A DNA stretch of 60,305 nucleotides from Alphaproteobacteria bacterium. Its GTDB lineage: Bacteria; Pseudomonadota; Alphaproteobacteria; ATCC43930; CGMCC-115725. Below are positions 1-60,305 of the stretch, in pieces. A program made the translations under genes and the position numbers. The notes beneath the pieces were generated by a model. It searched no databases and was not told the origin of the DNA. It was given only the letters and a program-made list of their open reading frames with translations. Location of the stretch: the NCBI GenBank assembly GCA_021325525.1, contig JAJPHB010000004.1, positions 1-60,305 of the forward strand. The letters are read 5' to 3'. The first letter of the stretch is position 1. The number at the start of each line of letters is the position of its first letter.

Positions 1-376
1 CGGCCGAGGGAAGATCGGCATCGCGATCCACCCGGAAAAAGGTCGGTGCCTCGTCGCCACCGAGCCGATCGCCCGCGGGGAGCTGATCGAGGCGGCTCCC
101 GTCATCATTCTCACCGCGGCTGATTGTGCGGTGCTCGACCGCACCACTTTGGCGCAGTATTACTTTCACTGGGATGGTGATGCTGATGCTGATGGCCGCG
201 GCGCCATTGCGCTCGGCTATGTCGGCCTCTGCAATCATTCGGCCCGGCCGCGCGCCGAGGCGCGGCGCAACTTCCGCGACGCGACGATCGATCTCGTTGC
301 TCTTGACGAGATTGCCGCCGGCGAGGAAGTAACAATCGATTACAACTGCCCGCTCTGGTTCGAGGTCAGGGAGTGA
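1..376 (+). CDS. SET-domain protein (protein-lysine methyltransferase family), 5' truncated
   Basis: The reading frame is open from base 2, so the real start lies left of the window. About 124 residues are visible. They carry the hallmarks of a SET domain: an N-terminal GRGKIGIA-type strand followed by ATEPIARGELIE, a central NHS motif (LCNHS) and a C-terminal EVTIDYN, which match the NHxC and ELxxDY motifs that bind S-adenosylmethionine and lysine. Post-SET cysteines are absent. SET proteins of this size occur sporadically in bacteria and usually methylate protein lysines; the substrate here is unknown. The stop is 22 bases before the aminotransferase GTG, so the two may be co-transcribed. 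Confidence 0.75.
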   Translation, partial: GRGKIGIAIHPEKGRCLVATEPIARGELIEAAPVIILTAADCAVLDRTTLAQYYFHWDGDADADGRGAIALGYVGLCNHSARPRAEARRNFRDATIDLVALDEIAAGEEVTIDYNCPLWFEVRE

Positions 377-398
377 ACCTTTCGCGCGCGAGGCTGCC

Positions 399-1511
399 GT
401 GACATCCACCCGCCCCCGCTACTCCCGCCTCGTCGCGGCGCTGCCCGCCGTCGTCCCCTTCGTTCCGCCCGAAGCCTTGGAGCGGCAGATCGGCGCCGAG
501 CTGCGGCTGCGGATCGGCGCCAATGAGAGCAATTTCGGGCCATCGCCGAAAGCCGTCGCGGCAATGACTGCGGCGGCGGCGCGCGTCAACTGGTACTGCG
601 ATCCGGAAGGGCATGTCCTGCGCGAGGCGATCGCGGCGCGACACGGCATCCGTCGCGACAATGTCGTGCTCGGCGCCGGCATCGACGATCTGCTTGGCCT
701 CGTCGTGCGGACGGTCATCGATCCGGGCGACGCGGTCGTCATGTCGCACGGCGCGTATCCGACCTTCGCCTTCCATGTCAACGGATTCGGCGGAAAACTT
801 GTGACTGTGCCTTACCGGGACGACCGCAACGACCCCGAGGCGCTGGCAGCGGCAGCGCAGCGGAGCGGAGCGCGCCTTCTCTATCTCTCCAATCCCGACA
901 ATCCGACGGGAAGCTGGCTCCGCGCCGCGGCGCAGACGGCGCTCCTCGCCGCCCTGCCGGAGGGATGCCTCTTGGTCCTCGACGAGGCCTATGCCGATTT
1001 CGCCCCGGCGGATGCCGTGCCCGAAACCGCCGCCGAGGATCCGCGCCTCATCCGCATGCGCACCTTCTCGAAGGCGCACGGCATGGCGGGCGCGCGCATC
1101 GGCTACGCCATCGCTCCTGCCGAGATGGTGCGCAGCTTCGACAAGATCCGTCATCATTTCGGCGTCAACCGGGTGGCGCAAGAAGGCGCGCTCGCCTCGC
1201 TCGGCGATGCCGAGTTCATCGCTTCCGTGCGGCGCGAGGTCGAGGCGGGCAAGCGCCACTACGAGCGCCTTGCCGCCGCCCTCGGCCTCAAGGCCTTGCC
1301 CTCGGCGACCAATTTCGTCGCCATCGATTGCGGCCGAGCGGAGCGCGCCAAAGCGATCCTGGCGGCGCTCCTCGAGAAGGAGCGCGTCTTCATCCGGATG
1401 CCCGGCGTGGCGCCGCTCAACCGCTGCATCCGCGTCAGCGTCGGCACCGAGGCGGAGCGGAGGCTGTTCGGAGAGGCGCTGGAGCGCGTGCTGGCCGACA
1501 TTCCTGCGTGA
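399..1511 (+). CDS. PLP-dependent aminotransferase, HisC-like (class I/II fold)
   Basis: 370 residues from a GTG start. Fold-type I aminotransferase signatures are clear: ANESNFGPSP near residue 41, SNPDNPTG at 164-171, DEAY at 195-198 and the PLP-lysine motif TFSKAHGMAGARIGY with Lys225. The size and the substrate-binding Arg region near the C terminus (NRCIRVSVGT) fit histidinol-phosphate aminotransferase relatives. No other his gene is nearby, so the substrate may be another amino acid; paralogues of HisC often act on aromatic or phosphonate substrates. It sits 22 bases after the SET gene and converges with the PhyH gene. Function as an aminotransferase is secure, specificity is not. Confidence 0.85.
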   Translation: MTSTRPRYSRLVAALPAVVPFVPPEALERQIGAELRLRIGANESNFGPSPKAVAAMTAAAARVNWYCDPEGHVLREAIAARHGIRRDNVVLGAGIDDLLGLVVRTVIDPGDAVVMSHGAYPTFAFHVNGFGGKLVTVPYRDDRNDPEALAAAAQRSGARLLYLSNPDNPTGSWLRAAAQTALLAALPEGCLLVLDEAYADFAPADAVPETAAEDPRLIRMRTFSKAHGMAGARIGYAIAPAEMVRSFDKIRHHFGVNRVAQEGALASLGDAEFIASVRREVEAGKRHYERLAAALGLKALPSATNFVAIDCGRAERAKAILAALLEKERVFIRMPGVAPLNRCIRVSVGTEAERRLFGEALERVLADIPA

Positions 1512-1529
1512 TCGCCGCTGAGGCGCGGC

Positions 1530-2387
1530 TTAGCCCTCGACGAAATGCGGCTCCGGCCGCTCGAACAGCTCCTCGTAGTGGACGAGAACCGGGCGGCCGA
1601 GCATGCAGGGCTTCCCGTCGCGGAAGGCCCATTCGCCACGGTCGCAATCGGCGGCGCGCACATAGCCGTTGAGGTAAAAACGCCGATCCTGCGCCGAATG
1701 GTTGCGGCCGGAGCCGTGGATCATGAAGGCGTTCCAGAAGGCAAGGTCGCCGGGCTCCAGCTCCAGATCGACAACACGCCCGGGGTCGAGCCCGGCGCGG
1801 GCCAGACTCTCCGCAGCCATGGCGCCGTCCATGACGCGGCCGGCGATGCCGAGGTCGAGTTCGCCGAGGCGGTGCGAGCCCGGATAGACCTTCATGGCGC
1901 CGCTTGCCGCTGTGTGCCGGTCGATCGCGATTCCGGTCTGCAGATAGGAGTGGCCGAGGTTGCGATAGGCGCCGCGCGGCCGTCGAAAGCGCACGTCCTG
2001 ATGGAAGACGAATTCCGCGGCCGCGGCTCCGGGCGGCTTCCAATGGAGCTGGTTGATGATCTGCTTGATGTCGCGGCCGAGGAGCGGTTCGAGGAGAGCG
2101 AAGAGGCGCGGATCGGTGCGGTAGCGGGCGAGCGTCGCATCCTCGTAGGACGGCCACTGCACCATGCGCGGGATCTTGCCGAGCCGGGCATCCTCGCCGA
2201 GGCGATAGTGGAGATTGCCGTGGCGAAAGCTGGCGCCGAGCGCCATTCCACGCGCCCAATGCCGGTCGAAAGCGGCGGCGAGCTCGGTCACCTCTGCCGC
2301 CGTGAAGAGGCCGCGCAGCACGGCGTAGCCATTCTCCTCATAGGCGGCGAGCGCCGCCGCGATCTGCCGAGGTTCGGACATCACCAT
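1530..2387 (-). CDS. Phytanoyl-CoA dioxygenase (PhyH) family protein
   Basis: 285 residues. The Fe(II)/2-oxoglutarate facial triad is visible: His129-x-Asp131 in FVFHQDVRF, distal His224 in MIHGSGRNHS, and a following Arg near 235-236 for 2-oxoglutarate. The GAMKVYPGSHRLGE stretch is typical of PhyH enzymes. The reaction is probably hydroxylation of a small organic substrate; bacterial members act on acyl-CoAs, ectoine, phosphonates and many natural products, so the name does not give the substrate. It is the last gene of a leftward set with the gamma-glutamyltransferase, sulfatase-fold and CGNR genes, 61 bases below the CGNR gene. An alternative start is Met3. Confidence 0.85.
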   Translation of the reverse strand: MVMSEPRQIAAALAAYEENGYAVLRGLFTAAEVTELAAAFDRHWARGMALGASFRHGNLHYRLGEDARLGKIPRMVQWPSYEDATLARYRTDPRLFALLEPLLGRDIKQIINQLHWKPPGAAAAEFVFHQDVRFRRPRGAYRNLGHSYLQTGIAIDRHTAASGAMKVYPGSHRLGELDLGIAGRVMDGAMAAESLARAGLDPGRVVDLELEPGDLAFWNAFMIHGSGRNHSAQDRRFYLNGYVRAADCDRGEWAFRDGKPCMLGRPVLVHYEELFERPEPHFVEG

Positions 2388-2448
2388 TCCCGACCGGGTC
2401 GCCGCAACGATAACGGCCGAGGGTTAAGGAGATTTCGCCGCAGGCGCC

Positions 2449-3117
2449 TCAAGCGAGGCCGGCCGCCGCCTTGACGCGACGGTAATGCTGCCGCGCCTTG
2501 CTTCGGTTGCCGCAGACATTCATGTCGCACCAGCGCCGGCGGCCCGATTTCGAGCTGTCGAGAAAGAGCCAGCCGCAATCGTGGCCCGGGCACTGCCGGA
2601 TGCGGTCGTGCGGCGCTTCGGTCAAGGTCTCCGCCGCCGAACGGACGATCGGCCAAAGCGGGCTGTCGAGCGCACGGCGCGGCTCCGCCCAGCGCCAGTC
2701 GAAGCCGGAATCCGCGGCGGCAACACGCATATAGGGCAGGACCCGCGCCAGCCATTCATTGAAGGCGGCGATATCCGAAGCGGCGGGGGCGCGCCTCTCG
2801 GCGATCGCCGTGAAGAGGCGGTAGATCGTCTCGCGCAGAGCGATGGCCTGCGACAGAACTTCGCGGGCAGCGGCAGGCTGCCGTACCGCGAGAGCGGCGA
2901 GGGCCGCTGCGTCTTCCGAACCGAGAATGCCACTGTGGACGGCCCAATCCAGCAGCGTGTCGTAGCTGACGAGATGTTCAAGCGCCCGCTCCATCCCGCG
3001 CCCGCTCGCCGTATTGGCAAAGTTGAGGCACAGCCGGCCGGCGATCAAATGGAGGCGCCCGGCGCGCGACTCTGCGCCCGAAAGCGGTTCTGTTCGTCGA
3101 GCCGGCGATCCTCTCAT
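2449..3117 (-). CDS. CGNR zinc-finger, ABATE-domain transcriptional regulator
   Basis: 222 residues. The N-terminal half is an ABATE (stress-induced regulator) domain beginning LHLIAGRLCLNFANT near residue 22. The C terminus is a CGNR zinc finger with CPGHDCGWLFLD, then RRRWCDMNVCGNRSKA, supplying the metal-binding Cys/His residues and the name-giving motif. Proteins of this kind are predicted DNA-binding regulators. The stop of the membrane sulfatase-like gene is only 6 bases upstream, so it is probably co-transcribed with it and may regulate the cluster. Target genes and signal are unknown. Confidence 0.85.
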   Translation of the reverse strand: MRGSPARRTEPLSGAESRAGRLHLIAGRLCLNFANTASGRGMERALEHLVSYDTLLDWAVHSGILGSEDAAALAALAVRQPAAAREVLSQAIALRETIYRLFTAIAERRAPAASDIAAFNEWLARVLPYMRVAAADSGFDWRWAEPRRALDSPLWPIVRSAAETLTEAPHDRIRQCPGHDCGWLFLDSSKSGRRRWCDMNVCGNRSKARQHYRRVKAAAGLA

Positions 3118-3123
3118 CCGGCG

Positions 3124-4800
3124 TCACTCGGTTGCGGCCGTGGCGGCCGTCGGGGCCGCCGGTTCGGAGCCGCTGCTGCTGAAATCGGCGAGGAATGCCG
3201 GCATGAACCCCGCCATCTCCGGCCAGGGCGGCGGCTGCTCGGGAACGACGCCCGGCGTATAGCCGCGCGCCGCGAAGGGCGCGAGGAGGTCGGGATCGCG
3301 CGAGAGCACGTAGATCGGCACCGTCCAGGGCTGATGCTCGCCGCTGATGAAGGCGGGCGGCTGCTCGTCGCCGAGAATGACGACGAGCGCGCCACCGGAA
3401 ATGCGGGTTGTCACGAAGTCGCCGAGCACGTCGAGATCATAGGCGACCGCTTCGAGGAACGGCTTTTCCAGGTGGTTCCAGTCGGGCTGCCGGTAGATGT
3501 GCTCCCATTCCGCCGGGCTGACGCCGGCATAGTCGCCGGCATCGGCCCAATCGGCGCGATAGGGCGGAACCGGGTAGAAGGGCGTGTGGCTGGATACCAG
3601 GACGATTTGCGCGAAGACCGGCTTGTCCCGATCCCGCAGCTCGCGCGTCGCGAATTTCTTCAAGGTGAACTGGTCGGGAATCCCGAACCACCCGAATTCG
3701 GGGCCGCGGTAGCCGAGATCGGCGCTGTAATAGCTCTGATCGAATCCCCAGAACTTGTCCTCCACGACGAGGCTCTTGATGCCGGGCTCGACATCGACGG
3801 TGCGGTATCCAGCCGCTTCCATATAGCGCGGCAAACTCTTGCGGCGGCTGTCGAGAATGAGGCGCGAGAGAAACTGGTCGAGCTTCACTCCGCTCAGGAC
3901 TTCGCCATGCGCGAGCCAGGACCCGCCGCCGAAGCTGGGCGACAGGATGCGGTTCGAGAGGATTGCGATCCCGGCTTTCTCCAGCTTCTCCGCGAAGCGG
4001 GCGAGAGCCGGCGCGATCGCCGCCCGGTACTGCGGATTGTCGAGCAGCACCGTGCCATAGGCCTCGAAGAAGATAAGCAGCACGTCGCGGTGCTTCAGCT
4101 TGGCGAGATCGGCGCTCGCCGGCTGCGGCGCCGCGAGGGCGGCGGCATAGCGGCCGGGCTGGCCGTGCGCCACCTCCCAGGCCCCGTAGAGCACGTCGGC
4201 CTGCGCCTTCAGCTGGCGCGACAAATCAGCCCGAACCGGGATCGCCGCTCCCGTTGCGCGCGGCAGCGCAAGTGCGCAGCTCCCGACGGCGGCCAGCGCG
4301 ATCGCCGCGAGTGCCGTCCCGCGCCGCGCCGTCGCGCGCTCGGCCAGGACAAGGGTGAGGAGGATCAGAAGATAGGCCGCCGCGGCCGCGATGAGCGCGA
4401 GAGCGAATGCGGCAAGGCTGCGCCACAATCCGGCGGATTTGACAGAGAGGCCGATGAGCCCGGGGACGAGCCGCAGATCCCAATAGAGATCGATCTCGCG
4501 GCCATAGGCCGCCGGCATCACCGCATCGGCGAAGTTGAGCAGTCCGGCAAGGAAGACGAGAGCCGCCAGCACATAGCGCAACGGCGCAGGGAGGCGAAGG
4601 CGGCAAAGCCGCAGCAGCGCCACCGCGCCGATCAGGATCATGATTTCCACCGCCGGCCGCCGATCGAAGGCAAGACCGTGATTGACCGGCTCGCTCACCG
4701 GGCTGAAGAGCGCGAAGAACAGCAAATAGGCGGCAATGATGCCGAAGGCGCTTCCCCACCATCCGGGTTCGCTCTGCCGTCGGCGGCTTACCCGGCGCAT
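3124..4800 (-). CDS. Membrane-anchored sulfatase/alkaline-phosphatase-fold protein (LtaS-like)
   Basis: 558 residues from the ATG at 4800; an upstream TTG at 4833 would overlap the preceding gene by 17 bases and add 11 residues, so the ATG is preferred. About five hydrophobic segments fill the first 200 residues, followed by a soluble periplasmic domain. That domain has the metal-site strand VLLIFFEAYGT, a SPSFGGGSWLAHGEVLSG segment holding the likely nucleophile, SSHTPFYP and ILGDEQPP. This layout matches lipoteichoic-acid-synthase or phosphoethanolamine-transferase-type proteins, though the usual GDH metal motif reads GDE. It may transfer or remove a phospho- or sulfo-group on envelope glycans. 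It lies in a leftward set between GGT and the CGNR regulator. Confidence 0.75.
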   Translation of the reverse strand: MRRVSRRRQSEPGWWGSAFGIIAAYLLFFALFSPVSEPVNHGLAFDRRPAVEIMILIGAVALLRLCRLRLPAPLRYVLAALVFLAGLLNFADAVMPAAYGREIDLYWDLRLVPGLIGLSVKSAGLWRSLAAFALALIAAAAAYLLILLTLVLAERATARRGTALAAIALAAVGSCALALPRATGAAIPVRADLSRQLKAQADVLYGAWEVAHGQPGRYAAALAAPQPASADLAKLKHRDVLLIFFEAYGTVLLDNPQYRAAIAPALARFAEKLEKAGIAILSNRILSPSFGGGSWLAHGEVLSGVKLDQFLSRLILDSRRKSLPRYMEAAGYRTVDVEPGIKSLVVEDKFWGFDQSYYSADLGYRGPEFGWFGIPDQFTLKKFATRELRDRDKPVFAQIVLVSSHTPFYPVPPYRADWADAGDYAGVSPAEWEHIYRQPDWNHLEKPFLEAVAYDLDVLGDFVTTRISGGALVVILGDEQPPAFISGEHQPWTVPIYVLSRDPDLLAPFAARGYTPGVVPEQPPPWPEMAGFMPAFLADFSSSGSEPAAPTAATAATE

Positions 4801-4816
4801 GGACACCGATCGGCGA

Positions 4817-6442
4817 TCATCCGCCGCCCGCAACCATTGCCGCCGCGGCCGGAGAGTGGATATGCGCCATCCCGGTGTTGCGGCTGCTCGACAGCGGCCG
4901 CATGACCGCCGACGGATTGGCGAACTGCCCTGGATAGACCCCTTCCTCGACGACCTCGACCGGCATCTCCGCCGCGATCATGGCGACGAGCTCGGGCGGG
5001 AAGCGGTTGTCGCAGAGGACCTTGTCGGTGCTCGCATCGAGGCGCGGCACGGCGAAGGCCCGTTCGAGCGGCATGCTGAAATCGACGATGAAGGAGGTGA
5101 GCTGCACCATCGCCGGGATGATCCGCCGTCCGCCCGAGGCGCCGAGCGCCGCCCAGGGCACGCCGTCGCGGGTGATGAGGACGGGGCACATGTTGCAGAG
5201 CGGCCGCTTGCCGGCGCCGAGAGAGTTGGGTTTCCCGGGCTCCGGGTCGAACCACATCATGCCGTTGTTCATGGTGATGCCGGTCCGCGGCAGCACCACC
5301 TTGGAGCCGAAGCGCGCGAGCAATGTGTTGGTGAGCGCCACCATGTTGCCGTCGCGATCGACCACCGAGAGATGCGTCGTGTGCGAGGAAGGATCGGACT
5401 GCCCGAGCGTCCGCAGGCGCTCGGCGAAGGCGCGGCGCAGCTCCTCGGCATAGATGAGGAAGGAGCGCATATCGGGGTAGGATTGCGGCTCCCAGCCCAT
5501 GCGGCCGGCGATGCGCTCCATCGCCGTGAGATAGGTGGGGGCGCCGGTCAGTGCGGTCGCCCCGTGCAGCCGCACGCCGTGATAGTCGAGAGTCAGCGGC
5601 TCGACGAGCCGCGCGCGGTAGCCGGCGAGGTCGGCGGCGGAGAGGGGGCTGCCCCCAGCCGCGAGGTCGGCCACAATCGCCGTCGCCAGCTCGCCTTCGT
5701 AGAAATCGCGGCGCCCCGCGGCGGCGAGCCGCCGGTAGGTCGCGGCCAGGCGCTGCAACGGCAGGTGGCGGCGCGAGCCGTCGCGGGCCGGGGCGGGCGG
5801 CAGCCCACCGGGCAGGAAGATTTCGGCGGAGCTGTTGAAGTCGCGAAGATCCTCGGCGGCGACCGCGATCGAGAGGGTCGTGTGCCAGTCGACCGGAAGC
5901 CCCGCCTCGGCAAGACGGATTGCCGGCGCCATCACCTCGGCGAGCGGCTTGCGGCCGAAGCGCTCGAGGGCAAGGCCGAGCCCGTCAACCGAACCCGGCA
6001 CGCAGATCGATTCGTAGCCCTTGAGATTGCGGTCGCCCTCGACCAGCGGCCAGCCGAAAATGTCGGGGCTGACGCCGCCCGTTGGCTTATAGCGGCCGGG
6101 ATCGAGCGCGGCGGCGGAGACGAGGCCGAAATCGACGACATGCACCTTGCCGCTGCCCGCCTCTCCGTAAAGGAGATAGCCGGCCCCGCCGAGACCGCTC
6201 ATCCACGGCTCGACAATGCCGAGAGCGAAGGCCGTCGCCACGGCGGCGTCGATCGCGTTGCCGCCCGCCTCCAGGATCTCGGCGCCGACCGCCGCGGCGG
6301 CCGCGTGCTGGGCGACGACGATTCCTTCGCTCGATACCTTGGCGGGTTTCGTCGGAATCCAATTCTCGGTCAGCGGGTGAATGATGCACCTCAGGTTCAG
6401 CGCCGGCGGCCGGATGCGGCCCCTGGTCTGGCGAGAAACCAT
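4817..6442 (-). CDS. Gamma-glutamyltransferase family protein
   Basis: 541 residues, ATG start preceded by a GAGAG ribosome-binding site. The Ntn-hydrolase architecture of gamma-glutamyltransferases is evident: HAAAAAVGAEILEAGGNAIDAAVA near residue 46, then the autoprocessing site SSHTTHLSVVD with Thr355 as the likely nucleophile, then GASGGRRIIPAMVQ. Unlike the classic periplasmic enzyme there is no signal peptide, suggesting a cytosolic amidohydrolase. Relatives include glutathione hydrolases and cephalosporin or capsule-related acylases, so the substrate is open. It is the first gene of the leftward four-gene set and diverges from the MoxR gene across about 100 bases. Confidence 0.85.
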   Translation of the reverse strand: MVSRQTRGRIRPPALNLRCIIHPLTENWIPTKPAKVSSEGIVVAQHAAAAAVGAEILEAGGNAIDAAVATAFALGIVEPWMSGLGGAGYLLYGEAGSGKVHVVDFGLVSAAALDPGRYKPTGGVSPDIFGWPLVEGDRNLKGYESICVPGSVDGLGLALERFGRKPLAEVMAPAIRLAEAGLPVDWHTTLSIAVAAEDLRDFNSSAEIFLPGGLPPAPARDGSRRHLPLQRLAATYRRLAAAGRRDFYEGELATAIVADLAAGGSPLSAADLAGYRARLVEPLTLDYHGVRLHGATALTGAPTYLTAMERIAGRMGWEPQSYPDMRSFLIYAEELRRAFAERLRTLGQSDPSSHTTHLSVVDRDGNMVALTNTLLARFGSKVVLPRTGITMNNGMMWFDPEPGKPNSLGAGKRPLCNMCPVLITRDGVPWAALGASGGRRIIPAMVQLTSFIVDFSMPLERAFAVPRLDASTDKVLCDNRFPPELVAMIAAEMPVEVVEEGVYPGQFANPSAVMRPLSSSRNTGMAHIHSPAAAAMVAGGG

Positions 6443-6546
6443 CTTCTCTCATGCCGCCTTGCCCTTCAAGCGGCGGGCTGGCGGCCGCCGCGCCACGCCG
6501 CTAAAAATCTGACGCGTCACCTCGGCCGCCGCGCGAAGGAGCTTGG

Positions 6547-7398
6547 ATGAGCGGATTTACGGGAACCTCCACCTATGTCGCGACCGACGATCTTCGCGTC
6601 GCCGTCAACGCCGCCATCGCCCTCGAACGGCCGCTCCTCGTCAAAGGCGAGCCAGGGACCGGCAAGACCATCCTGGCGCAGGAGATCGCCAAGGCGCTCG
6701 GCAAGCGGCTCATCGCCTGGCACATCAAATCGACGACGAAGGCGCAGCACGGGCTCTACGAATACGACGCGGTGGCGCGCCTCAGGGATTCGCAGCTCGG
6801 CGAGGCGAAGGTCCACGACATCGCCAACTACATTCTCCGCGGCAAGCTTTGGGAAGCCTTCGTGGCGGAAGAGGCGCCCGTCCTCCTCATCGACGAGATC
6901 GACAAGGCCGATATCGAATTCCCGAATGATCTGCTGCTCGAGCTCGACCGCATGGAGTTCCACGTCTACGAGACGCGGCAGACCATCGTGGCGCGGCAGC
7001 GGCCGATCGTCGTCATAACCTCCAACAACGAGAAGGAGCTGCCGGACGCTTTCCTGCGCCGCTGCTTCTTCCATTACATCCGCTTCCCCGACCGCGAGAC
7101 CATGGAGGCGATCGTCGCCGTCCACTATCCGGGCCTCCAGCATGATCTGGTCCGCGAGGCGCTCAATGTCTTCTACGAGCTGCGCGAGGTGCCGGGCCTC
7201 AAGAAGAAGCCTTCGACCTCCGAGCTCCTCGACTGGCTGAAGCTGCTCATGGTCGAGCAGATTCCGGCAGAGGCGCTGCGCGCCAAGGACGCAGGCAAGC
7301 TCATTCCGCCGCTCCATGGCGCACTTCTCAAGAGCGAGCAGGACATTCACCTCTTCGAGCGCCTTGCCTTCCTGCACCGCCGCGAGCGCGGCGGGTAG
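6547..7398 (+). CDS. MoxR-family AAA+ ATPase
   Basis: 283 residues, ATG with an AAGGAG ribosome-binding site. Walker A is GEPGTGKT at 34-41, Walker B LLIDEID at 113-119, sensor 1 TSNN at 158-161 and the arginine pair at 171-172. MoxR ATPases work as chaperones with a VWA-domain partner to insert metals or mature enzyme complexes, as CoxD does with CoxE for CO dehydrogenase. The VWA partner follows 15 bases later, so they are an operon. No CO dehydrogenase or methanol dehydrogenase gene is in the window, so the client is unknown. Confidence 0.9.
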   Translation: MSGFTGTSTYVATDDLRVAVNAAIALERPLLVKGEPGTGKTILAQEIAKALGKRLIAWHIKSTTKAQHGLYEYDAVARLRDSQLGEAKVHDIANYILRGKLWEAFVAEEAPVLLIDEIDKADIEFPNDLLLELDRMEFHVYETRQTIVARQRPIVVITSNNEKELPDAFLRRCFFHYIRFPDRETMEAIVAVHYPGLQHDLVREALNVFYELREVPGLKKKPSTSELLDWLKLLMVEQIPAEALRAKDAGKLIPPLHGALLKSEQDIHLFERLAFLHRRERGG

Positions 7399-7413
7399 GG
7401 GCCGGGCCGCCAG

Positions 7414-8589
7414 ATGTTCGTCGACTTCTTCCTCGAACTCCGCGAGGCGCGCGTTCCCGTCTCGCTCCGCGAATACCTCACGCTGATGGCGGCGATGCGC
7501 GCCGGGGTCGCGGCGTACAGCGTCGACGACTTCTATTATCTCGCCCGTGCGACGCTGGTGAAGGACGAGCGCAACCTCGACAAGTTCGACCGCGTTTTCG
7601 GGCATTGCTTCAAAGGGCTGGAAACACCTCTCGAAGAGGGGCACGGCATTCCGGAGGAATGGCTGCGCAAGCTTGCCGAAAAGCATCTGAGCGAGGAGGA
7701 GAAGCGCCAGATCGCGGCGCTCGGCGGCTGGGAGAAGCTGATGGAAACGCTGCGCCGTCGACTGGCCGAGCAGAAGCGGCGCCATCAAGGCGGCAGCAAA
7801 TGGATCGGCACGGCCGGGACGTCGCCCTTCGGCGCCTGGGGCTACAATCCGGAAGGGGTCCGCATCGGCCAGGAGGGCAACCGCAACAACCGCGCGGTCA
7901 AGGTCTGGGACAAGCGCGAGTTCCGCAACCTCGACGACCAGGTCGAGATCGGCACGCGCAACATCAAGATCGCCTTGCGACGGCTGCGGCAATTCGCTCG
8001 CGAGGGCGCGGCGAGCCAGCTCGACCTTGACGGCACCATCCATGCGACCGCCAAGAATGCCGGCTGGCTCGAGCTCAAGCTGGTCCCGGAGCGGCACAAT
8101 GCCGTCAAGGTGCTGCTGCTTCTCGATATCGGCGGCTCGATGGAGGGCCACGTCAGGGCCTGCGCCGAGCTCTTCTCCGCGGCGCGCGCCGAGTTCAAGC
8201 ATCTCGAGACATTCTATTTCCACAACTGTCCCTACGAGGCGCTGTGGCGCGATGCGGAGCGGCGCCATGTGGAACGGACGGCGACGATGGAGGTGCTGCA
8301 CACCTACGATGCCGGCTACAAGCTCATCCTTGTCGGCGATGCCAGCATGAGCCCCTACGAGCTGGTGCAGCCGGGCGGCAGCGTCGAGCATTGGAACGCG
8401 GAGCCGGGTCAGGTGTGGCTCGCCCGGCTCCTTGCGACCTATCCGAAATCGGCCTGGCTCAATCCGGTGCCGGAGCACTACTGGGGCGCCACCGCCTCGA
8501 TCGGCATGGTGCGGCGCCTCATGGAAGGGCGGATGTTCCCGCTCACGCTCGATGGCCTCGATCGGGCCATGCGCCAGCTCGCCCGGTAG
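7414..8589 (+). CDS. VWA-domain CoxE-like protein, partner of MoxR
   Basis: 391 residues. The first 200 residues are helical and charged; the VWA domain begins near residue 230 with VKVLLLLDIGGSMEGH. The metal-ion-dependent adhesion site normally reads DxSxS; here it is D238-I-G-G-S242, so the first serine is glycine. Conserved tracts EIGTRNIKIALRRLRQFAREG and the C-terminal PEHYWGATASIGMVRRLM match the uncharacterised VWA/CoxE-like family paired with MoxR. It probably recruits the ATPase to a client protein in the cytosol. It ends about 100 bases before the acyltransferase gene. Confidence 0.85.
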   Translation: MFVDFFLELREARVPVSLREYLTLMAAMRAGVAAYSVDDFYYLARATLVKDERNLDKFDRVFGHCFKGLETPLEEGHGIPEEWLRKLAEKHLSEEEKRQIAALGGWEKLMETLRRRLAEQKRRHQGGSKWIGTAGTSPFGAWGYNPEGVRIGQEGNRNNRAVKVWDKREFRNLDDQVEIGTRNIKIALRRLRQFAREGAASQLDLDGTIHATAKNAGWLELKLVPERHNAVKVLLLLDIGGSMEGHVRACAELFSAARAEFKHLETFYFHNCPYEALWRDAERRHVERTATMEVLHTYDAGYKLILVGDASMSPYELVQPGGSVEHWNAEPGQVWLARLLATYPKSAWLNPVPEHYWGATASIGMVRRLMEGRMFPLTLDGLDRAMRQLAR

Positions 8590-8690
8590 GAGCCGGCGCG
8601 ACCGGAACAATCGCGCCGAGCGCGGCGTTGGCAAGCGTCGGCGTTCCGCAAGAAGGCGGCGGCGAAACCCAAGGTCTAGGTACGCGCGCC

Positions 8691-9860
8691 ATGACAGAAC
8701 CGGTCAGCTTGTCGTCCGCTCAGCGCTTTTATCTCGATCTCGTCCGCGCCAGCGCCGCCATGATGGTGCTGTTCGGCCACGCCGCGCATTTCTTTTGGCC
8801 GCAGAGCTTCATGGCGCGCGGCTGGCTGCAGGGGCTCGGCGTCTACCTCTTCTTTCTCATCTCGGGCTTTCTCATCAGCTTCTCCGTCTTCGAGAAGCGC
8901 GATGATCCGAACTACGGCTTCCGCTCCTATTTCATCGATCGCCTCTGCCGCATCTACAGCGCCTTCCTGCCGGCCTTGATCTTCGTGGCGCTGCTCGACG
9001 CGCTGAGCGTCGATTCGCCCTTCTATGCCTGGCGGCGCGATTACAACCTCCAGACTTGGATCGGCAACCTCTTCATGCTCCAGGACTTTCCGGCTTTCCA
9101 GGTACTGCGGCGCCTCGGTGTCCCGGACAATCAGTGGTTCATCGCGCCCTTCGGCACGGCGCGGCCGTTCTGGACGATCTCGATCGAGTGGTGGATTTAC
9201 ATGCTGTTCGGCGGCATCGTCCTCGTCTGGCTGCGCCGCGGCCGACTCGGCCGTGGCGCGATGCTGGCGCTGGGCTTCGCCGCCATCGAGCCCGCCTACC
9301 ATTTCGTCGGCGGCTACGACGAGTGCCTGACCCTGCTGTGGATCGCCGGAATGGGGGCGAGCCTTCTCTTCTGGAACTTGCCGGCGCTCGCCCGGCGCTG
9401 GCCTGCGCTCGATGGCAGACGCCTGCATCGCGCGGCGCTCATCGTCGCTGCGGCGGCGGCAGTTTCGATCATCGGCCGGCTCTTCAGCAACCGCTCCGAG
9501 CTATTGGAATTTCAGATCGGTCTCTTCATCGGCGTCTTGCTGTTCGCTCTTCTCATCGCGCTGGGCTTCGTCCAGAACCGTATTCCGCGCATCGTCGTTC
9601 GGCTCGTCGGCTTCATCGCCGGCTACAGCTATTCGCTCTACCTGACGCACCACACGCTGCTCGAATTCCTGGCGATCCGCTTCGGCGACCGCCACGGCAG
9701 CGCGGCGATGTTCTGGCTCGTCGTCATTGCCGCCAACGGGCTCGCCATGGTGTTCTGGGTGCTCTTCGAGCGCCACTACAAGCGCCTTGCGCGCTCCCTG
9801 AAGGACCGCCTCGCGCGCCGCGAGCCCGTCCTCTCGCGGCCGCGCCTCACCGCCATCTGA
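8691..9860 (+). CDS. Integral membrane acyltransferase, family 3 (OafA/YrhL type)
   Basis: 389 residues from the ATG at 8691; the same frame is open further left but only this start gives the typical N terminus. The protein begins SAQRFYLDLVRASAAMMVLFGH, the usual opening of acyltransferase-3 proteins with the essential His in FGHAAHF, followed by about ten transmembrane helices. Such enzymes acetylate or acylate sugars of O-antigen, exopolysaccharide or membrane-derived oligosaccharides. No polysaccharide genes lie beside it, so the acceptor cannot be named. It converges with gcrA, the stops being 14 bases apart. Confidence 0.85.
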   Translation: MTEPVSLSSAQRFYLDLVRASAAMMVLFGHAAHFFWPQSFMARGWLQGLGVYLFFLISGFLISFSVFEKRDDPNYGFRSYFIDRLCRIYSAFLPALIFVALLDALSVDSPFYAWRRDYNLQTWIGNLFMLQDFPAFQVLRRLGVPDNQWFIAPFGTARPFWTISIEWWIYMLFGGIVLVWLRRGRLGRGAMLALGFAAIEPAYHFVGGYDECLTLLWIAGMGASLLFWNLPALARRWPALDGRRLHRAALIVAAAAAVSIIGRLFSNRSELLEFQIGLFIGVLLFALLIALGFVQNRIPRIVVRLVGFIAGYSYSLYLTHHTLLEFLAIRFGDRHGSAAMFWLVVIAANGLAMVFWVLFERHYKRLARSLKDRLARREPVLSRPRLTAI

Positions 9861-9874
9861 GCGGCCCTGCCGCC

Positions 9875-10222
9875 TCAGGCGGCGTTGGAGCCTTCCCGCT
9901 TCGGCCGAATATAGGCGAGCGCGGCGTGCTCGGCGCAGTAAGGCTTTCCGGCGATCGGCCTCTCGCCGCAGAAATGGAAGCCCTTCTCGCCCGGATGGCC
10001 GATGGGCCAGGAACAGCTCGGGCCGGAAATGTCGAAGACGACCCGGCGCTTGATGACGACCTTGACGGGGGAGGGGCGCGGTTCGAGCGACAGGCGATGG
10101 GCCTTGCCGACGACGGCGTTCTTGGTGATGCCCAGGCGGCGGCCGATCTCGGCCGTCGAATGGCCCTCCTTCCACAGCCGCCCCAGCTGCTCGACTCGTT
10201 CCTGCGTCCACACGGTTTCCAT
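9875..10222 (-). CDS. gcrA: GcrA cell-cycle regulator
   Basis: 115 residues from the ATG at 10222; longer in-frame starts exist but GcrA proteins begin with the WT-x-ERVE segment seen here as METVWTQERVEQL. The N-terminal helix-turn-helix is EGHSTAEIGRRLGITKNAVVGKAHRL, and the C terminus has the zinc-knuckle-like CSWPIGHPGEKGFHFCGE followed by GKPYCAEH. In Caulobacter and relatives GcrA binds RNA polymerase sigma70 and activates promoters bearing methylated GANTC sites during S phase. A GATTC site lies at 10301-10305, about 80 bases upstream. glpD lies upstream on the same strand. Confidence 0.93.
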   Translation of the reverse strand: METVWTQERVEQLGRLWKEGHSTAEIGRRLGITKNAVVGKAHRLSLEPRPSPVKVVIKRRVVFDISGPSCSWPIGHPGEKGFHFCGERPIAGKPYCAEHAALAYIRPKREGSNAA

Positions 10223-10236
10223 CGGACCCACCGTAT

Positions 10237-10265
10237 CCTGTATGAAGGTGACGCTCCAAACACAA
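10237..10265 (-). promoter_or_regulatory. Candidate gcrA promoter inside an inverted repeat
   Basis: On the minus strand TTGTGT (10265-10260) and TACAGG (10242-10237) are separated by exactly 17 bases, a plausible sigma70 pair. The start point would fall near 10230, leaving only about 8 bases of leader and no clear ribosome-binding site. The two hexamers are embedded in an inverted repeat: ccgtatcctgta at 10231-10242 and cacaagatacgg at 10261-10272, matching at 10 of 12 positions. Confidence 0.4.
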
Positions 10266-10324
10266 GATACGGTATCACGCGACGGCCGCGCCGCCAATCC
10301 GATTCTCGCCCTCCCGGCATCTTT

Positions 10325-11875
10325 TCAGCTCGCCTTTTCGCCTCCCGTGCGCAGCGAGGCGGGCGTCTCGAAGCGGCGCGCCAGCCAGTCGCGCAATCGG
10401 GCGATTTGCGTCGGGCTCATCGCGAGCCCCGCCTTGCTGCGGCGCCAGATTACGTCCTCGGCCGTCCGCGCCCATTCACGGCGGAGGAAATGCTCGACCT
10501 CGCGCTCGCAGAGGCCACCGCCGAAATCGATGCCGAGATCGGCGGGCTGTTGCGCGCCGTCGAGGAGGGCGAGCGCCTGCGACCCGTGCCGCAGCGCGAG
10601 GCGGCGCAGAAACTCGGGCGCCAAGCCCGGATGCGCCGCGATGAGCCGCGCCTCCAGCTTTGCCAAATCGAGATCGCCGCCGGGCAACGGCCGGCTCGCC
10701 GTCCAGGCCGCCTTGAGGCCGGGGAACCACGCAGCCAGCTTTTCGAGCGCGTGCTCGGCCAGGCGGCGATAGGTGGTGATCTTGCCGCCGAATATGGAGA
10801 GGAGCGGCGCCTCGGCCTTGTCGCCTTCGAGCTCGAAGACGTAGTCGCGGGTGACGGCCGAGGGATCGCTTCGCCCGTCATCGTAGAGCGGCCGGATGCC
10901 GGCATAGCTCCAGACGATATCGGCCTCGGCGAAGGAGCGTTTGAAGAAGGCGCCGACCGCTGCCGCCAGATAGCGGATCTCCTCCGGCGAGATGACGACG
11001 GGCCCGGCCAGGTCGGCGAGCGCGATCTCCGTCGTGCCGACCAGCGAGAAACGGCCCTCGAAGGGAATGACGAAGACGATGCGTCCATCGGCGTTCTGCA
11101 GGATGAACGCATGCTCGCCTTCGTAAAGGCGCGGCACGACGACGTGGCTGCCCTTGACGAGGCGGAGGCGGTCGCGCGGCGTCATGCCGACGACGCGTTC
11201 GGCGATGTCGGCGACCCATGGACCCGCGGCATTGACAAGGGCGCGGGCGCGGAAGCGGCGCCGCGTTCCGTCCTCGGCGAGGGTGGTGAGGCGCCATTCG
11301 CGGCCCTCGCGGCGGGCTTCGGTGACCGCGCTGCGAACGAGGATCAGCGCGCCGCGATCCGCGGCATCGCGCGCGTTGGCGATCACCATGCGGGCGTCGT
11401 CGACGCGGCAGTCGAAATAGGAAAAGCCCCGGGTGAACTCGGACTTCACGACGGCGTCGCCATCGAGCGCGACTGCGCGTGACCCGGGGAGCCGCGCGCT
11501 GCGCCCGCCGAGCCGGTCATAAAGAAAGAGGCCGATTCGGATCTGCCAAGCGGGGCGCAGGCCGGGGCCGTGCGGCAAGATAAAACGCAGCGGGCGGACG
11601 AGATGCGGCGCGATCGCCATCAGCTTCTCGCGCTCGGCGAGCGCTTCCCGGACGAGGCGGAACTCGCAATGTTCGAGGTAGCGCAACCCGCCATGCACCA
11701 GCTTGGACGAGGCCGAGGACGTGCCGCTGGCGAGGTCGTCGCGTTCGGCGAGGGCAACGCTGAGGCCGCGCCCCGCGGCATCGCGCGCGATGCCAACGCC
11801 GTTGATGCCGCCGCCGATGATGAAAAGGTCGAACGCCTCGCCCGGCGGGGCAGCGTCGGATGCGATATCGGTCAA
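10325..11875 (-). CDS. glpD: Aerobic glycerol-3-phosphate dehydrogenase
   Basis: About 516 residues from a TTG at 11875; another TTG at 11929 would add 18 residues. The FAD-binding motif IIGGGINGVGIARDAAGRG comes about 15 residues in, followed by TSSASSKLVHGGLRYLE, DCRVDDAR, VNAAGPW, KGSHVVVP, DIVWSYAGIRPL and FGGKITTYR. These are near-identical to the E. coli GlpD landmarks. It oxidises sn-glycerol-3-phosphate to dihydroxyacetone phosphate at the inner membrane, passing electrons to quinone. No glpK or transporter lies nearby. Start choice is uncertain because both candidates are TTG codons with weak ribosome-binding sites. Confidence 0.93.
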   Translation of the reverse strand: MTDIASDAAPPGEAFDLFIIGGGINGVGIARDAAGRGLSVALAERDDLASGTSSASSKLVHGGLRYLEHCEFRLVREALAEREKLMAIAPHLVRPLRFILPHGPGLRPAWQIRIGLFLYDRLGGRSARLPGSRAVALDGDAVVKSEFTRGFSYFDCRVDDARMVIANARDAADRGALILVRSAVTEARREGREWRLTTLAEDGTRRRFRARALVNAAGPWVADIAERVVGMTPRDRLRLVKGSHVVVPRLYEGEHAFILQNADGRIVFVIPFEGRFSLVGTTEIALADLAGPVVISPEEIRYLAAAVGAFFKRSFAEADIVWSYAGIRPLYDDGRSDPSAVTRDYVFELEGDKAEAPLLSIFGGKITTYRRLAEHALEKLAAWFPGLKAAWTASRPLPGGDLDLAKLEARLIAAHPGLAPEFLRRLALRHGSQALALLDGAQQPADLGIDFGGGLCEREVEHFLRREWARTAEDVIWRRSKAGLAMSPTQIARLRDWLARRFETPASLRTGGEKAS

Positions 11876-11968
11876 GCCGGGTCCTGCAAGGTGCCGCCAG
11901 CCCGCATGGCCGGCGGCGCAGCATGTCAAGCGCGCGCCCTGCTGACAAGAGCGCGGCCGGCCGCGGCG

Positions 11969-13030
11969 CTACGCGGGCCGCGCCCCGCGCTTCTGCCGAA
12001 GGGGCTTGCGGAAGACCGCGAGCTTCGAGAAATAGGCGAGCTCGCTCCCTTCCGCCCGCAGCCCCGCGGAGCCGAAGAGAGCGGCGAGGTCTTCGCGCAC
12101 GTAATCGGCGAAATAGGGCTCGTGAAAGCGGCGCGGGAACTGCTCGATCAGCGCGTCGTATTCGGGCTCGTCGCCGCGTTGCAGCGAATCGAGAAGGATG
12201 AAGAGCCCGCCCGGCTTCAGCAGCCGCGCGATCTCGCCGGCGACGAGGCGCCGCTGTTTCGCCGGCAACTCGTGGAAGAGATAGATCGCGGTGATGATGT
12301 CGAAGCGCGCGGAAGCGAACGGGGCCGCCTCTGCCGGTGCGGCAACGAAGCCGACGCCGGACCAGGGGGCGAGGTTGTGCTTCGCCGCGGCAAGGTAGAA
12401 CGGGCTGAGATCGAGCGCCGTCGCCGCGAGCCGCGGGTAGTTGTTCTTGACTTCGCGCAGGAAGCGTCCGGTGCCGCAGGCGATGTCGAGGAGCCGCGTG
12501 CCGTCGAGCCCGCGCTGACGCAGCTCATGATGAAGCGGTACCAGCACCTGGCGGCGCATCGCATCGGCGGCGCCGCCGAACAGCACCTCGACTTGGTGGT
12601 CATAGAGCTCGGCCGAGCGGCGGCTCAGATAGCCGTCGGTCTGAAAGTGGAAATTTTGCAGATAATAGCGCGGATAGGGGCTGTGCCGCAGGCTTCGGAA
12701 GATTTCGCTGTTGTCGCCGGCGCGGCGGCGCGCTTCGACCCGGCGCAGATCGGCGAAGAAAAGCCGGCTGCGCCGCAAGCGCGGCAACGGGTTGGCGATG
12801 AGATCGACCGGGAGGCGGTAGTAGCCTGCCTCGATGTTGCGCCAGTCGCGCTCGAGGAGCCGGCGCAGGTCGCGGATGAGGCGTGCCCGGTCCGGCATGC
12901 GCCGGCGCAGCTCTTCCGGCAACGCTTCGGGTTCGGAAGCGGCCGCCGCGAGGAGCTTCTGCCCCCAATACCAGGAGACGCGCAGCCCTTGCGCCGCGCC
13001 GTAGAGCATCTTGTCGAGCCGAGCGGCCAT
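11969..13030 (-). CDS. Class I SAM-dependent methyltransferase
   Basis: 353 residues from the ATG at 13030. An N-terminal helical, arginine-rich region of about 170 residues precedes a Rossmann methyltransferase domain with motif [12 protein letters not shown], motif [11 protein letters not shown], a LFHELP segment resembling ubiquinone or methionine-type methyltransferases, and a post-motif [18 protein letters not shown]. The tail ([15 protein letters not shown]) is the usual last beta strand. Substrate is unknown. It is divergent from pgk across about 154 bases that presumably hold both promoters. Confidence 0.8.
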
Positions 13031-13184
13031 GTCAGCTAAACTAGCCGGTGCAACGCGCCTTGCAAGGAAAGCGTGCGTCGCGCGCGACGCGGCGCGGTTT
13101 GACGTCGAGAGCCGTTTGCTGCACAAACCGCGGCGCCGCCGTGCGGCGGCGCTACCCACCGCCCGCGCCGATGAGAGAGGATCG

Positions 13185-14384
13185 ATGACCCGCTTCCGCA
13201 CCCTCGACGATCTCGATGTCGACGGCAAGCGCGTGCTGCTGCGCGCCGATCTCAACGTGCCGATGCAGGACGGGCGAGTGACGGACGCGACGCGGATCGA
13301 GCGGTTGGCGCCCACCATCACCGAGCTCGCGGGGCGGCGCGCTCGCATCGTCGTCATGTCGCATTTCGGCCGTCCCAAGGGCAAGCCCGCGCCGGAATTC
13401 TCCTTGCGGCCGCTGGTGGCGCCGCTCAGCCGGGCGATCGGCGGGCGGGCCGTCGCCTTTGCCGAGGATTGCATCGGCGCGCCGGCCGAACGCGTCGTGG
13501 CGGCGCTGGCGCCGGGCGAGGTTGCGCTCCTCGAGAATCTGCGCTTCCACGCCGGCGAGGAGAAGAACGATCCGGCTTTCGCCCGCAGCCTCGCGGCGCT
13601 CGGCGATCTCTACGTCGACGACGCCTTTTCGGCGGCACATCGCGCCCATGCCTCGACCGAAGCCTTGGCGCGGCTGCTGCCGGCGGCGGCCGGCCGCCTC
13701 ATGCAGGCCGAGCTCGAAGCGTTGACAAAGGCGCTCGAATCCCCGCAGCGGCCCCTCGCCGCGATTGTCGGCGGCGCCAAGGTCTCGACCAAGCTGGCGC
13801 TGCTCGATTTCCTCATCGCCAAAGTGGATGCCCTGGCGATCGGCGGGGCGATGGCGAATACGCTGCTCTTCGCCCAAGGCATCGCCATCGGCAAATCGCT
13901 TTGCGAACCCGATTTGGCGGAGACCGCGCGCGCCATTCTCGGCCGTGCGAAGCAGGCAAAATGCCGACTGGTCTTGCCGAGCGATGTCGTCGTCGCGCGC
14001 GAATTCGCCGCGCATGCGCCGAGTGAGGTCGCCGCGGTGGAGCGCATCCCGCCCGAGACGATGGCGCTCGATATCGGACCGGCGACGGTGAAGTCGATCA
14101 GCCGGGTCCTGGACGAGGCGAGAACGCTCGTCTGGAATGGCCCGGTCGGCGCCTTCGAGACCGCACCCTTCGACGCCGGAACCGTCGCGCTCGCCCGGCA
14201 CGTCGCCGAGCGCACCGCGGCCGGGAAGCTGCTCAGCGTCGCCGGCGGCGGCGATACGGTGAGCGCGCTCGCCCATGCCGGCGTGGTCGACCGCCTCTCC
14301 TACGTGTCGACGGCGGGCGGTGCCTTTCTCGAATGGCTGGAGGGCCGCGAGCTGCCGGGAGTGGCAGCCCTGCGAATCGATTAG
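13185..14384 (+). CDS. pgk: Phosphoglycerate kinase
   Basis: 399 residues from the ATG at 13185, preceded by GAGAGAGGA. The enzyme interconverts 1,3-bisphosphoglycerate and ATP in glycolysis, gluconeogenesis and the Calvin cycle. Landmarks are [47 protein letters not shown] and the nucleotide loop GGGDTVSA. Length is standard for the family. The neighbouring gap and fba genes often found with it are absent. It converges with the histidine kinase, the two stops separated by one base. Confidence 0.96.
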
Positions 14385-14385
14385 C

Positions 14386-16308
14386 TCAAGCGGGCTGGCG
14401 GACGCGGGAGGCCGGCAGCCGCACCGTCACGGTCGTGCCGTGCCCGACGACGCTGTCGATGGCGAGGGCGCCGCCATGGAGCTTCGCCATGGCATTGCAG
14501 AGCGGCAGGCCGAGCCCCGTGCCTTCGTATTTGCGGTTGAGCTTGCTGTCGACCTGGCCGAAGGGCGCGAGTGCGGTGGCGATGTCCTCGGCGGCGATGC
14601 CGATGCCGGTGTCGGCGACGCTGACGAGGAGGTCGCCGTTGCCATCGAGCCGCGCCGTCACCTCGATACTGCCGCCGCCCGGGGTGAACTTCACGGCGTT
14701 GGTCAGCAGGTTGAGCAGAATCTGCTTCAACTTGCGCTCGTCGGCGAGGAGCGGCGGCAAATCGTCGGGCAAGCGGAGATGGATTGCAACCTCGCCGCGC
14801 TGCGCGCGCTCCTGAACGAGCCGGGTCGCCGACCGCATGATGGCGACGATGTCGACCTCGTCCTCGGAGAGTTCAAGCTTGCCCGCCTCGGCCTTGGCGA
14901 TGTCGAGAATGTCGTTGATGACTTCGAGGAGGTGATGGGCGCTGTCGAGGACGTCGCCGACATATTCGAGGTATTGCGGGCTGCCGATCGGGCCGAAGAT
15001 CTGCTCGCGCATGATTTCCGAGAAGCCGATGATCGCGTTGAGCGGCGTCCGTAGCTCGTGGCTGATATTGGCGAGGAATTCCGACTTGGAGCGGCTGGCG
15101 ATCTCGGCCGCTTCCTTGGCGGCGTATAGCGCCTCTTCGCGATGCTTCAGATCGGTGATGTCGGTGCGGATGCCGACTGTCGAGCCATCGGCCGTGCGGT
15201 GGTCGCTGACGCGGATCCAGCGTTTGTCCGAAAGCGCCACCTCGAAGGAGGCGCGCGGCGCGGCGCGCAGCCGCAGGCGCTCGGCGAGCCAGGCTTCGCG
15301 CTCGCTCGGGGGAACGGCAATCGCGCCGGCATCGACGACGGCGCGCATGATGTCGGCAAAGCGGGCGCGGGGTCGAATGGCGGATTCGGCGCCGGGAAAG
15401 AGGTTGACGAATTTCCGGTTGGAGAGGACGAGGCGGTCCTCGGCGTCGAAGAGGGCGAAGCCCTCGGAGATGCTTTCGATTGCCTGAGTGAGCTGGCTTT
15501 GCGACTGCGCCGCCCGCTGCCGGGCCTCGTTCTGCTCGGTCACATCCCGCGCGCTGCCGCGGAAGCCGAGGAACTCGCCCGAGGCGGGACAGAAGACCGG
15601 CAGGCTCGCGATGTGGAAGAGGCGTTCGGAGCCGTTGCTGTGGCGCATCGTGAACGGTATGTCGCGGAATGGCGTGCGCCGCGCTGGGTCGAGCGGGCTT
15701 TCGTCTCCGGCGAACTGGCCCAGCGCGAGGAAGGGGCGGCCGACGAGCTCGACCGGCTGGAATCCCAGTACCTCGGTGACGCGTGGCGAGACGAAGGTGA
15801 GGCGGAGGTCCCGGTCGGTCTCCCAGATCCAGTCGGAGGCAAGGCGGGTGATGTCTTCGAGCCGGTCGTTGGTGAGCGAGAGCTGGTGGCGAGCCGCATG
15901 AAGCTCGCTCGTCTCCTCGATCACGCCGAGTACGCATTCGAGCACCCCGTCCGCACCGCGGATGCCGCTGTAGCGGGCGCGGAGATGGATCGCCGGCGCC
16001 GTGCCGAAGGACAGCTCGTGCAGCACCGTCGCGCCGCCGCTTTCGAGCTCGGCGACGATCTCCGCCGTCGGGAGGAGCGATGATGGCCCGCCGAGGCGCT
16101 TTGCCAGCGCATCGTGAGCGGGGCTCGCATAGAGCGCCGCGCCGCTGCGATCGGCGAGGTGGAAGGGAGGCAGTTGAGCCAGCAGCGGCGTCAAAAACGG
16201 CGCCAGCGCCGCCGCGCCCCCCGCGTGCGCCGAGGGCGCGGCCGGCAGACGGATCGGCGCGTTGTTCAGACCGTCGGGATGGTAGGCGCGGAGCTTACCC
16301 GGCGACAT
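14386..16308 (-). CDS. Cytosolic PAS-PAS hybrid-type sensor histidine kinase (DivJ/PleC-like core)
   Basis: 640 residues without transmembrane helices. Two PAS domains cover roughly 145-260 and 265-388. The phosphoacceptor box FLANISHELRTPLNAIIGFS places His417, and the ATPase domain has N box NAVKF (537-541), G1 DTGIG (566-570) and G2 GTGLGL (596-601). The H box and following SEIM match the DivJ/PleC/PdhS class that feeds the DivK-CtrA pathway in alphaproteobacteria; this is a family resemblance, not proof. Its ATG overlaps the last 14 bases of the DUF2336 gene, so the two are translationally coupled. No response regulator lies beside it and no receiver domain is attached. Confidence 0.88.
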   Translation of the reverse strand: MSPGKLRAYHPDGLNNAPIRLPAAPSAHAGGAAALAPFLTPLLAQLPPFHLADRSGAALYASPAHDALAKRLGGPSSLLPTAEIVAELESGGATVLHELSFGTAPAIHLRARYSGIRGADGVLECVLGVIEETSELHAARHQLSLTNDRLEDITRLASDWIWETDRDLRLTFVSPRVTEVLGFQPVELVGRPFLALGQFAGDESPLDPARRTPFRDIPFTMRHSNGSERLFHIASLPVFCPASGEFLGFRGSARDVTEQNEARQRAAQSQSQLTQAIESISEGFALFDAEDRLVLSNRKFVNLFPGAESAIRPRARFADIMRAVVDAGAIAVPPSEREAWLAERLRLRAAPRASFEVALSDKRWIRVSDHRTADGSTVGIRTDITDLKHREEALYAAKEAAEIASRSKSEFLANISHELRTPLNAIIGFSEIMREQIFGPIGSPQYLEYVGDVLDSAHHLLEVINDILDIAKAEAGKLELSEDEVDIVAIMRSATRLVQERAQRGEVAIHLRLPDDLPPLLADERKLKQILLNLLTNAVKFTPGGGSIEVTARLDGNGDLLVSVADTGIGIAAEDIATALAPFGQVDSKLNRKYEGTGLGLPLCNAMAKLHGGALAIDSVVGHGTTVTVRLPASRVRQPA

Positions 16309-17437
16309 GGGTGCGGGCCGGGCGTTCGATTTCCCAGACCGCCTTCAGGAAATCCTGGTCGCGCCGCCATTTCCGCAGAAGCTGTTCGGCCGAGCTCGGC
16401 GGGGTCTGCTCGTAGAAGTCGAGAATGCGCTTCACCTCGCCCCGCTCCGGCGGGGGATCGCTCTGGCGCGCCTTGCGGCTGAGGAGGTAGATCGACGCGA
16501 AGAGCGGCGGCTCGATGCGCATGCCGCGGCAGGCGATGGCGAGGCCTTCGCCGCCGCGCTCGAACAGCAGCCGCCGCACCAAGGTGAGGCGGATGCCGGT
16601 CATGCGCGCGAACAGCGCCTCGAAGAGCGCGATCTCGCCCTGGCGCAGCGACTGGATGAGAAGCTGGGGCGTGATCGCCTTTTCCTCGGAAAGGCTCTTG
16701 GCGAGCTGCACCGATTTGCGCGGCTCCTCGGTTGCTGCCGGCTTCTTCGCGAGATCGCACACAGTCTCTTCGAGGACGTCGTCGAACTCCGCCGGATCGA
16801 CCGGAAAGTGTTCGAGGATGTGCTTGCGGAGCGCCGCCGATACCCAGAAATACATCTTCTTCGCGAGATCGGCGCTGAGGTCCGGGCGGCGCAGCAACGG
16901 ATTCTGGTAGGTATCGACGCGCTTCGATTGCTCGACGAGATAGGCCATCGTCGCCGAGGCGATGCGCGCATCGGTGTTCTCGAGCAGCGTCTTGATGACG
17001 CCGACATCGCCCGTCTCGACGAGCGCGTCGCAGACCTGCTCGCTCACCGATTTGCGCATTGCGATCGCGAGCTGATGTTCGAGCGTGCGATGGTGGATGA
17101 TCTCGATCAGCTCTTCGTCGCGGAGCACCTCGCTGTGCAGCAGGATCGAATGGGCAACGGCGATCTCGTCATTGGCGAGCGCCAGAACGAGGTCGCGCGG
17201 CGCGTTCTTCTGATGCGCGAGGCGCTCGGCGAGCGAGCGGCGGACGGAGGATTCGACATCGTTGATGAGCTGGCGGAGAATCTCCGTCATGAGCGCGCGC
17301 TCGCGGTCGGTGAGCGTCGTGCCCTGGGCGAAGAAGAGGTCCGTGACGGTGGCCGTCAGCGCGTGCCGGCCGGCGACGGTCTTGTCGCGTGCCAGCTCCA
17401 AAAGCCGCTGTGTCTCCGGCCCGGACATATAGCTCAT
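16295..17437 (-). CDS. DUF2336 domain protein
   Basis: 380 residues, almost wholly alpha-helical and HEAT-like, with charged repeats such as ILLHSEVLRDEELIEII and HRTLEHQLAIAMRKSVSE. The conserved block DVESSVRRSLAERLA and the later MTGIRLTLVRRLLFERGGEGL fit the DUF2336 family, which is restricted mainly to alphaproteobacteria and has no settled function. It is the first gene of a two-gene operon with the PAS histidine kinase, overlapping it by 14 bases. The 220-base region upstream carries several TTAA-type elements including a perfect CtrA box. A role as helical scaffold or input partner for the kinase is inference. Confidence 0.8.
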   Translation of the reverse strand: MSYMSGPETQRLLELARDKTVAGRHALTATVTDLFFAQGTTLTDRERALMTEILRQLINDVESSVRRSLAERLAHQKNAPRDLVLALANDEIAVAHSILLHSEVLRDEELIEIIHHRTLEHQLAIAMRKSVSEQVCDALVETGDVGVIKTLLENTDARIASATMAYLVEQSKRVDTYQNPLLRRPDLSADLAKKMYFWVSAALRKHILEHFPVDPAEFDDVLEETVCDLAKKPAATEEPRKSVQLAKSLSEEKAITPQLLIQSLRQGEIALFEALFARMTGIRLTLVRRLLFERGGEGLAIACRGMRIEPPLFASIYLLSRKARQSDPPPERGEVKRILDFYEQTPPSSAEQLLRKWRRDQDFLKAVWEIERPARTHVAG

Positions 17438-17512
17438 CTACTCCACTCCCGGCGCGCCGGGTCGCAGCGCGCCGCCCGCTGTCGGCGCCCGCGCTGCTTA
17501 TCATTCGACGAT

Positions 17513-17544
17513 TTACCAAAGGGTTAATCGACCGTAGCGTTAAC
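17513..17544. promoter_or_regulatory. Cluster of degenerate CtrA-type half sites
   Basis: TTAC at 17513-17516 and TTAA at 17524-17527 are spaced by 7 bases, one mismatch from the TTAA-N7-TTAA core. A further TTAAC stands at 17540-17544. They lie 76-107 bases upstream of the DUF2336 start and could be weaker CtrA-binding sites acting on that promoter. Only the pattern is seen; binding is inferred. Confidence 0.4.
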
Positions 17545-17596
17545 CAACTTGCGATGGAAATACCCGGGAGCGCTGCTCGCGCCTGCCATGATTGCG

Positions 17597-17612
17597 TTAA
17601 GGATTCGTTAAC
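17597..17612 (+). promoter_or_regulatory. Perfect CtrA box with an internal GANTC methylation site
   Basis: The sequence reads TTAA GGATTCG TTAAC, an exact match to the alphaproteobacterial CtrA consensus TTAA-N7-TTAAC. The 7-base spacer contains GATTC (17602-17606), the recognition site of the cell-cycle DNA methyltransferase CcrM. The box lies 45 bases upstream of the small ORF at 17658 and 160 bases upstream of the DUF2336 gene, so it could control either or both. Confidence 0.65.
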
Positions 17613-17657
17613 GCCCGGCGTGGCATGCTGCATTCGGCATCATAGGAGTCGGCTGTC

Positions 17658-17861
17658 ATGCCGATCGCGCCGGGACCAGTGACGCAGCCGCCGCTTCCGG
17701 CGGCGCCGCAGATCGTGCCGCAGGGCCAGCGGGTGGTGCCGGTCGAACCGGCGCGGCGCGTGACCGCGAACAAGCGGGCCGAGAAGGCCGGCATCGACGA
17801 AGATCGGAAGAAGCGGCGCCAAGACGGCGATCGCGGCGGCGTGCTCGATCTCGAAGTCTGA
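17658..17861 (+). CDS. Small conserved-looking hydrophilic protein, function unknown
   Basis: 67 residues with an ATG nine bases after an AGGAG ribosome-binding site, which argues that it is translated. It has a Pro-rich N terminus ([14 protein letters not shown]), a basic centre ([16 protein letters not shown]) and ends GGVLDLEV. No signal peptide, membrane segment or known domain is seen. It is divergent from DUF2336 and lies just downstream of the perfect CtrA box, so it may be a cell-cycle-controlled small protein. I do not recognise it. Confidence 0.6.
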
Positions 17862-17917
17862 GGCGAGCAACGTCGCCGGCCTTGCCGGGGGCGGCGGGCT
17901 TCGCCACAGTAGCGGCG

Positions 17918-18457
17918 ATGGCCGACGATCGGAAAGGGCGCGGTCCCAGCGTCATGCTCGTCCCCGAGGGCGACACTCGGGAGCGCCTGGTGTGCCCCGA
18001 TTGCGGCTTCATCAATTACGAGAACCCGAAGATCGTCGTCGGCTCGGTCGTCACCTATGAGGACCGGGTGCTCCTCTGCCGCCGTGCCATCAACCCGCGC
18101 CGCGGCTTCTGGACCTTGCCTGCAGGGTATCTCGAGCTCAATGAATCGGCGGCGGAGGGGGCGCGACGCGAGGCGCGCGAGGAGGCGCAGGCCGATATCG
18201 CCATCGACGGGCTGCTCGCCGTCTACAGCATTCCCCGGATCAGCCAGGTTCAGCTCATCTACCGCGCGCATCTGCGGCGTCCGGAATTCGCGGCGGGAGT
18301 GGAAAGCCTCGAGGTCGGCCTGTTCGGCTGGTCGGAGATTCCCTGGGACGAGCTGGCTTTTCCCTCGGTCCGCTGGGCGCTCGATCACTTCCGCGAAGCC
18401 GGCGCGACGCGGGACTACGCGGCGCGCAGCAATCCCGGCATTCCGGACGGCCTCTGA
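17918..18457 (+). CDS. NUDIX hydrolase with short N-terminal zinc-binding motif
   Basis: 179 residues from the ATG at 17918; an earlier in-frame start at 17882 lacks support. The N terminus has [15 protein letters not shown], a single CxxC of the kind found in NudC/YjhB-like NUDIX proteins. The NUDIX box runs GYLELNES followed by REAREEAQA; the glycine normally near the end of the box is replaced. Such enzymes hydrolyse nucleoside diphosphates linked to another group, for example ADP-ribose or NADH. The C terminus converges with ftsY, nine bases apart. Confidence 0.85.
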
Positions 18458-18466
18458 CGGCGGACT

Positions 18467-19399
18467 TTAAGCGGAAAGGCCGACCAGGCTTTTCGCGAAC
18501 GCCTCGGCTTCGAAGGGGCGCAGATCCTCGGCGCTCTCGCCGACGCCGATGGCGTGCACCGGGATGCCGTATTTTTCGGCGAGGGAAACCAGGACGCCGC
18601 CGCGCGCCGTCCCGTCGAGCTTCGTCATGACGATGCCGGTGACGCCGATCATGTCGCGGAAGGTCTCGGCCTGGGCATGCGCATTCTGGCCCGTCGTCGC
18701 GTCGAGCACGAGAAGGACGCTGTGCGGCGCCGCCGGGTCGAGCTTCTTGATGACGCGAACGATCTTCTGCAGCTCGGCCATGAGGTCGGCCTTGTTGTGA
18801 AGCCGCCCCGCCGTGTCGATGAGCAGCACATCGGCGCCGCTCGCCTTCGCGTCGGCGAGAGCGTCATAGGCGAGACCCGCGGCGTCGGCGCCTTGCGGCC
18901 GCGTCACCACCGTGGCGCCGGTGCGCTCACCCCAGATGCGGAGCTGCTCGACGGCGGCGGCGCGGAAGGTGTCGCCCGCCGCCAGCACCACGCCGAGCCC
19001 CTCGTCGCGGTACTGCTTGGCGAGCTTGGCGATCGTGGTCGTCTTGCCGCTGCCGTTGACCCCGACGACGAGGACGACGTGCGGCTTCAGACTGGAGTCG
19101 ATGCGGAGCGGCTTCGCCACCGGCTCCAGCAGACGTGCCACCTCGGCGGCAATCGCGGCTTTGACCTCGTCGGTCGTGACTTCCTGGTTGAAGCGGGTGC
19201 GGCGCAGCGTCCCCGTCACCTCGGAGGCCATGCCGAGGCTCATATCGGTGGCGATGAGCAGCTCCTCCAGCTCCTCCAGCGAGGCGTCGTCGAGACGGCG
19301 GCGGGTGAAGATCGTGCCGATGCCCTCGGCAAGGCGGCTCGATGAGCGCGACAACCCCGCCTTGAGGCGCTGCAGCCACGACCGCTTCTCTTCGCTCAT
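18467..19399 (-). CDS. ftsY: Signal recognition particle receptor FtsY
   Basis: 310 residues from the ATG at 19399. The NG GTPase domain is complete: G1 GVNGSGKTT at 113-121, GDTFRAAAVEQL, G3 DTAGRLHNK, TKLDGTARGG and the C-terminal GVGESAEDLRPF. The long acidic A domain of E. coli FtsY is missing, leaving only a short basic N-terminal helix for membrane contact, as is common in alphaproteobacteria. It docks Ffh-ribosome complexes at the membrane. Start and mtaB stop overlap as ATGA, so it is the last gene of dapF-mtaB-ftsY. Confidence 0.96.
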   Translation of the reverse strand: MSEEKRSWLQRLKAGLSRSSSRLAEGIGTIFTRRRLDDASLEELEELLIATDMSLGMASEVTGTLRRTRFNQEVTTDEVKAAIAAEVARLLEPVAKPLRIDSSLKPHVVLVVGVNGSGKTTTIAKLAKQYRDEGLGVVLAAGDTFRAAAVEQLRIWGERTGATVVTRPQGADAAGLAYDALADAKASGADVLLIDTAGRLHNKADLMAELQKIVRVIKKLDPAAPHSVLLVLDATTGQNAHAQAETFRDMIGVTGIVMTKLDGTARGGVLVSLAEKYGIPVHAIGVGESAEDLRPFEAEAFAKSLVGLSA

Positions 19400-20697
19400 G
19401 GGGCGAGAGCCTCGCCGAGGAGGGCGTCTCCGGACCGGCCGGTCAGCCGCGCCGAGACGATGGCGCCGTCTTCGCCACCTGAAGCGAGCCGCACCTTGGC
19501 GTAATTTTCGCTGTGGCCGCAGCCCTCGCGCTCGAGGAGCACACGGGCGGTCGTGCCGATCTGCGCCTCGAGCCACTCCTCGTGCTGCTTCTTCCCAACC
19601 GCGCGCAGCCGTGCCGCCCGTTCGCGGATGATGGGCCGTGGCACCTGCGGCATCCGCGCTGCCGGCGTCCCGGGCCGCGGGCTGTACGGGAAGACGTGCA
19701 GATGGCTGAGCTTCGCCTCCGTGACAAAGGCGAGCGTCTTCTCGAACATCGCCTCAGTCTCGGTCGGGAAGCCGGCGATGAGGTCGGCGCCGAGAGCGAG
19801 GCCGGGGCGCAGGCGCCGCGCGCGCTCGCAGGCGGCGAGCGCGTCGGCGCGGCTGTGGCGACGCTTCATGCGCTTCAGGACGAGGTCATCGCCCGCCTGG
19901 ATCGAGAGATGGAGATGCGGCATCAGCCGCTCCTCCTCGGCGATGAGCCGCCACAGCTCGTCATCGATCTCGACGGGGTCGAGCGAGGAGAGGCGAAGGC
20001 GCGGCAGCTCCGGGACGAGCGCCAGCAGCCGCCGAACCAGCTGACCCAAGCCCGGCCGACCCGGCAGGTCGGCGCCGAAGGCGGTGAGGTCGACGCCGCT
20101 CAGCACGATTTCGCGGCAGCCGCCCGCGAGCGACGTCCGTACCGCCTCGACGACCGCGCCGATCGGCACCGACCGGCTGTTTCCGCGACCATAGGGGATG
20201 ATGCAGAAGGTGCAGCGGTGGTCGCAGCCCTGCTGCACCTGGAGGACCGCGCGCGCCCGCCCGGCGAAGCCGTCGAGAAGATGCGCCGCCGTCTCGCGGA
20301 CCGCCATGATGTCGCCGACGGCGACAGCCGCTCCTTTCCCTTCCTCGCTGCGAAGAGAGAGGCGGTGTGGTCGAGGCAGGCTCTGGAAAGCTGCGGCATA
20401 GCTCTCGCCCCGCAGCTTCTCCTCATTGCCGAGAACGAGATCGACTTCCGGCATCGCGGCGTAGCGCTCGGGGGCGATCTGCGCGGCGCAGCCGGTCACG
20501 ATGATGCGCGCATCCGGCCGCTCGCGGCGGGCACGGCGGATCGCCTGCCGGGCCTGACGCTCCGCTTCCGCCGTCACGGCGCAGGTGTTGACGATGACGG
20601 CGTCGGCGAGGCCGGCGTTCAGCGCCTCGCGGCGCATGATCTCGGATTCATAGGCGTTGAGGCGGCAGCCGAAGGTGAGGATCGCGAGATCCGGCAT
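19396..20697 (-). CDS. mtaB: tRNA (N6-threonylcarbamoyladenosine 37) methylthiotransferase MtaB
   Basis: 433 residues. The MiaB/RimO/MtaB layout is clear: an N-terminal UPF0004 domain with Cys11, Cys39 and Cys70 for one 4Fe-4S cluster, a radical-SAM domain with the CxxxCxxC triad at Cys158, Cys162 and Cys165 (QQGCDHRCTFC), and a C-terminal TRAM-like domain. MtaB adds a methylthio group to t6A37 in ANN-decoding tRNAs. The N terminus ILTFGCRLNAYESE, with R-L-N rather than the MiaB form, favours MtaB. It starts 4 bases after dapF and overlaps ftsY by 4 bases. Confidence 0.93.
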   Translation of the reverse strand: MPDLAILTFGCRLNAYESEIMRREALNAGLADAVIVNTCAVTAEAERQARQAIRRARRERPDARIIVTGCAAQIAPERYAAMPEVDLVLGNEEKLRGESYAAAFQSLPRPHRLSLRSEEGKGAAVAVGDIMAVRETAAHLLDGFAGRARAVLQVQQGCDHRCTFCIIPYGRGNSRSVPIGAVVEAVRTSLAGGCREIVLSGVDLTAFGADLPGRPGLGQLVRRLLALVPELPRLRLSSLDPVEIDDELWRLIAEEERLMPHLHLSIQAGDDLVLKRMKRRHSRADALAACERARRLRPGLALGADLIAGFPTETEAMFEKTLAFVTEAKLSHLHVFPYSPRPGTPAARMPQVPRPIIRERAARLRAVGKKQHEEWLEAQIGTTARVLLEREGCGHSENYAKVRLASGGEDGAIVSARLTGRSGDALLGEALAP

Positions 20698-20701
20698 CGC
20701 G

Positions 20702-21535
20702 TCAGTCGAGGAGGCTCGGGTCGATGATGCCGGAAAAGCTCGTCGCCACCGGCCCCGTCATCAGAACGTGGCCGTCGGCGAGCCATTCGAGCTCGAGCAC
20801 GCCGCCATCGAGCACGATGTCGACGCGGCGCCCGGTGAGACCGCGGCGATGGGCAGCGACCGCTGTAGCGCAAGCGCCAGTGCCGCAGGCGCGCGTGATC
20901 CCGACGCCGCGCTCCCAGACGCGCAGGCGCAACCGGTCCGGTGCCAGGAGCTGCGCCACCTCGATATTGGCGCGTTCGGGGAAAATGGGGTGATGCTCGA
21001 GCTGCGGCCCGAGCGCCGGGAGGTCGATCGCCGCCGCATCGGCGACGAAGAAAGTCGCGTGCGGATTGCCTATATTCGTGCAGACCGGGTCGGCCAAGGG
21101 GCCGAGCTCAAGCGGCACGTGCAGCGTGTCCGTGGGGTCCCGCAGCGGGATGTCGCGCCAGTCGAGCCGCGCCTGTCCCATATCGACCGAGATGCGTCCC
21201 TCGGAAGCGGGACGGGCCAGGAGCAGCCCGGCATTCGTCTCGACGACGACCCTGTCGCGCCCGCTCTCGCGCATGACGAGCGCGGCGACGCAGCGTGTCG
21301 CATTGCCGCAGGCATCGACCTCGCCGCCATCGGCGTTGCGGATGCGCATGAAGATGTCGGCGCCAGGGCTGGTCGGCGCTTCCATGGTGATGAGCTGGTC
21401 GCAGCCGATTCCGGTGCGCCGGTCGGCGATTGCGCGCGCCCGCCCTTCATCGAGCGGAAAGGGCGTCCGGCGCGCATCGAGAACGACGAAATCGTTGCCG
21501 AGGCCGTGCATCTTGACGAAGGCGGGGGCGCTCAT
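20702..21535 (-). CDS. dapF: Diaminopimelate epimerase
   Basis: 277 residues. The two catalytic cysteines sit at Cys76 in DACGNATRC and Cys217 in RACGTGACA, in the two mirror halves of the epimerase fold. It converts LL- to meso-diaminopimelate for lysine and peptidoglycan synthesis. The N terminus [15 protein letters not shown] is diagnostic. It is the first gene of a tight leftward operon with mtaB and ftsY, an order commonly seen in rhizobial genomes close to ffh. Confidence 0.96.
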
Positions 21536-21600
21536 GGCTGCCGCTTATATGGCGCGCGGCCGCGGCCTGTCCAACGGAATGGCAGGGCTGTTGCGTTCGA

Positions 21601-21636
21601 TCAAAAGAAAGAACGCCCCGCCGCTAGGGCGGGGCG
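21601..21636 (-). terminator. Rho-independent terminator, leftward
   Basis: A perfect 9-bp stem, CGCCCCGCC at 21614-21622 and GGCGGGGCG at 21628-21636, has a 5-base loop. On the minus strand it is followed by TTCTTTCTTTTG (21613-21602). The opposite strand has no T tract. It lies between ppa and dapF, so it ends ppa transcription and insulates the dapF operon. Confidence 0.8.
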
Positions 21637-21769
21637 AGTACGGGGGAACCATCCAGAGGGCGCCTGAGGCGTCCCTCTCGACAGCGTCGATCATCGGCGA
21701 AGCGAGGTTTCAGTGAGATGGCGTCCGCATTAAAAACAATTCATCAGATGCGTCCGGTGCGGCGCAGCC

Positions 21770-22300
21770 TCATCCGCCGGCCGCGCGGTCGATCGCGGCG
21801 CGGATGAGATCGGCGGCCTCCTCGGCCCCCACCCAGCGCACGATCGTCACCCATTTGCCCTTCTCCAGATCTTTGTAGTGGCGGAAGAAATGCGCGATCT
21901 GATCGCACAGAATGGACGGCAGATCGCGAAAGCTGCGGATGCCGCTGTAATAGGGGTGCAGCGCGTCGACGGGGACGGCCAGGACTTTCTCATCGGGCCC
22001 GGCCTCGTCTTCCATCAAGAGGGCACCGACCGGGCGCGAGCGGATGATGGCGCCGGGCACCACTGGGGTGGTGCCGACGACGATGACATCGCAGGGATCG
22101 CCATCGGCCGCGAGGGTGTGCGGAATGAAACCGTAATTGCCGGGATAGAACATCGCCGTGTGCAGGAAGCGGTCGACCCGGAGCGCTCCCGATTCCTTGT
22201 CGATCTCGTATTTCACCGGGAAGCCGCCCTGCGGGATTTCGACCACGACGTTGATGTCGAAAGGCGGATCCTTTCCGATCGCGATCTTCTCCAGATTCAT
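21770..22300 (-). CDS. ppa: Inorganic pyrophosphatase (family I)
   Basis: 176 residues. The family I signature DGDPCDV gives metal ligands Asp66, Asp68 and Asp71, and the FYPGNYGFIPHT stretch is standard. The enzyme hydrolyses pyrophosphate from biosynthetic reactions in the cytosol. It is a single-gene unit on the minus strand, followed about 130 bases later by a strong terminator and preceded by the gene for a secreted Lys/Ala-rich protein. Confidence 0.96.
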   Translation of the reverse strand: MNLEKIAIGKDPPFDINVVVEIPQGGFPVKYEIDKESGALRVDRFLHTAMFYPGNYGFIPHTLAADGDPCDVIVVGTTPVVPGAIIRSRPVGALLMEDEAGPDEKVLAVPVDALHPYYSGIRSFRDLPSILCDQIAHFFRHYKDLEKGKWVTIVRWVGAEEAADLIRAAIDRAAGG

Positions 22301-22382
22301 GCGGGCCTCCCGACAGCAGCGCGGCGTCGCTAATCGCTAACGCGGAGAGGCCGGCTCGGATGCCATGCTGCGAAGACAAGGC

Positions 22383-22412
22383 GAGGGCGACGGGCGGCGC
22401 CCCGTCACCCTC
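22383..22412 (-). terminator. Possible terminator hairpin after the Lys/Ala-rich secreted protein
   Basis: Twelve-base arms GAGGGCGACGGG and CCCGTCACCCTC flank a 6-base loop. The only mispair on the plus strand becomes a G-U pair on the minus strand, favouring leftward function. The following minus-strand sequence GCCTTGTCTTC is only moderately T-rich. Confidence 0.45.
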
Positions 22413-22438
22413 ACCCGTCGGCACCGCGCGTGAAGGTG

Positions 22439-22804
22439 CTACAGCTTCTTTGCCGGGGCCTCAGTGCCGGTGGCGCCCGGTTTCTGCGCGTTGGCGGCTC
22501 CGCCAGCATTCGCCTTGGCGGAAGCCGCGGTGGTCGTCGTCTGGCCGGCGGCCTGCTTCTTGGCGAAGCGAGGCGCTTTGTGCGGCGCGGTCTTGCCGCC
22601 GGCCTTCTCGAAGGCCGCCTTCTTCTCCGCCGGCGTCGCCTTGATGGCTCCCGGCTGCTTCAGGTTCTGCTGGTTCTGCGTCTCGCTCGCCGCCGCGCTT
22701 GCTTCGGCCGGCTTCGCCGCAGGCGCCGTCTGCGCCATGGCGAGGCCGCAGGCGAGCGGCAGCGCCATCCCGGCAAGGAGGAGCGATTTCAATTTGCTGG
22801 CCAT
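22439..22804 (-). CDS. Secreted Lys/Ala-rich low-complexity protein
   Basis: 121 residues from the ATG at 22804. A signal peptide runs MASKLKSLLLAGMALPLACGLAMA with cleavage expected after AMA. The mature part is Ala, Lys, Gln and Thr rich with the segment PAEKKAAFEKAGGKTAPHK. No catalytic motif is present. Similar phasin-like or PsiF-like short repeats (KPAEKKAAF) occur in small periplasmic proteins, but the match is too weak to name. It is divergent from the small ORF at 23065. Confidence 0.65.
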   Translation of the reverse strand: MASKLKSLLLAGMALPLACGLAMAQTAPAAKPAEASAAASETQNQQNLKQPGAIKATPAEKKAAFEKAGGKTAPHKAPRFAKKQAAGQTTTTAASAKANAGGAANAQKPGATGTEAPAKKL

Positions 22805-22996
22805 GTCTGTCGTTCCGATGCTGTTTGCGTCTCCGTCCGACGCCCGAGCAGAACGATGCGGCTTCACGCGCTAGTCCATGGAAAACCGAAGGTATTCTCT
22901 GGGCGGAATTGTGGCGGCCGGAGCCGGCGCGCTGAGCGCTCGCCGTGCCGTCGCCCGGCCGCGCAAAGCGGATCGCGGCAAACCAAACATGGGTTA

Positions 22997-23024
22997 TTGC
23001 AACGAAACCGTGCGGAGCTAGCAT
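22997..23024 (+). promoter_or_regulatory. Candidate promoter for the small ORF at 23065
   Basis: TTGCAA at 22997-23002 and TAGCAT at 23019-23024 are spaced by 16 bases, giving a transcription start near 23031. This lies in the 260-base divergent region between two small genes. Pattern only. Confidence 0.35.
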
Positions 23025-23064
23025 CGCCCTATTCCGAAAGGAGCATCGTTCAGGGGGCTCCTCC

Positions 23065-23295
23065 ATGCCGACGGTCGAGATCAGGTTCGCTTGTCCTGGC
23101 GGTCTTGCCGACGAGTTGCGGGAGATGCGCGTTTGGCTCGACCAGCACCGCTGCGAGCCGTCGCGATTTCTTTATGATCTCGAGAACGGCGAGGCCGTGA
23201 TCCGCCTCGATTTCAAGATTACCCGGGAAGCCGATGCTTTCGCGGCGCGGTTCGATGGGCGCATCGTCTCGGCCCTCGATCATCAGGGCGCTTGA
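23065..23295 (+). CDS. Small hypothetical protein
   Basis: 76 residues from the ATG at 23065, with GGGGG shortly upstream. The sequence is mixed and globular in character (VEIRFACPGGLADELREMRVWLD, then CEPSRFLYDLENGEAVIRLDFK), suggesting a small alpha/beta fold. The DFKITREADAFAARFDGRI tail is also ordered-looking. Codon use resembles its neighbours. It precedes the ffh promoter by 30 bases. No family is recognised. Confidence 0.55.
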   Translation: MPTVEIRFACPGGLADELREMRVWLDQHRCEPSRFLYDLENGEAVIRLDFKITREADAFAARFDGRIVSALDHQGA

Positions 23296-23324
23296 GGCCG
23301 CCTCAAGCCGAGCCGGACAATCGA

Positions 23325-23353
23325 TTGACAGAATTGGGCCTGGTGCCTATGGT
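23325..23353 (+). promoter_or_regulatory. Strong sigma70-type promoter of the ffh-rplS cluster
   Basis: A perfect TTGACA at 23325-23330 is followed 17 bases later by TATGGT at 23348-23353. The expected start point near 23360 leaves a leader of about 93 bases before ffh. It is the best-matched promoter in the window and fits constitutive expression of SRP and ribosomal genes. Confidence 0.7.
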
Positions 23354-23356
23354 CGC

Positions 23357-23376
23357 CGCGCTTCCAAGGAAGCGCG
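23357..23376 (+). repeat. 20-base perfect palindrome at the ffh transcription start
   Basis: The sequence CGCGCTTCCAAGGAAGCGCG reads the same on both strands. It begins 4 bases after the -10 hexamer, so it is either an operator overlapping +1 or a hairpin at the very 5' end of the mRNA (8-bp stem, 4-base loop). Confidence 0.6.
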
Positions 23377-23452
23377 TCACCGGATGTCGTCCCGCCAGTC
23401 CGCGAGTTTCGCGCACTGGCGCATTTGTGTTTCGCCAAGTGAGGCCGCCATC

Positions 23453-24841
23453 ATGTTCGACAGCCTGAGCAACCGCCTCGGCGAGGTGTTCGACCGGCTG
23501 CGCAAGCGCGGCGCGTTGCGCGAGGACGATGTCGCAACGGCACTGCGCGAGATCCGCATCGCCCTGCTCGAGGCCGACGTGGCGCTTCCCGTCGTCAAGG
23601 AGTTCGTCAACGCCGTCCGCGAGAAGGCGGTCGGCCAAGAGGTGCTGCGCTCGGTGACGCCGGCGCAGATGGTGGTCAAGATCGTCCATGACCACCTCGT
23701 CGAGACGCTGGGCGGCGCCGGCGAGGCCGGGCTCGAGCTTAATGCCGTGCCGCCGGTCGTCGTCATGATGGTCGGCTTGCAGGGTTCGGGCAAGACGACG
23801 AGCGCCGCCAAGATCGCGCTGCGCCTCAAGAGTCGCGAGCGCAAGAAGGTCCTGCTCGCCTCCCTCGATGTGCAGCGTCCGGCGGCGCAAGAGCAGCTCG
23901 CCGTTCTCGCCCGCCAGATCGGCGTCGCCGCGCTTCCCGTCATCGCCGGGGAGAAGCCGGTCGCGATTGCCCGCCGCGCCCTCGATACGGGGCGCCGCGA
24001 GGGCTACGATATCGTCATTCTCGATACGGCCGGCCGCCTCCACATCAATGAAGAGCTGATGCTCGAAGTGGCGGCCGTGCGCGATGCGGCGCGGCCGACC
24101 GAGACGCTGCTCGTCGCCGACGCGCTCACCGGCCAAGACGCCGTCAACGTTGCCAAGAGCTTCAGCGAGCGGATCGGGGTCACAGGCATCGTGCTGACCC
24201 GCATCGACGGCGACGCCCGCGGCGGCGCCGCGCTCTCGATGCGCCAGATCACCGGCAAGCCCATCAAATTCGTCGGCACCGGCGAGAAAATCGAGGCGCT
24301 GGAGCCCTTCCATGCCGAGCGCATCGCTGGCCGCATCCTCGATATGGGCGACGTCGTCAGCCTGGTCGAGAAGGCGGCCGAGACGATCGACCAGGAGGAA
24401 GCGGCGAAGCTCGCCGCCAAGATGCAGAAGGGGAGCTTCGATCTGGACGATCTCGCCAATCAGCTGCGCCAGCTGCGCAAAATGGGCGGGATGAGCGGCA
24501 TGATGGGGTTGCTCCCCGGAATCGGCAAGATCAAGAAGCAGCTCGCCGAAGCCAATATCGACGACCGCATCATCAAGCGTCAGGAGGCGATCATCTCCTC
24601 GATGACGAAGGCCGAGCGGCGCAATCCGAAGCTGCTCAACGCCTCGCGGCGTCTGCGCATCGCCGCCGGCTCCGGCACCTCGGTTCCCGACATCAACCGC
24701 CTCCTGAAGCAGTATCAGGACATGGCGCATATGATGAAGAAGGCCGCGAAGCTCGGTAAAAAGGGCTTGGCCCGCCATGGCCTTGCCGGTCTCCTGCCGC
24801 CCGGCATGGGCGGCGGCGGATTCGGCGGCTTCCGCGGGTGA
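23453..24841 (+). CDS. ffh: Signal recognition particle protein Ffh
   Basis: 462 residues from the ATG at 23453; an in-frame ATG at 23384 is rejected because the family begins MFDSL. The N domain is followed by the GTPase with GLQGSGKTTSAAK, DVQRPAAQEQL, DTAGRLHINEEL and TRIDGDARGGAAL, then the methionine-rich M domain (LRKMGGMSGMMGLLPG) and the SRP-RNA motif region ending SGTSVPDINRLLKQY. It binds signal sequences of nascent membrane proteins and hands them to FtsY. It heads the rightward cluster with rpsP, rimM, trmD and rplS. Confidence 0.97.
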   Translation: MFDSLSNRLGEVFDRLRKRGALREDDVATALREIRIALLEADVALPVVKEFVNAVREKAVGQEVLRSVTPAQMVVKIVHDHLVETLGGAGEAGLELNAVPPVVVMMVGLQGSGKTTSAAKIALRLKSRERKKVLLASLDVQRPAAQEQLAVLARQIGVAALPVIAGEKPVAIARRALDTGRREGYDIVILDTAGRLHINEELMLEVAAVRDAARPTETLLVADALTGQDAVNVAKSFSERIGVTGIVLTRIDGDARGGAALSMRQITGKPIKFVGTGEKIEALEPFHAERIAGRILDMGDVVSLVEKAAETIDQEEAAKLAAKMQKGSFDLDDLANQLRQLRKMGGMSGMMGLLPGIGKIKKQLAEANIDDRIIKRQEAIISSMTKAERRNPKLLNASRRLRIAAGSGTSVPDINRLLKQYQDMAHMMKKAAKLGKKGLARHGLAGLLPPGMGGGGFGGFRG

Positions 24842-24874
24842 TTTGCCAGCAACGATGTTGATGAAAGGAGCTCA

Positions 24875-25234
24875 ATGTCCCTCAAGATCCGCCTGAGCCG
24901 CGGCGGCGCCAAGAAGCGGCCCTTCTATTCGATCGTCGTCGCCGATTCGCGCAGCCCGCGCGACGGCCGCTTCATCGAGAAGCTCGGCACCTACAATCCG
25001 ATGCGCGAGAAGGGCCATGCCGAACGGCTCGTCCTCAAGGAGGAGCGCATCAGGCACTGGCTCGGGGTCGGCGCGTTGCCGACCGACCGTGTCGCCCGCT
25101 TTTTCGGCGACGCCGGCATCCTGAAGGCGCCGGAGCGCCGCGAGACGCCGAAGAAATCGGCGCCGAAGGCGAAGGCGCAGGAGCGCCTGAAGGCGGCGGC
25201 CGAAGCGGCGAAGGCGGCGGCGCCCGAGGCCTGA
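24875..25234 (+). CDS. rpsP: 30S ribosomal protein S16
   Basis: 119 residues with an AAAGGAG ribosome-binding site six bases before the ATG. The N terminus [20 protein letters not shown] and LGTYNPM are the S16 hallmarks. The C terminus after about residue 85 is a Lys/Ala-rich extension, which is usual in alphaproteobacteria. It is needed for 30S assembly. It lies 33 bases after ffh and 11 before rimM. Confidence 0.97.
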
Positions 25235-25245
25235 CGAAGGCGCCG

Positions 25246-25782
25246 ATGGCGGCGGGGCCGCAGGCGCGCATCTGCCTCGGCGCCATCACCGGCGCGCAGG
25301 GCGTGCGCGGGGCGGTGCGGATCAAATCCTTCACCGCTCGGCCCGAGGATGTCGCCGCCTATGGCCCGGTCGAAGACGAAAGCGGCACGCGGCGCTTCGT
25401 CCTGCGCCTCGTCGGGCGGGCCAAGGGCGTCGTCCTTGCCAAGATCGCCGGCATCGAGGACCGCGATGCCGCCGAGGCGCTGAAGGGCATCCGGCTCTAT
25501 GTCGCGCGGAGCGCGCTGCCGCCGGCCGAGGAGGAGGAATACTACCACGCCGACCTCCTCGGCCTCGAAGCCGTTCTCGCCGACGGCACGGTGTTGGGCC
25601 GGGTGCGGGCGGTGCATGATTTCGGCGCCGGCGACAGCCTCGAAGTGGAGCGGCGCCGCGGTCCGGCGATCATGGTGCCGTTCACCAAGGCCGCCGTGCC
25701 GGTGGTCGACATTGCCGGCGGCCGGCTCGTCGTCGATCCGCCGGACGGGCTGCTCGACGAGGCGACGGTGAGGGGATCATGA
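25246..25782 (+). CDS. rimM: Ribosome maturation factor RimM
   Basis: 178 residues. The first half has the RimM barrel start [22 protein letters not shown] and the second the PRC-barrel ([40 protein letters not shown]). RimM binds S19 and assists maturation of the 30S head. Its stop overlaps the trmD start as ATGA, so translation is coupled. Identity is supported by both sequence and order. Confidence 0.95.
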
Positions 25783-26516
25783 GCTGGCAGGCGACGGTGC
25801 TGACGATCTTCCCGGAGATGTTTCCGGGACCGCTGGGCCTGTCGCTCGCCGGCAAGGCGCTGCGCGAGGGGCTGTGGCGGCTCGAAACTGTGGACATCCG
25901 GGATTTTGCGCGCGATAAACACCGCTCCGTGGACGACGCGCCGTTCGGCGGCGGCCCCGGCATGGTGATGCGGCCCGATGTGGTGGATGCCGCGATCACC
26001 GGCGCCGGCGGCTGCGGCCCGCTGGTCTACCTGTCGCCGCGCGGGCGCCTGCTCGATCAGAAGCGGGTGCGGGCGCTGGCGGCAGGGCCGGGAGTGAGGC
26101 TCGTCTGCGGCCGCTTCGAGGGACTCGACGAGCGCCTCCTCGAGGCGCGCCAGGTGGAAGAGGTCAGCCTCGGCGATTTCGTCCTTTCGGGGGGCGAGCC
26201 GGCGGCGATCGCGCTTCTCGACGCCTGCGTTCGGATGCTTCCGGGCGTCGTCGGGGCGGCGAGCAGCCTCGAGGAGGAAAGTTTCGAGCGGGGGTTGCTG
26301 GAATACCCCCACTATACCCGGCCGCAGGAGTGGCAGGGGCGGACCGTTCCGGAGGTCCTGCTGTCCGGGCATCATGAGCGGATACGCGCGTGGCGCCTTG
26401 CCCGCGCGGAGGAGACGACGCGCGAGCGTCGTCCCGATTTGTGGGATCGCTACGTGGCCGCGCGACCCGGCCGGACTGGAACGCCGGCGACGGGTGCAAG
26501 CGGCGAGGAGAAGTGA
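25779..26516 (+). CDS. trmD: tRNA (guanine37-N1)-methyltransferase TrmD
   Basis: 245 residues. The SPOUT trefoil-knot motifs are present: [12 protein letters not shown] at the start, [36 protein letters not shown] and [13 protein letters not shown], with the C-terminal helical domain ending in the [13 protein letters not shown] tRNA-binding segment. It methylates G37 of tRNAs and prevents +1 frameshifting. It is essential in most bacteria. The family usually has about 230-250 residues. Confidence 0.96.
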
Positions 26517-26517
26517 G

Positions 26518-26943
26518 ATGAATGTTCTTCAGGCGCTCGAGGACGAGCAGGTCAAGAAGCTGAAAGAGGGGCATGCCGTTCCCGAGTTCAGCCCCGGCGA
26601 CACGGTGCGCGTCAGCGTCAAGGTCGTCGAGGGCGAGCGCGAGCGCGTGCAGGCCTTCGAGGGCGTCTGCATCGCGCGCAAGAACGCCGGCATCAATTCG
26701 AGCTTCACCTTGCGGAAAATCTCGTATGGCGAGGGGGTGGAGCGCGTCTTCCCGCTCTACTCCCCGCGCATCACCGGCATCGAGGTGGTGCGGCGCGGCA
26801 AGGTACGGCGGGCGAAGCTCTATTACCTGCGCGGCCGCACCGGCAAGGCGGCGCGCATCACCGAGCGCGCGCGCGAGAGCTCGGGCGGCGGCGAGGCCGG
26901 TCAGGCAGCAGCCGAGGGCGGGCAGGCCGCCGGCGAGCAATAG
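26518..26943 (+). CDS. rplS: 50S ribosomal protein L19
   Basis: 141 residues from the ATG at 26518, directly after the trmD stop and preceded by GAGGAG. The core [26 protein letters not shown], then [23 protein letters not shown] and [15 protein letters not shown], is diagnostic. A Gly/Ala/Glu-rich tail of about 25 residues follows, common in alphaproteobacteria. L19 sits at the 30S-50S interface. The leuC gene starts 23 bases later, suggesting read-through into leucine synthesis. Confidence 0.97.
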
Positions 26944-26966
26944 CGGGGCGGAGGAGAGGCGCCGCC

Positions 26967-28373
26967 ATGACGAAGCCGCGCACGCTCTTCGACAAGATCT
27001 GGGACGCCCATGTCGTCGACCGGCAGGATGCCGAGACGTTCCTCATCTATATCGACCGGCACCTCGTCCATGAGGTGACGAGCCCGCAGGCCTTCGAGGG
27101 GCTGCGGGCCGCTGGCCGCCGCGTGCGGCGGCCGGACCTGACCATCGCCGTCGCCGACCACAACGTGCCGACGACCGACCGCAGCCGCGGGATCGCCGAT
27201 CCCGAATCGCGCCAGCAGGTCGAGGTGCTGGAGAAGAACGTCCGCGAATTCGGCATTCCCTATTTCGCCGTCGACGACATCCGCCAGGGGATCGTCCATA
27301 TCATCGGCCCCGAGCAGGGCCTGACCCAGCCCGGGATGACCATCGTCTGCGGCGACAGCCACACCGCGACGCACGGCGCCTTCGGCGCGCTCGCCTTCGG
27401 CATCGGCACCTCGGAGGTCGAGCACGTTCTGGCGACGCAGACGCTGATCCAGCGCCCGGCGAAGAACATGCTGATCCGCGTCGAGGGCGAGCTGCCGGTC
27501 GGATGCACGGCGAAGGACCTCGTCCTCGCCATCATCGGCAAGATCGGCACGGCGGGCGGCACGGGCCATGTCGTCGAATATGCCGGCAGCACCATCCGCG
27601 GCCTCTCGATGGAGGGCCGCATGACCGTCTGCAACATGACCATCGAGGCGGGGGCGAGAGCCGGCCTCATCGCGCCCGACGAGACGACCTTCGCCTATCT
27701 GAAAGGCCGCCCATCGGCTCCGAAGGGAGCGGCATGGGAGCAGGCTCTCGCGTTCTGGCGCACGCTCCCCTCCGATCCAGGCGCGCAGTACGACAAGGAG
27801 GTCGTGCTCGACGCTGCCGCCGTCGTCCCGCAGGTCACCTGGGGGACAAGTCCCGAGGACGTCCTGCCGATCACCGGCAAGGTGCCCGATCCCCGCAGCA
27901 TCGCCGACGAGCAGCGTCGCGCCGCGATGGAGCGGGCCTTGGCCTATATGGGGCTGACCCCCGGGACGCCGCTGAAGGAGATCGCGGTCCAGCGCGTCTT
28001 CATCGGCTCCTGCACCAATGGCCGCATCGAGGATCTGCGCGCGGCGGCGCGGATCGCGAAAGGCCGCAAGGTCGCCGCCGGCGTCAGCGCCATGGTGGTG
28101 CCCGGTTCCGGCCTCGTGAAGCATCAGGCAGAAGAGGAGGGGCTCGACCGCATCTTCCTCGAAGCGGGCTTCGAGTGGCGCGAGGCGGGCTGCTCGATGT
28201 GCCTTGCCATGAACGCCGACAAGCTGGCCCCCGGCGAGCGCTGCGCCTCGACCTCGAACCGCAATTTCGAAGGCCGGCAAGGGAAGGGCGGGCGCACCCA
28301 CCTCATGAGCCCGGCCATGGCGGCGGCGGCGGCGGTGACGGGGCGCCTCGCCGATGTGCGGGAGCTTGGATGA
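26967..28373 (+). CDS. leuC: 3-Isopropylmalate dehydratase large subunit
   Basis: 468 residues. The 4Fe-4S ligands are Cys349 (FIGSCTNGR), Cys409 and Cys412 (CSMCLAMN). Further aconitase-family motifs are [24 protein letters not shown] and [13 protein letters not shown]. With LeuD it isomerises 2- to 3-isopropylmalate in leucine biosynthesis. It follows rplS closely. It is separated from leuD by 127 bases occupied by a double-hairpin repeat, which may alter the relative expression of the two subunits. Confidence 0.97.
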
Positions 28374-28379
28374 GATTTT

Positions 28380-28487
28380 CCTTCTCCCGCTTGCGGGAGA
28401 GGGAGGGGCCCGCGAAGCGGGAGGGTGAGGGCGATGGGCTGCATCGAGTGGCCCTCACCCCGGCCCTCTCCCGCAAGCGGGAGAGGG
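28380..28487. repeat. Double-hairpin palindromic repeat (REP/BIME-like) between leuC and leuD
   Basis: Two copies of a CTCCCGC..GCGGGAG hairpin lie at 28380-28403 and, with 11-bp arms, at 28464-28487. Between them gggtgagggc (28423-28432) pairs with gccctcaccc (28451-28460), and cgatg (28432-28436) with catcg (28442-28446). The whole unit can fold as one long cruciform. A third copy of the palindrome is at 50096-50119. Confidence 0.8.
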
Positions 28488-28500
28488 AGACCGAGGGACC

Positions 28501-29106
28501 ATGCAGAAATTCACCATCCTGACCGGCGTCGCGGCGCCGCTGCCGATGATTAATGTCGATACCGACAAGATCATTCCGAAGCAGCATCTGAAGACGATCC
28601 AGCGCACCGGTCTCGGCAAGGCGCTGTTCGATGAGCTGCGCTACCGCAGCGACGGCTCGGAGAACCCCGATTTCGTCCTCAACAAGCCGGCCTACCGCAA
28701 CGCCAAGATCCTGGTCGCCGGCGACAATTTCGGCTGCGGTTCGTCGCGCGAGCACGCGCCTTGGGCGCTTCTCGATTTTGGCATCACCTGCGTCATTTCG
28801 ACGAGCTTCGCCGACATTTTCTACAACAACTGCTTCAAGAACGGCATTCTGCCGATCAAGGTCTCGCGCGAGATCCTGGACAAGCTGATGGATGACGCCG
28901 AGCGCGGCGCCAACGCCATCATCACGGTCGACCTCGAACGCCAGGAAATCACCGGCCCCGATGGCGGCTGCGTCAAATTCGAGATCGATCCCTTTCGCAA
29001 GCACTGCCTGCTGAACGGGCTCGACGATATCGGCCTCACCTTGCAGAAGGGGAAGGCGATCGACGAATTCGAGGCGAAGCGCAAGCTGGCGCAGCCCTGG
29101 TTGTAA
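28501..29106 (+). CDS. leuD: 3-Isopropylmalate dehydratase small subunit
   Basis: 201 residues, starting exactly after the repeat element. Motifs [14 protein letters not shown] and [21 protein letters not shown] are those of the LeuD swivel domain, and the length is standard. It forms the active dehydratase with LeuC. Its own ribosome-binding region (GAGACCGAGGGACC) comes partly from the repeat's right flank. leuB follows 48 bases later. Confidence 0.97.
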
Positions 29107-29154
29107 CCTGCTTCCTCTCCCGTGATGGAGAGGATCTTGCCAGGAGTTCCGAAG

Positions 29155-30267
29155 GTGTCATCGAACCGAAAAATCCTCGTCCTCCCCGGCGACGGAATCG
29201 GCCCCGAGGTCATGGCCGAGGTCGTGCGCGTGGCCGAATGGTTCGACAAGCGCCGCATCGCCTCCTTCGACATGACCGAGGATCTCGTCGGCGGCGCCGC
29301 CTATGACGCCCACGGCACGCCGCTCCACAACGACACGATGGCGCGCGCGCTCGCTGCCGACGCCGTGCTTTTCGGCTCGGTCGGCGGGCCGAAATGGGAG
29401 CACCTCCCCTTCGCGCTGCGGCCGGAGCGCGGGCTCCTGCGCCTCAGGAAGGAGATGGACCTGTTTGCCAATCTGCGGCCGGCCCTCGTCTTCGACGCCC
29501 TCATCGGCGCCTCGACGCTGAAGCCGGAGGTCATCCAGGGGCTCGACCTCATGATCGTCCGCGAGCTGACGGGCGGCGTCTATTTCGGCGAGCCGCGCGG
29601 CGTCGAGCTGCTGGCCGACGGTACGCGGCGCGGCATCAACACCCAGGTCTATACGACCCCCGAGATCATCCGCGTCGCCCGCGTCGCCTTCGAGCTGGCG
29701 CGCAAGCGCCGCAACCGGGTCTGCTCGGTCGAGAAGGCGAATGTCATGGAATCGGGCGAGATGTGGCGCGAGGAGGTGCAGAAGCTGCGCGACAGCGACT
29801 ACCCCGATGTCGAGCTCCAGCACATGTATGCCGACAATTGCGCGATGCAGCTCGTGCGCAATCCGAAGCAGTTCGACGTCATCGTCACCGACAACCTCTT
29901 CGGCGACATCCTCTCCGATTGCGCGGCGATGCTGACCGGCTCCCTCGGCATGCTGCCTTCGGCCTCGCTCGGCGCGCCCGACGCCAGCGGGCGACGCAAG
30001 GCGCTCTACGAGCCGGTGCATGGCAGCGCCCCCGACATCGCCGGCAAGAACATGGCGAATCCGCTCGCCTGCATGCTCTCCTTCTCGATGATGCTGCGCT
30101 ACTCCTTCGATCTCGCCGAGGAGGCGGACCTCGTCGACCAGGCAGTGAAGCGCGTCCTCGATGCCGGCATCCGCACCGGCGACATCATGCAACCGGGCAT
30201 GAAGAAGGTCTCGACCCGCGAAATGGGGGACGCTCTCGTCCAAGAGCTGGAGGCGCTCGCCGCGTAG
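29155..30267 (+). CDS. leuB: 3-Isopropylmalate dehydrogenase
   Basis: 370 residues from a GTG at 29155, chosen because CAGGAG lies at the right distance and the family begins about five residues before the [14 protein letters not shown] strand; an ATG at 29125 would add ten residues. The enzyme oxidises and decarboxylates 3-isopropylmalate with NAD. Visible signatures are [53 protein letters not shown] and [14 protein letters not shown]. It closes the leuC-leuD-leuB series; asd, often next in relatives, is absent. Confidence 0.96.
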
Positions 30268-30464
30268 GGCATCGCCGACAGGCGGCCGATCTTCGTGTCT
30301 TTGCGCCTTGGTGGTTCACGCGCGTTAACCAGCATCCTGCCTATCCGGTAGCGTCGTCGCGGAGGCGGCTGGTGGTGAAGCGGTTCACCATTGTTCAATC
30401 GGGTCGGGGTTAGGCTCATGCCCTGGTCGCCGGATCGGTCCGGCAATGGTTTCGGGTGTGAGCG

Positions 30465-30602
30465 ATGTTTCCCTACAGGGCGATGGCGGCGCGCGGACAT
30501 GCCGATCGTATCCTGACGATGCTTGTCCTGCGCGTCGCGCTGGTCTTTCTCACAGCGAGCGTCGTTTTGAGCGTGCCGCTCAGCGGAGGCAAGGCGCCGT
30601 GA
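30465..30602 (+). CDS. Tiny membrane ORF (45 residues)
   Basis: An ATG at 30465 opens a 45-residue frame: a basic, polar start (MFPYRAMAARGHADRI) then one hydrophobic helix (LTMLVLRVALVFLTASVVLSV, about 20 residues) and a short SGGKAP tail. Its TGA shares bases with the GTG of the next small ORF (GTGA at 30599-30602), the arrangement of coupled genes. The ribosome-binding site is weak. The 197 bases upstream hold no other gene and no clear promoter. Real translation is plausible, not proven. Confidence 0.45.
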   Translation: MFPYRAMAARGHADRILTMLVLRVALVFLTASVVLSVPLSGGKAP

Positions 30603-30814
30603 CCCGGGATGACGAGTATAAGCCTGCGTCCCGGAGTTCGCCGGTGCGCCGCATCGTTGCGGTGGCCGACCGAGGGCTTGCCTTCGCTGCCTTAGGTTCG
30701 GAGGGCCTTGCCCGGTTCTACGGGGCCTGTATCGAGGCATGCTTCTGGCTTGCGCTCGGCGTTGGGATCGTCTGGCTCATCCTCTCGACCCTCGCCACGA
30801 TCACGCTGCGCTGA
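30599..30814 (+). CDS. Small membrane protein, function unknown
   Basis: 71 residues from a GTG at 30599, preceded by GGAGG at a suitable distance. A polar N terminus (RDDEYKPASRSSPVRR) leads to an amphipathic segment (IVAVADRGLAFAALGSEGLARF) and one transmembrane helix (ACFWLALGVGIVWLILSTLAT). It overlaps the preceding 45-residue ORF by four bases. The pair may form a small membrane complex. No family is recognised. Confidence 0.5.
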   Translation: MTRDDEYKPASRSSPVRRIVAVADRGLAFAALGSEGLARFYGACIEACFWLALGVGIVWLILSTLATITLR

Positions 30815-30929
30815 CGGGCGCACCCTGGGCGTCTGCTGAGTCCGAGCAAGCCAGCAGAAGGCGCCAGCAGCGTGACGCGGCGGCGAGGGCTGCTTATGAT
30901 GAGCCGGGACCCAGAAGGGAGCAGGCGCC

Positions 30930-31229
30930 GTGATCCGTGAAATTGCCCAGATCGAGGTGAAGCCCGGCATGGAAGCCGAGTTCGAGGCGGGGGTGGCGAA
31001 GGCCGGGCCGCTCTTCAAGCGCGCCAAGGGCTGCCGCGGCATGGCGCTCGAGCGCTCGGTCGAGAAGCCGAGCCGGTACCGCCTCTTTGTCGCCTGGGAG
31101 ACGCTCGAAGACCATACCGTCGATTTCCGCGGCTCCGCGGATTTTCAGGGATGGCGCAAGCTCGTCGGCCATTGCTTCGCGAGCCCGCCCGAGGTCGAGC
31201 ATACGCGCGAGGTCGTCAAGGCGTTCTGA
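30930..31229 (+). CDS. Antibiotic biosynthesis monooxygenase (ABM) domain protein
   Basis: 99 residues from a GTG at 30930 preceded by AAGGGAGCAGG. The pattern IREIAQIEVKPGMEAEFEAG, then GCRGMALERSVEKPSRYRLFVAWETLEDH and a C-terminal FR-x-SADFQGWRKL, fits the dimeric alpha/beta-barrel ABM family. Members include cofactor-free monooxygenases of quinones and uncharacterised stress proteins. The substrate is unknown. The M24 peptidase begins 56 bases later on the same strand. Confidence 0.8.
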   Translation: MIREIAQIEVKPGMEAEFEAGVAKAGPLFKRAKGCRGMALERSVEKPSRYRLFVAWETLEDHTVDFRGSADFQGWRKLVGHCFASPPEVEHTREVVKAF

Positions 31230-31285
31230 GCATCCGGTGACGGCCGGCTTCGCGGACGAAGAGCCAATACGGGAGGACAGCGCAG

Positions 31286-32524
31286 ATGACGGAGGAGACG
31301 GCGGCCGGCCCTGAGGCCAGGCGGATCGAGGCTCTTGCCGCGCCCTTGCACCATGCCGAGGTCGCGCCGTTCGCGCCGGCCGAATTCGAGCAGCGAATCG
31401 AGCGGGCTCGGCGTCTCATGACCGAGCGCCGGCTCGACGGCATCATGGTGACCTCCGAGCCCAATCTCGAATACCTCTCGGGCTTCGTCACGCAATTCGC
31501 CTGGGCGAGCCCGACGCGGCCCTGGTACTTCGTCGTCCCCCGCGAGGGCGAGGCGGTGGCGATCATCCCCGAGATCGGCCTCTCCAACTGGGCCGAGACG
31601 TCCTGGTGCCGGCGGACGCTCTCCTGGCCGTCGCCGACGCCCGAGAATGAGGGGCTCGACCTCCTCGCCTCGGTCATCAAGAAGCTGCCGCGCCGCTTCG
31701 GCTATTTCGGGGTCGAGCTCGGCCCGGAGACGCGCCTCGGCATGGCGCCCGCCGACCTCCTGCGCCTCGGCGAGATGATCCGCCCCTTCCACCTCGCCGA
31801 TTGCATCCCCGTGCTGAGGCGTTTGCGCTTTATCAAGTCGCCGGCGGAGATCGCGCATATCCGCCATATCTGCGGCATTGCCGGCGATGCGTTCGACGAC
31901 CTGCCGGCGCTCCTCCGCCTCGGCGACAGCGAGAAGGAGATCTGCCGGAAATTCGCCGCCGACCTGCTGCTGCGCGGCGCCGACAAGGTGCCCTATACCT
32001 CGATCGGCACCGGCCCCGGCGGCTATTCCAGCATCATTCAGGGCCCGACCCAGCGCCGCCTTGGCGAGGGCGACATCCTCCTCATCGACACCGGCGCGAA
32101 ATATGCCGGCTATTACTGCGACTTCGACCGCAACGTCGCGATCGGCGAGCCGCCCGTCGCGGCGAAGCGCATCCACGACCTGCTGTGGCGGGCGACCGAA
32201 GCCGGCATCGCCGCGGCGGTGCCGGGGAAGACCGCCGCCGATGTCTTCCATGCTCAGGCGAAGGTGCTCGAGGACGCCGGGATCGTCCTCGGCAATGTCG
32301 GGCGCTTCGGCCACGGGCTCGGCAAGGTGATGACCGAGTTTCCCTCGAACAAGCCCATCGACCGAACCGTGCTCGAACCCGGCGCTGTCCTCACCATCGA
32401 GCCTTCCGCCATGTTCGGCGACGGCAAGATCCTCGTCCATGAGGAGGATCTGGTCGTCACCGAGAGCGGTCCCGAGCTGCTGACGCGCCGGGCGCCGCGC
32501 GAAATGCCGGTGGCGCGGCTCTAA
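31286..32524 (+). CDS. M24-family metallopeptidase (Xaa-Pro peptidase / creatinase-like)
   Basis: 412 residues. The creatinase N-terminal domain (RARRLMTERRLDGIMVTSEPNLEYLSGF) precedes a pita-bread domain with the five metal ligands visible: Asp in LLIDTGAKY, Asp in CDFDRN, His in RFGHGLG, Glu in LTIEPSAMF and Glu in VHEEDLVVT. This composition allows dinuclear peptidase activity; some relatives act as ectoine or dimethylsulfoniopropionate hydrolases. Substrate is therefore open. It converges with the MFS gene, the stop codons overlapping. Confidence 0.87.
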   Translation: MTEETAAGPEARRIEALAAPLHHAEVAPFAPAEFEQRIERARRLMTERRLDGIMVTSEPNLEYLSGFVTQFAWASPTRPWYFVVPREGEAVAIIPEIGLSNWAETSWCRRTLSWPSPTPENEGLDLLASVIKKLPRRFGYFGVELGPETRLGMAPADLLRLGEMIRPFHLADCIPVLRRLRFIKSPAEIAHIRHICGIAGDAFDDLPALLRLGDSEKEICRKFAADLLLRGADKVPYTSIGTGPGGYSSIIQGPTQRRLGEGDILLIDTGAKYAGYYCDFDRNVAIGEPPVAAKRIHDLLWRATEAGIAAAVPGKTAADVFHAQAKVLEDAGIVLGNVGRFGHGLGKVMTEFPSNKPIDRTVLEPGAVLTIEPSAMFGDGKILVHEEDLVVTESGPELLTRRAPREMPVARL

Positions 32525-33825
32525 AGCCAGCGCAGGCGCACGGCGAGCAAGGCCGTTCCGCCGGCGAGGGCGAGAACGAGCACGGCCCGCGCCGGGCCGA
32601 GCGCGTCGGAGAGCGTGCCGGCCGCGAAGACGCCGAGCGGCCCTGTGCCGATGCAGACCGTGACCAGCCCCATGACGCGCGAGCGCAGCGCCGCCGGCGC
32701 GTGAGTGAGGACGAGCGTGCTCTGCATGCTGCTGAAGGCCGCCGTCCCGAGCCCGCCGAGAAAGAGGGCGAGGACCGCGCCGGCGAACCAGGGCGACAGC
32801 GACATCGCCGCGAGAGCCGCGAAGAAGGAGAGCGAGCCGCGGATCATGACGCGCGGATGGTCCATGCGCAGCCAGCCCGCGGCGAGGGCGAGGCCGCTCA
32901 CCATGGCGCCGCAAGGCTCGGCGGCGGCGAGGAGCCCGACGAGCACAGGCGAGACGCGATAGCCTTCGAGTCCGATGGGCGCGACCAGCGCCGAATAGGA
33001 GAAGCCGAAGACATTGGTGATGATGGTCACCAGGATGACGACGATAAGCACGGGATGGCCGCGCACGATCGCGATGCCCTCGGCGATATCGGCGGGGATG
33101 CGGACGAGGTCGAGCCGGCGCGGCTCCTGGCGGAAGGCGAGGCGCGCCACGATGAGCGGCGCCGTCGCATAGGCGCTCGCGGCCAGGGCATAGGCGCCGG
33201 TGAGGCCGCAGGCCTCGAAAAGGGCGCCGCCGAGCAGCGGCCCCAGCATGCGCGTCAGGCTGCCCGTCATCGAATCGAGCGCCACCGCCGGCCCGACATG
33301 GCCCGGCTCCACCACCTCGCCGATCATGCGTCGTCGCACCGCCATCTCGCTCGTCCAGCAAGTGCCGCCGACGATGCCGCCCACGACGATATGCCAGAGC
33401 TGGATGCGCTGCGTCGCGGCGAGCGCGCAGAGCGCCGCCGAATTGGCAGCCATGACGGTGAGCCCACCGAGGAGCAGCGCCTTGCGGTTCCGCGCCTCGG
33501 CGACGACCCCGGCGAGCGACCCCAGGAGCATCAGCGGCAGCGTCCGCGCCATGGTGACGAGGGCGACGGCGAGGGCCGAGCCGGTGAGGTCGAAAGTGAA
33601 GATGCCGGCGACCAGCATTTCGAGCCAGCGCATGGCATTGGCGAGACCGCCCGCCGTCCAGAGCCGCAGATAGCCCGGCGCAGCGATGAGCGCGCGCAGC
33701 GGCGGCGCCCGGCGTGGCGGCGCCGCGACGGCGTCGGCAGTCGGATTCGCCGGGCTCGCACCGTCAGCGTCTGCCGTCCTATTGATCGCCGCCGTCCAAA
33801 ATCCGCTTTGAAACACTCGGATCAA
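32521..33825 (-). CDS. MFS transporter (EntS/enterobactin-exporter-like subfamily)
   Basis: About 434 residues from a TTG at 33825; a GTG at 33816 is an alternative, and neither has a convincing ribosome-binding site. About twelve hydrophobic segments are present. MFS_3-type landmarks are LRLWTAGGLANAMRWLEM, TMARTLPLMLLGSLAGVVAEARNRKALL and THAPAALRSRVMGL. Members export small molecules such as siderophores or drugs. A 44-bp-armed inverted repeat lies immediately upstream and separates it from the RraA gene on the same strand. Confidence 0.8.
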   Translation of the reverse strand: MIRVFQSGFWTAAINRTADADGASPANPTADAVAAPPRRAPPLRALIAAPGYLRLWTAGGLANAMRWLEMLVAGIFTFDLTGSALAVALVTMARTLPLMLLGSLAGVVAEARNRKALLLGGLTVMAANSAALCALAATQRIQLWHIVVGGIVGGTCWTSEMAVRRRMIGEVVEPGHVGPAVALDSMTGSLTRMLGPLLGGALFEACGLTGAYALAASAYATAPLIVARLAFRQEPRRLDLVRIPADIAEGIAIVRGHPVLIVVILVTIITNVFGFSYSALVAPIGLEGYRVSPVLVGLLAAAEPCGAMVSGLALAAGWLRMDHPRVMIRGSLSFFAALAAMSLSPWFAGAVLALFLGGLGTAAFSSMQSTLVLTHAPAALRSRVMGLVTVCIGTGPLGVFAAGTLSDALGPARAVLVLALAGGTALLAVRLRWL

Positions 33826-33831
33826 CTCTCG

Positions 33832-33946
33832 TGCGTCCTTCGAGACGCGCTCTTCGAGCGCTCCTCAGGATGAGGCTTATCGGTTATGCGACGCACATTC
33901 GTCCTCATCCTGAGGAGCGTCCGGAGGACGCGTCTCGAAGGACGCA
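33832..33946. repeat. Large inverted repeat (REP-like, 44-base arms)
   Basis: Arms at 33832-33875 and 33903-33946 are complementary at 39 of 44 positions, around a 27-base loop. The arm contains TGCGTCCTTCGAGACGCG and CTCCTCAGGATGAGG, a family widely seen between genes of rhizobial alphaproteobacteria. A diverged half copy is at 40435-40466. Confidence 0.8.
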
Positions 33947-33986
33947 AAGTGGTGATGCCGGGGGCAATCAGGCATGGGGCACGCCC

Positions 33987-34739
33987 TCAAAACGGCGCCT
34001 CCTCCGGCCGCCCGGCTTCGACCCAGCGGCGATAGGCGGCGCGCGTCTCGTCGCTCGCGGGATAGAGGCCCGGCGTCGGATGGCCGCGATCGACGCGGCG
34101 GCGGATGAAGACTTCGAGCCGCTCCTGTTCGAGGCTGTCGCGCGCCACTTCTTCTGCGAGGTGCCGCGGGATGACGACAACCCCGCCGCCGTCGCCCACC
34201 ACGATATCGCCTGGAAAGACCGCGGCACCGCCGCAGCCGATCGGGCGATTGATGTCGACGGGGTAGAGGAAATTGAAGCTGGGCGGCGGCGCCATGCCGG
34301 CGCAGAAGATGGGGAGGGCCAGCTTCTCGAGCTCGGGCGCATCGCGCATGGCGCCGTCGGAGACGACGCCGGCGACGCCGCGCTGGAAGAGGCGCGCCGC
34401 CAGGATGTCGCCGAGCGTCCCGGCCCGCGTCTCGCCGCGCGCGTCGATGACGAGGACGGCGCCTGCCGGAATGTCCTCGATGGCGACGCGCTGGGCATTG
34501 TCCTTCTGCGCGACGCTGGCCGGCGTCGCCAGATCCTCGCGCGCCGGGATGAAACGCAAGGTGTAGGCGGGACCGGCAAAGCGCACGGCGGCCGGGTTGA
34601 GCGGGGCGACGCCGTTCACCGCGGCGAAGCGGAAGCCGCGCTTTAAGAGCTGGATCGACACGGTCGCCGTGCTCGCTTCGAGAAGCGCCCGGCGCAGCTC
34701 GGGAGCGAGGGGCGGAATCGCGGTGCTTGGCGTCGTCAT
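33987..34739 (-). CDS. RraA-like family protein (possible aldolase/decarboxylase)
   Basis: 250 residues from the ATG at 34739. The RraA fold is marked by STATVSIQLLKRG, then AGAVLVIDARGETRAGTLGDILAARLFQRG, the GVVSDGAMRDAPEL segment with the Arg-Asp pair, and FPGDIVVGDGGGVVVIPRHLAEEV. The name comes from an RNase E inhibitor, but most such proteins without the RraA-specific surface are 4-hydroxy-4-methyl-2-oxoglutarate aldolases or oxaloacetate decarboxylases. The C-terminal 40 residues extend beyond E. coli RraA. The start overlaps the Mpo1-like gene stop as ATGA. Confidence 0.82.
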   Translation of the reverse strand: MTTPSTAIPPLAPELRRALLEASTATVSIQLLKRGFRFAAVNGVAPLNPAAVRFAGPAYTLRFIPAREDLATPASVAQKDNAQRVAIEDIPAGAVLVIDARGETRAGTLGDILAARLFQRGVAGVVSDGAMRDAPELEKLALPIFCAGMAPPPSFNFLYPVDINRPIGCGGAAVFPGDIVVGDGGGVVVIPRHLAEEVARDSLEQERLEVFIRRRVDRGHPTPGLYPASDETRAAYRRWVEAGRPEEAPF

Positions 34740-35062
34740 CGAAAGGCCTCGTCGAGCTCGCGTTTGAGACGGCCGCTCGCCCAGAGGGCGAGCATGCGGA
34801 AATCGCTGAGGAAGGACCAGAGCGGATGGCCGAAGCTGGCCGGCCGGTTGCCCTCGAAGACGCCGTGCCCGATCCAGGCGCAGCCATAACCGGCGACGGG
34901 CGCCGCTACGAGACAGCGCCAATCGCCGCGGGCGACGCCGAGCGCGAGGAGGAGCAGCGCCAAGAGAGTGCCGAGATAGTGCGCGCCCCGAGTCCGCGGG
35001 TCCCGATGGGCGCGCAGATAGTGCCGCCAGAACGCGGCGTAGCTGCCGGTCGAGGGCGTCAT
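34736..35062 (-). CDS. Mpo1-like (DUF962) small membrane protein
   Basis: 108 residues. FWRHYLRAHRDPRTRGAHYLG, then two hydrophobic stretches and GYGCAWIGHGVFEGNRPASFGHPLWSFLSDFRM match the Mpo1/DUF962 family, including the conserved His residues of HxxxH-type iron binding. Yeast Mpo1 is an Fe(II) dioxygenase for alpha-oxidation of 2-hydroxy fatty acids; activity of bacterial members is assumed by homology. It is translationally coupled to the RraA-like gene and lies 25 bases after the solute-binding protein gene, so the three form one leftward unit. Confidence 0.82.
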   Translation of the reverse strand: MTPSTGSYAAFWRHYLRAHRDPRTRGAHYLGTLLALLLLALGVARGDWRCLVAAPVAGYGCAWIGHGVFEGNRPASFGHPLWSFLSDFRMLALWASGRLKRELDEAFR

Positions 35063-35087
35063 CCCGTTCCCTGCGCGCCCGGCCGCC

Positions 35088-36671
35088 TCAGACTCGCTTC
35101 ACGCCATAGAATTGCGGCCAGCCGTCGCGTATGTCGTGCAGGTAATTGTGGAAGGCGGTCGGCAGGTCGTACATGCCGAGCGGCACGTAGGAGGGATTCT
35201 GCCAGAACGCCTCCTGCATCTCGCGGCAGATCTTCTGCTGCGCCGCCAGATCCGGCGCCTCGAACCAGGCATCGCGCAGCGCCTCCATCTTCGGGTCGGT
35301 CGGCCAGCCGAACCAGGCGCTGCCGCCATTGCCCCGGATGGCGATGTCGGGACCGGGCGAGAGATTCCCGAAGCCGCCGAGATAGGTATAGAAGATGTTC
35401 CAGCCGCCCTGGTCGACCGGCTTGCGGACCGCGCGGCGCTGCACGACGGTGCCCCATTCGAGAGCCTGGAAATCGATATTCATGCCGATCTTGCGCAGCG
35501 CGTCGGAGGCCACCTGCGCCTCGGCGAAGATGGCCGGGATGGTGGTCGCGGCGAGGACGACGACCTTCTCGCCCTTATAGCCCGCCGCCTCCAGCTCCTG
35601 CTTGATCTTGGCGTAATCCTTGGGGCCGCGGGTGATTGCGACGCCGACATCGCTCGCCATCGGCGTGCCCGGGACAAAGAGGCCGACATCGGTCTTGACA
35701 AGCTCGGGCACCGAGCCCGCGACACCGGTCATCACCTCCTTCTGGTCGATCGCCGCGAGGACGGCGCGGCGAATGGCGGGATTGTCGAAAGGCGGGAAGA
35801 GCTGATTGAAGCGCAGGCAGCCGATCTCGCCGGTGCGGTCGGTCACCTTGACGACGAGGTTCTTGTCCGCCTTGAGCTGCGGCACGAGGTCGAGCTGCGG
35901 GTTCTCCCACCAATCGACCTCGCCGCTCTGCAGGGCCGCCGCTGCGGTCGAGGAATCGGGGATGAAGTTCCAGACGACGCGGTCGACATAGACGATCTTG
36001 GGGCCGGCGTTGAAGCTCGGCTTGCCGCTCTTGCGCGGCACGTAGTCGGCGTTCTTCTCGAAGACGACGCGCGAGCCCGGAACGCGCTCGGAGGCAACGA
36101 ATTTGAAGGGGCCAGATCCCACAGCCTCGGTCACCTGCTGGAAGGCGTCGGTCTTGGCAAGGCGCTCCGGCATCATGACGCAATAGATTTCGGCGAGCGC
36201 GTCCGGCAGCAGCGCGAAGGGCTTCTTGAGGCGGATGCGGATGACCTTGTCGGACGGCGCCGAGATCTCGTCGGTGCGCGCCATCAGCGCGCCGCTCATC
36301 GGATTGCGCTTGGCGCAGCGCTCGATGCTGGCGACGCAGTCGCGCGCCAGGACCGGCGTGCCGTCGTGGAATTTGAGGCCGTCGCGCAGGGTCAGTTCCC
36401 ACTGCCGCCCGTCATTCTCGACCTTGTGGCCCTCGACCATCTGCGGCTGCACGTGAAACTCGGCGTCGTAGCCGTAGAGCGTGTCGAAGACGGCGAGCGA
36501 GTAGTTGCGCGTGATGTCGGCGGTCGTCCAGACCGGGTCCAACGAGGCGAGGTCGGCATGCGGCACGAAGGTGATCGTCTTCGCGCCTTCGGCACGAAGG
36601 ATGCGCGGCGCGGCCAGTGCGGCGGCGCCGGCAACAGCGGATTTCAGCACATCGCGGCGTCTCAGTTTCAT
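35088..36671 (-). CDS. Family 5 extracellular solute-binding protein, Tat-exported
   Basis: 527 residues. A twin-arginine signal (MKLRRRDVLKSAVAGAAALA) ends near APRILRAEG. The SBP_bac_5 fold is marked by LASLDPVWTT, NYSLAVFDTLYGYDAEF, WELTLRDGLKFHDGTPVLARDCVASI and DNPAIRRAVLAAIDQKEVM. Such proteins bind peptides, nickel, opines or glycosides for an ABC importer. No permease or ATPase lies beside it, so it either feeds a distant transporter or the downstream dpp system. It heads the unit with the Mpo1-like and RraA-like genes. Confidence 0.9.
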   Translation of the reverse strand: MKLRRRDVLKSAVAGAAALAAPRILRAEGAKTITFVPHADLASLDPVWTTADITRNYSLAVFDTLYGYDAEFHVQPQMVEGHKVENDGRQWELTLRDGLKFHDGTPVLARDCVASIERCAKRNPMSGALMARTDEISAPSDKVIRIRLKKPFALLPDALAEIYCVMMPERLAKTDAFQQVTEAVGSGPFKFVASERVPGSRVVFEKNADYVPRKSGKPSFNAGPKIVYVDRVVWNFIPDSSTAAAALQSGEVDWWENPQLDLVPQLKADKNLVVKVTDRTGEIGCLRFNQLFPPFDNPAIRRAVLAAIDQKEVMTGVAGSVPELVKTDVGLFVPGTPMASDVGVAITRGPKDYAKIKQELEAAGYKGEKVVVLAATTIPAIFAEAQVASDALRKIGMNIDFQALEWGTVVQRRAVRKPVDQGGWNIFYTYLGGFGNLSPGPDIAIRGNGGSAWFGWPTDPKMEALRDAWFEAPDLAAQQKICREMQEAFWQNPSYVPLGMYDLPTAFHNYLHDIRDGWPQFYGVKRV

Positions 36672-36865
36672 GATCGCGACCTCCCTCGTTTCCCGTCTCG
36701 GCTCTCCGGCCGGCGTGTCCGGCTCCCCGCCGGCGCGGATAGTCTCCCACGGGCGCGCGAAGCTGGAAAGAGCGGGCGCGCTGGTGCGCGGCGCGCGTGG
36801 CTTCGCCGGAACGAAGAAATGGCGCCGCTGTTACACCATCTGAGGTTCGACGAGGAGGATGTGCG

Positions 36866-37108
36866 ATGTCCCTAAGACTGGGCCTGACCATGTCGGTGCT
36901 GGCGCTGACGCTCGCCGCCTGCGGCACCAGCACGACGAATCGGGCTTTGAGCGGCGGCGCCATCGGCGCCGGCGCCGGCGCCCTCGGCGGCGCCCTGGTC
37001 GGCGCCCCCGTGACCGGGGCCTTGCTCGGCGGTGCCGCCGGCGCGGCGACGGGCGGGCTGACGAGTCCCAACCAGATCGATCTCGGGAAGCCGATCTGGG
37101 AACGCTGA
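36866..37108 (+). CDS. Small glycine-zipper lipoprotein
   Basis: 80 residues from the ATG at 36866 with GAGGAGGA upstream. A lipoprotein signal peptide ends in the lipobox LAAC (Cys19), followed by GTSTTNRALSGGAIGAG and a glycine-zipper stretch with GxxxG spacing (GAGAGALGGALVGAPVTGAL). Such proteins associate with the outer membrane and are often stress-induced; OsmB and SlyB are relatives by design. It converges with the small TM gene at 37187; a strong hairpin separates them. Confidence 0.75.
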   Translation: MSLRLGLTMSVLALTLAACGTSTTNRALSGGAIGAGAGALGGALVGAPVTGALLGGAAGAATGGLTSPNQIDLGKPIWER

Positions 37109-37125
37109 CCGGCGCGACCGGCCTC

Positions 37126-37159
37126 AAAAAGGAAGCCTCGCTTCTCGGGCGAGGCTTCC
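37126..37159 (-). terminator. Strong terminator between convergent small genes
   Basis: An 11-bp perfect stem, GGAAGCCTCGC at 37131-37141 and GCGAGGCTTCC at 37149-37159, has a 7-base loop. On the minus strand TTTTT (37130-37126) follows directly. It ends the leftward gene at 37187 and may also stop the rightward lipoprotein transcript, although the plus side has only weak T content. Confidence 0.8.
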
Positions 37160-37186
37160 TCGATTCAGCGACTCGAAAAGCTCCGT

Positions 37187-37399
37187 CTACCGGAATTCGG
37201 ACGCCACCGGCGACAGCTCGATCCGCGTACAGTTCATCCGGCCCTGGAGGACGCAATCCTCGAGCTTCGACTCGACCGCCAGCGCCTGAATGAGGTAGAG
37301 CCCGATCACGGCCAGGAACAGCGCCATCGCCAAACCGGCGAGCGCCGCCGTGAAGCGGTCATCCTCCACGCGCCGATTGCGATCCGCCGAGCGAGCCAT
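37187..37399 (-). CDS. Small single-TM protein, function unknown
   Basis: 70 residues from an ATG. A charged cytoplasmic N terminus (MARSADRNRRVEDDR) is followed by one transmembrane helix (LAGLAMALFLAVIGLYLIQAL) and a short outside domain with two cysteines (EDCVLQGRMNC) eight residues apart that could form a disulfide. It lies directly upstream of the terminator hairpin and downstream of the ThDP enzyme gene on the opposite side of no obvious operon partner. Family not recognised. Confidence 0.6.
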   Translation of the reverse strand: MARSADRNRRVEDDRFTAALAGLAMALFLAVIGLYLIQALAVESKLEDCVLQGRMNCTRIELSPVASEFR

Positions 37400-37461
37400 C
37401 TCCGGCCATCATGTCCCAGCGCCGCTGCGTTCTGCAAGCGGCGCGAGCCGGCCTTCGCCTT

Positions 37462-39213
37462 CTAGGCGACGCGATCGCCCTTCCTGATCTCCGCCGTGCG
37501 GCTGTCGATGCCGGGCAGCATCTTGCCGGGATCGCGCGTCACGACGACGTCGAGCACCGTCGGGCGCTGGCGCTCGGCGAGCCCGGTCCGCAGAGCCGCG
37601 CCGAGATGAGCCGGGTCCTCGATACGGATGCCTCGGCACCCCATCGCCTCGGCGATCGCCGCGTAGTTCATCTCGACGAGGTCGCTCGATTGGTAGCGGC
37701 GGCCGAACATCGCATGCTGCAGCGCCTTCACGTAGCCCGAGGCGGCGTTGTTGACGACGATGACGGTAAGGCCGATGCCGGCGCGCCGCGCCGTCTCGAT
37801 CTCGCCCAGCACCATGTTGAAGCCGCCATCGCCGGTGATTGCGGCGACCGGCTGCTCCGGCGCGGCGAGGGCGGCGCCCATGCCGCCCGGCAGGCCATAG
37901 CCGATCGAGGCGAGGCCGCGATCGGCGATGTAGCGCCGCCCCGCCGATTTGGTGTCGTAAAGGAGCCCCGTCCAATGCGCGGCGAAGCCGCCATCGGCGA
38001 CGAGGACGCTCTCGGCCGGCATGGCCGCATTCAGCTCGTGGCAGAGCCGCGCCATGTTGATGGGGCGCTCGTCGGAGAGCAGGCGAGGCGCCGCCTCCTC
38101 GCGCCAGCGTGAAAGGCGCTGCGGCAGCTCGGCGAGGTAGTCGCGGCGCGCTGCCGCGATCCGCGGCGCATCGTCGCGCAACGCTTCGAGGAGATCGGCG
38201 AGCCCCTCCCGCGCATCGCCCCAGAGCGCGACCTCCGGCGCGCGGCAGCGGCCGATCTCCTCGGCGAGGATGTCGAGATGGATGATAGGGATGCCCGGCG
38301 GCGGCAGCACGTAGCGCTTCGTCGCGATCTCGCCGAGCTTGCAGCCGACGACGAGAAGGCAGTCGGAGGCGGCGATGAGGTCGTTGGCGATGCGCGAGTA
38401 GCGGCCGAAGAGCCCGGCCGAGAGCGGATGGGTGCAGGCGATGCCGCCCTTGCCGCTCATCGTATGTGCGACCGGGATCGCCAGCGCCTCGGCGAGCCGC
38501 AAGAGCGCTTCCTGCCCCGCCGAGAGATGAATGCCGCCGCCGACGAGGATGAGCGGGCGTTTCGCCGTGGCGAGCATGCGGCCGGCGCGCTCGATGTCGG
38601 CGCCGGCGGGCCGCATGCGCCGCGCCGGCGCGGCGAGGGTCGCTGGGTCGATCGCGAACTCCTCGGCGGCGAAATCATGCTCGCCGTGACAGACATCCTC
38701 CGGCACGTCGATGAGGACGGGGCCGGGCCGGCCCGAGGTCGCGACGGCGAAGGCGCGACGCAGGAGTTCCGGGATGCGGCTCGTCGCTTCGACGCGGATC
38801 AGCTCCTTGACGGCAGGGCGCAGAATCTCGGTCTGCCGGCATTCCTGCGTCATGTTCTTCCAGGAATGCGCCCGGTGCGTGTCGCCGGCAAGGGCGACGA
38901 GCGGCACGCCCGCATTGAGGCTCTCGACCAGCGCCGTCACGAGATTGGTCGCGCCCGGGCCCAGCGTGCCGTCGCAGACGCCCGGGCGGTTCGTCACCCG
39001 CGCATAGGCATCGGCGGCGAAGGCGCCGCAGCGCTCGTCATTGATGAGGAAGTGGCGGAGGCCGAGCTGGTTCAGCGCGTCATAGAAGGGGAGGAGCTGG
39101 AAGCCGCCCATGCCGAACATCGGTCCGATCTGGGCGAGGCGCAGCATTTCGGCGAGCGCTCGCCCGCCGGTCATGCGGCCTTGCGGATGGTTCATGCGCG
39201 GCGGAACGGTCAT
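37462..39213 (-). CDS. ThDP-dependent acetolactate-synthase-like enzyme
   Basis: 583 residues. The catalytic Glu60 lies in INDERCGAFAADAYAR. The ThDP-binding motif starts with GDGG at 461 and ends with Asn-Asn at 488-489. Central domain landmarks are GPVLIDVPEDV and MSGKGGI. These place it in the POX/AHAS superfamily, which includes acetolactate synthase, benzoylformate decarboxylase, oxalyl-CoA decarboxylase and sulfoacetaldehyde acetyltransferase. There is no regulatory subunit gene next to it, so a catabolic role is more likely than branched-chain synthesis. It diverges from the DctP gene across 129 bases. Confidence 0.87.
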   Translation of the reverse strand: MTVPPRMNHPQGRMTGGRALAEMLRLAQIGPMFGMGGFQLLPFYDALNQLGLRHFLINDERCGAFAADAYARVTNRPGVCDGTLGPGATNLVTALVESLNAGVPLVALAGDTHRAHSWKNMTQECRQTEILRPAVKELIRVEATSRIPELLRRAFAVATSGRPGPVLIDVPEDVCHGEHDFAAEEFAIDPATLAAPARRMRPAGADIERAGRMLATAKRPLILVGGGIHLSAGQEALLRLAEALAIPVAHTMSGKGGIACTHPLSAGLFGRYSRIANDLIAASDCLLVVGCKLGEIATKRYVLPPPGIPIIHLDILAEEIGRCRAPEVALWGDAREGLADLLEALRDDAPRIAAARRDYLAELPQRLSRWREEAAPRLLSDERPINMARLCHELNAAMPAESVLVADGGFAAHWTGLLYDTKSAGRRYIADRGLASIGYGLPGGMGAALAAPEQPVAAITGDGGFNMVLGEIETARRAGIGLTVIVVNNAASGYVKALQHAMFGRRYQSSDLVEMNYAAIAEAMGCRGIRIEDPAHLGAALRTGLAERQRPTVLDVVVTRDPGKMLPGIDSRTAEIRKGDRVA

Positions 39214-39342
39214 CGGGCCCCTCGGCTGGTTCTATCGGCGCTCTCGCCCAGCTTCTCGCCATGCCGCGCCGGGTTTACAAGCGGAAAGTTCCGTTGCAGG
39301 TTACGCTCGCCAAGTTTGTGTGAAAACGATGGGAAGACAGCC

Positions 39343-40365
39343 ATGAAGAGGGTCTCGCGCCGCGCCTTCGTTGGCGCCTCGGTCGCCGCCGCCGGCGTCG
39401 TCGCTACCGCCGGAATCCTGCCGCGCCGGGCGAGCGCCGCGGAATTCTCCTACAAATTCGCCAACAACGTGCCGGTGACGCATCCGACCAACATCGTCGC
39501 CAACAAGATGGTGCAGCGGATCAAGGAGGAATCGAAGGGCCGGCTCGAGATCCAGATCTTCCCCAACAACCAGCTCGGCGGCGACACCGATATGCTCTCG
39601 CAGCTCCGCTCGGGGGCGATCGAGTTCTTCACGCTGTCGGGCCTCATCCTGGCGACGCTGGTGCCGGCCGCCTCGATCAACGGCATCGGCTTCGCCTGGA
39701 AGGATTACGACGCGGTCTGGCCGGCGATGGATGGCGAGCTCGGCGCGTATCTCCGCGCCCAGATCGCCAAGGCCGGGCTCGTCGCCATGGACAAGATGTG
39801 GGACAACGGCTACCGCGAGATCACGTCGAGCACGAAGCCGATCAACACCGCCGCGGATTTGAAGGGCTTCAAGATCCGCGTGCCCGTGAGTCCGCTCTGG
39901 ACCTCGATGTTCGAGGCCTTCGGCGCCTCGCCGGCCAGCATCAATTTCAACGAGGTCTATTCGGCGCTGCAGACCAAGGTCGTCGAGGGGCAGGAGAACC
40001 CGCTCTCGATCATCGAGATCGGCAAGCTCTACGAGGTGCAGAAATACTGCTCGCTGACGAATCACATGTGGGACGGCTTCTGGTTCCTCGCCAACGGCCA
40101 GGCATGGAACGCGCTGCCCAAGGACCTCCAGGAGATCGCGGCGCGCAACTTCAACGCCGCCGCCCTCGAGCAGCGCCAGCAGATCCGGCAGCTCAACGAC
40201 TCGCTGCAAGGCAAGCTGCAGGCGAGCGGGATGGTCTTCAACAAGCCCGATCCGCAATCCTTCCGCGCTGCCCTGCAGAAGGCGAAATTCTACGAAAACT
40301 GGAAGGCGAAATACGGGAACGAGGCCTGGGCGCTCCTCGAGAAATATACCGGCAAGCTCGCCTGA
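39343..40365 (+). CDS. TRAP transporter solute-binding protein, DctP type
   Basis: 340 residues from the ATG at 39343. A Tat signal (KRVSRRAFVGASVAAAGVV) is followed by the DctP fold: NVPVTHPTNIVANKMVQRI, LEIQIFPNNQLGGDTDMLSQLRSGAIEFF, DLKGFKIRVPVSPLW and NEVYSALQTKVVEGQENPL with the carboxylate-binding Arg. It captures an organic acid in the periplasm for the fused permease 147 bases downstream. The ligand is not predictable, but the neighbouring ThDP enzymes suggest a 2-oxo or related carboxylic acid. Confidence 0.93.
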   Translation: MKRVSRRAFVGASVAAAGVVATAGILPRRASAAEFSYKFANNVPVTHPTNIVANKMVQRIKEESKGRLEIQIFPNNQLGGDTDMLSQLRSGAIEFFTLSGLILATLVPAASINGIGFAWKDYDAVWPAMDGELGAYLRAQIAKAGLVAMDKMWDNGYREITSSTKPINTAADLKGFKIRVPVSPLWTSMFEAFGASPASINFNEVYSALQTKVVEGQENPLSIIEIGKLYEVQKYCSLTNHMWDGFWFLANGQAWNALPKDLQEIAARNFNAAALEQRQQIRQLNDSLQGKLQASGMVFNKPDPQSFRAALQKAKFYENWKAKYGNEAWALLEKYTGKLA

Positions 40366-40434
40366 GGCGTGGGTGTGACGATGCTCGGGACGTCTGTAAA
40401 GGTGCCCTTGGATCGACAGATGTGCATTCTTTGC

Positions 40435-40466
40435 GACGCGTCCTTCGGACGCGTCTCAGGCTGAGG
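40435..40466. repeat. Diverged half copy of the REP-like repeat
   Basis: GACGCGTCC (40435-40443) and GGACGCGTC (40447-40455) form a perfect 9-bp hairpin with a TTC loop, followed by TCAGGCTGAGG. Over 32 bases it aligns without gaps to the left arm at 33832; paired differences in the stem are complementary on both sides, so the hairpin has been conserved rather than the sequence. Confidence 0.6.
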
Positions 40467-40512
40467 TAGGCTTATACCTGCCATTCACGATATTCCGCAC
40501 CCTGGCGCGGCA

Positions 40513-42396
40513 ATGAGCCGCCCGGAAGCCGCCGGCACGGAGTTCATCGGCGGGAGCCGCGCCGCCGTGCCCGGCCTCCGCTTTGCCCGCCTCGATGCGG
40601 TGATCGCCTGGGCGACCGAGGTGCCGGCTGCGGTACTCGTTGCCGTCGAAATCCTGGTGCTGCTCGCCGGCGTTGTCTCGCGCTACGTATTTCAGAATCC
40701 GCTGGTCTGGACGGATGAGCTCGCCTCCGCGCTCTTCCTTTGGCTCGCCATGCTGGGCGCCGTCATCGCCTTGCGCCGCGACGAGCATATGCGCCTTACC
40801 GCACTTTTGAACCGCGCGCCGGCGCGCTGGCGGAGCTGGCTCGAAGCGGTGGGGGCGATGGTCGTCGCCGCGTTCGTGCTGCTGATCCTCGCGCCGGCGC
40901 AGAGCTACATCGAGAGCGAGTGGGCAATCATCACCCCGGCCCTCTCCTTCCACAACAGCTTCCGCGTCGCGGCGATCGGCGTCGGCGCCGTGCTCATGAT
41001 CGTCATCGCCGGGGCGCGCCTCATCGAGCGCGTGCGGCCGCGCGATGCTGCGAGCGCCATCGCCGCGGTCGCCGCGATCGCCCTCGCCCTCTGGCTGCTG
41101 CGGCCGGTCCTGCTCGGCCTCGGTCAGGCCAATCTCCTCGTCTTCTTCGTCGGGCTCGTCGCCCTCTGCGTCGCGATCGGCGTACCGATCGCCTTCGCCT
41201 TCGGCGTCGCGACCGTCGCCTATCTCGCGCTCACGACGCATGTGCCCCTCACCGTGCTCATCGGGCGGATGGACGAGGGCATGTCGCATCTCATCCTCCT
41301 TGCCGTGCCGCTCTTCGTCTTTCTCGGCGGCCTCATCGAGGCGACGGGCCTCGCCCGCGCCATGGTCGATTTCCTGGCGGCGCTGCTGGGGCATGTCCGG
41401 GGCGGCCTCGCCTATGTGCTGCTCGGGGCCATGTACCTCGTCTCCGGCATCTCGGGATCGAAGGCTGCCGACATGGCGGCGATCGCGCCGGTGCTCTTCC
41501 CCGAGATGCGCCGCCGCGGCGCGCGCGGCGACGAGCTCATCGCGCTCCTTGCCTCCTCCGGCGCCATGTCGGAGACGATTCCGCCAAGCCTCGTCCTCAT
41601 CACCATCGGCTCGGTGACCGGCGTCTCGATCGCCGCCCTCTTCACCGGCGGGCTGCTCCCGGCGCTCGTCATGGCGCTGGCGCTCTGCGTCATCGCGAGG
41701 CTGCGGGCGCGGCGCGAGGATCTCTCGGCGGCGCGGCGTGCGTCCCTCGGCCGCATCGCCAAGACCTTCGCCATCGCCCTGCCGGCGCTCATCCTGCCCT
41801 TCGTCATCCGCACTGCCGTCGTCGAGGGCATCGCGACGGCGACGGAAGTGTCGACGATCGGCATCGTCTATACCCTCGTTGCCGGCTTCGCCATCTATCG
41901 CTGGTTCGATCTGCGCCGGCTCTATCCCATGCTGGTCGAGACGGCGGCGCTCTCGGGCGCCATCCTCTTCATCATCGGCACGGCGACGGGCATGGCCTGG
42001 GCGCTCACCCAATCGGGCTTCTCGCATCGCCTCGCGACGATCATGGCGACCATGCCGGGCGGGCAGGCGGCCTTCCTCGCCGTCTCGATCGCCGCCTTCG
42101 TTGTCCTCGGCAGCGTGCTCGAAGGCATTCCGGCGATCGTGCTTTTCGGCCCTCTTCTCTTTCCGATTGCCCGCACCATCGGCATCCATGAGGTGCACTA
42201 CGCGATGGTGGTCATCCTCGCCATGGGGATCGGCCTCTTCGCGCCGCCTTTCGGCGTCGGCTTCTACGCCGCCTGCGCCATCGGCCGCGTCAATGCCGAC
42301 GAGGCGATGAACGCGATCTGGCCCTATCTGGCGGCGCTCCTCATCGGCCTCGTGCTGGTGGCGGCGGTGCCGTGGCTTTCGATCGGCTTCCTGTGA
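40513..42396 (+). CDS. Fused TRAP transporter permease (DctQ-DctM)
   Basis: 627 residues. About 170 N-terminal residues form the four-helix DctQ part (VSRYVFQNPLVWTDELASALFLWLAMLGAVIAL). A linker helix pair then leads into a twelve-helix DctM with VGVPIAFAFG-like entry, GGLIEATGLARAMVDFLAALLGHVRGG, SGISGSKAADMAAIAPVLFPEM and FAPPFGVGFY. Fused Q-M permeases drive uptake with a sodium gradient. It lies downstream of the DctP gene, with the REP-like hairpin between, and ends 8 bases from the convergent GSHGG gene. Confidence 0.93.
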   Translation: MSRPEAAGTEFIGGSRAAVPGLRFARLDAVIAWATEVPAAVLVAVEILVLLAGVVSRYVFQNPLVWTDELASALFLWLAMLGAVIALRRDEHMRLTALLNRAPARWRSWLEAVGAMVVAAFVLLILAPAQSYIESEWAIITPALSFHNSFRVAAIGVGAVLMIVIAGARLIERVRPRDAASAIAAVAAIALALWLLRPVLLGLGQANLLVFFVGLVALCVAIGVPIAFAFGVATVAYLALTTHVPLTVLIGRMDEGMSHLILLAVPLFVFLGGLIEATGLARAMVDFLAALLGHVRGGLAYVLLGAMYLVSGISGSKAADMAAIAPVLFPEMRRRGARGDELIALLASSGAMSETIPPSLVLITIGSVTGVSIAALFTGGLLPALVMALALCVIARLRARREDLSAARRASLGRIAKTFAIALPALILPFVIRTAVVEGIATATEVSTIGIVYTLVAGFAIYRWFDLRRLYPMLVETAALSGAILFIIGTATGMAWALTQSGFSHRLATIMATMPGGQAAFLAVSIAAFVVLGSVLEGIPAIVLFGPLLFPIARTIGIHEVHYAMVVILAMGIGLFAPPFGVGFYAACAIGRVNADEAMNAIWPYLAALLIGLVLVAAVPWLSIGFL

Positions 42397-42404
42397 TCGC
42401 GCGC

Positions 42405-43217
42405 TCAGCGGCGGCGCCGACAGGCGAGGCGGGCGAAGTCGGGGACGCTCATGCCGACAGCCGCGCCCCATGCGCGCGCCGTCGCATTGACGGCGGAGAG
42501 CCGCCCCGTCTCCCAGCTCGACCGCGCCTCGCCGATGCGGGCCGAGGCCGCGGCGACCGTGGCGCCGGCGATGCCGCGCGCATCGAGCGCCGGCAGCCGC
42601 GACATTCCGGCCTCGTCGATGCCGATGCCGGCATCGTTATAGACCGCGGCCAGCGCCGCGACGCGGATCGCCGTCTCCGGCCGGCCGCCGAGGAGTCCGC
42701 CATGCGAGCCAGTGATGATGACGGCGCCCGCATCCTCGGGGCGTACCAGCGCGTTCGAATCGAGCCCCCAGACGGGCGGCTCGCCCGCCTCGTGGCGCAA
42801 GAGGATGCGCGCCTCTTCATAAGGCGGCGGCGCCGTTGCCGCGAGCGGGGCTTCACGCAGGCGCTCGCCCGCCTCGGCGCAGCGCATAGCGGGAGCGCAG
42901 CCGAGGCGATGCGCCGCCTCGTTGACCCGGCTCAACCGGCCGCGCGCCATCATGTCTCGGCCATCGCCGATCCGTGCCGTCAGATGCCCGACCGTCGCGG
43001 CGGCAATGCCGAGCCCGTCGAGATAGGCAAGCCCGGCGATGCCGGCTTGCCCGAGGCCGATGCCCGCATCGTTGAGGACGACTCCGCGCAGCCCTGCCGC
43101 CGCTGCGAGATAGGCGGCGTAGACGCCGCCATGCGAGCCCGCGACCAGCACGGCGCCGCGCGCCTCCGGCCCGAGCTTGGTGACGCTGTCGGCGACGAGG
43201 AGCGGAGCAGGGGTCAT
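42405..43217 (-). CDS. Unrecognised internally duplicated GSHGG protein
   Basis: 270 residues built of two homologous halves. The first half has GSHGG at 27-31, NDAGIG at 49-54, ATV at 74-76, ARIGD at 81-85 and G-x-L-S-x-V-N at 93-99. The second repeats GSHGG at 170-174, NDAGIG at 194-199, ATV at 219-221, ARIGE at 226-230 and GRLSAVN at 238-244, with almost identical spacing. Each half looks alpha/beta. Four cysteines occur but none is in the repeated motifs; no signal peptide or TM segment is seen. It lies between a TRAP permease (convergent) and an E1 dehydrogenase (divergent). I cannot assign a function; a role in handling the imported acid is inference. Confidence 0.75.
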   Translation of the reverse strand: MTPAPLLVADSVTKLGPEARGAVLVAGSHGGVYAAYLAAAAGLRGVVLNDAGIGLGQAGIAGLAYLDGLGIAAATVGHLTARIGDGRDMMARGRLSRVNEAAHRLGCAPAMRCAEAGERLREAPLAATAPPPYEEARILLRHEAGEPPVWGLDSNALVRPEDAGAVIITGSHGGLLGGRPETAIRVAALAAVYNDAGIGIDEAGMSRLPALDARGIAGATVAAASARIGEARSSWETGRLSAVNATARAWGAAVGMSVPDFARLACRRRR

Positions 43218-43261
43218 GTGTCGGCCTGCAATTTCGCCAGAGCGAGAGGGCGCCTCCTATC

Positions 43262-44242
43262 GTGACCAGAGCCAATATCGATGTCGAGCGCCTGCGCGAG
43301 CATTTCCGCACCATGGCCCGCATCCGCGCCTTCGAGGAGGCGGCGGAAGCGGGGCAGAAATCGGGCGAGATCCGGGGCGCGGTCCACCTGTCGGTTGGCC
43401 AGGAGGCGGTGGCGTCCGGGATCTGTGCCAATCTTCGCCGCAGCGACTATCTCGTCTCTACCCACCGCGTCCACGGCCACACCATCGCCAAGGGCGCCGA
43501 CGTCACGGCGATGATGGCCGAGCTTCTCGGCAAGGCGGGCGGCACCTGCCAGGGCAAGGGCGGCTCGATGCACATCGCCGATTTCTCGATCGGCATGCTC
43601 GGCGCCAATGGCGTCGTGGGCGCGGGCATTCCGATCGCGGCGGGGGCCGCGCATGCGGTGAAGCTGCGCGGCGGCAGCGAGATCGTCGCCTGCTTCTTCG
43701 GCGACGGCGCGGTCAATCGCGGCCCCTTTCTCGAAGGGCTCAACTGGGCCCGCATCTACGATTTGCCGATACTCTTCATCTGCGAGGACAACGGCTTTGC
43801 CGCGACGACGCGGACGCGGAGCTTGACCGGGGGGCCGGGACCGGCGGCGCGGGCCGAAGCGCTCGGCATTCCCGCCCGCATCGTCGACGGCAATGCCGTC
43901 GAGGAGGTGGACGCGGCGGCGGCCGAGCGCGTCACCCGCATCCGTGAGGGCGGCGGGCCGCAGTTCATCCTGGCGCAGACCTACCGCCTCAAGGGTCACA
44001 CTGCGCACGATCCCGCGACCTACCGCCCGGCGGCGGAGGTCGAGGAGAAGCAGCGGCGCGACCCCATCGAGCTCTGCCGCGAGACCCTGCTTCTGCGCGG
44101 CGTTCCTGCCGCGGCTCTGGCAGCGGACGAGGCGGCGGCCCGGGTGGAGATCGCCGCTGCGGTCGCGGCGGCGCGGGCGCAGCCCTGGGGTGATGAAAGC
44201 CTCGCCTGGCGCGACGTCCAGGATATGGGGGCGCCGGCATGA
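43262..44242 (+). CDS. 2-Oxoacid or acetoin dehydrogenase E1, alpha subunit
   Basis: 326 residues from a GTG at 43262. Motifs are SVGQEAVASG, STHRVHGH, GKGGSMHIAD, the ThDP motif GDGAVNRGPFLEGLN at 147 with Asn177, and the loop YRLKGHTAHDPATYR. With the beta subunit it forms the ThDP-dependent E1 of an alpha2-beta2 complex that decarboxylates a 2-oxoacid or cleaves acetoin. The absence of E2 or E3 genes next door is notable. The stop overlaps the beta-subunit ATG as ATGA. The upstream 44 bases must hold signals for two divergent genes. Confidence 0.9.
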   Translation: MTRANIDVERLREHFRTMARIRAFEEAAEAGQKSGEIRGAVHLSVGQEAVASGICANLRRSDYLVSTHRVHGHTIAKGADVTAMMAELLGKAGGTCQGKGGSMHIADFSIGMLGANGVVGAGIPIAAGAAHAVKLRGGSEIVACFFGDGAVNRGPFLEGLNWARIYDLPILFICEDNGFAATTRTRSLTGGPGPAARAEALGIPARIVDGNAVEEVDAAAAERVTRIREGGGPQFILAQTYRLKGHTAHDPATYRPAAEVEEKQRRDPIELCRETLLLRGVPAAALAADEAAARVEIAAAVAAARAQPWGDESLAWRDVQDMGAPA

Positions 44243-45195
44243 CCCTCATGAGCTATCTCGAAGCCGGCAAGCGTGCGCTCGCCGAGGAGATGCGGCGCGA
44301 TCCCGCGGTCTGGGCGCTCGGCGAAGATCTCGGGCGCGGCGGCGTCTTCGGCCAGTACAAGGGCCTCGCCGAGGAATTCGGGCCGCAGCGCATCTGCGAC
44401 ACGCCGATCTCGGAAGCCTGCATCATGGGCGCGGCGGTCGGCGCGGCGCTGGTCGGGACGCGCCCCGTCGTCGAGATGCGCTTTTCCGATTTCGCGCTCT
44501 GCGCCATCGACGAGCTCGTCAACCAGGCGGCGAAGGCGCGCTACATGTTCGGCGGGCAGGGGCGGGTGCCGCTCGTCGTGCGCGAGCCCGTCGGCATGTG
44601 GCGCTCCTCGGCGGCGCAGCACAGCCAGAGCCTCGAAGCCTGGTACGCGCACATCCCGGGCCTCGTCGTCGTGACCCCGTCGACGCCGGCGGACAATTAC
44701 GGCCTGCTGAAGGCGGCGATCCGCTGCGACGACCCGGTCGTCTATATGGAGCACAAGGATCTCTGGCCGCTCGAAGGCGAGGTCGAAGCCGATGGCGAGG
44801 CGCTGCCGCTCGGCAAGGCCCGCATCTTGCGGCAGGGCGGCGATCTCACCATCGTCGCCTGGTCGGGGGTGCTGCGAACCGTGCGCCAGGCCGCGGAAGC
44901 GCTCGCGGGCACCGGCGTCGCCGCCGAAGTGATCGATCTGCGAACTCTCTATCCTTGGGACCGCGAAACCGTGCTCGCCTCGGCGGCGCGCACCCGGCGG
45001 CTCCTCGTCGTGCATGAGGCGGTCGCCATCGGCGGCTTCGGCGGCGAGATCGCGGCGACGGCCGCAGAGGAGCTCGGTGTCAGGGTGAAGCGTCTCGGCG
45101 CGCCGCGCCTGCCGGTCGCCTATGCGCCGCCCCTCGAAGCGCAGTGCCGCGTCTCCGAGGCGCAGATCGTCGCGGCGGCGCGCACCCTCCTGTGA
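44239..45195 (+). CDS. 2-Oxoacid or acetoin dehydrogenase E1, beta subunit
   Basis: 318 residues. The transketolase-like pyrimidine domain (SYLEAGKRALAEEMRRDPAVWALGED, RICDTPISEACIMGAAVGAALVG, EMRFSDFALCAIDELVNQAAK) is followed by the C-terminal transketolase domain (LTIVAWSGVLRTVRQAAEAL, VIDLRTLYPWD, HEAVAIGGFGGEIAA). The length matches PdhB/AcoB/BkdB proteins. It completes the E1 heterotetramer. A small ORF follows 12 bases later on the same strand. Confidence 0.9.
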   Translation: MTLMSYLEAGKRALAEEMRRDPAVWALGEDLGRGGVFGQYKGLAEEFGPQRICDTPISEACIMGAAVGAALVGTRPVVEMRFSDFALCAIDELVNQAAKARYMFGGQGRVPLVVREPVGMWRSSAAQHSQSLEAWYAHIPGLVVVTPSTPADNYGLLKAAIRCDDPVVYMEHKDLWPLEGEVEADGEALPLGKARILRQGGDLTIVAWSGVLRTVRQAAEALAGTGVAAEVIDLRTLYPWDRETVLASAARTRRLLVVHEAVAIGGFGGEIAATAAEELGVRVKRLGAPRLPVAYAPPLEAQCRVSEAQIVAAARTLL

Positions 45196-45207
45196 CGGCT
45201 GCGGCCG

Positions 45208-45489
45208 GTGTTCGCCTTTCCGGAAGAAGCGCGCTGGAGCGAGGAGGAGGACGCGGTCGAGTTCACTCTTCGCCTCGGCGAATACGAGGGCAAGGTCTTC
45301 GTGCCGCGGCGAGTGATGCAGAGCCTTCTCGGGCGGCGCGCCGACGCCGAGGAATGCGTCCGCCAGTTCCACCTCAATCGAACCGCCTTCGAGCGGATCG
45401 CCGAGGCGCGCGTGAGGGCGCGCCAGCTCGATGCCGACGCCCATATCCGGATCACCGGGCGGGATCTGCGGCGGGCGGGGAGGGGATAG
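45208..45489 (+). CDS. Small protein resembling DUF1488
   Basis: 93 residues from a GTG, directly after the E1 beta gene. The sequence begins FAFPEEARWSEEEDAVEFTLRLGEYEGKVFVPRRVM and ends RTAFERIAEARVRARQLD-type helix then AHIRITGRDL. This layout of a short beta-sheet and a terminal helix resembles DUF1488, but I am not certain of the family. It is probably co-transcribed with the E1 genes. It lacks signal peptide and cysteine clusters apart from one Cys. Confidence 0.55.
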   Translation: MFAFPEEARWSEEEDAVEFTLRLGEYEGKVFVPRRVMQSLLGRRADAEECVRQFHLNRTAFERIAEARVRARQLDADAHIRITGRDLRRAGRG

Positions 45490-45544
45490 CGGCTGGTCGA
45501 GGCGGACGGCACCAGCGTCTGGCCGAGCTCGTCGGCAGCGCTCC

Positions 45545-45883
45545 TCACCCCGGCATTTCGTTGAGGCGGCTCGTTATCATCTTGGCGACGCGCGGCTGGT
45601 CCTCGCGGGCGAATTCGATGCCGATCTGCGCGTCGCCGGACCAGACGACCTCGCCCATGAACTGCCCGAAGGGCGGGATGACCAGGGTCAGCCTTTCCTT
45701 CTCCGGGATGGATCTCGCCACGCGCAGCTTCGCGCCGCCCATCGAAAGGTCGAAGACGCTGCAAGTGAAGCGGCCCGTCGCCATTTCGATCTCGCCCCAC
45801 CAGAGGGCCTTGTGGCGGCCATGCTGCCGCCGCTCCGGCTGCGGGATCCCTGCCACAGCTTGCCGTTGCCGCCTGTCTTTCAT
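45545..45883 (-). CDS. PilZ-domain protein (probable c-di-GMP receptor)
   Basis: 112 residues from the ATG at 45883, chosen because GGGAG lies just before it; an ATG at 45895 adds four residues. PilZ motifs are present: the arginine motif in PERRQHGRHKA and DLSMGGAKL for the (D/N)xSxxG motif. The remainder is the six-strand barrel. PilZ proteins bind cyclic-di-GMP and adjust motility, polysaccharide or adhesion. It stands alone on the minus strand, converging with the E1 genes. Confidence 0.87.
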   Translation of the reverse strand: MKDRRQRQAVAGIPQPERRQHGRHKALWWGEIEMATGRFTCSVFDLSMGGAKLRVARSIPEKERLTLVIPPFGQFMGEVVWSGDAQIGIEFAREDQPRVAKMITSRLNEMPG

Positions 45884-46007
45884 GACGTCTCCCATCCGAA
45901 TTGCGGCGAAAATACGCGACGACCCGTTGATGCCCTGTTAATTCGGGCCTTTGCCTAAAATTCCATGTTCATTGGCGGCGGCGCGCTCGTCCTCTGAATG
46001 CCGTGAA

Positions 46008-46037
46008 TTGACAGGCGAAAGCGGCGTCCCCTACTGT
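46008..46037 (+). promoter_or_regulatory. Candidate promoter of the dpp operon
   Basis: A perfect TTGACA at 46008-46013 is followed after 17-18 bases by CTACTG or TACTGT (46031-46037). The expected start near 46044 leaves about 100 bases before the dppB GTG at 46146. The region between has no other gene. Confidence 0.5.
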
Positions 46038-46145
46038 GACAATCGGCTGTAACGCCCGCTGCTCCCGAGCTTTTCCGCTCGACGCGGCGGCGGTCGGGCC
46101 GGCCGGTTCCCCAATCGAGACGCCACAGGGCAGGGTAGCTGACGC

Positions 46146-47150
46146 GTGGCTCAATACATCGTCCGGCGGCTCGTTCAGCTGATCCTCGTCCTGATCGGCA
46201 TCAGCGCCGTCGTCTTCGTGACGATGCATGTGCTGCCGGGCGACGTCGCCGTGCTGCTCCTCGGCGACAAGGCGACGGCGCAGCAGCTCGCCGCACTCCG
46301 CCATCAGCTCGGCCTCGACCAGCCCGTCTATGTTCAGTATTTCCGGTTTGCCGCCGATGCGCTGCAAGGCGATTTCGGCACCTCGCTGCGCAACAGCCGG
46401 CCGGCCTTCGAGGAGGTGTGGATCGCCTTCCCGGTGACAATCCAGCTCAGCTTCGCGGCGCTCTTCCTCGCGACGATTATCGGCGTGCCGCTCGGCGTCA
46501 TGGCCGCGGTGAAGCCGCTGTCGCGTTTCGACAACATCGTCATGACGGTATCGCTCTTCGGAGTCTCGATGCCGATCTTCTGGCTCGGGCTCATGATGAT
46601 TCTCGTCTTCGGCGCCTTCCTCGATCTGCTGCCGATCGGCGGCTTGATGGCGATCGGCGACGAGCCGCCGCGGGTCACCGGTATGAGCGTCGTCGACAGC
46701 ATTCTTTCCGGCGACTGGCACCTCATCGGCGAGAGCCTCGAATATCTGATCCTGCCGGCTGCGACGCTCGGCACGATTCCCCTCGCCATCATCACCCGCA
46801 TCACGCGGTCCGAGATGCTGTCCGTGCGCACCCATGACCATGTGCGCACGGCGCGGGCCAAAGGCCTGCCGGAAGCCCGCGTCATCGTGAAGCACGTGCT
46901 GCGCAACGCCCTCATTCCGATCACGACGGTGATCGGGCTTCAGCTTGGCCTCCTTCTCTCGGGAGCGGTGCTGACCGAGACGATCTTTTCGCTGCCGGGT
47001 TTGGGGCGCGTCATGGTGAACGCGATCCTGCAGCGCGACTACCCGGTGGTGCAGGCGGGGGCGTTGCTGACCGCTTTCCTCTTCGTCGTTGTCAACCTGC
47101 TGGTCGATCTCGGCTACGCCTATCTCGATCCCCGGATTCGCTACCGATGA
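46146..47150 (+). CDS. dppB: Dipeptide/oligopeptide ABC transporter permease DppB-type
   Basis: 334 residues from a GTG. The N terminus YIVRRLVQLILVLIGISAVVF and GDFGTSLRNSRPAFEEV are classic for DppB/OppB, with six transmembrane segments and the EAA loop ARAKGLPEARVIVKHVLRNALIP. It forms half of the inner-membrane channel. It overlaps dppC by four bases (ATGA). The substrate could be peptides, nickel, glutathione or opines. Confidence 0.92.
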   Translation: MAQYIVRRLVQLILVLIGISAVVFVTMHVLPGDVAVLLLGDKATAQQLAALRHQLGLDQPVYVQYFRFAADALQGDFGTSLRNSRPAFEEVWIAFPVTIQLSFAALFLATIIGVPLGVMAAVKPLSRFDNIVMTVSLFGVSMPIFWLGLMMILVFGAFLDLLPIGGLMAIGDEPPRVTGMSVVDSILSGDWHLIGESLEYLILPAATLGTIPLAIITRITRSEMLSVRTHDHVRTARAKGLPEARVIVKHVLRNALIPITTVIGLQLGLLLSGAVLTETIFSLPGLGRVMVNAILQRDYPVVQAGALLTAFLFVVVNLLVDLGYAYLDPRIRYR

Positions 47151-48031
47151 GCGTCGTTGCGCTGGCACCGGCGCCGCGCAGCGGCGGCGCCTCCTGGGCG
47201 AAGGGCCTCGGCCGCCTGATGCGCCGGCCGACGGCGCGCCTCGGCCTCGCCATCGTCGTCGCCTTCCTCGCCTTGACGGTGCTGGCGGGCGTCCTCGCCC
47301 CGCACAGCCCATTCGATCAGGACCTCGAGAACACGCTCAGCCCGCCCAGCCTCGCCCATCTCTTCGGCACCGACCAATATGGCCGCGATATCTTGAGCCG
47401 CGTCATGTACGGTTCGCGCACGGCCCTCCTCGCGATCCTCGTTGCCGACGGCTTCGCCCTCGTCCTCGGCGGCGCCTGCGGACTCGTCGCCGGCTTTTAT
47501 GGCGGCTGGCTCGACAGCGCGATCATGCGCCTTGCCGATGTGCTGCTGGCATTTCCCTATCTGCTCCTCGCCCTCATCATCGTCGCCGCGCTCGGCCCCA
47601 GCCTCCTCAACTCGATGATCGCCATCGGCATCGTCTACACGCCGCAATATGCCCGCCTCTTGCGCGGCCAGGTGCTCGCTGTGCGCGAGACCGACTATGT
47701 TCTCGCGGCGCGCGCCCTCGGCGTCGGCCGGCCGCGCATCATGCTCCGGCATGTCCTCCCCAACAGCTTCACGCCCATCCTGGTGATGGCGACCTTGCAG
47801 GCGGGATCGGTCGTGGTCGAGACGGCGGGGCTCTCCTTCCTCGGCCTCGGCGCGCAGCCGCCCTCGCCCGATTGGGGCGCGGTCCTCGCCGACGGGCAAA
47901 CCTACTTCCTCAGCGCCTGGTGGATCGCCACATTTCCGGGTCTCGCGATCTTCCTCGTGGTGCTCGGCTTCAACCTCGTCGGCGATGCCTTGCGCGATCA
48001 CTTCGACCCTCACCGCCGGATGGTGAAATAG
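47147..48031 (+). CDS. dppC: Dipeptide/oligopeptide ABC transporter permease DppC-type
   Basis: 294 residues with six transmembrane helices. DppC/OppC features are PHSPFDQDLENTLSPPSLAHLFGTDQYGRDILSR, the EAA loop AARALGVGRPRIMLRHVLPN and ETAGLSFLGLGAQPPSPDWG. It is the second channel half. Its stop codon is immediately followed by the dppD ATG without a gap. Regulation would follow the promoter upstream of dppB. Confidence 0.93.
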   Translation: MSVVALAPAPRSGGASWAKGLGRLMRRPTARLGLAIVVAFLALTVLAGVLAPHSPFDQDLENTLSPPSLAHLFGTDQYGRDILSRVMYGSRTALLAILVADGFALVLGGACGLVAGFYGGWLDSAIMRLADVLLAFPYLLLALIIVAALGPSLLNSMIAIGIVYTPQYARLLRGQVLAVRETDYVLAARALGVGRPRIMLRHVLPNSFTPILVMATLQAGSVVVETAGLSFLGLGAQPPSPDWGAVLADGQTYFLSAWWIATFPGLAIFLVVLGFNLVGDALRDHFDPHRRMVK

Positions 48032-49059
48032 ATGCGGCCTCAAGGGCTTCTCGAAGTGAGCGACCTGCGGGTCGAGTTCGACACCGAGGACGGCATCGTG
48101 AAGGCCGTCGACGGCGTCTCCTTCCATATCGATCGCGGCGAGACGATCGTCGTCGTCGGCGAGTCGGGCTCCGGCAAATCGGTGACGAGCCTCGCCCTCA
48201 TGCGGCTCGTCGCCGGCAGGCTGGCCGCCGGAACCATGCTGTTCCGCGGCAAGGACGGGGGCGAGCGCGACCTGGCGCGGCTTTCCGAACCCGAGATGCG
48301 GCAGATCCGCGGCAATGACATCGCCATGATCTTCCAGGAGCCGATGACGTCGCTCAATCCCGTTTACACCATCGGCGACCAGATCATCGAGGCGATCACG
48401 CTGCATCAGAGGAAGAGCGGCCGCGAAGCCTTCGCGCTCGCCGTCGAGATGCTGGAGCTGCTCGGCATTCCCGACCCGACGCGGCGCATGCGCTCATATC
48501 CGCATCAGATTTCGGGCGGCATGCGCCAGCGGGCGATGATCGCGATGGCGCTTTCCTGCCGTCCCGCTCTCCTCATCGCCGACGAGCCGACGACGGCGCT
48601 CGACGTGACGATCCAGGCGCAGATCCTCGAATTGATGAAGCGCCTGCAGAGCGAGCTCGGCATGGCGGTCATGTTCATCACCCACAATCTCGGGGTCGCC
48701 GCCGAAATCGCCGATCGTGTGATGGTGATGTATGCGGGGCGCATCGTCGAGGAGGGGCCTTCGCGCGCGATTTTCCATCGGCCGCGCATGCCTTATACGA
48801 TCGGCCTCCTCGATTCCGTGCCGCGGCTCGGCCGCGAACCCGACGAGGCGGGCCTCGCCGCCATTCCCGGCAACGTGCCGAACCCGCTGGCGCTGCCGGC
48901 GGGCTGCCCCTTCCATCCGCGCTGCGGCTTCTTTCTCGCCGGCACTTGCGACCGCGCGCCGCCGCCGCTCGAACCTTGCGGCGAGGCGCATGCGGTGCGC
49001 TGCGTGCGCTGGCGGCATGTGGCCGAGCGCATGGGAACGGCCGCCGAACGGGTCGCGCC

Positions 49060-49063
<4 letters not shown>
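48032..49063 (+). CDS. dppD: Dipeptide/oligopeptide ABC transporter ATP-binding protein DppD-type
   Basis: 343 residues. Walker A is GESGSGKS, the signature [14 protein letters not shown], Walker [13 protein letters not shown], and the Oligo_HPY C-terminal domain with CPFHPRC-like cysteines ([16 protein letters not shown]) that can hold an iron-sulfur cluster in this family. It hydrolyses ATP together with DppF. Its stop overlaps the dppF start as ATGA. Confidence 0.93.
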
Positions 49064-50052
<989 letters not shown>

Positions 50053-50090
50053 CCGGCGCTCGAAGACAAGCCTCTCCAGCGCGCCCAATG

Positions 50091-50119
50091 AAAAACCCTC
50101 TCCCGCTTGCGGGAGAGGG
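50091..50119 (-). terminator. REP palindrome acting as a leftward terminator
   Basis: CCCTCTCCCGC (50096-50106) and GCGGGAGAGGG (50109-50119) form an 11-bp stem. On the minus strand the hairpin is followed directly by TTTTT (50095-50091). It thus ends the solute-binding protein gene that comes from the right, and may also block the dppF transcript. The same palindrome occurs twice between leuC and leuD. Confidence 0.75.
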
Positions 50120-50149
50120 GGATGAAAGGCGAGGCGACGGTGATCGGGC

Positions 50150-51712
50150 CTACTTGCTCAGCGACACCTTCTCCATATCGAAGAACATCTGGGTCGGGTT
50201 GAGCTCGTAACCCTTCACCTCCTTGCGCGCGCCGCGCACCTGCAGCAGCGAGTTGATGAAGATCCAGGGCGCGTCGTCGAGGATCTCCTTCTGCGCCGTG
50301 TGATAGAGGGCGACGCGCTTCGCATGGTCGCTCTCGCGCTGGGCTTCGGCGAGGACCTTGTCGACCTCGGGATTCTTGTAGCGCACCGTGTTGGTCACGG
50401 GGATGCGGTCCGACGCGAAGAGCTCGTCGAGGAAATTGTCAGGATCGCCGTTGTCGCCCGTCCAGCCGACGAGGAACATGCCCGAATAGGGCTTGGTCTT
50501 CGAGCGGATCTCGCTCAGATAGGCGCCGATTTCTTCCTTCCGCACCGAGGTCTTGACGCCGATCTTTTCGAGCTGCCCCTGAATGGCCACCGCGAGCTCG
50601 GCGCCGGCCGAATTGTAGCCGCGCGCCGAATTGTAGGTGAGAAGCTCGCTTTCGAAGCCGTTGGGGTAGCCGGCGGCGGCGAGGAGCTCCTTCGCCTTCT
50701 TCGGGTCATAAGGATAGCCCTTCAGCGACTTGTCGAAGCCCCACTGCGCCTCCGGCAGCGGCGAGGTCATCCTGACCGCGAGGCCCCGGAAGAGCGATTT
50801 ATCGATCGCGTCTTTGTCGATGGCGTAGTTGAGCGCCTGCCGCACGCGCTTGTCGTTGAAAGGCTTGGTGTCGAAGGGCAGGCCGACGCCGCTCACGGCG
50901 AGCCCGGGCTGCGTCATCACCACGATGTTCTTGTCCTGCTTCATCGCCGGGATGATCTGGGCGCTGACATCGGCGAGGATATGGACGTCGCCGCGCTTCA
51001 GGGCGAGGAGCGAGGCCTGCGGGTCCGGCATCACCTTGAAGATGAGGCGGTCGACCTTGGGCTTGCCGTTCCAGTAGCTCTTGTTCGCGGTCAGAACGAC
51101 CTGGTCGCCGCGCTTCCACTCCTTGAAGATGAAGGGGCCGGTGCCGACCGGGTTGCTGCGGAAATCCTTGCCGAGCTTCTGCGTCGCCGCCGGGCTGGTG
51201 ATGCCATTCCACACCATCGCGAGATTCGTCAGGAATGGCGCGTAGGGGTGCTTCAGCTTCATCTCGACCGTGTACTCGTCGACGGCCCGGTAGGAGTCGA
51301 GCGGGTCGAAGGTGTCGTCGAGATAACCTTCAACGGGACCCGTCTTGTAGATCGAGTCGGGGTCGTCCTTCTTCAGCCAACGATTGAGGTCGTGGACATA
51401 GGCCTCGGCGTTGAAAGGCGTTCCGTCATGGAATTTGACGCCCTTCTTCAGATGAAAGGTGTAGGTAAGGCCATCGGGCGAGATGTCCCATTTCTCGGCG
51501 AGACCGGGCTCGACATCGGTCGTGCCCGGCTTGAACTTGACGAGGCTGTCATAGATCGTCGCCATGACAAATCCCGAGGTGTTGTTGAGCACCGCCTCGG
51601 GGTCGAGGCCGGTCGGGTCCGCCTGCATGGCGACGACGAGCGTGGTTTCTGCGGCCGCCGCCCCGGTCATGGCACCCAGAGCGACCACCGCTGTGGCGAG
51701 AAGGCGTTTCAT
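50150..51712 (-). CDS. Family 5 peptide/nickel-type solute-binding protein
   Basis: 520 residues from the ATG at 51712, preceded by ACGGAGA. A Sec signal (MKRLLATAVVALGAMTGAAAA) leads into TTLVVAMQADPTGLDPEAVLN and the SBP_bac_5 signature YTFHLKKGVKFHDGTPFNAEAYVHDLNRW. VGTGPFIFKEWKRGD and NKRVRQALNYAIDKD-like stretches are typical. It is the likely periplasmic receptor of the dppBCDF importer, with which it converges. It differs from the Tat-exported SBP at 35088 by its Sec signal and close permease genes. Confidence 0.92.
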   Translation of the reverse strand: MKRLLATAVVALGAMTGAAAAETTLVVAMQADPTGLDPEAVLNNTSGFVMATIYDSLVKFKPGTTDVEPGLAEKWDISPDGLTYTFHLKKGVKFHDGTPFNAEAYVHDLNRWLKKDDPDSIYKTGPVEGYLDDTFDPLDSYRAVDEYTVEMKLKHPYAPFLTNLAMVWNGITSPAATQKLGKDFRSNPVGTGPFIFKEWKRGDQVVLTANKSYWNGKPKVDRLIFKVMPDPQASLLALKRGDVHILADVSAQIIPAMKQDKNIVVMTQPGLAVSGVGLPFDTKPFNDKRVRQALNYAIDKDAIDKSLFRGLAVRMTSPLPEAQWGFDKSLKGYPYDPKKAKELLAAAGYPNGFESELLTYNSARGYNSAGAELAVAIQGQLEKIGVKTSVRKEEIGAYLSEIRSKTKPYSGMFLVGWTGDNGDPDNFLDELFASDRIPVTNTVRYKNPEVDKVLAEAQRESDHAKRVALYHTAQKEILDDAPWIFINSLLQVRGARKEVKGYELNPTQMFFDMEKVSLSK

Positions 51713-51767
51713 GGTCGTTGTCTCCGTTTCTGCTGATTGATCCGTCGGCTGAAGCGCGCCTTGCGAT

Positions 51768-51783
51768 CGGTCCCAAGGGACCG
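51768..51783. promoter_or_regulatory. Short palindrome upstream of the solute-binding protein gene
   Basis: CGGTCCC at 51768-51774 and GGGACCG at 51777-51783 form a perfect inverted repeat with an AA spacer. It lies 56-71 bases before the start of the binding-protein gene on the minus strand, a position suited to an operator. No regulator gene is near enough to name. Confidence 0.35.
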
Positions 51784-51953
51784 GAACGAAAAACGCACCC
51801 CTCCCGGCCGCCGGCCCCGAGGAGCTTCGGGCAGAGTTCACGCCATTGCGACGGCTGTCCTTCGGCTCTGCGGCTGAAAGCGTATCACGGCACTAGTACG
51901 GAGTCGAGGCATGCGCGCCGAACGCGCAAGGCCGCCCCGCCCGGCTCCCGCCT

Positions 51954-52223
51954 TCAGGCCGTTCCCTTCGGGGACTCGAGACTCCGCAGCTCGGTGGCGG
52001 TCTTCAGCATCTCTTTGACGACAGGGGCCGGCAGCATCCGCTCCAGCGCTTCGCGGCTCAGCCCCGGGCAGAACCGGGCGAGAGCGGTGTGCAGGGCGCC
52101 GACGAGCGCGGCCTCGGCGCCTTCGGGCAGCAACGGAAGCCCCGCGGCGGTGGCCTTCGGATCTTGCGCCGAGGACTCTTCCCCGGCGACCTCCACCACG
52201 AGCTCGACGATTTTCTGGGTCAT
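51954..52223 (-). CDS. Small acidic helical protein, function unknown
   Basis: 89 residues from the ATG at 52223. The start is a beta-like MTQKIVELVVEVAGEE; the rest is helical and Ala/Leu rich (AALVGALHTALARFCPGLSREALERML). No membrane segment is seen. It lies between two unrelated units and its codon use matches the surroundings. The 241 bases between it and the binding-protein gene hold no other gene. No known family is apparent. Confidence 0.5.
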   Translation of the reverse strand: MTQKIVELVVEVAGEESSAQDPKATAAGLPLLPEGAEAALVGALHTALARFCPGLSREALERMLPAPVVKEMLKTATELRSLESPKGTA

Positions 52224-52318
52224 TCCGGCACCTCGCGTTGCGCCCGTCTCGCTAACGCCGGGCGCTGCCGCCCGTGTCCAGCGCAGTGCCGATGAGTCGC
52301 GCCGCAGCAAACGCGACG

Positions 52319-52382
52319 ACGATCGTTCCGCACACCCGGCACGCCGCTGAACGCGCGGAGCGCAGGTGTGCGGAGCGATCGT
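52319..52382. repeat. 64-base inverted repeat with 18-base arms
   Basis: ACGATCGTTCCGCACACC (52319-52336) and its complement at 52365-52382 match at 17 of 18 positions around a 28-base GC-rich loop. It lies 36 bases beyond the stop of the histone-like gene, so it may end that leftward transcript, but there is no clean T tract. It is unlike the two REP families above. Confidence 0.55.
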
Positions 52383-52418
52383 TGTTTCCGGTAAAAGCGA
52401 ACCCTTGAAGAGAGCGGG

Positions 52419-52790
52419 TCAGCTCAACCGGATGCTGATGGTCTTGCTGGCAAGACCGTTCTTCAGCGCCGCACCCTTCTTGAGCGCGACGGTCTTCTTC
52501 AGAGCGGAGCTCTTTTTCGCCGCCGCCTTCTTTTTGGCAGCGGGCTTCTTCGCAGCGCTCTTCTTGGCAACCGGCTTGCGCGCGGTCGCCCGCTTGACCG
52601 AGGCGGCCTTCCGCTTGGCCGTCGTCTTCTTCGCCGGCTTCTTGGCCGCCGTCTTCTTCTTGGCGACCGTCTTCTTTGCCGTCGCCTTCTTGGCGGTAGC
52701 GGCCATGCGCTTGGCGGGCTTCTTGGCCGCAACCTTCTTGCGGGCCTTGCCCTTGGTGCTCGACTTCGACTTCGAGGGTGGCCTGATCAT
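52419..52790 (-). CDS. Histone H1-like Lys/Ala-rich basic protein
   Basis: 123 residues of which about a third are lysine. AAKK- and TAKK-type repeats run through the whole length (for example ATAKKATAKKTVAKKKTAAK), ending in a small SIRLS tail. The make-up equals the C-terminal tail of eukaryotic H1 and the bacterial H1-like proteins (Hc1/Hc2, AlgP, BpH1). It probably binds DNA without sequence preference and compacts the nucleoid. Low complexity means homology cannot be proved from composition. An AT-rich palindrome lies 87 bases upstream. Confidence 0.75.
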   Translation of the reverse strand: MIRPPSKSKSSTKGKARKKVAAKKPAKRMAATAKKATAKKTVAKKKTAAKKPAKKTTAKRKAASVKRATARKPVAKKSAAKKPAAKKKAAAKKSSALKKTVALKKGAALKNGLASKTISIRLS

Positions 52791-52876
52791 TGGATCTGAC
52801 TTTCTTCCGTTGCACCAATCGGTTTTCGTTCGCTCGCGAAAATAGGAAAGAAAACCGCGTAGATTTCCACCACAAG

Positions 52877-52895
52877 TTAGTTAACAATTAACTAA
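52877..52895. promoter_or_regulatory. AT-rich palindrome upstream of the histone-like gene
   Basis: TTAGTTAA-CAA-TTAACTAA is a perfect inverted repeat with 8-base arms, in a short AT-rich block of otherwise GC-rich DNA. Each strand also reads TTAG-N7-TTAAC, one mismatch from the CtrA consensus. It could be an operator for the gene at 52419 or for the divergent side; nothing else is coded here. Confidence 0.5.
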
Positions 52896-52965
52896 TGAAT
52901 TCAATCGCCGTTTTTGGCAACAAAATTCGTCGGATTTCCGCCATTCAAACGCTGCCGATGGGCAC

Positions 52966-53811
52966 TCAAGTCCCGGCCGCCCCGTGCAATTCGCCGCGCA
53001 GCGCCCGCAAGCCCTCCTGCTGGAGCGTCCAGTTGCGACCGGCGATGACGCCGCCATCGACGACGAGGTCGTGGCCGTTGACGAAGCTCGAATCGTCGCT
53101 CGCGAGGAACAGCGCGGCGCGGGCGATGTCCTCGGGCAACCCGGCGCGCGGGATGGGCTGCATTTTGGCGAGGCGCTGCTCGGTGACGGCGATCGTGCGT
53201 TCCGCCGCTTCGACCGGCAGCCCCAGCGCCTTGCCGAAGATGCCGGTCGCGATGCCGCCGGGCGAGATGCTGTTGACGCGGATGTTGTCTTCGCCGAGCT
53301 CCATCGCGACGCAGCGCGTCAGATGGATGACGGCGGCCTTGGCGGCGCCATAGACGAGCGAGGAGGAATATCCCGCGCGATGGCCGGCGATGCTGCCGTT
53401 GTTGATGATGCTGCCCGAGCGCTGCCGCCGCATGACGGGCGCCGCATGCTTCATGCCGACGAGAACGCTGCGCAGCAGCAGCGCGATGGCGGCATCGAAG
53501 CCGGCGACGGGAATGTCGGCAATGCCGCCCGTCGGCGCCGGACCGCCGGCATTGTTGAAGAGGCAATCGAGCCGCCCGAAGCGCTCCACCGCCTCCGCGA
53601 TGAGCGCCGCGACCTCGCTCTCTTCCGTGACGTCGGTGCGGCGAAAGACGCAGGCGGGGCCGAGCCGGGCGGCAATGGCCTCGCCCGCCGCGGCGCGGCG
53701 CCCGGCGATCACCACCCGCGCGCCCTCGGCGATAAAGAGCTCCGCCGTCGCGAGCCCGATGCCGCTGGTGGCGCCGGTGACGATGGCGACTTTCCCGTCG
53801 AGCTTGCCCAT
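52966..53811 (-). CDS. Short-chain dehydrogenase/reductase (SDR)
   Basis: 281 residues. The cofactor motif is TGATSGIG at 12-19, NNAG at 86-89, the catalytic Ser140 region (NNGSIAG) with Tyr154-x-x-x-Lys158 (YGAAK), and the tail VNGHDLVVDGG. Arg38-Arg39 after the second strand could favour NADP. It probably oxidises a secondary alcohol or reduces a ketone. It lies 42 bases downstream of the FadJ-like gene, so a beta-oxidation-linked substrate is possible. Confidence 0.87.
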   Translation of the reverse strand: MGKLDGKVAIVTGATSGIGLATAELFIAEGARVVIAGRRAAAGEAIAARLGPACVFRRTDVTEESEVAALIAEAVERFGRLDCLFNNAGGPAPTGGIADIPVAGFDAAIALLLRSVLVGMKHAAPVMRRQRSGSIINNGSIAGHRAGYSSSLVYGAAKAAVIHLTRCVAMELGEDNIRVNSISPGGIATGIFGKALGLPVEAAERTIAVTEQRLAKMQPIPRAGLPEDIARAALFLASDDSSFVNGHDLVVDGGVIAGRNWTLQQEGLRALRGELHGAAGT

Positions 53812-53853
53812 GCTTCGCTTTCCTTCTCCCCCTCATTCCTCTCGAATCCTAGC

Positions 53854-55941
53854 CTATCCCGCGGTGAAGCTGCCGCCGCTTTCGGCGAGGCGCCGGAGAA
53901 GCGGCGCCGGCGTCCAGAATGTCCCCTGCTCGCGATGGAAGCGCTGCACGCCGTCATAGACCTTGCCGAGACCCACCGTATCGGCCCAGTACATCGGACC
54001 GCCGCGCCAGCGCGGGAACCCGAAGCCGTAAAGCCACATGACGTCGATGTCGCTGGCGCGCAGCGCGACGCCTTCTTCCAGAATCTTGGCGCCCTCGTTG
54101 ACTGCGGCGTAAAGGCAGCGGGCGAGGATCTCGTCCTCGCCGATGGCGCGGCGGGTGATTCCCTGGTCCTTCGATGATTTGAGAATCACCGCCTCGACCT
54201 CGGGGTCGGGAAGGGGCGTGCGGCTACCCGGCTCGTAGCGGTACCAGCCCTTGCCCGTCTTCTGCCCGTAGCGGCCGAGCTCGTAGAGGCGATCGGCGGT
54301 AGGCGAGTAGCGCTCGTCCTTGCGGCGCGTCGCATCGAAGGAGCGCCGGACGCGCCAGCCGACATCGATCCCGGCGAGGTCGGCGACCGCGAAGGGGCCC
54401 ATCGGCATGCCGAATTCATAGAGAACGCGGTCGACCTCGTGGGGCAAGGCGCCTTCATCGACGAGGAAGTTCGCCTCGCGCGTCATGGCGCCGCGGCTGC
54501 GGTTGGCGACGAAGCCGTGGCAGACGCCGCAGACGACGCCGACCTTGCCGAGCATCTTCGCGAGCGCCTGCGCCGTCGCGACGACATCCTTCCCCGTCGC
54601 CTTGCCGCGGACGATCTCGAGCAGCTTCATGACATTGGCGGGGCTGAAAAAGTGGAGGCCGATGACGCTTTCGGGCCGCCGCGTCGCCGCGGCGATCTCG
54701 TTGATGTCGAGATAGGAGGTGTTGCTGGCGAGCACCGCATCGCGCTTGCAGGCGGCGTCGAGCTTCGCGAAGACGTCCCTCTTCACCGCCATCTCCTCGA
54801 AGGCGGCCTCGATGACGATATCGGCCTCGCCGAGTGCCTCGTAGCCCGCCGCCTTGGCGATGAGGCCGAGGCGCTTCTCCCGCTCGGCCGCGCCGATGCG
54901 GCCCTTCTGCACCATCTCGTCATAGAGCTTTCCGATCCGCGCGAGGCCCTTCTCGAGAGCTTCGGCGGAGCTTTCGAGGATGCGCACGGGAATGCCGGCA
55001 TCGGCAAAGCACATGGCAATGCCGGCTCCCATCGTCCCGGCGCCGATGACCGCGGCGCCGCGCAGCGGCCGCGGCGCCGTCCCTGCTTCGATGTCGGGGA
55101 CCTTGCCGGCCTCGCGCTCGGCGAAGAAGGCATAGCGCAGCGCCTTCGCCTGTTCCGAAGGGATGAGCTCGTTGATGACGCGAATCGTCTCGGCGACGGC
55201 TTGGTCGAAGGGCAGGGTGATGGCGTTGGCGACGCAGTCGATGACCTTCTGCGGCGAGATCTGGCCGCGATTCTGCTTGCTCGCCAGCTTGCGCTGCGCC
55301 TCGATGAGCTGCCGCCAATCGCCGTCGGCGCCCGGGATCGGCATCTGGCCAAGGCGCCGGATCGGCCGCTTCTCGGCGAGGACGCGCTCGGCGAAGGCAC
55401 GCGCCTCGGCGGCGAGGTCGCCCTCGACGATGGCATCGAGAATGCCGAGCTCCTTCGCCTTGGCGGCGCGCACCGGATCGCCCGAGACCATCATTTTGAG
55501 CGCCGGTTCGATGCCGATGAGCCGCGGCAGGCGCTCGACGCCGCCGGCGCCCGGGATGATCCCGATCTTGACCTCGGGGAGTCCGAGCTGCGCCCGCGGC
55601 GTGCCGATGCGGAAATGGCAGCCGAGCGCGACTTCGAGGCCGCCGCCCAGTGCCACCCCGTCGATCGCGGCGATGACCGGCTTGGCGCTCGCCTCGATCT
55701 CGGCGATCACCTCGACGAGGCGCGGCGGCTGCGGCGGCCTGCCGAATTCGCGGATATCGGCGCCGGCGATGAAGTTCCGGCCCTTCCCCATGACGATGAT
55801 CGCGGCGACCGTGGGCTCGGCGAGGGCGCGGCGCAGCCCGTCGCGCAGCCCCTGTCGCACGGCGACGCTCAGCGCGTTGACCGGCGGGTTGTCGAGAGTG
55901 AGGGTAGCGATCGAGCCGTGCTCGGCATAGGCGACGGTCAT
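53854..55941 (-). CDS. FadJ-like bifunctional enoyl-CoA hydratase / 3-hydroxyacyl-CoA dehydrogenase
   Basis: 695 residues from the ATG at 55941. The crotonase domain has the two catalytic glutamates at Glu103 (GGGLEVALG) and Glu123 (GLPEVKIG) with IAGADIREF. The dehydrogenase domain has the NAD motif GAGTMGAG at 300-307, and Asn407 and His430 as catalytic candidates (SNTSYLDINEIA, GLHFFSPANVMKLLEIV). It carries out the middle steps of fatty-acid beta-oxidation. No thiolase is next to it. The upstream neighbour is an ADP-forming acyl-CoA synthetase 28 bases away. Confidence 0.93.
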   Translation of the reverse strand: MTVAYAEHGSIATLTLDNPPVNALSVAVRQGLRDGLRRALAEPTVAAIIVMGKGRNFIAGADIREFGRPPQPPRLVEVIAEIEASAKPVIAAIDGVALGGGLEVALGCHFRIGTPRAQLGLPEVKIGIIPGAGGVERLPRLIGIEPALKMMVSGDPVRAAKAKELGILDAIVEGDLAAEARAFAERVLAEKRPIRRLGQMPIPGADGDWRQLIEAQRKLASKQNRGQISPQKVIDCVANAITLPFDQAVAETIRVINELIPSEQAKALRYAFFAEREAGKVPDIEAGTAPRPLRGAAVIGAGTMGAGIAMCFADAGIPVRILESSAEALEKGLARIGKLYDEMVQKGRIGAAEREKRLGLIAKAAGYEALGEADIVIEAAFEEMAVKRDVFAKLDAACKRDAVLASNTSYLDINEIAAATRRPESVIGLHFFSPANVMKLLEIVRGKATGKDVVATAQALAKMLGKVGVVCGVCHGFVANRSRGAMTREANFLVDEGALPHEVDRVLYEFGMPMGPFAVADLAGIDVGWRVRRSFDATRRKDERYSPTADRLYELGRYGQKTGKGWYRYEPGSRTPLPDPEVEAVILKSSKDQGITRRAIGEDEILARCLYAAVNEGAKILEEGVALRASDIDVMWLYGFGFPRWRGGPMYWADTVGLGKVYDGVQRFHREQGTFWTPAPLLRRLAESGGSFTAG

Positions 55942-55969
55942 TTGGATCTCCCTGTTGCGCGGGGCGGGA

Positions 55970-58144
55970 TCATCGGGCCTTGAGGATGAGCGCGTCGACG
56001 GCAACGCAGCCCTCGGGGCCGCAGATCAGCGGGTTGACGTCGAATTCGGCGATCGTTTCGGCGTGATCGGCGATGAGTTCCGAGACGCGGCTCACCGCCT
56101 CGGCGATGGCGTCGAGATCGACGGGCGGGCTGCCGCGGAAGCCGTCGAGGAGCGGCGCGCATTTGAGGCGCCGCAGCAGGGCGCGTGCCGCCATGGGGGA
56201 GACGGGTGCCAGCGACACGACGCTGTCGCGCAGCAGCTCGATGAGGACGCCGCCGGCGCCGACGAGGATGAGCGGTCCGAATTGCGGATCGCGCCGCCCG
56301 CCGATGACGAGCTCGACACCCTGCGGCGCCATCGGCTGGACGAGGATGCCGCTGATGCGGGGCTCCCCACCGGATGACCCCGCGTCCCGCGGCAGCATTG
56401 CGGCGCGCTCCAGGATCTCGGCATAGGCGCGGCGGACGGCATCGGCATCGGCGAGGCCGAGGCGGACGACACCCGCCTCGGTCTTGTGGAGGATATCGGG
56501 CGATTCGAGCTTGAGGGCGACGGGATAGCCGAGCGCCGCCGCCGCGGCGACCGCTTCGCCGGGGCTCTCGACAAGGCGCTCCGCGATGACCGGTACGCCA
56601 TAATAGGAGAGGACCCGCTTCGCCGCGCGCTCGGCGAGCGTCGCCCCCGCCGCGCCGAGTTCGGCGGCGGCGCGCCGCGCGGCCTCGGGCGCGGCGAGCC
56701 GCCGCGGCTCCGCCTTGGGTTCGGCGGCGCGCGCGGCGTTGCGCTGCCAAGCGGCGAGCGCGGCGAAGCAGCGGCGTGCGGAGCGGAAGAGGGCGACCTT
56801 CGGGTCGTTCTCGTATTCGGCGGCGCCGGGGCCTTCGAGCCACTCCGTCATCCAGATCATGCAGATAGGCTTTCCCGTCTTCCGCGCGAGCGCGCTCATC
56901 AGCGGCACGCGGGCCGGCGTCGATTGCGGCAGCGCCATGACCTGCGGGATGACGAGGGCGCCGAAGGCCGGATCCTCGAGAAGCGCCGTGCTGCAGGCGA
57001 TGAACGAGTCCTGATCGTTGATGACCTGCGCCGTCACGTCGCAGGGATTGCGCGGCGAGCCGTATTCCGGAATGGCCGCCTTGAGAATCGCGGCAGCCTT
57101 GTCGCCCGGCTGCGGCATCGGAACGCCGCAGGTCTCGGCCATATCGGCGGCGATGACGGCGGCGCCGCCCGAGGTCGCCATGACGGCCACTCCCGCCGCC
57201 TTGGGAGGCCCCGCCTTGGCGAGAAAGCTCGCCGTCTCGAAGAGCGCTTCGAGATCGTCGACGACGGCGAAGCCGCAGCGCTCGAAGGCGGCGCGATAGG
57301 CGGCGTCCGAGCCGGCGAGGGTGCCGGTATGCGACAGCGCCGCGGCGGCGCTCGCATCGCCTCTCGCCACCTTGTGGACGACGATCGGCTTGCCGGTGGC
57401 GAGCGCCTTCTCGCCGAGGGCGAGGAAGCGGCTTCCCGAGGCGACGCCCTCGAAGCAGAGGGCGATCGCGCTGCAAGCCGGGTCTTCGAGGAGATAGGCG
57501 GCGAGGTCGCAGACATCGACGTCGCAGGAATTGCCGGCGCCGAAATAGTGGCTGAAGCCGACGCCGCGCTCGCCCCCCTGCACCATCGTGTAGCCGAGCG
57601 CACCCGATTGCGAAACGATGCCGACGGGACCGAGGCGGTGGGGGATATCGGCGTGGCGCGGAATGAAGAGGGCGGCGGCCCGCGAGACGTTGTTGGCGAA
57701 GCCGAAGCAATTGGGACCGAGGATGCGCATCGCCGGCGCCGCCCGCGCGATGGCGGCAAGGCGGTCCTGCTGCGCCTTGCGTTCGGCAAGGCCGGTCTCG
57801 GCATAGCCCGATGCGTAAATGACGGCGCCGCCGACGCCGCGCGCCGCGCAATCTTCGAGGACCGCCTCGACGCGCTCGCGCGGCAGGGCGATGGCGACGC
57901 AGTCCGGAACCTCGGGCAGCGCCGAGAGCGCGGGGAAGCAGGGCCGGCCATGCAGGTTTTCGTATTTAGGATTGATGGCGTAGACCCGGCCGCGGAAAGG
58001 GGCGAGGTTGGCGAGCGTACGCGAGCCGAAGCCGCCCGGATCGGCGGAGACGCCGATGATCGCGATCGATTGCGGATCGATGAGTCGGGCGAGCTCGGCG
58101 CGGCTATAGAGCGCGCGGGCGGCAAGCGGCGCCATCACCGACAT
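55970..58144 (-). CDS. ADP-forming acetyl/acyl-CoA synthetase (fused alpha-beta, ATP-grasp)
   Basis: 724 residues from the ATG at 58144; an ATG at 58135 is equally possible and a longer frame to 58336 lacks homology features. The N-terminal CoA-binding domain (IDPQSIAIIGVSADPGGFGSRTLANL) is followed by a succinyl-CoA-ligase-like domain (IVSQSGALGYT, then SHTGTLAGSDAAYRAAF with the phospho-His candidate) and a C-terminal ATP-grasp domain (YPVALKLESPDILHKTEAGVVRLGL). Such enzymes interconvert acyl-CoA and ADP with acid and ATP, acting on acetate, feruloyl-CoA products or similar. It is in one leftward unit with the FadJ-like gene. Confidence 0.9.
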   Translation of the reverse strand: MSVMAPLAARALYSRAELARLIDPQSIAIIGVSADPGGFGSRTLANLAPFRGRVYAINPKYENLHGRPCFPALSALPEVPDCVAIALPRERVEAVLEDCAARGVGGAVIYASGYAETGLAERKAQQDRLAAIARAAPAMRILGPNCFGFANNVSRAAALFIPRHADIPHRLGPVGIVSQSGALGYTMVQGGERGVGFSHYFGAGNSCDVDVCDLAAYLLEDPACSAIALCFEGVASGSRFLALGEKALATGKPIVVHKVARGDASAAAALSHTGTLAGSDAAYRAAFERCGFAVVDDLEALFETASFLAKAGPPKAAGVAVMATSGGAAVIAADMAETCGVPMPQPGDKAAAILKAAIPEYGSPRNPCDVTAQVINDQDSFIACSTALLEDPAFGALVIPQVMALPQSTPARVPLMSALARKTGKPICMIWMTEWLEGPGAAEYENDPKVALFRSARRCFAALAAWQRNAARAAEPKAEPRRLAAPEAARRAAAELGAAGATLAERAAKRVLSYYGVPVIAERLVESPGEAVAAAAALGYPVALKLESPDILHKTEAGVVRLGLADADAVRRAYAEILERAAMLPRDAGSSGGEPRISGILVQPMAPQGVELVIGGRRDPQFGPLILVGAGGVLIELLRDSVVSLAPVSPMAARALLRRLKCAPLLDGFRGSPPVDLDAIAEAVSRVSELIADHAETIAEFDVNPLICGPEGCVAVDALILKAR

Positions 58145-58279
58145 CCCCGAGATGCCCGTTCCATGTTCCTCCCGCAGCACCGGGGCGGCTTTTCTGAGCC
58201 GCCGCTCCGATTTTCGCGCCAGCTTCCATGCGGCGGCGAGCCGAGTCAATTCCGCGACCGAGGTATCCGAGGTTCCGCT

Positions 58280-58307
58280 TTGCGGCGATCGGCATTGCTG
58301 ATAAATA
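58280..58307 (+). promoter_or_regulatory. Candidate promoter of the PagL-like gene
   Basis: TTGCGG at 58280-58285 and TAAATA at 58302-58307 are separated by 16 bases, within the 218-base divergent region. A start near 58314 gives a leader of about 50 bases, in which CCTCG (58327-58331) can pair with CGAGG (58350-58354), partly covering the ribosome-binding site. Confidence 0.4.
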
Positions 58308-58362
58308 TCACCGCCGAATACGCAAGCCTCGGCCATTGGGGATCAACCCCGAGGAGATCGCA

Positions 58363-58935
58363 TTGAGCTTCGCATCGGCGGAACGCCACCTCGCCCTCCT
58401 CACCGCGGCCTTCCTGTTCCTCTGTCCCTCCCCGGCGTCGGCGCAAAGCAAGATCGTCGACGAGCTCAAATTCGGCGTCCTCGCCCATGACATCGGGCTC
58501 TTCGACCGGCATGAGGAAAGCGGCGCCGACATCAATGGCGAGGTCCTCTTCGTCTCCCCCGACTTTCTCGCTGTGATCGGCGCACCGCGGCCGCATCTCG
58601 GCGCCGAGATCAACACCGACGGCAATACCGACAATGCCTATTTCGGCCTCACCTGGGGGCTGCCCATCGTCAAGAGCATCTTCGGGCAGAGCGACCGGCT
58701 CACGATCTATGGCAGCCTTGGCGGCTCGGTCAATGACGGCCATACCGACAACGCGCCGCATGGGCGCAAGAATCTGGGCTCGCCGGTGCTCTTCCGCGAG
58801 AGCGTCGAGCTCGGCTATCAGGTGACGCCGGTCAACAGCGTCTCCATCCTCCTCGATCACATTTCGAACGCCAATCTCGCCGGCCATAATGGCGGCATCA
58901 CCAATGTCGGGGCGCGCTTCGGCATCAAGTTCTGA
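58363..58935 (+). CDS. PagL-family lipid A 3-O-deacylase (acyloxyacyl hydrolase)
   Basis: 190 residues from a TTG at 58363 with GAGGAG eight bases upstream; this start gives a proper signal peptide (RHLALLTAAFLFLCPSPASAQS). The mature protein is a small outer-membrane beta barrel. The PagL active-site motif is at the C terminus: His166-x-Ser168-Asn-Ala in LDHISNANLAGHNGG, ending on Phe as outer-membrane proteins do. The glutamate of the classical triad is not seen at the usual distance. It removes a primary acyl chain from lipid A. Confidence 0.82.
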   Translation: MSFASAERHLALLTAAFLFLCPSPASAQSKIVDELKFGVLAHDIGLFDRHEESGADINGEVLFVSPDFLAVIGAPRPHLGAEINTDGNTDNAYFGLTWGLPIVKSIFGQSDRLTIYGSLGGSVNDGHTDNAPHGRKNLGSPVLFRESVELGYQVTPVNSVSILLDHISNANLAGHNGGITNVGARFGIKF

Positions 58936-58979
58936 CGCGGCGGCTGTCGCCGCGGTCTGGGCCGCGCTATGATCGCCTG

Positions 58980-59099
58980 ATGAGACGCGCGATCGCCGTC
59001 CTCTTTCTCGTGCTCGCGCTTGCGGGATGCGGTCTCTTCGTGCGAGGCCGCGCCAGCGAGCACGGACCCAACAACATCAAGGTCGGCGTCCCGCTCTGA
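58980..59099 (+). CDS. 39-residue lipoprotein
   Basis: An ATG at 58980 opens MRRAIAVLFLVLALAGCG, a short lipoprotein signal with lipobox LAGC (Cys17), followed by a 22-residue mature part rich in charge (RGRASEHGPNNIKVGVPL). It lies 44 bases after the PagL-like gene on the same strand. Entericidin-like or LptM-like tiny lipoproteins have a similar design, but sequence similarity is not evident. It is short, yet the signal peptide is convincing. Confidence 0.55.
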   Translation: MRRAIAVLFLVLALAGCGLFVRGRASEHGPNNIKVGVPL

Positions 59100-59106
59100 G
59101 GCCGGG

Positions 59107-60305
59107 CTAGACTCTGCTCGCGGCGCGCGCCGCCTCGCGTTCGCGCAGCGCCTTGCGGATGATCTTGCCCGTCGTCGTCAGCGGCAGTTCGGCGACGAAC
59201 TCGACGAGGCGCGGATATTCATGTGCCGCGAGCCGCGTCCGGACGAAATCCTGGATCTCGCGCGCGAGCTCGGGCCGTGGCTCGCAGCCCGGCTTCAGCA
59301 CCAGGAACGCCTTGACGATCTCGGTGCGAACTGGGTCGGGCACGCCGATCACCGCCGCGAGCGCCACAGCCGGGTGCTTCGTCAGGCAGTCCTCGATCTC
59401 GCCGGGGCCGATCCGATAGCCCGCCGAGGTGATGAGGTCATCGCTGCGGCCGACGAACCAGAAGTAACCCTCCTCGTCCTGGCGCGCGAGGTCGCCGGTG
59501 AGGAGCCAGTCTCCCGCGAATTTCGCCGCCGTCGCCTCGGGCTTGCGCCAATATTCGAGAAACATCACGGGGTCGGGCCGGCGCACGCCGACCAGCCCGA
59601 TCTCGCCGCGCCGAAGCCGCTCGCCCCGCTCATCGACCACCGCCACCTCGTGGCCGGGAATGGCGCGGCCCATCGAGCCCGGGCGGGTCGGAAAGAGCCC
59701 GGCCGCATTGCCGACGATGAGGTTGCACTCGGTCTGGCCGTAGAACTCGTTGATGGTGAGGCCGAAGGTCGAGCGTCCCCACTCGATGAGCTCGCGGCCC
59801 AAGGTCTCGCCGCCCGAGGCGAGGGTGCGCAGGCGGATGTCGCCGCGGGCGGCGGCCCCCGCCTGGCGCATCAGCTTCAGCGCCGTCGGCGGCATGAAGA
59901 CGTTGCGGATGCCGTGCCGCGCGATGATGGCGAAGGCCTCCTCGGGATCGAATTTGCGGGCGCGATGGGCGAGGACCGGAACGCCGTGATGCCAGGCCGG
60001 CATGAGCACGTCCATGAGGCCGCCGATCCAGGCCCAATCGGCCGGCGTCCAATAGAAATCGCCCGGCTGCGGGAAGAATTCGTGCGGCAGCTCGACGCCC
60101 GGCAGATGGCCGAGGAGGACGCGGTGGGCGTGAAGCGCGCCCTTGGGGTTCCCGGTCGTGCCTGAGGTGTAGATGATGAGCGCCGGATCGTCGGCCTCGG
60201 TCTCGACCGGCGTAAAGCGGTCGGAGGCGCGCGCGAGGAGGGCGGCGAAATCCGCGGCTCGGCTCTCGCCGCCGCCGACGAGGAAGACATGGCGGAGATC
60301 GGGCA
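59107..60305 (-). CDS. AMP-forming acyl-CoA synthetase, 5' truncated by the window edge
   Basis: The frame stays open to base 60305, so about 398 C-terminal residues are present. The P-loop-like motif YTSGTTGNPKG lies near the visible start, followed by the A5 region FYGQTECN, the A7 TGDLARQDEEGYFWFVGRSDD, A8 near GYRIGPGEIED and the catalytic lysine region TTTGKIIRKALRE. The sequence around WTPADWAWIGG is typical of acetyl- and medium-chain acyl-CoA ligases. It activates a carboxylic acid to its CoA thioester through an adenylate. An internal ATG at 60015 is not the true start, because it would remove the AMP motif. Confidence 0.92.
   Translation of the reverse strand, partial: PDLRHVFLVGGGESRAADFAALLARASDRFTPVETEADDPALIIYTSGTTGNPKGALHAHRVLLGHLPGVELPHEFFPQPGDFYWTPADWAWIGGLMDVLMPAWHHGVPVLAHRARKFDPEEAFAIIARHGIRNVFMPPTALKLMRQAGAAARGDIRLRTLASGGETLGRELIEWGRSTFGLTINEFYGQTECNLIVGNAAGLFPTRPGSMGRAIPGHEVAVVDERGERLRRGEIGLVGVRRPDPVMFLEYWRKPEATAAKFAGDWLLTGDLARQDEEGYFWFVGRSDDLITSAGYRIGPGEIEDCLTKHPAVALAAVIGVPDPVRTEIVKAFLVLKPGCEPRPELAREIQDFVRTRLAAHEYPRLVEFVAELPLTTTGKIIRKALREREAARAASRV

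Follow-up and report, generated by a model that had tools for sequence, protein, structure and literature searches.

The 270-amino acid protein described here is a true, old tandem duplication of one domain, and its gene is strongly linked to genes for thiamine diphosphate (ThDP) enzymes of oxo-acid metabolism. The gene lies in a 60,305-nucleotide stretch of alphaproteobacterial DNA, the whole of which is referred to as the window. The protein belongs to an unnamed family that occurs in about one-eighth of the sampled genomes of the class (48 of 385 in a protein search, its own genome included) and extends to haloarchaea and actinobacteria. Profile and structure comparisons indicate that it is probably a distant relative of DUF1805 (YunC/TA1206). 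More tentatively, and with somewhat less than even confidence, we propose that the two domains form a fused dimer that acts as a soluble catabolic enzyme on small oxo-hydroxy acids.

Two halves of one protein and their relatives

The gene is read from the minus strand. Both halves of its product carry the same five motifs, which are located as follows.

42405-43217, minus strand: gene of the duplicated protein (270 amino acids), an open frame with an ATG start
42843-43217, minus strand: domain 1 (residues 1-125), modelled alone with a pLDDT of 95
43125-43139, minus strand: GSHGG of half 1 (residues 27-31)
43056-43073, minus strand: NDAGIG of half 1 (residues 49-54)
42990-42998, minus strand: ATV of half 1 (residues 74-76)
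42963-42977, minus strand: ARIGD of half 1 (residues 81-85)
42921-42941, minus strand: GRLSRVN of half 1 (residues 93-99)
42792-42842, minus strand: linker (residues 126-142), in which E135 is invariant in a 38-row alignment
42408-42791, minus strand: domain 2 (residues 143-270)
42696-42710, minus strand: GSHGG of half 2 (residues 170-174)
42621-42638, minus strand: NDAGIG of half 2 (residues 194-199)
42555-42563, minus strand: ATV of half 2 (residues 219-221)
42528-42542, minus strand: ARIGE of half 2 (residues 226-230)
42486-42506, minus strand: GRLSAVN of half 2 (residues 238-244)

The motifs start at G27, N49, A74, A81, and G93 in half 1 (spacings 22/25/7/12) and at G170, N194, A219, A226, and G238 in half 2 (spacings 24/25/7/12), exactly the twofold order and the spacings that had been reported in an earlier note on the window. 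That note had also proposed an internal duplication, and our comparisons of the halves bear this out. The two halves share 42% identity when aligned, and their Smith-Waterman score of 193 was reached by none of 2000 shuffles of half 2 (38.5 ± 7.0, maximum 68). Profiles of the N- and C-terminal halves from 79 family members match one another with a probability of 100 (E ~1e-44). The corresponding alignment of 79 rows derives from 83 full-length frames: identical rows and L001, which duplicates the window, were taken out, and the window itself was retained. Within it, the serine pair S28/S171 is kept in 79 of 79 cases and the histidine pair H29/H172 in 78 of 78, followed by N99/N244 (78/79), D50/D195 (75/79), R82/R227 (72/74), and G84/G229 (72/79). 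Because the identity, the shuffle score, the profile match, and the retention of the motifs in both halves of nearly all members agree, we regard the duplication as true and old.

The 48 genomes of the class comprise 42 with the two-domain form, in which most of the protein length is conserved (own genome counted), 5 with a one-domain protein, and 1 with a weak, 73-residue match that contains a stop. A profile search across the phylum yielded matches in at least 6 of 398 genomes, two of which lie outside the class and encode a one-domain protein. Plasmid records contributed 11 matches from alphaproteobacteria, haloarchaea, and Rhodococcus; ten of these, which are all of the annotated ones, bear the label "hypothetical protein," and the eleventh record carries no annotation. 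A scan of genome contigs provided 39 loci.

Homologues with a single domain of ~130 amino acids exist. Seven one-domain matches (in genomes G200, G292, G295, G370, G373, G617, and G725) bear a recognizable version of the motif set in which small changes occur, for example SHAG in G295, NDADVG in G200, and SHGA in G292. Since the motif set is thus present, slightly altered, in proteins of one domain, the two-domain form has the appearance of a fused dimer, which lends indirect support to the pseudo-dimer suggested in the earlier note. The one-domain match in G292 (L072:1-2406, plus strand) is the end of an 802-residue open frame, the earlier part of which resembles another, membrane-type protein; this could be a fusion or a read-through, and the true start is uncertain. 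L073:4257-4631 (minus strand), close to a complete one-domain gene, encodes a fragment similar to the C-terminal portion of the domain and is possibly a decayed second copy.

Three genomes (G067, G281, and G195) encode, in addition to the main copy, a second, divergent two-domain paralogue (at L075, L076, and L077). A tree of 47 domains places the 17 main N-halves in one group (100/99) and the 17 main C-halves in another (98/93), with the seven single domains as a third (89/66). The domains of the divergent proteins of L075-L077 form a group of their own (98/92), outside the two main clades. This separate group hints at a second, independent fusion; a single origin fits the AU test, in which a clade of all N-halves was not rejected (p 0.276).

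Predicted fold and probable relation to DUF1805

AlphaFold2 predicted the structure of the whole protein from 38 sequences with a pLDDT of 96.2 and a pTM of 0.91, and that of half 1 alone from 76 sequences with values of 95.1 and 0.90. Secondary-structure elements of the model recur at an offset of ~143-146 residues. No Pfam or NCBIfam model scored above its cut-off on the window protein, PDB sequence searches returned no convincing match to a solved structure, and Foldseek searches of PDB and BFVD with the model gave nothing at E<0.001. A second look with VIA, limited to folds already found by Foldseek, placed 1qw2 (TA1206) at the top for half 1 with a Z score of 8.2, on a scale where models without a clear match usually reach a best Z of 7-8 (rmsd 2.4 Å over 75 of 102 residues; next Z 5.8). 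For the whole model, 1qw2 reached a Z of 7.7 and the next fold 5.5. SteA, CtBP, lactate dehydrogenases, and others, which appeared in VIA at Z 4-6, were set aside as common arrangements.

TA1206 leads to the DUF1805 family. A YunC query matches TA1206/1qw2 at 6e-6, and of the six plasmid matches to the same query, four are annotated as DUF1805. Among Pfam models, DUF1805 (PF08827) attracts the most aligned members: at E≤0.1, its profile finds 37 of the 38, with a lowest E of 2.4e-8, and in some relatives the match runs from profile positions 8-10 to 54-64 of 64, covering up to 55 of the 64 positions. When ten relatives were scanned singly, nine matched DUF1805 and only L034 passed the cut-off (32.0 versus 29.5 bits). 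The window protein itself scores 18.5 bits (E 0.0024), under the cut-off of 29.5. Alignment to five DUF1805 sequences with hhalign covers 27 columns only, at a probability of 33-45%. Because the window protein scores below the cut-off and one of ten relatives exceeds it, we describe the protein as a probable distant relative of DUF1805 rather than a filed member of the family. The earlier note had called the protein unrecognized and had placed it with no characterized enzyme. The second statement agrees with the Pfam, NCBIfam, PDB sequence, and Foldseek searches, none of which gave a confident match to such an enzyme; the first has to be qualified in view of the probable kinship with DUF1805.

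As judged from the profile matches, the DUF1805 link leans partly on a stretch that is also matched by another model, that of the IMS domain of Y-family DNA polymerases (PF00817). This model matches 32 of 38 members (best 3.3e-6) through the C-terminal stretch that also underlies the DUF1805 match. The window protein scores 16.6 bits against it over ~30 residues, with no full IMS domain above the cut-off. One relative, L051, exceeds the IMS cut-off (25.9 versus 23.2) through a short strand-helix stretch and is likely a false positive of the model. We rejected kinship with Y-family polymerases and read the short stretch as a common local motif.

Gene neighbourhood

The genes that surround the duplicated protein in the window are as follows.

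37462-39213, minus strand: acetolactate-synthase-like (ALS-like) ThDP enzyme, a conserved neighbour
39343-40365, plus strand: TRAP solute-binding protein, nearest to 4oan among solved structures (483 bits)
40513-42396, plus strand: fused TRAP permease DctQ-DctM
43218-43261, no strand: divergent gap of 44 bp, common to the duplicated-protein gene and E1 alpha
43262-44242, plus strand: E1 alpha (PF00676), a conserved neighbour
44239-45195, plus strand: E1 beta (Transket_pyr, Transketolase_C), a conserved neighbour

The gene thus has the location given in the earlier note, between a TRAP permease (end at 42396) and an E1 alpha gene (start at 43262), both on the plus strand. It is tail-to-tail with the permease and head-to-head with E1 alpha-E1 beta; lying on the opposite strand, it is therefore co-transcribed with neither. 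The ALS-like gene, whose closest solved relative is BbmA, is found 3.2 kb further on along the same strand as the duplicated-protein gene. With those of the window included, the 4.79-Mb genome contains 10 ALS-like and 2 E1 alpha genes. No E2 gene accompanies the E1 alpha/beta pair of the window (43262-45195): E2 (PF00198) is matched just twice in the genome, on contigs C47 and C50, and the only other E1 alpha gene is close to the match on C47.

We compared the neighbourhoods of 85 loci, the window and 84 others, no two of which share the last 150 residues of the protein. Frames were taken from stop to stop, and intergenic gaps are approximate. Several loci end at contig ends, which lowers the neighbour counts. 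Broken or cut copies (L068 and L069) were left out of both the alignments and this set; also outside the set are L097-L105 and L001-L030, which have short flanks, and 20 of the L001-L030 genomes came back with longer flanks. With the window included, an ALS-like gene is present in 43 of the 85 loci, E1 alpha in 38, and E1 beta in 41. Any one of the three occurs in 51 loci, and ALS together with E1 in 34. The TRAP permease, found in 21 loci, is more weakly linked than the ThDP enzymes, for which the linkage is strong. A survey of this kind had been suggested in the earlier note for TRAP and E1 genes, between which the location of the gene had been taken to point to metabolism of the imported acid. 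The catabolic setting is supported; the emphasis on import is less so, the E1 and ALS-like partners being commoner than the permease.

Nearly all of the ALS-like genes (41 of 43, the window's own counted; 40 of 84 loci without the window) score more than 600 bits against that of the window, compared with 243 bits for its best paralogue in the same genome. Because of this difference, they look like one dedicated subfamily on sequence grounds. Thirty of these 41 genes lie on the same strand as the duplicated-protein gene with frames no more than 300 bp apart. Of the 38 loci with E1 alpha, 33 have this gene on the opposite strand no more than 1.5 kb away; the order is mostly head-to-head, and tail-to-tail in L054, L081, L123, and L125.

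In 32 of the 85 loci, ALS, E1, and this TRAP permease are all absent. Among the 96 neighbours scanned of the 146 proteins listed for these loci, short-chain dehydrogenases (11) and ABC transporters (6) lead. The remainder include rhodanese, enoyl-CoA hydratase, acyl-CoA enzymes, GMC oxidoreductase, HpcH aldolase, and some apparently unrelated genes, as well as three indolepyruvate-oxidoreductase-like ThDP proteins; such proteins were seen in L078 and L080 when these loci were examined singly. The neighbours of these loci are mixed, and the partner chemistry is therefore not one reaction. Two neighbour genes in L116 (L116:11116-11676 and L116:11659-12345) have no Pfam match at all, and one of them recurs in L106, L111, L116, and L117.

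The haloarchaeal plasmid loci have a different arrangement. In all five, a RuBisCO-like gene (with just a partial annotation in one locus) and a four-carbon-acid (sugar-acid) kinase come after the gene. A short-chain dehydrogenase is near in all five, TRAP genes are present in four of the five stretches, and a VOC protein occurs in four, with an unnamed protein at the same place in the fifth. In the one locus that was scanned, the best models for the RuBisCO-like protein and the kinase were OiaX (500.7) and OiaK (420.4), both below the cut-off of 700.

Candidate functions and known systems

Because 2-oxo or 3-oxo acids are the substrates of many partner enzymes, the reading we prefer is that of an enzyme for the preparation or recycling of a small hydroxy-oxo acid. 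In the secondary structure of the model, Ser28-His29 and Asn49-Asp50 stand at the ends of strands 23-29 and 45-49, Arg82 and Asp85 lie in the loop after strand 72-76, and Asn99 follows strand 94-98; the same order recurs in half 2. In such a fold, the conserved Ser-His, Asn-Asp, Arg-Asp, and Asn residues could form one ligand site per half, where Arg would hold the carboxylate of the substrate and His and Asp would serve as acid-base or metal ligands. Two equivalent sites are a simpler reading than the shared active site thought probable in the earlier note, because each half bears the whole motif set. Since one-domain relatives exist, each half can be a functional unit, which makes a two-site fused dimer the simplest anatomy. 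The enzyme would supply the neighbouring ThDP enzymes with its hydroxy-oxo acid and, in haloarchaea, would play the same role for the RuBisCO-like/kinase pair. Its chemistry would most likely be isomerization, epimerization, or decarboxylation.

A more specific proposal is that the protein decarboxylates or isomerizes 2-hydroxy-2-alkyl-3-oxo acids, for instance acetolactate in the case of the window and an acid resembling 3-oxo-isoapionate in that of haloarchaea. Acetolactate and 3-oxo-isoapionate have a common skeleton. The TRAP binding protein of the window is much closer to 4oan than to any other solved structure (next 149 bits), and we take the ligand of 4oan to be (S)-2-acetolactate. In a review (PMC5812351), 2-acetolactate is named as one of the TRAP ligands that Vetting et al. 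(2015) identified. The ALS-like and E1 neighbours in the window would suit such a substrate if the E1 were acetoin-dehydrogenase-like, and in haloarchaea the similarity of the scanned neighbours to OiaX and OiaK points the same way. PGDH_C proteins lie nearby in two other haloarchaeal loci, and one of them marginally matches KARI_N (20.9 bits against a cut-off of 20.6). The known acetolactate decarboxylase family (PF03306) is missing from 40 of the 42 genomes with the two-domain protein, but it is not common in control genomes either (3 of 14). In haloarchaea, the OiaX model is itself named a decarboxylase. The distribution of the binding protein also argues against the proposal. The window type occurs in 3 of the 85 loci, the window among them. 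Conversely, we inspected 10 of the 12 other places that have a close relative of this binding protein; these comparison loci (9.7-15 kb), which also serve as a background for the ThDP linkage, contained no duplicated-protein gene, ALS-like gene, or E1 alpha, and two hold a weak E1 beta-like frame (43-48 bits). We rejected a general link to 4oan-type TRAP proteins on these counts. Because of the same counts, we consider this substrate class unlikely. We think it less likely still that a DUF1805-like duplicated protein, as a new enzyme fold in acetohydroxy-acid chemistry, carries out the novel reaction that could go with it, in which the acyl group of 2-hydroxy-2-alkyl-3-oxo acids is shifted, or the acids are decarboxylated, without NADPH. 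Such a reaction would convert acetolactate-type acids to compounds open to cleavage by E1, ALS-like, and indolepyruvate-type ThDP enzymes.

The protein may alternatively have a sensor or assembly role. A ligand-sensing or accessory protein that binds an intermediate and tunes the expression or activity of the divergent E1/ALS genes, with no catalysis of its own, would be consistent with its divergent position by the E1 genes in most loci having E1, the absence of a recognized catalytic signature in the protein, the lack of an assigned reaction for DUF1805, and the varied contexts of the gene. This role is doubtful, however, given the many conserved polar residues that the model places in strand-end loops of both halves. 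The protein has no Pfam DNA-binding domain, and IclR regulators are encoded by separate genes in six loci. Another possibility is a generic repair or side-reaction enzyme (a tautomerase, epimerase, or lactone hydrolase) that serves oxo-acid and acyl-CoA pathways with a substrate that varies by operon. It would explain contexts that range from ThDP enzymes to acyl-CoA breakdown in Rhodococcus and Rhizobium, the short-chain dehydrogenases (11 of 96 scanned neighbours), and a CoA-transferase in L140. We consider it unlikely, as roughly half of the loci have orthologous ALS/E1 partners, which suggests that the pathway is a defined one.

Tight linkage to a dedicated ALS-like/E1 pair narrows the candidate substrates to a short list, so that a single purified protein would suffice to test both its own reaction and that of a DUF1805-type fold. 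Should the acetohydroxy-acid reaction prove true, it would be the first for the DUF1805 fold and would account for a gene that keeps company with both ThDP enzymes and OiaX/OiaK-like genes. A search of open-licence PMC papers found no literature on the protein, its motifs, or the gene set.

Four known systems invite comparison. The likeness to the IMS domain of Y-family DNA polymerases is local, confined to one strand-helix stretch of ~30-50 residues. That to OiaX and OiaK of the 3-oxo-isoapionate pathway belongs to the haloarchaeal neighbours, at scores below the equivalog cut-offs, and not to the duplicated protein. Acetolactate decarboxylase and ketol-acid reductoisomerase might be functional analogues if the substrate were acetolactate-like; neither PF03306 nor a KARI model is among the Pfam matches listed for the window protein at E≤10. 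DUF1805, which to our knowledge has no known function and no assigned reaction, is the closest structural match to one domain of the window protein. It consists of one domain of ~100 amino acids, whereas the window protein comprises two of ~125 amino acids and has the GSHGG and NDAGIG motifs, which are absent from the five DUF1805 sequences compared.
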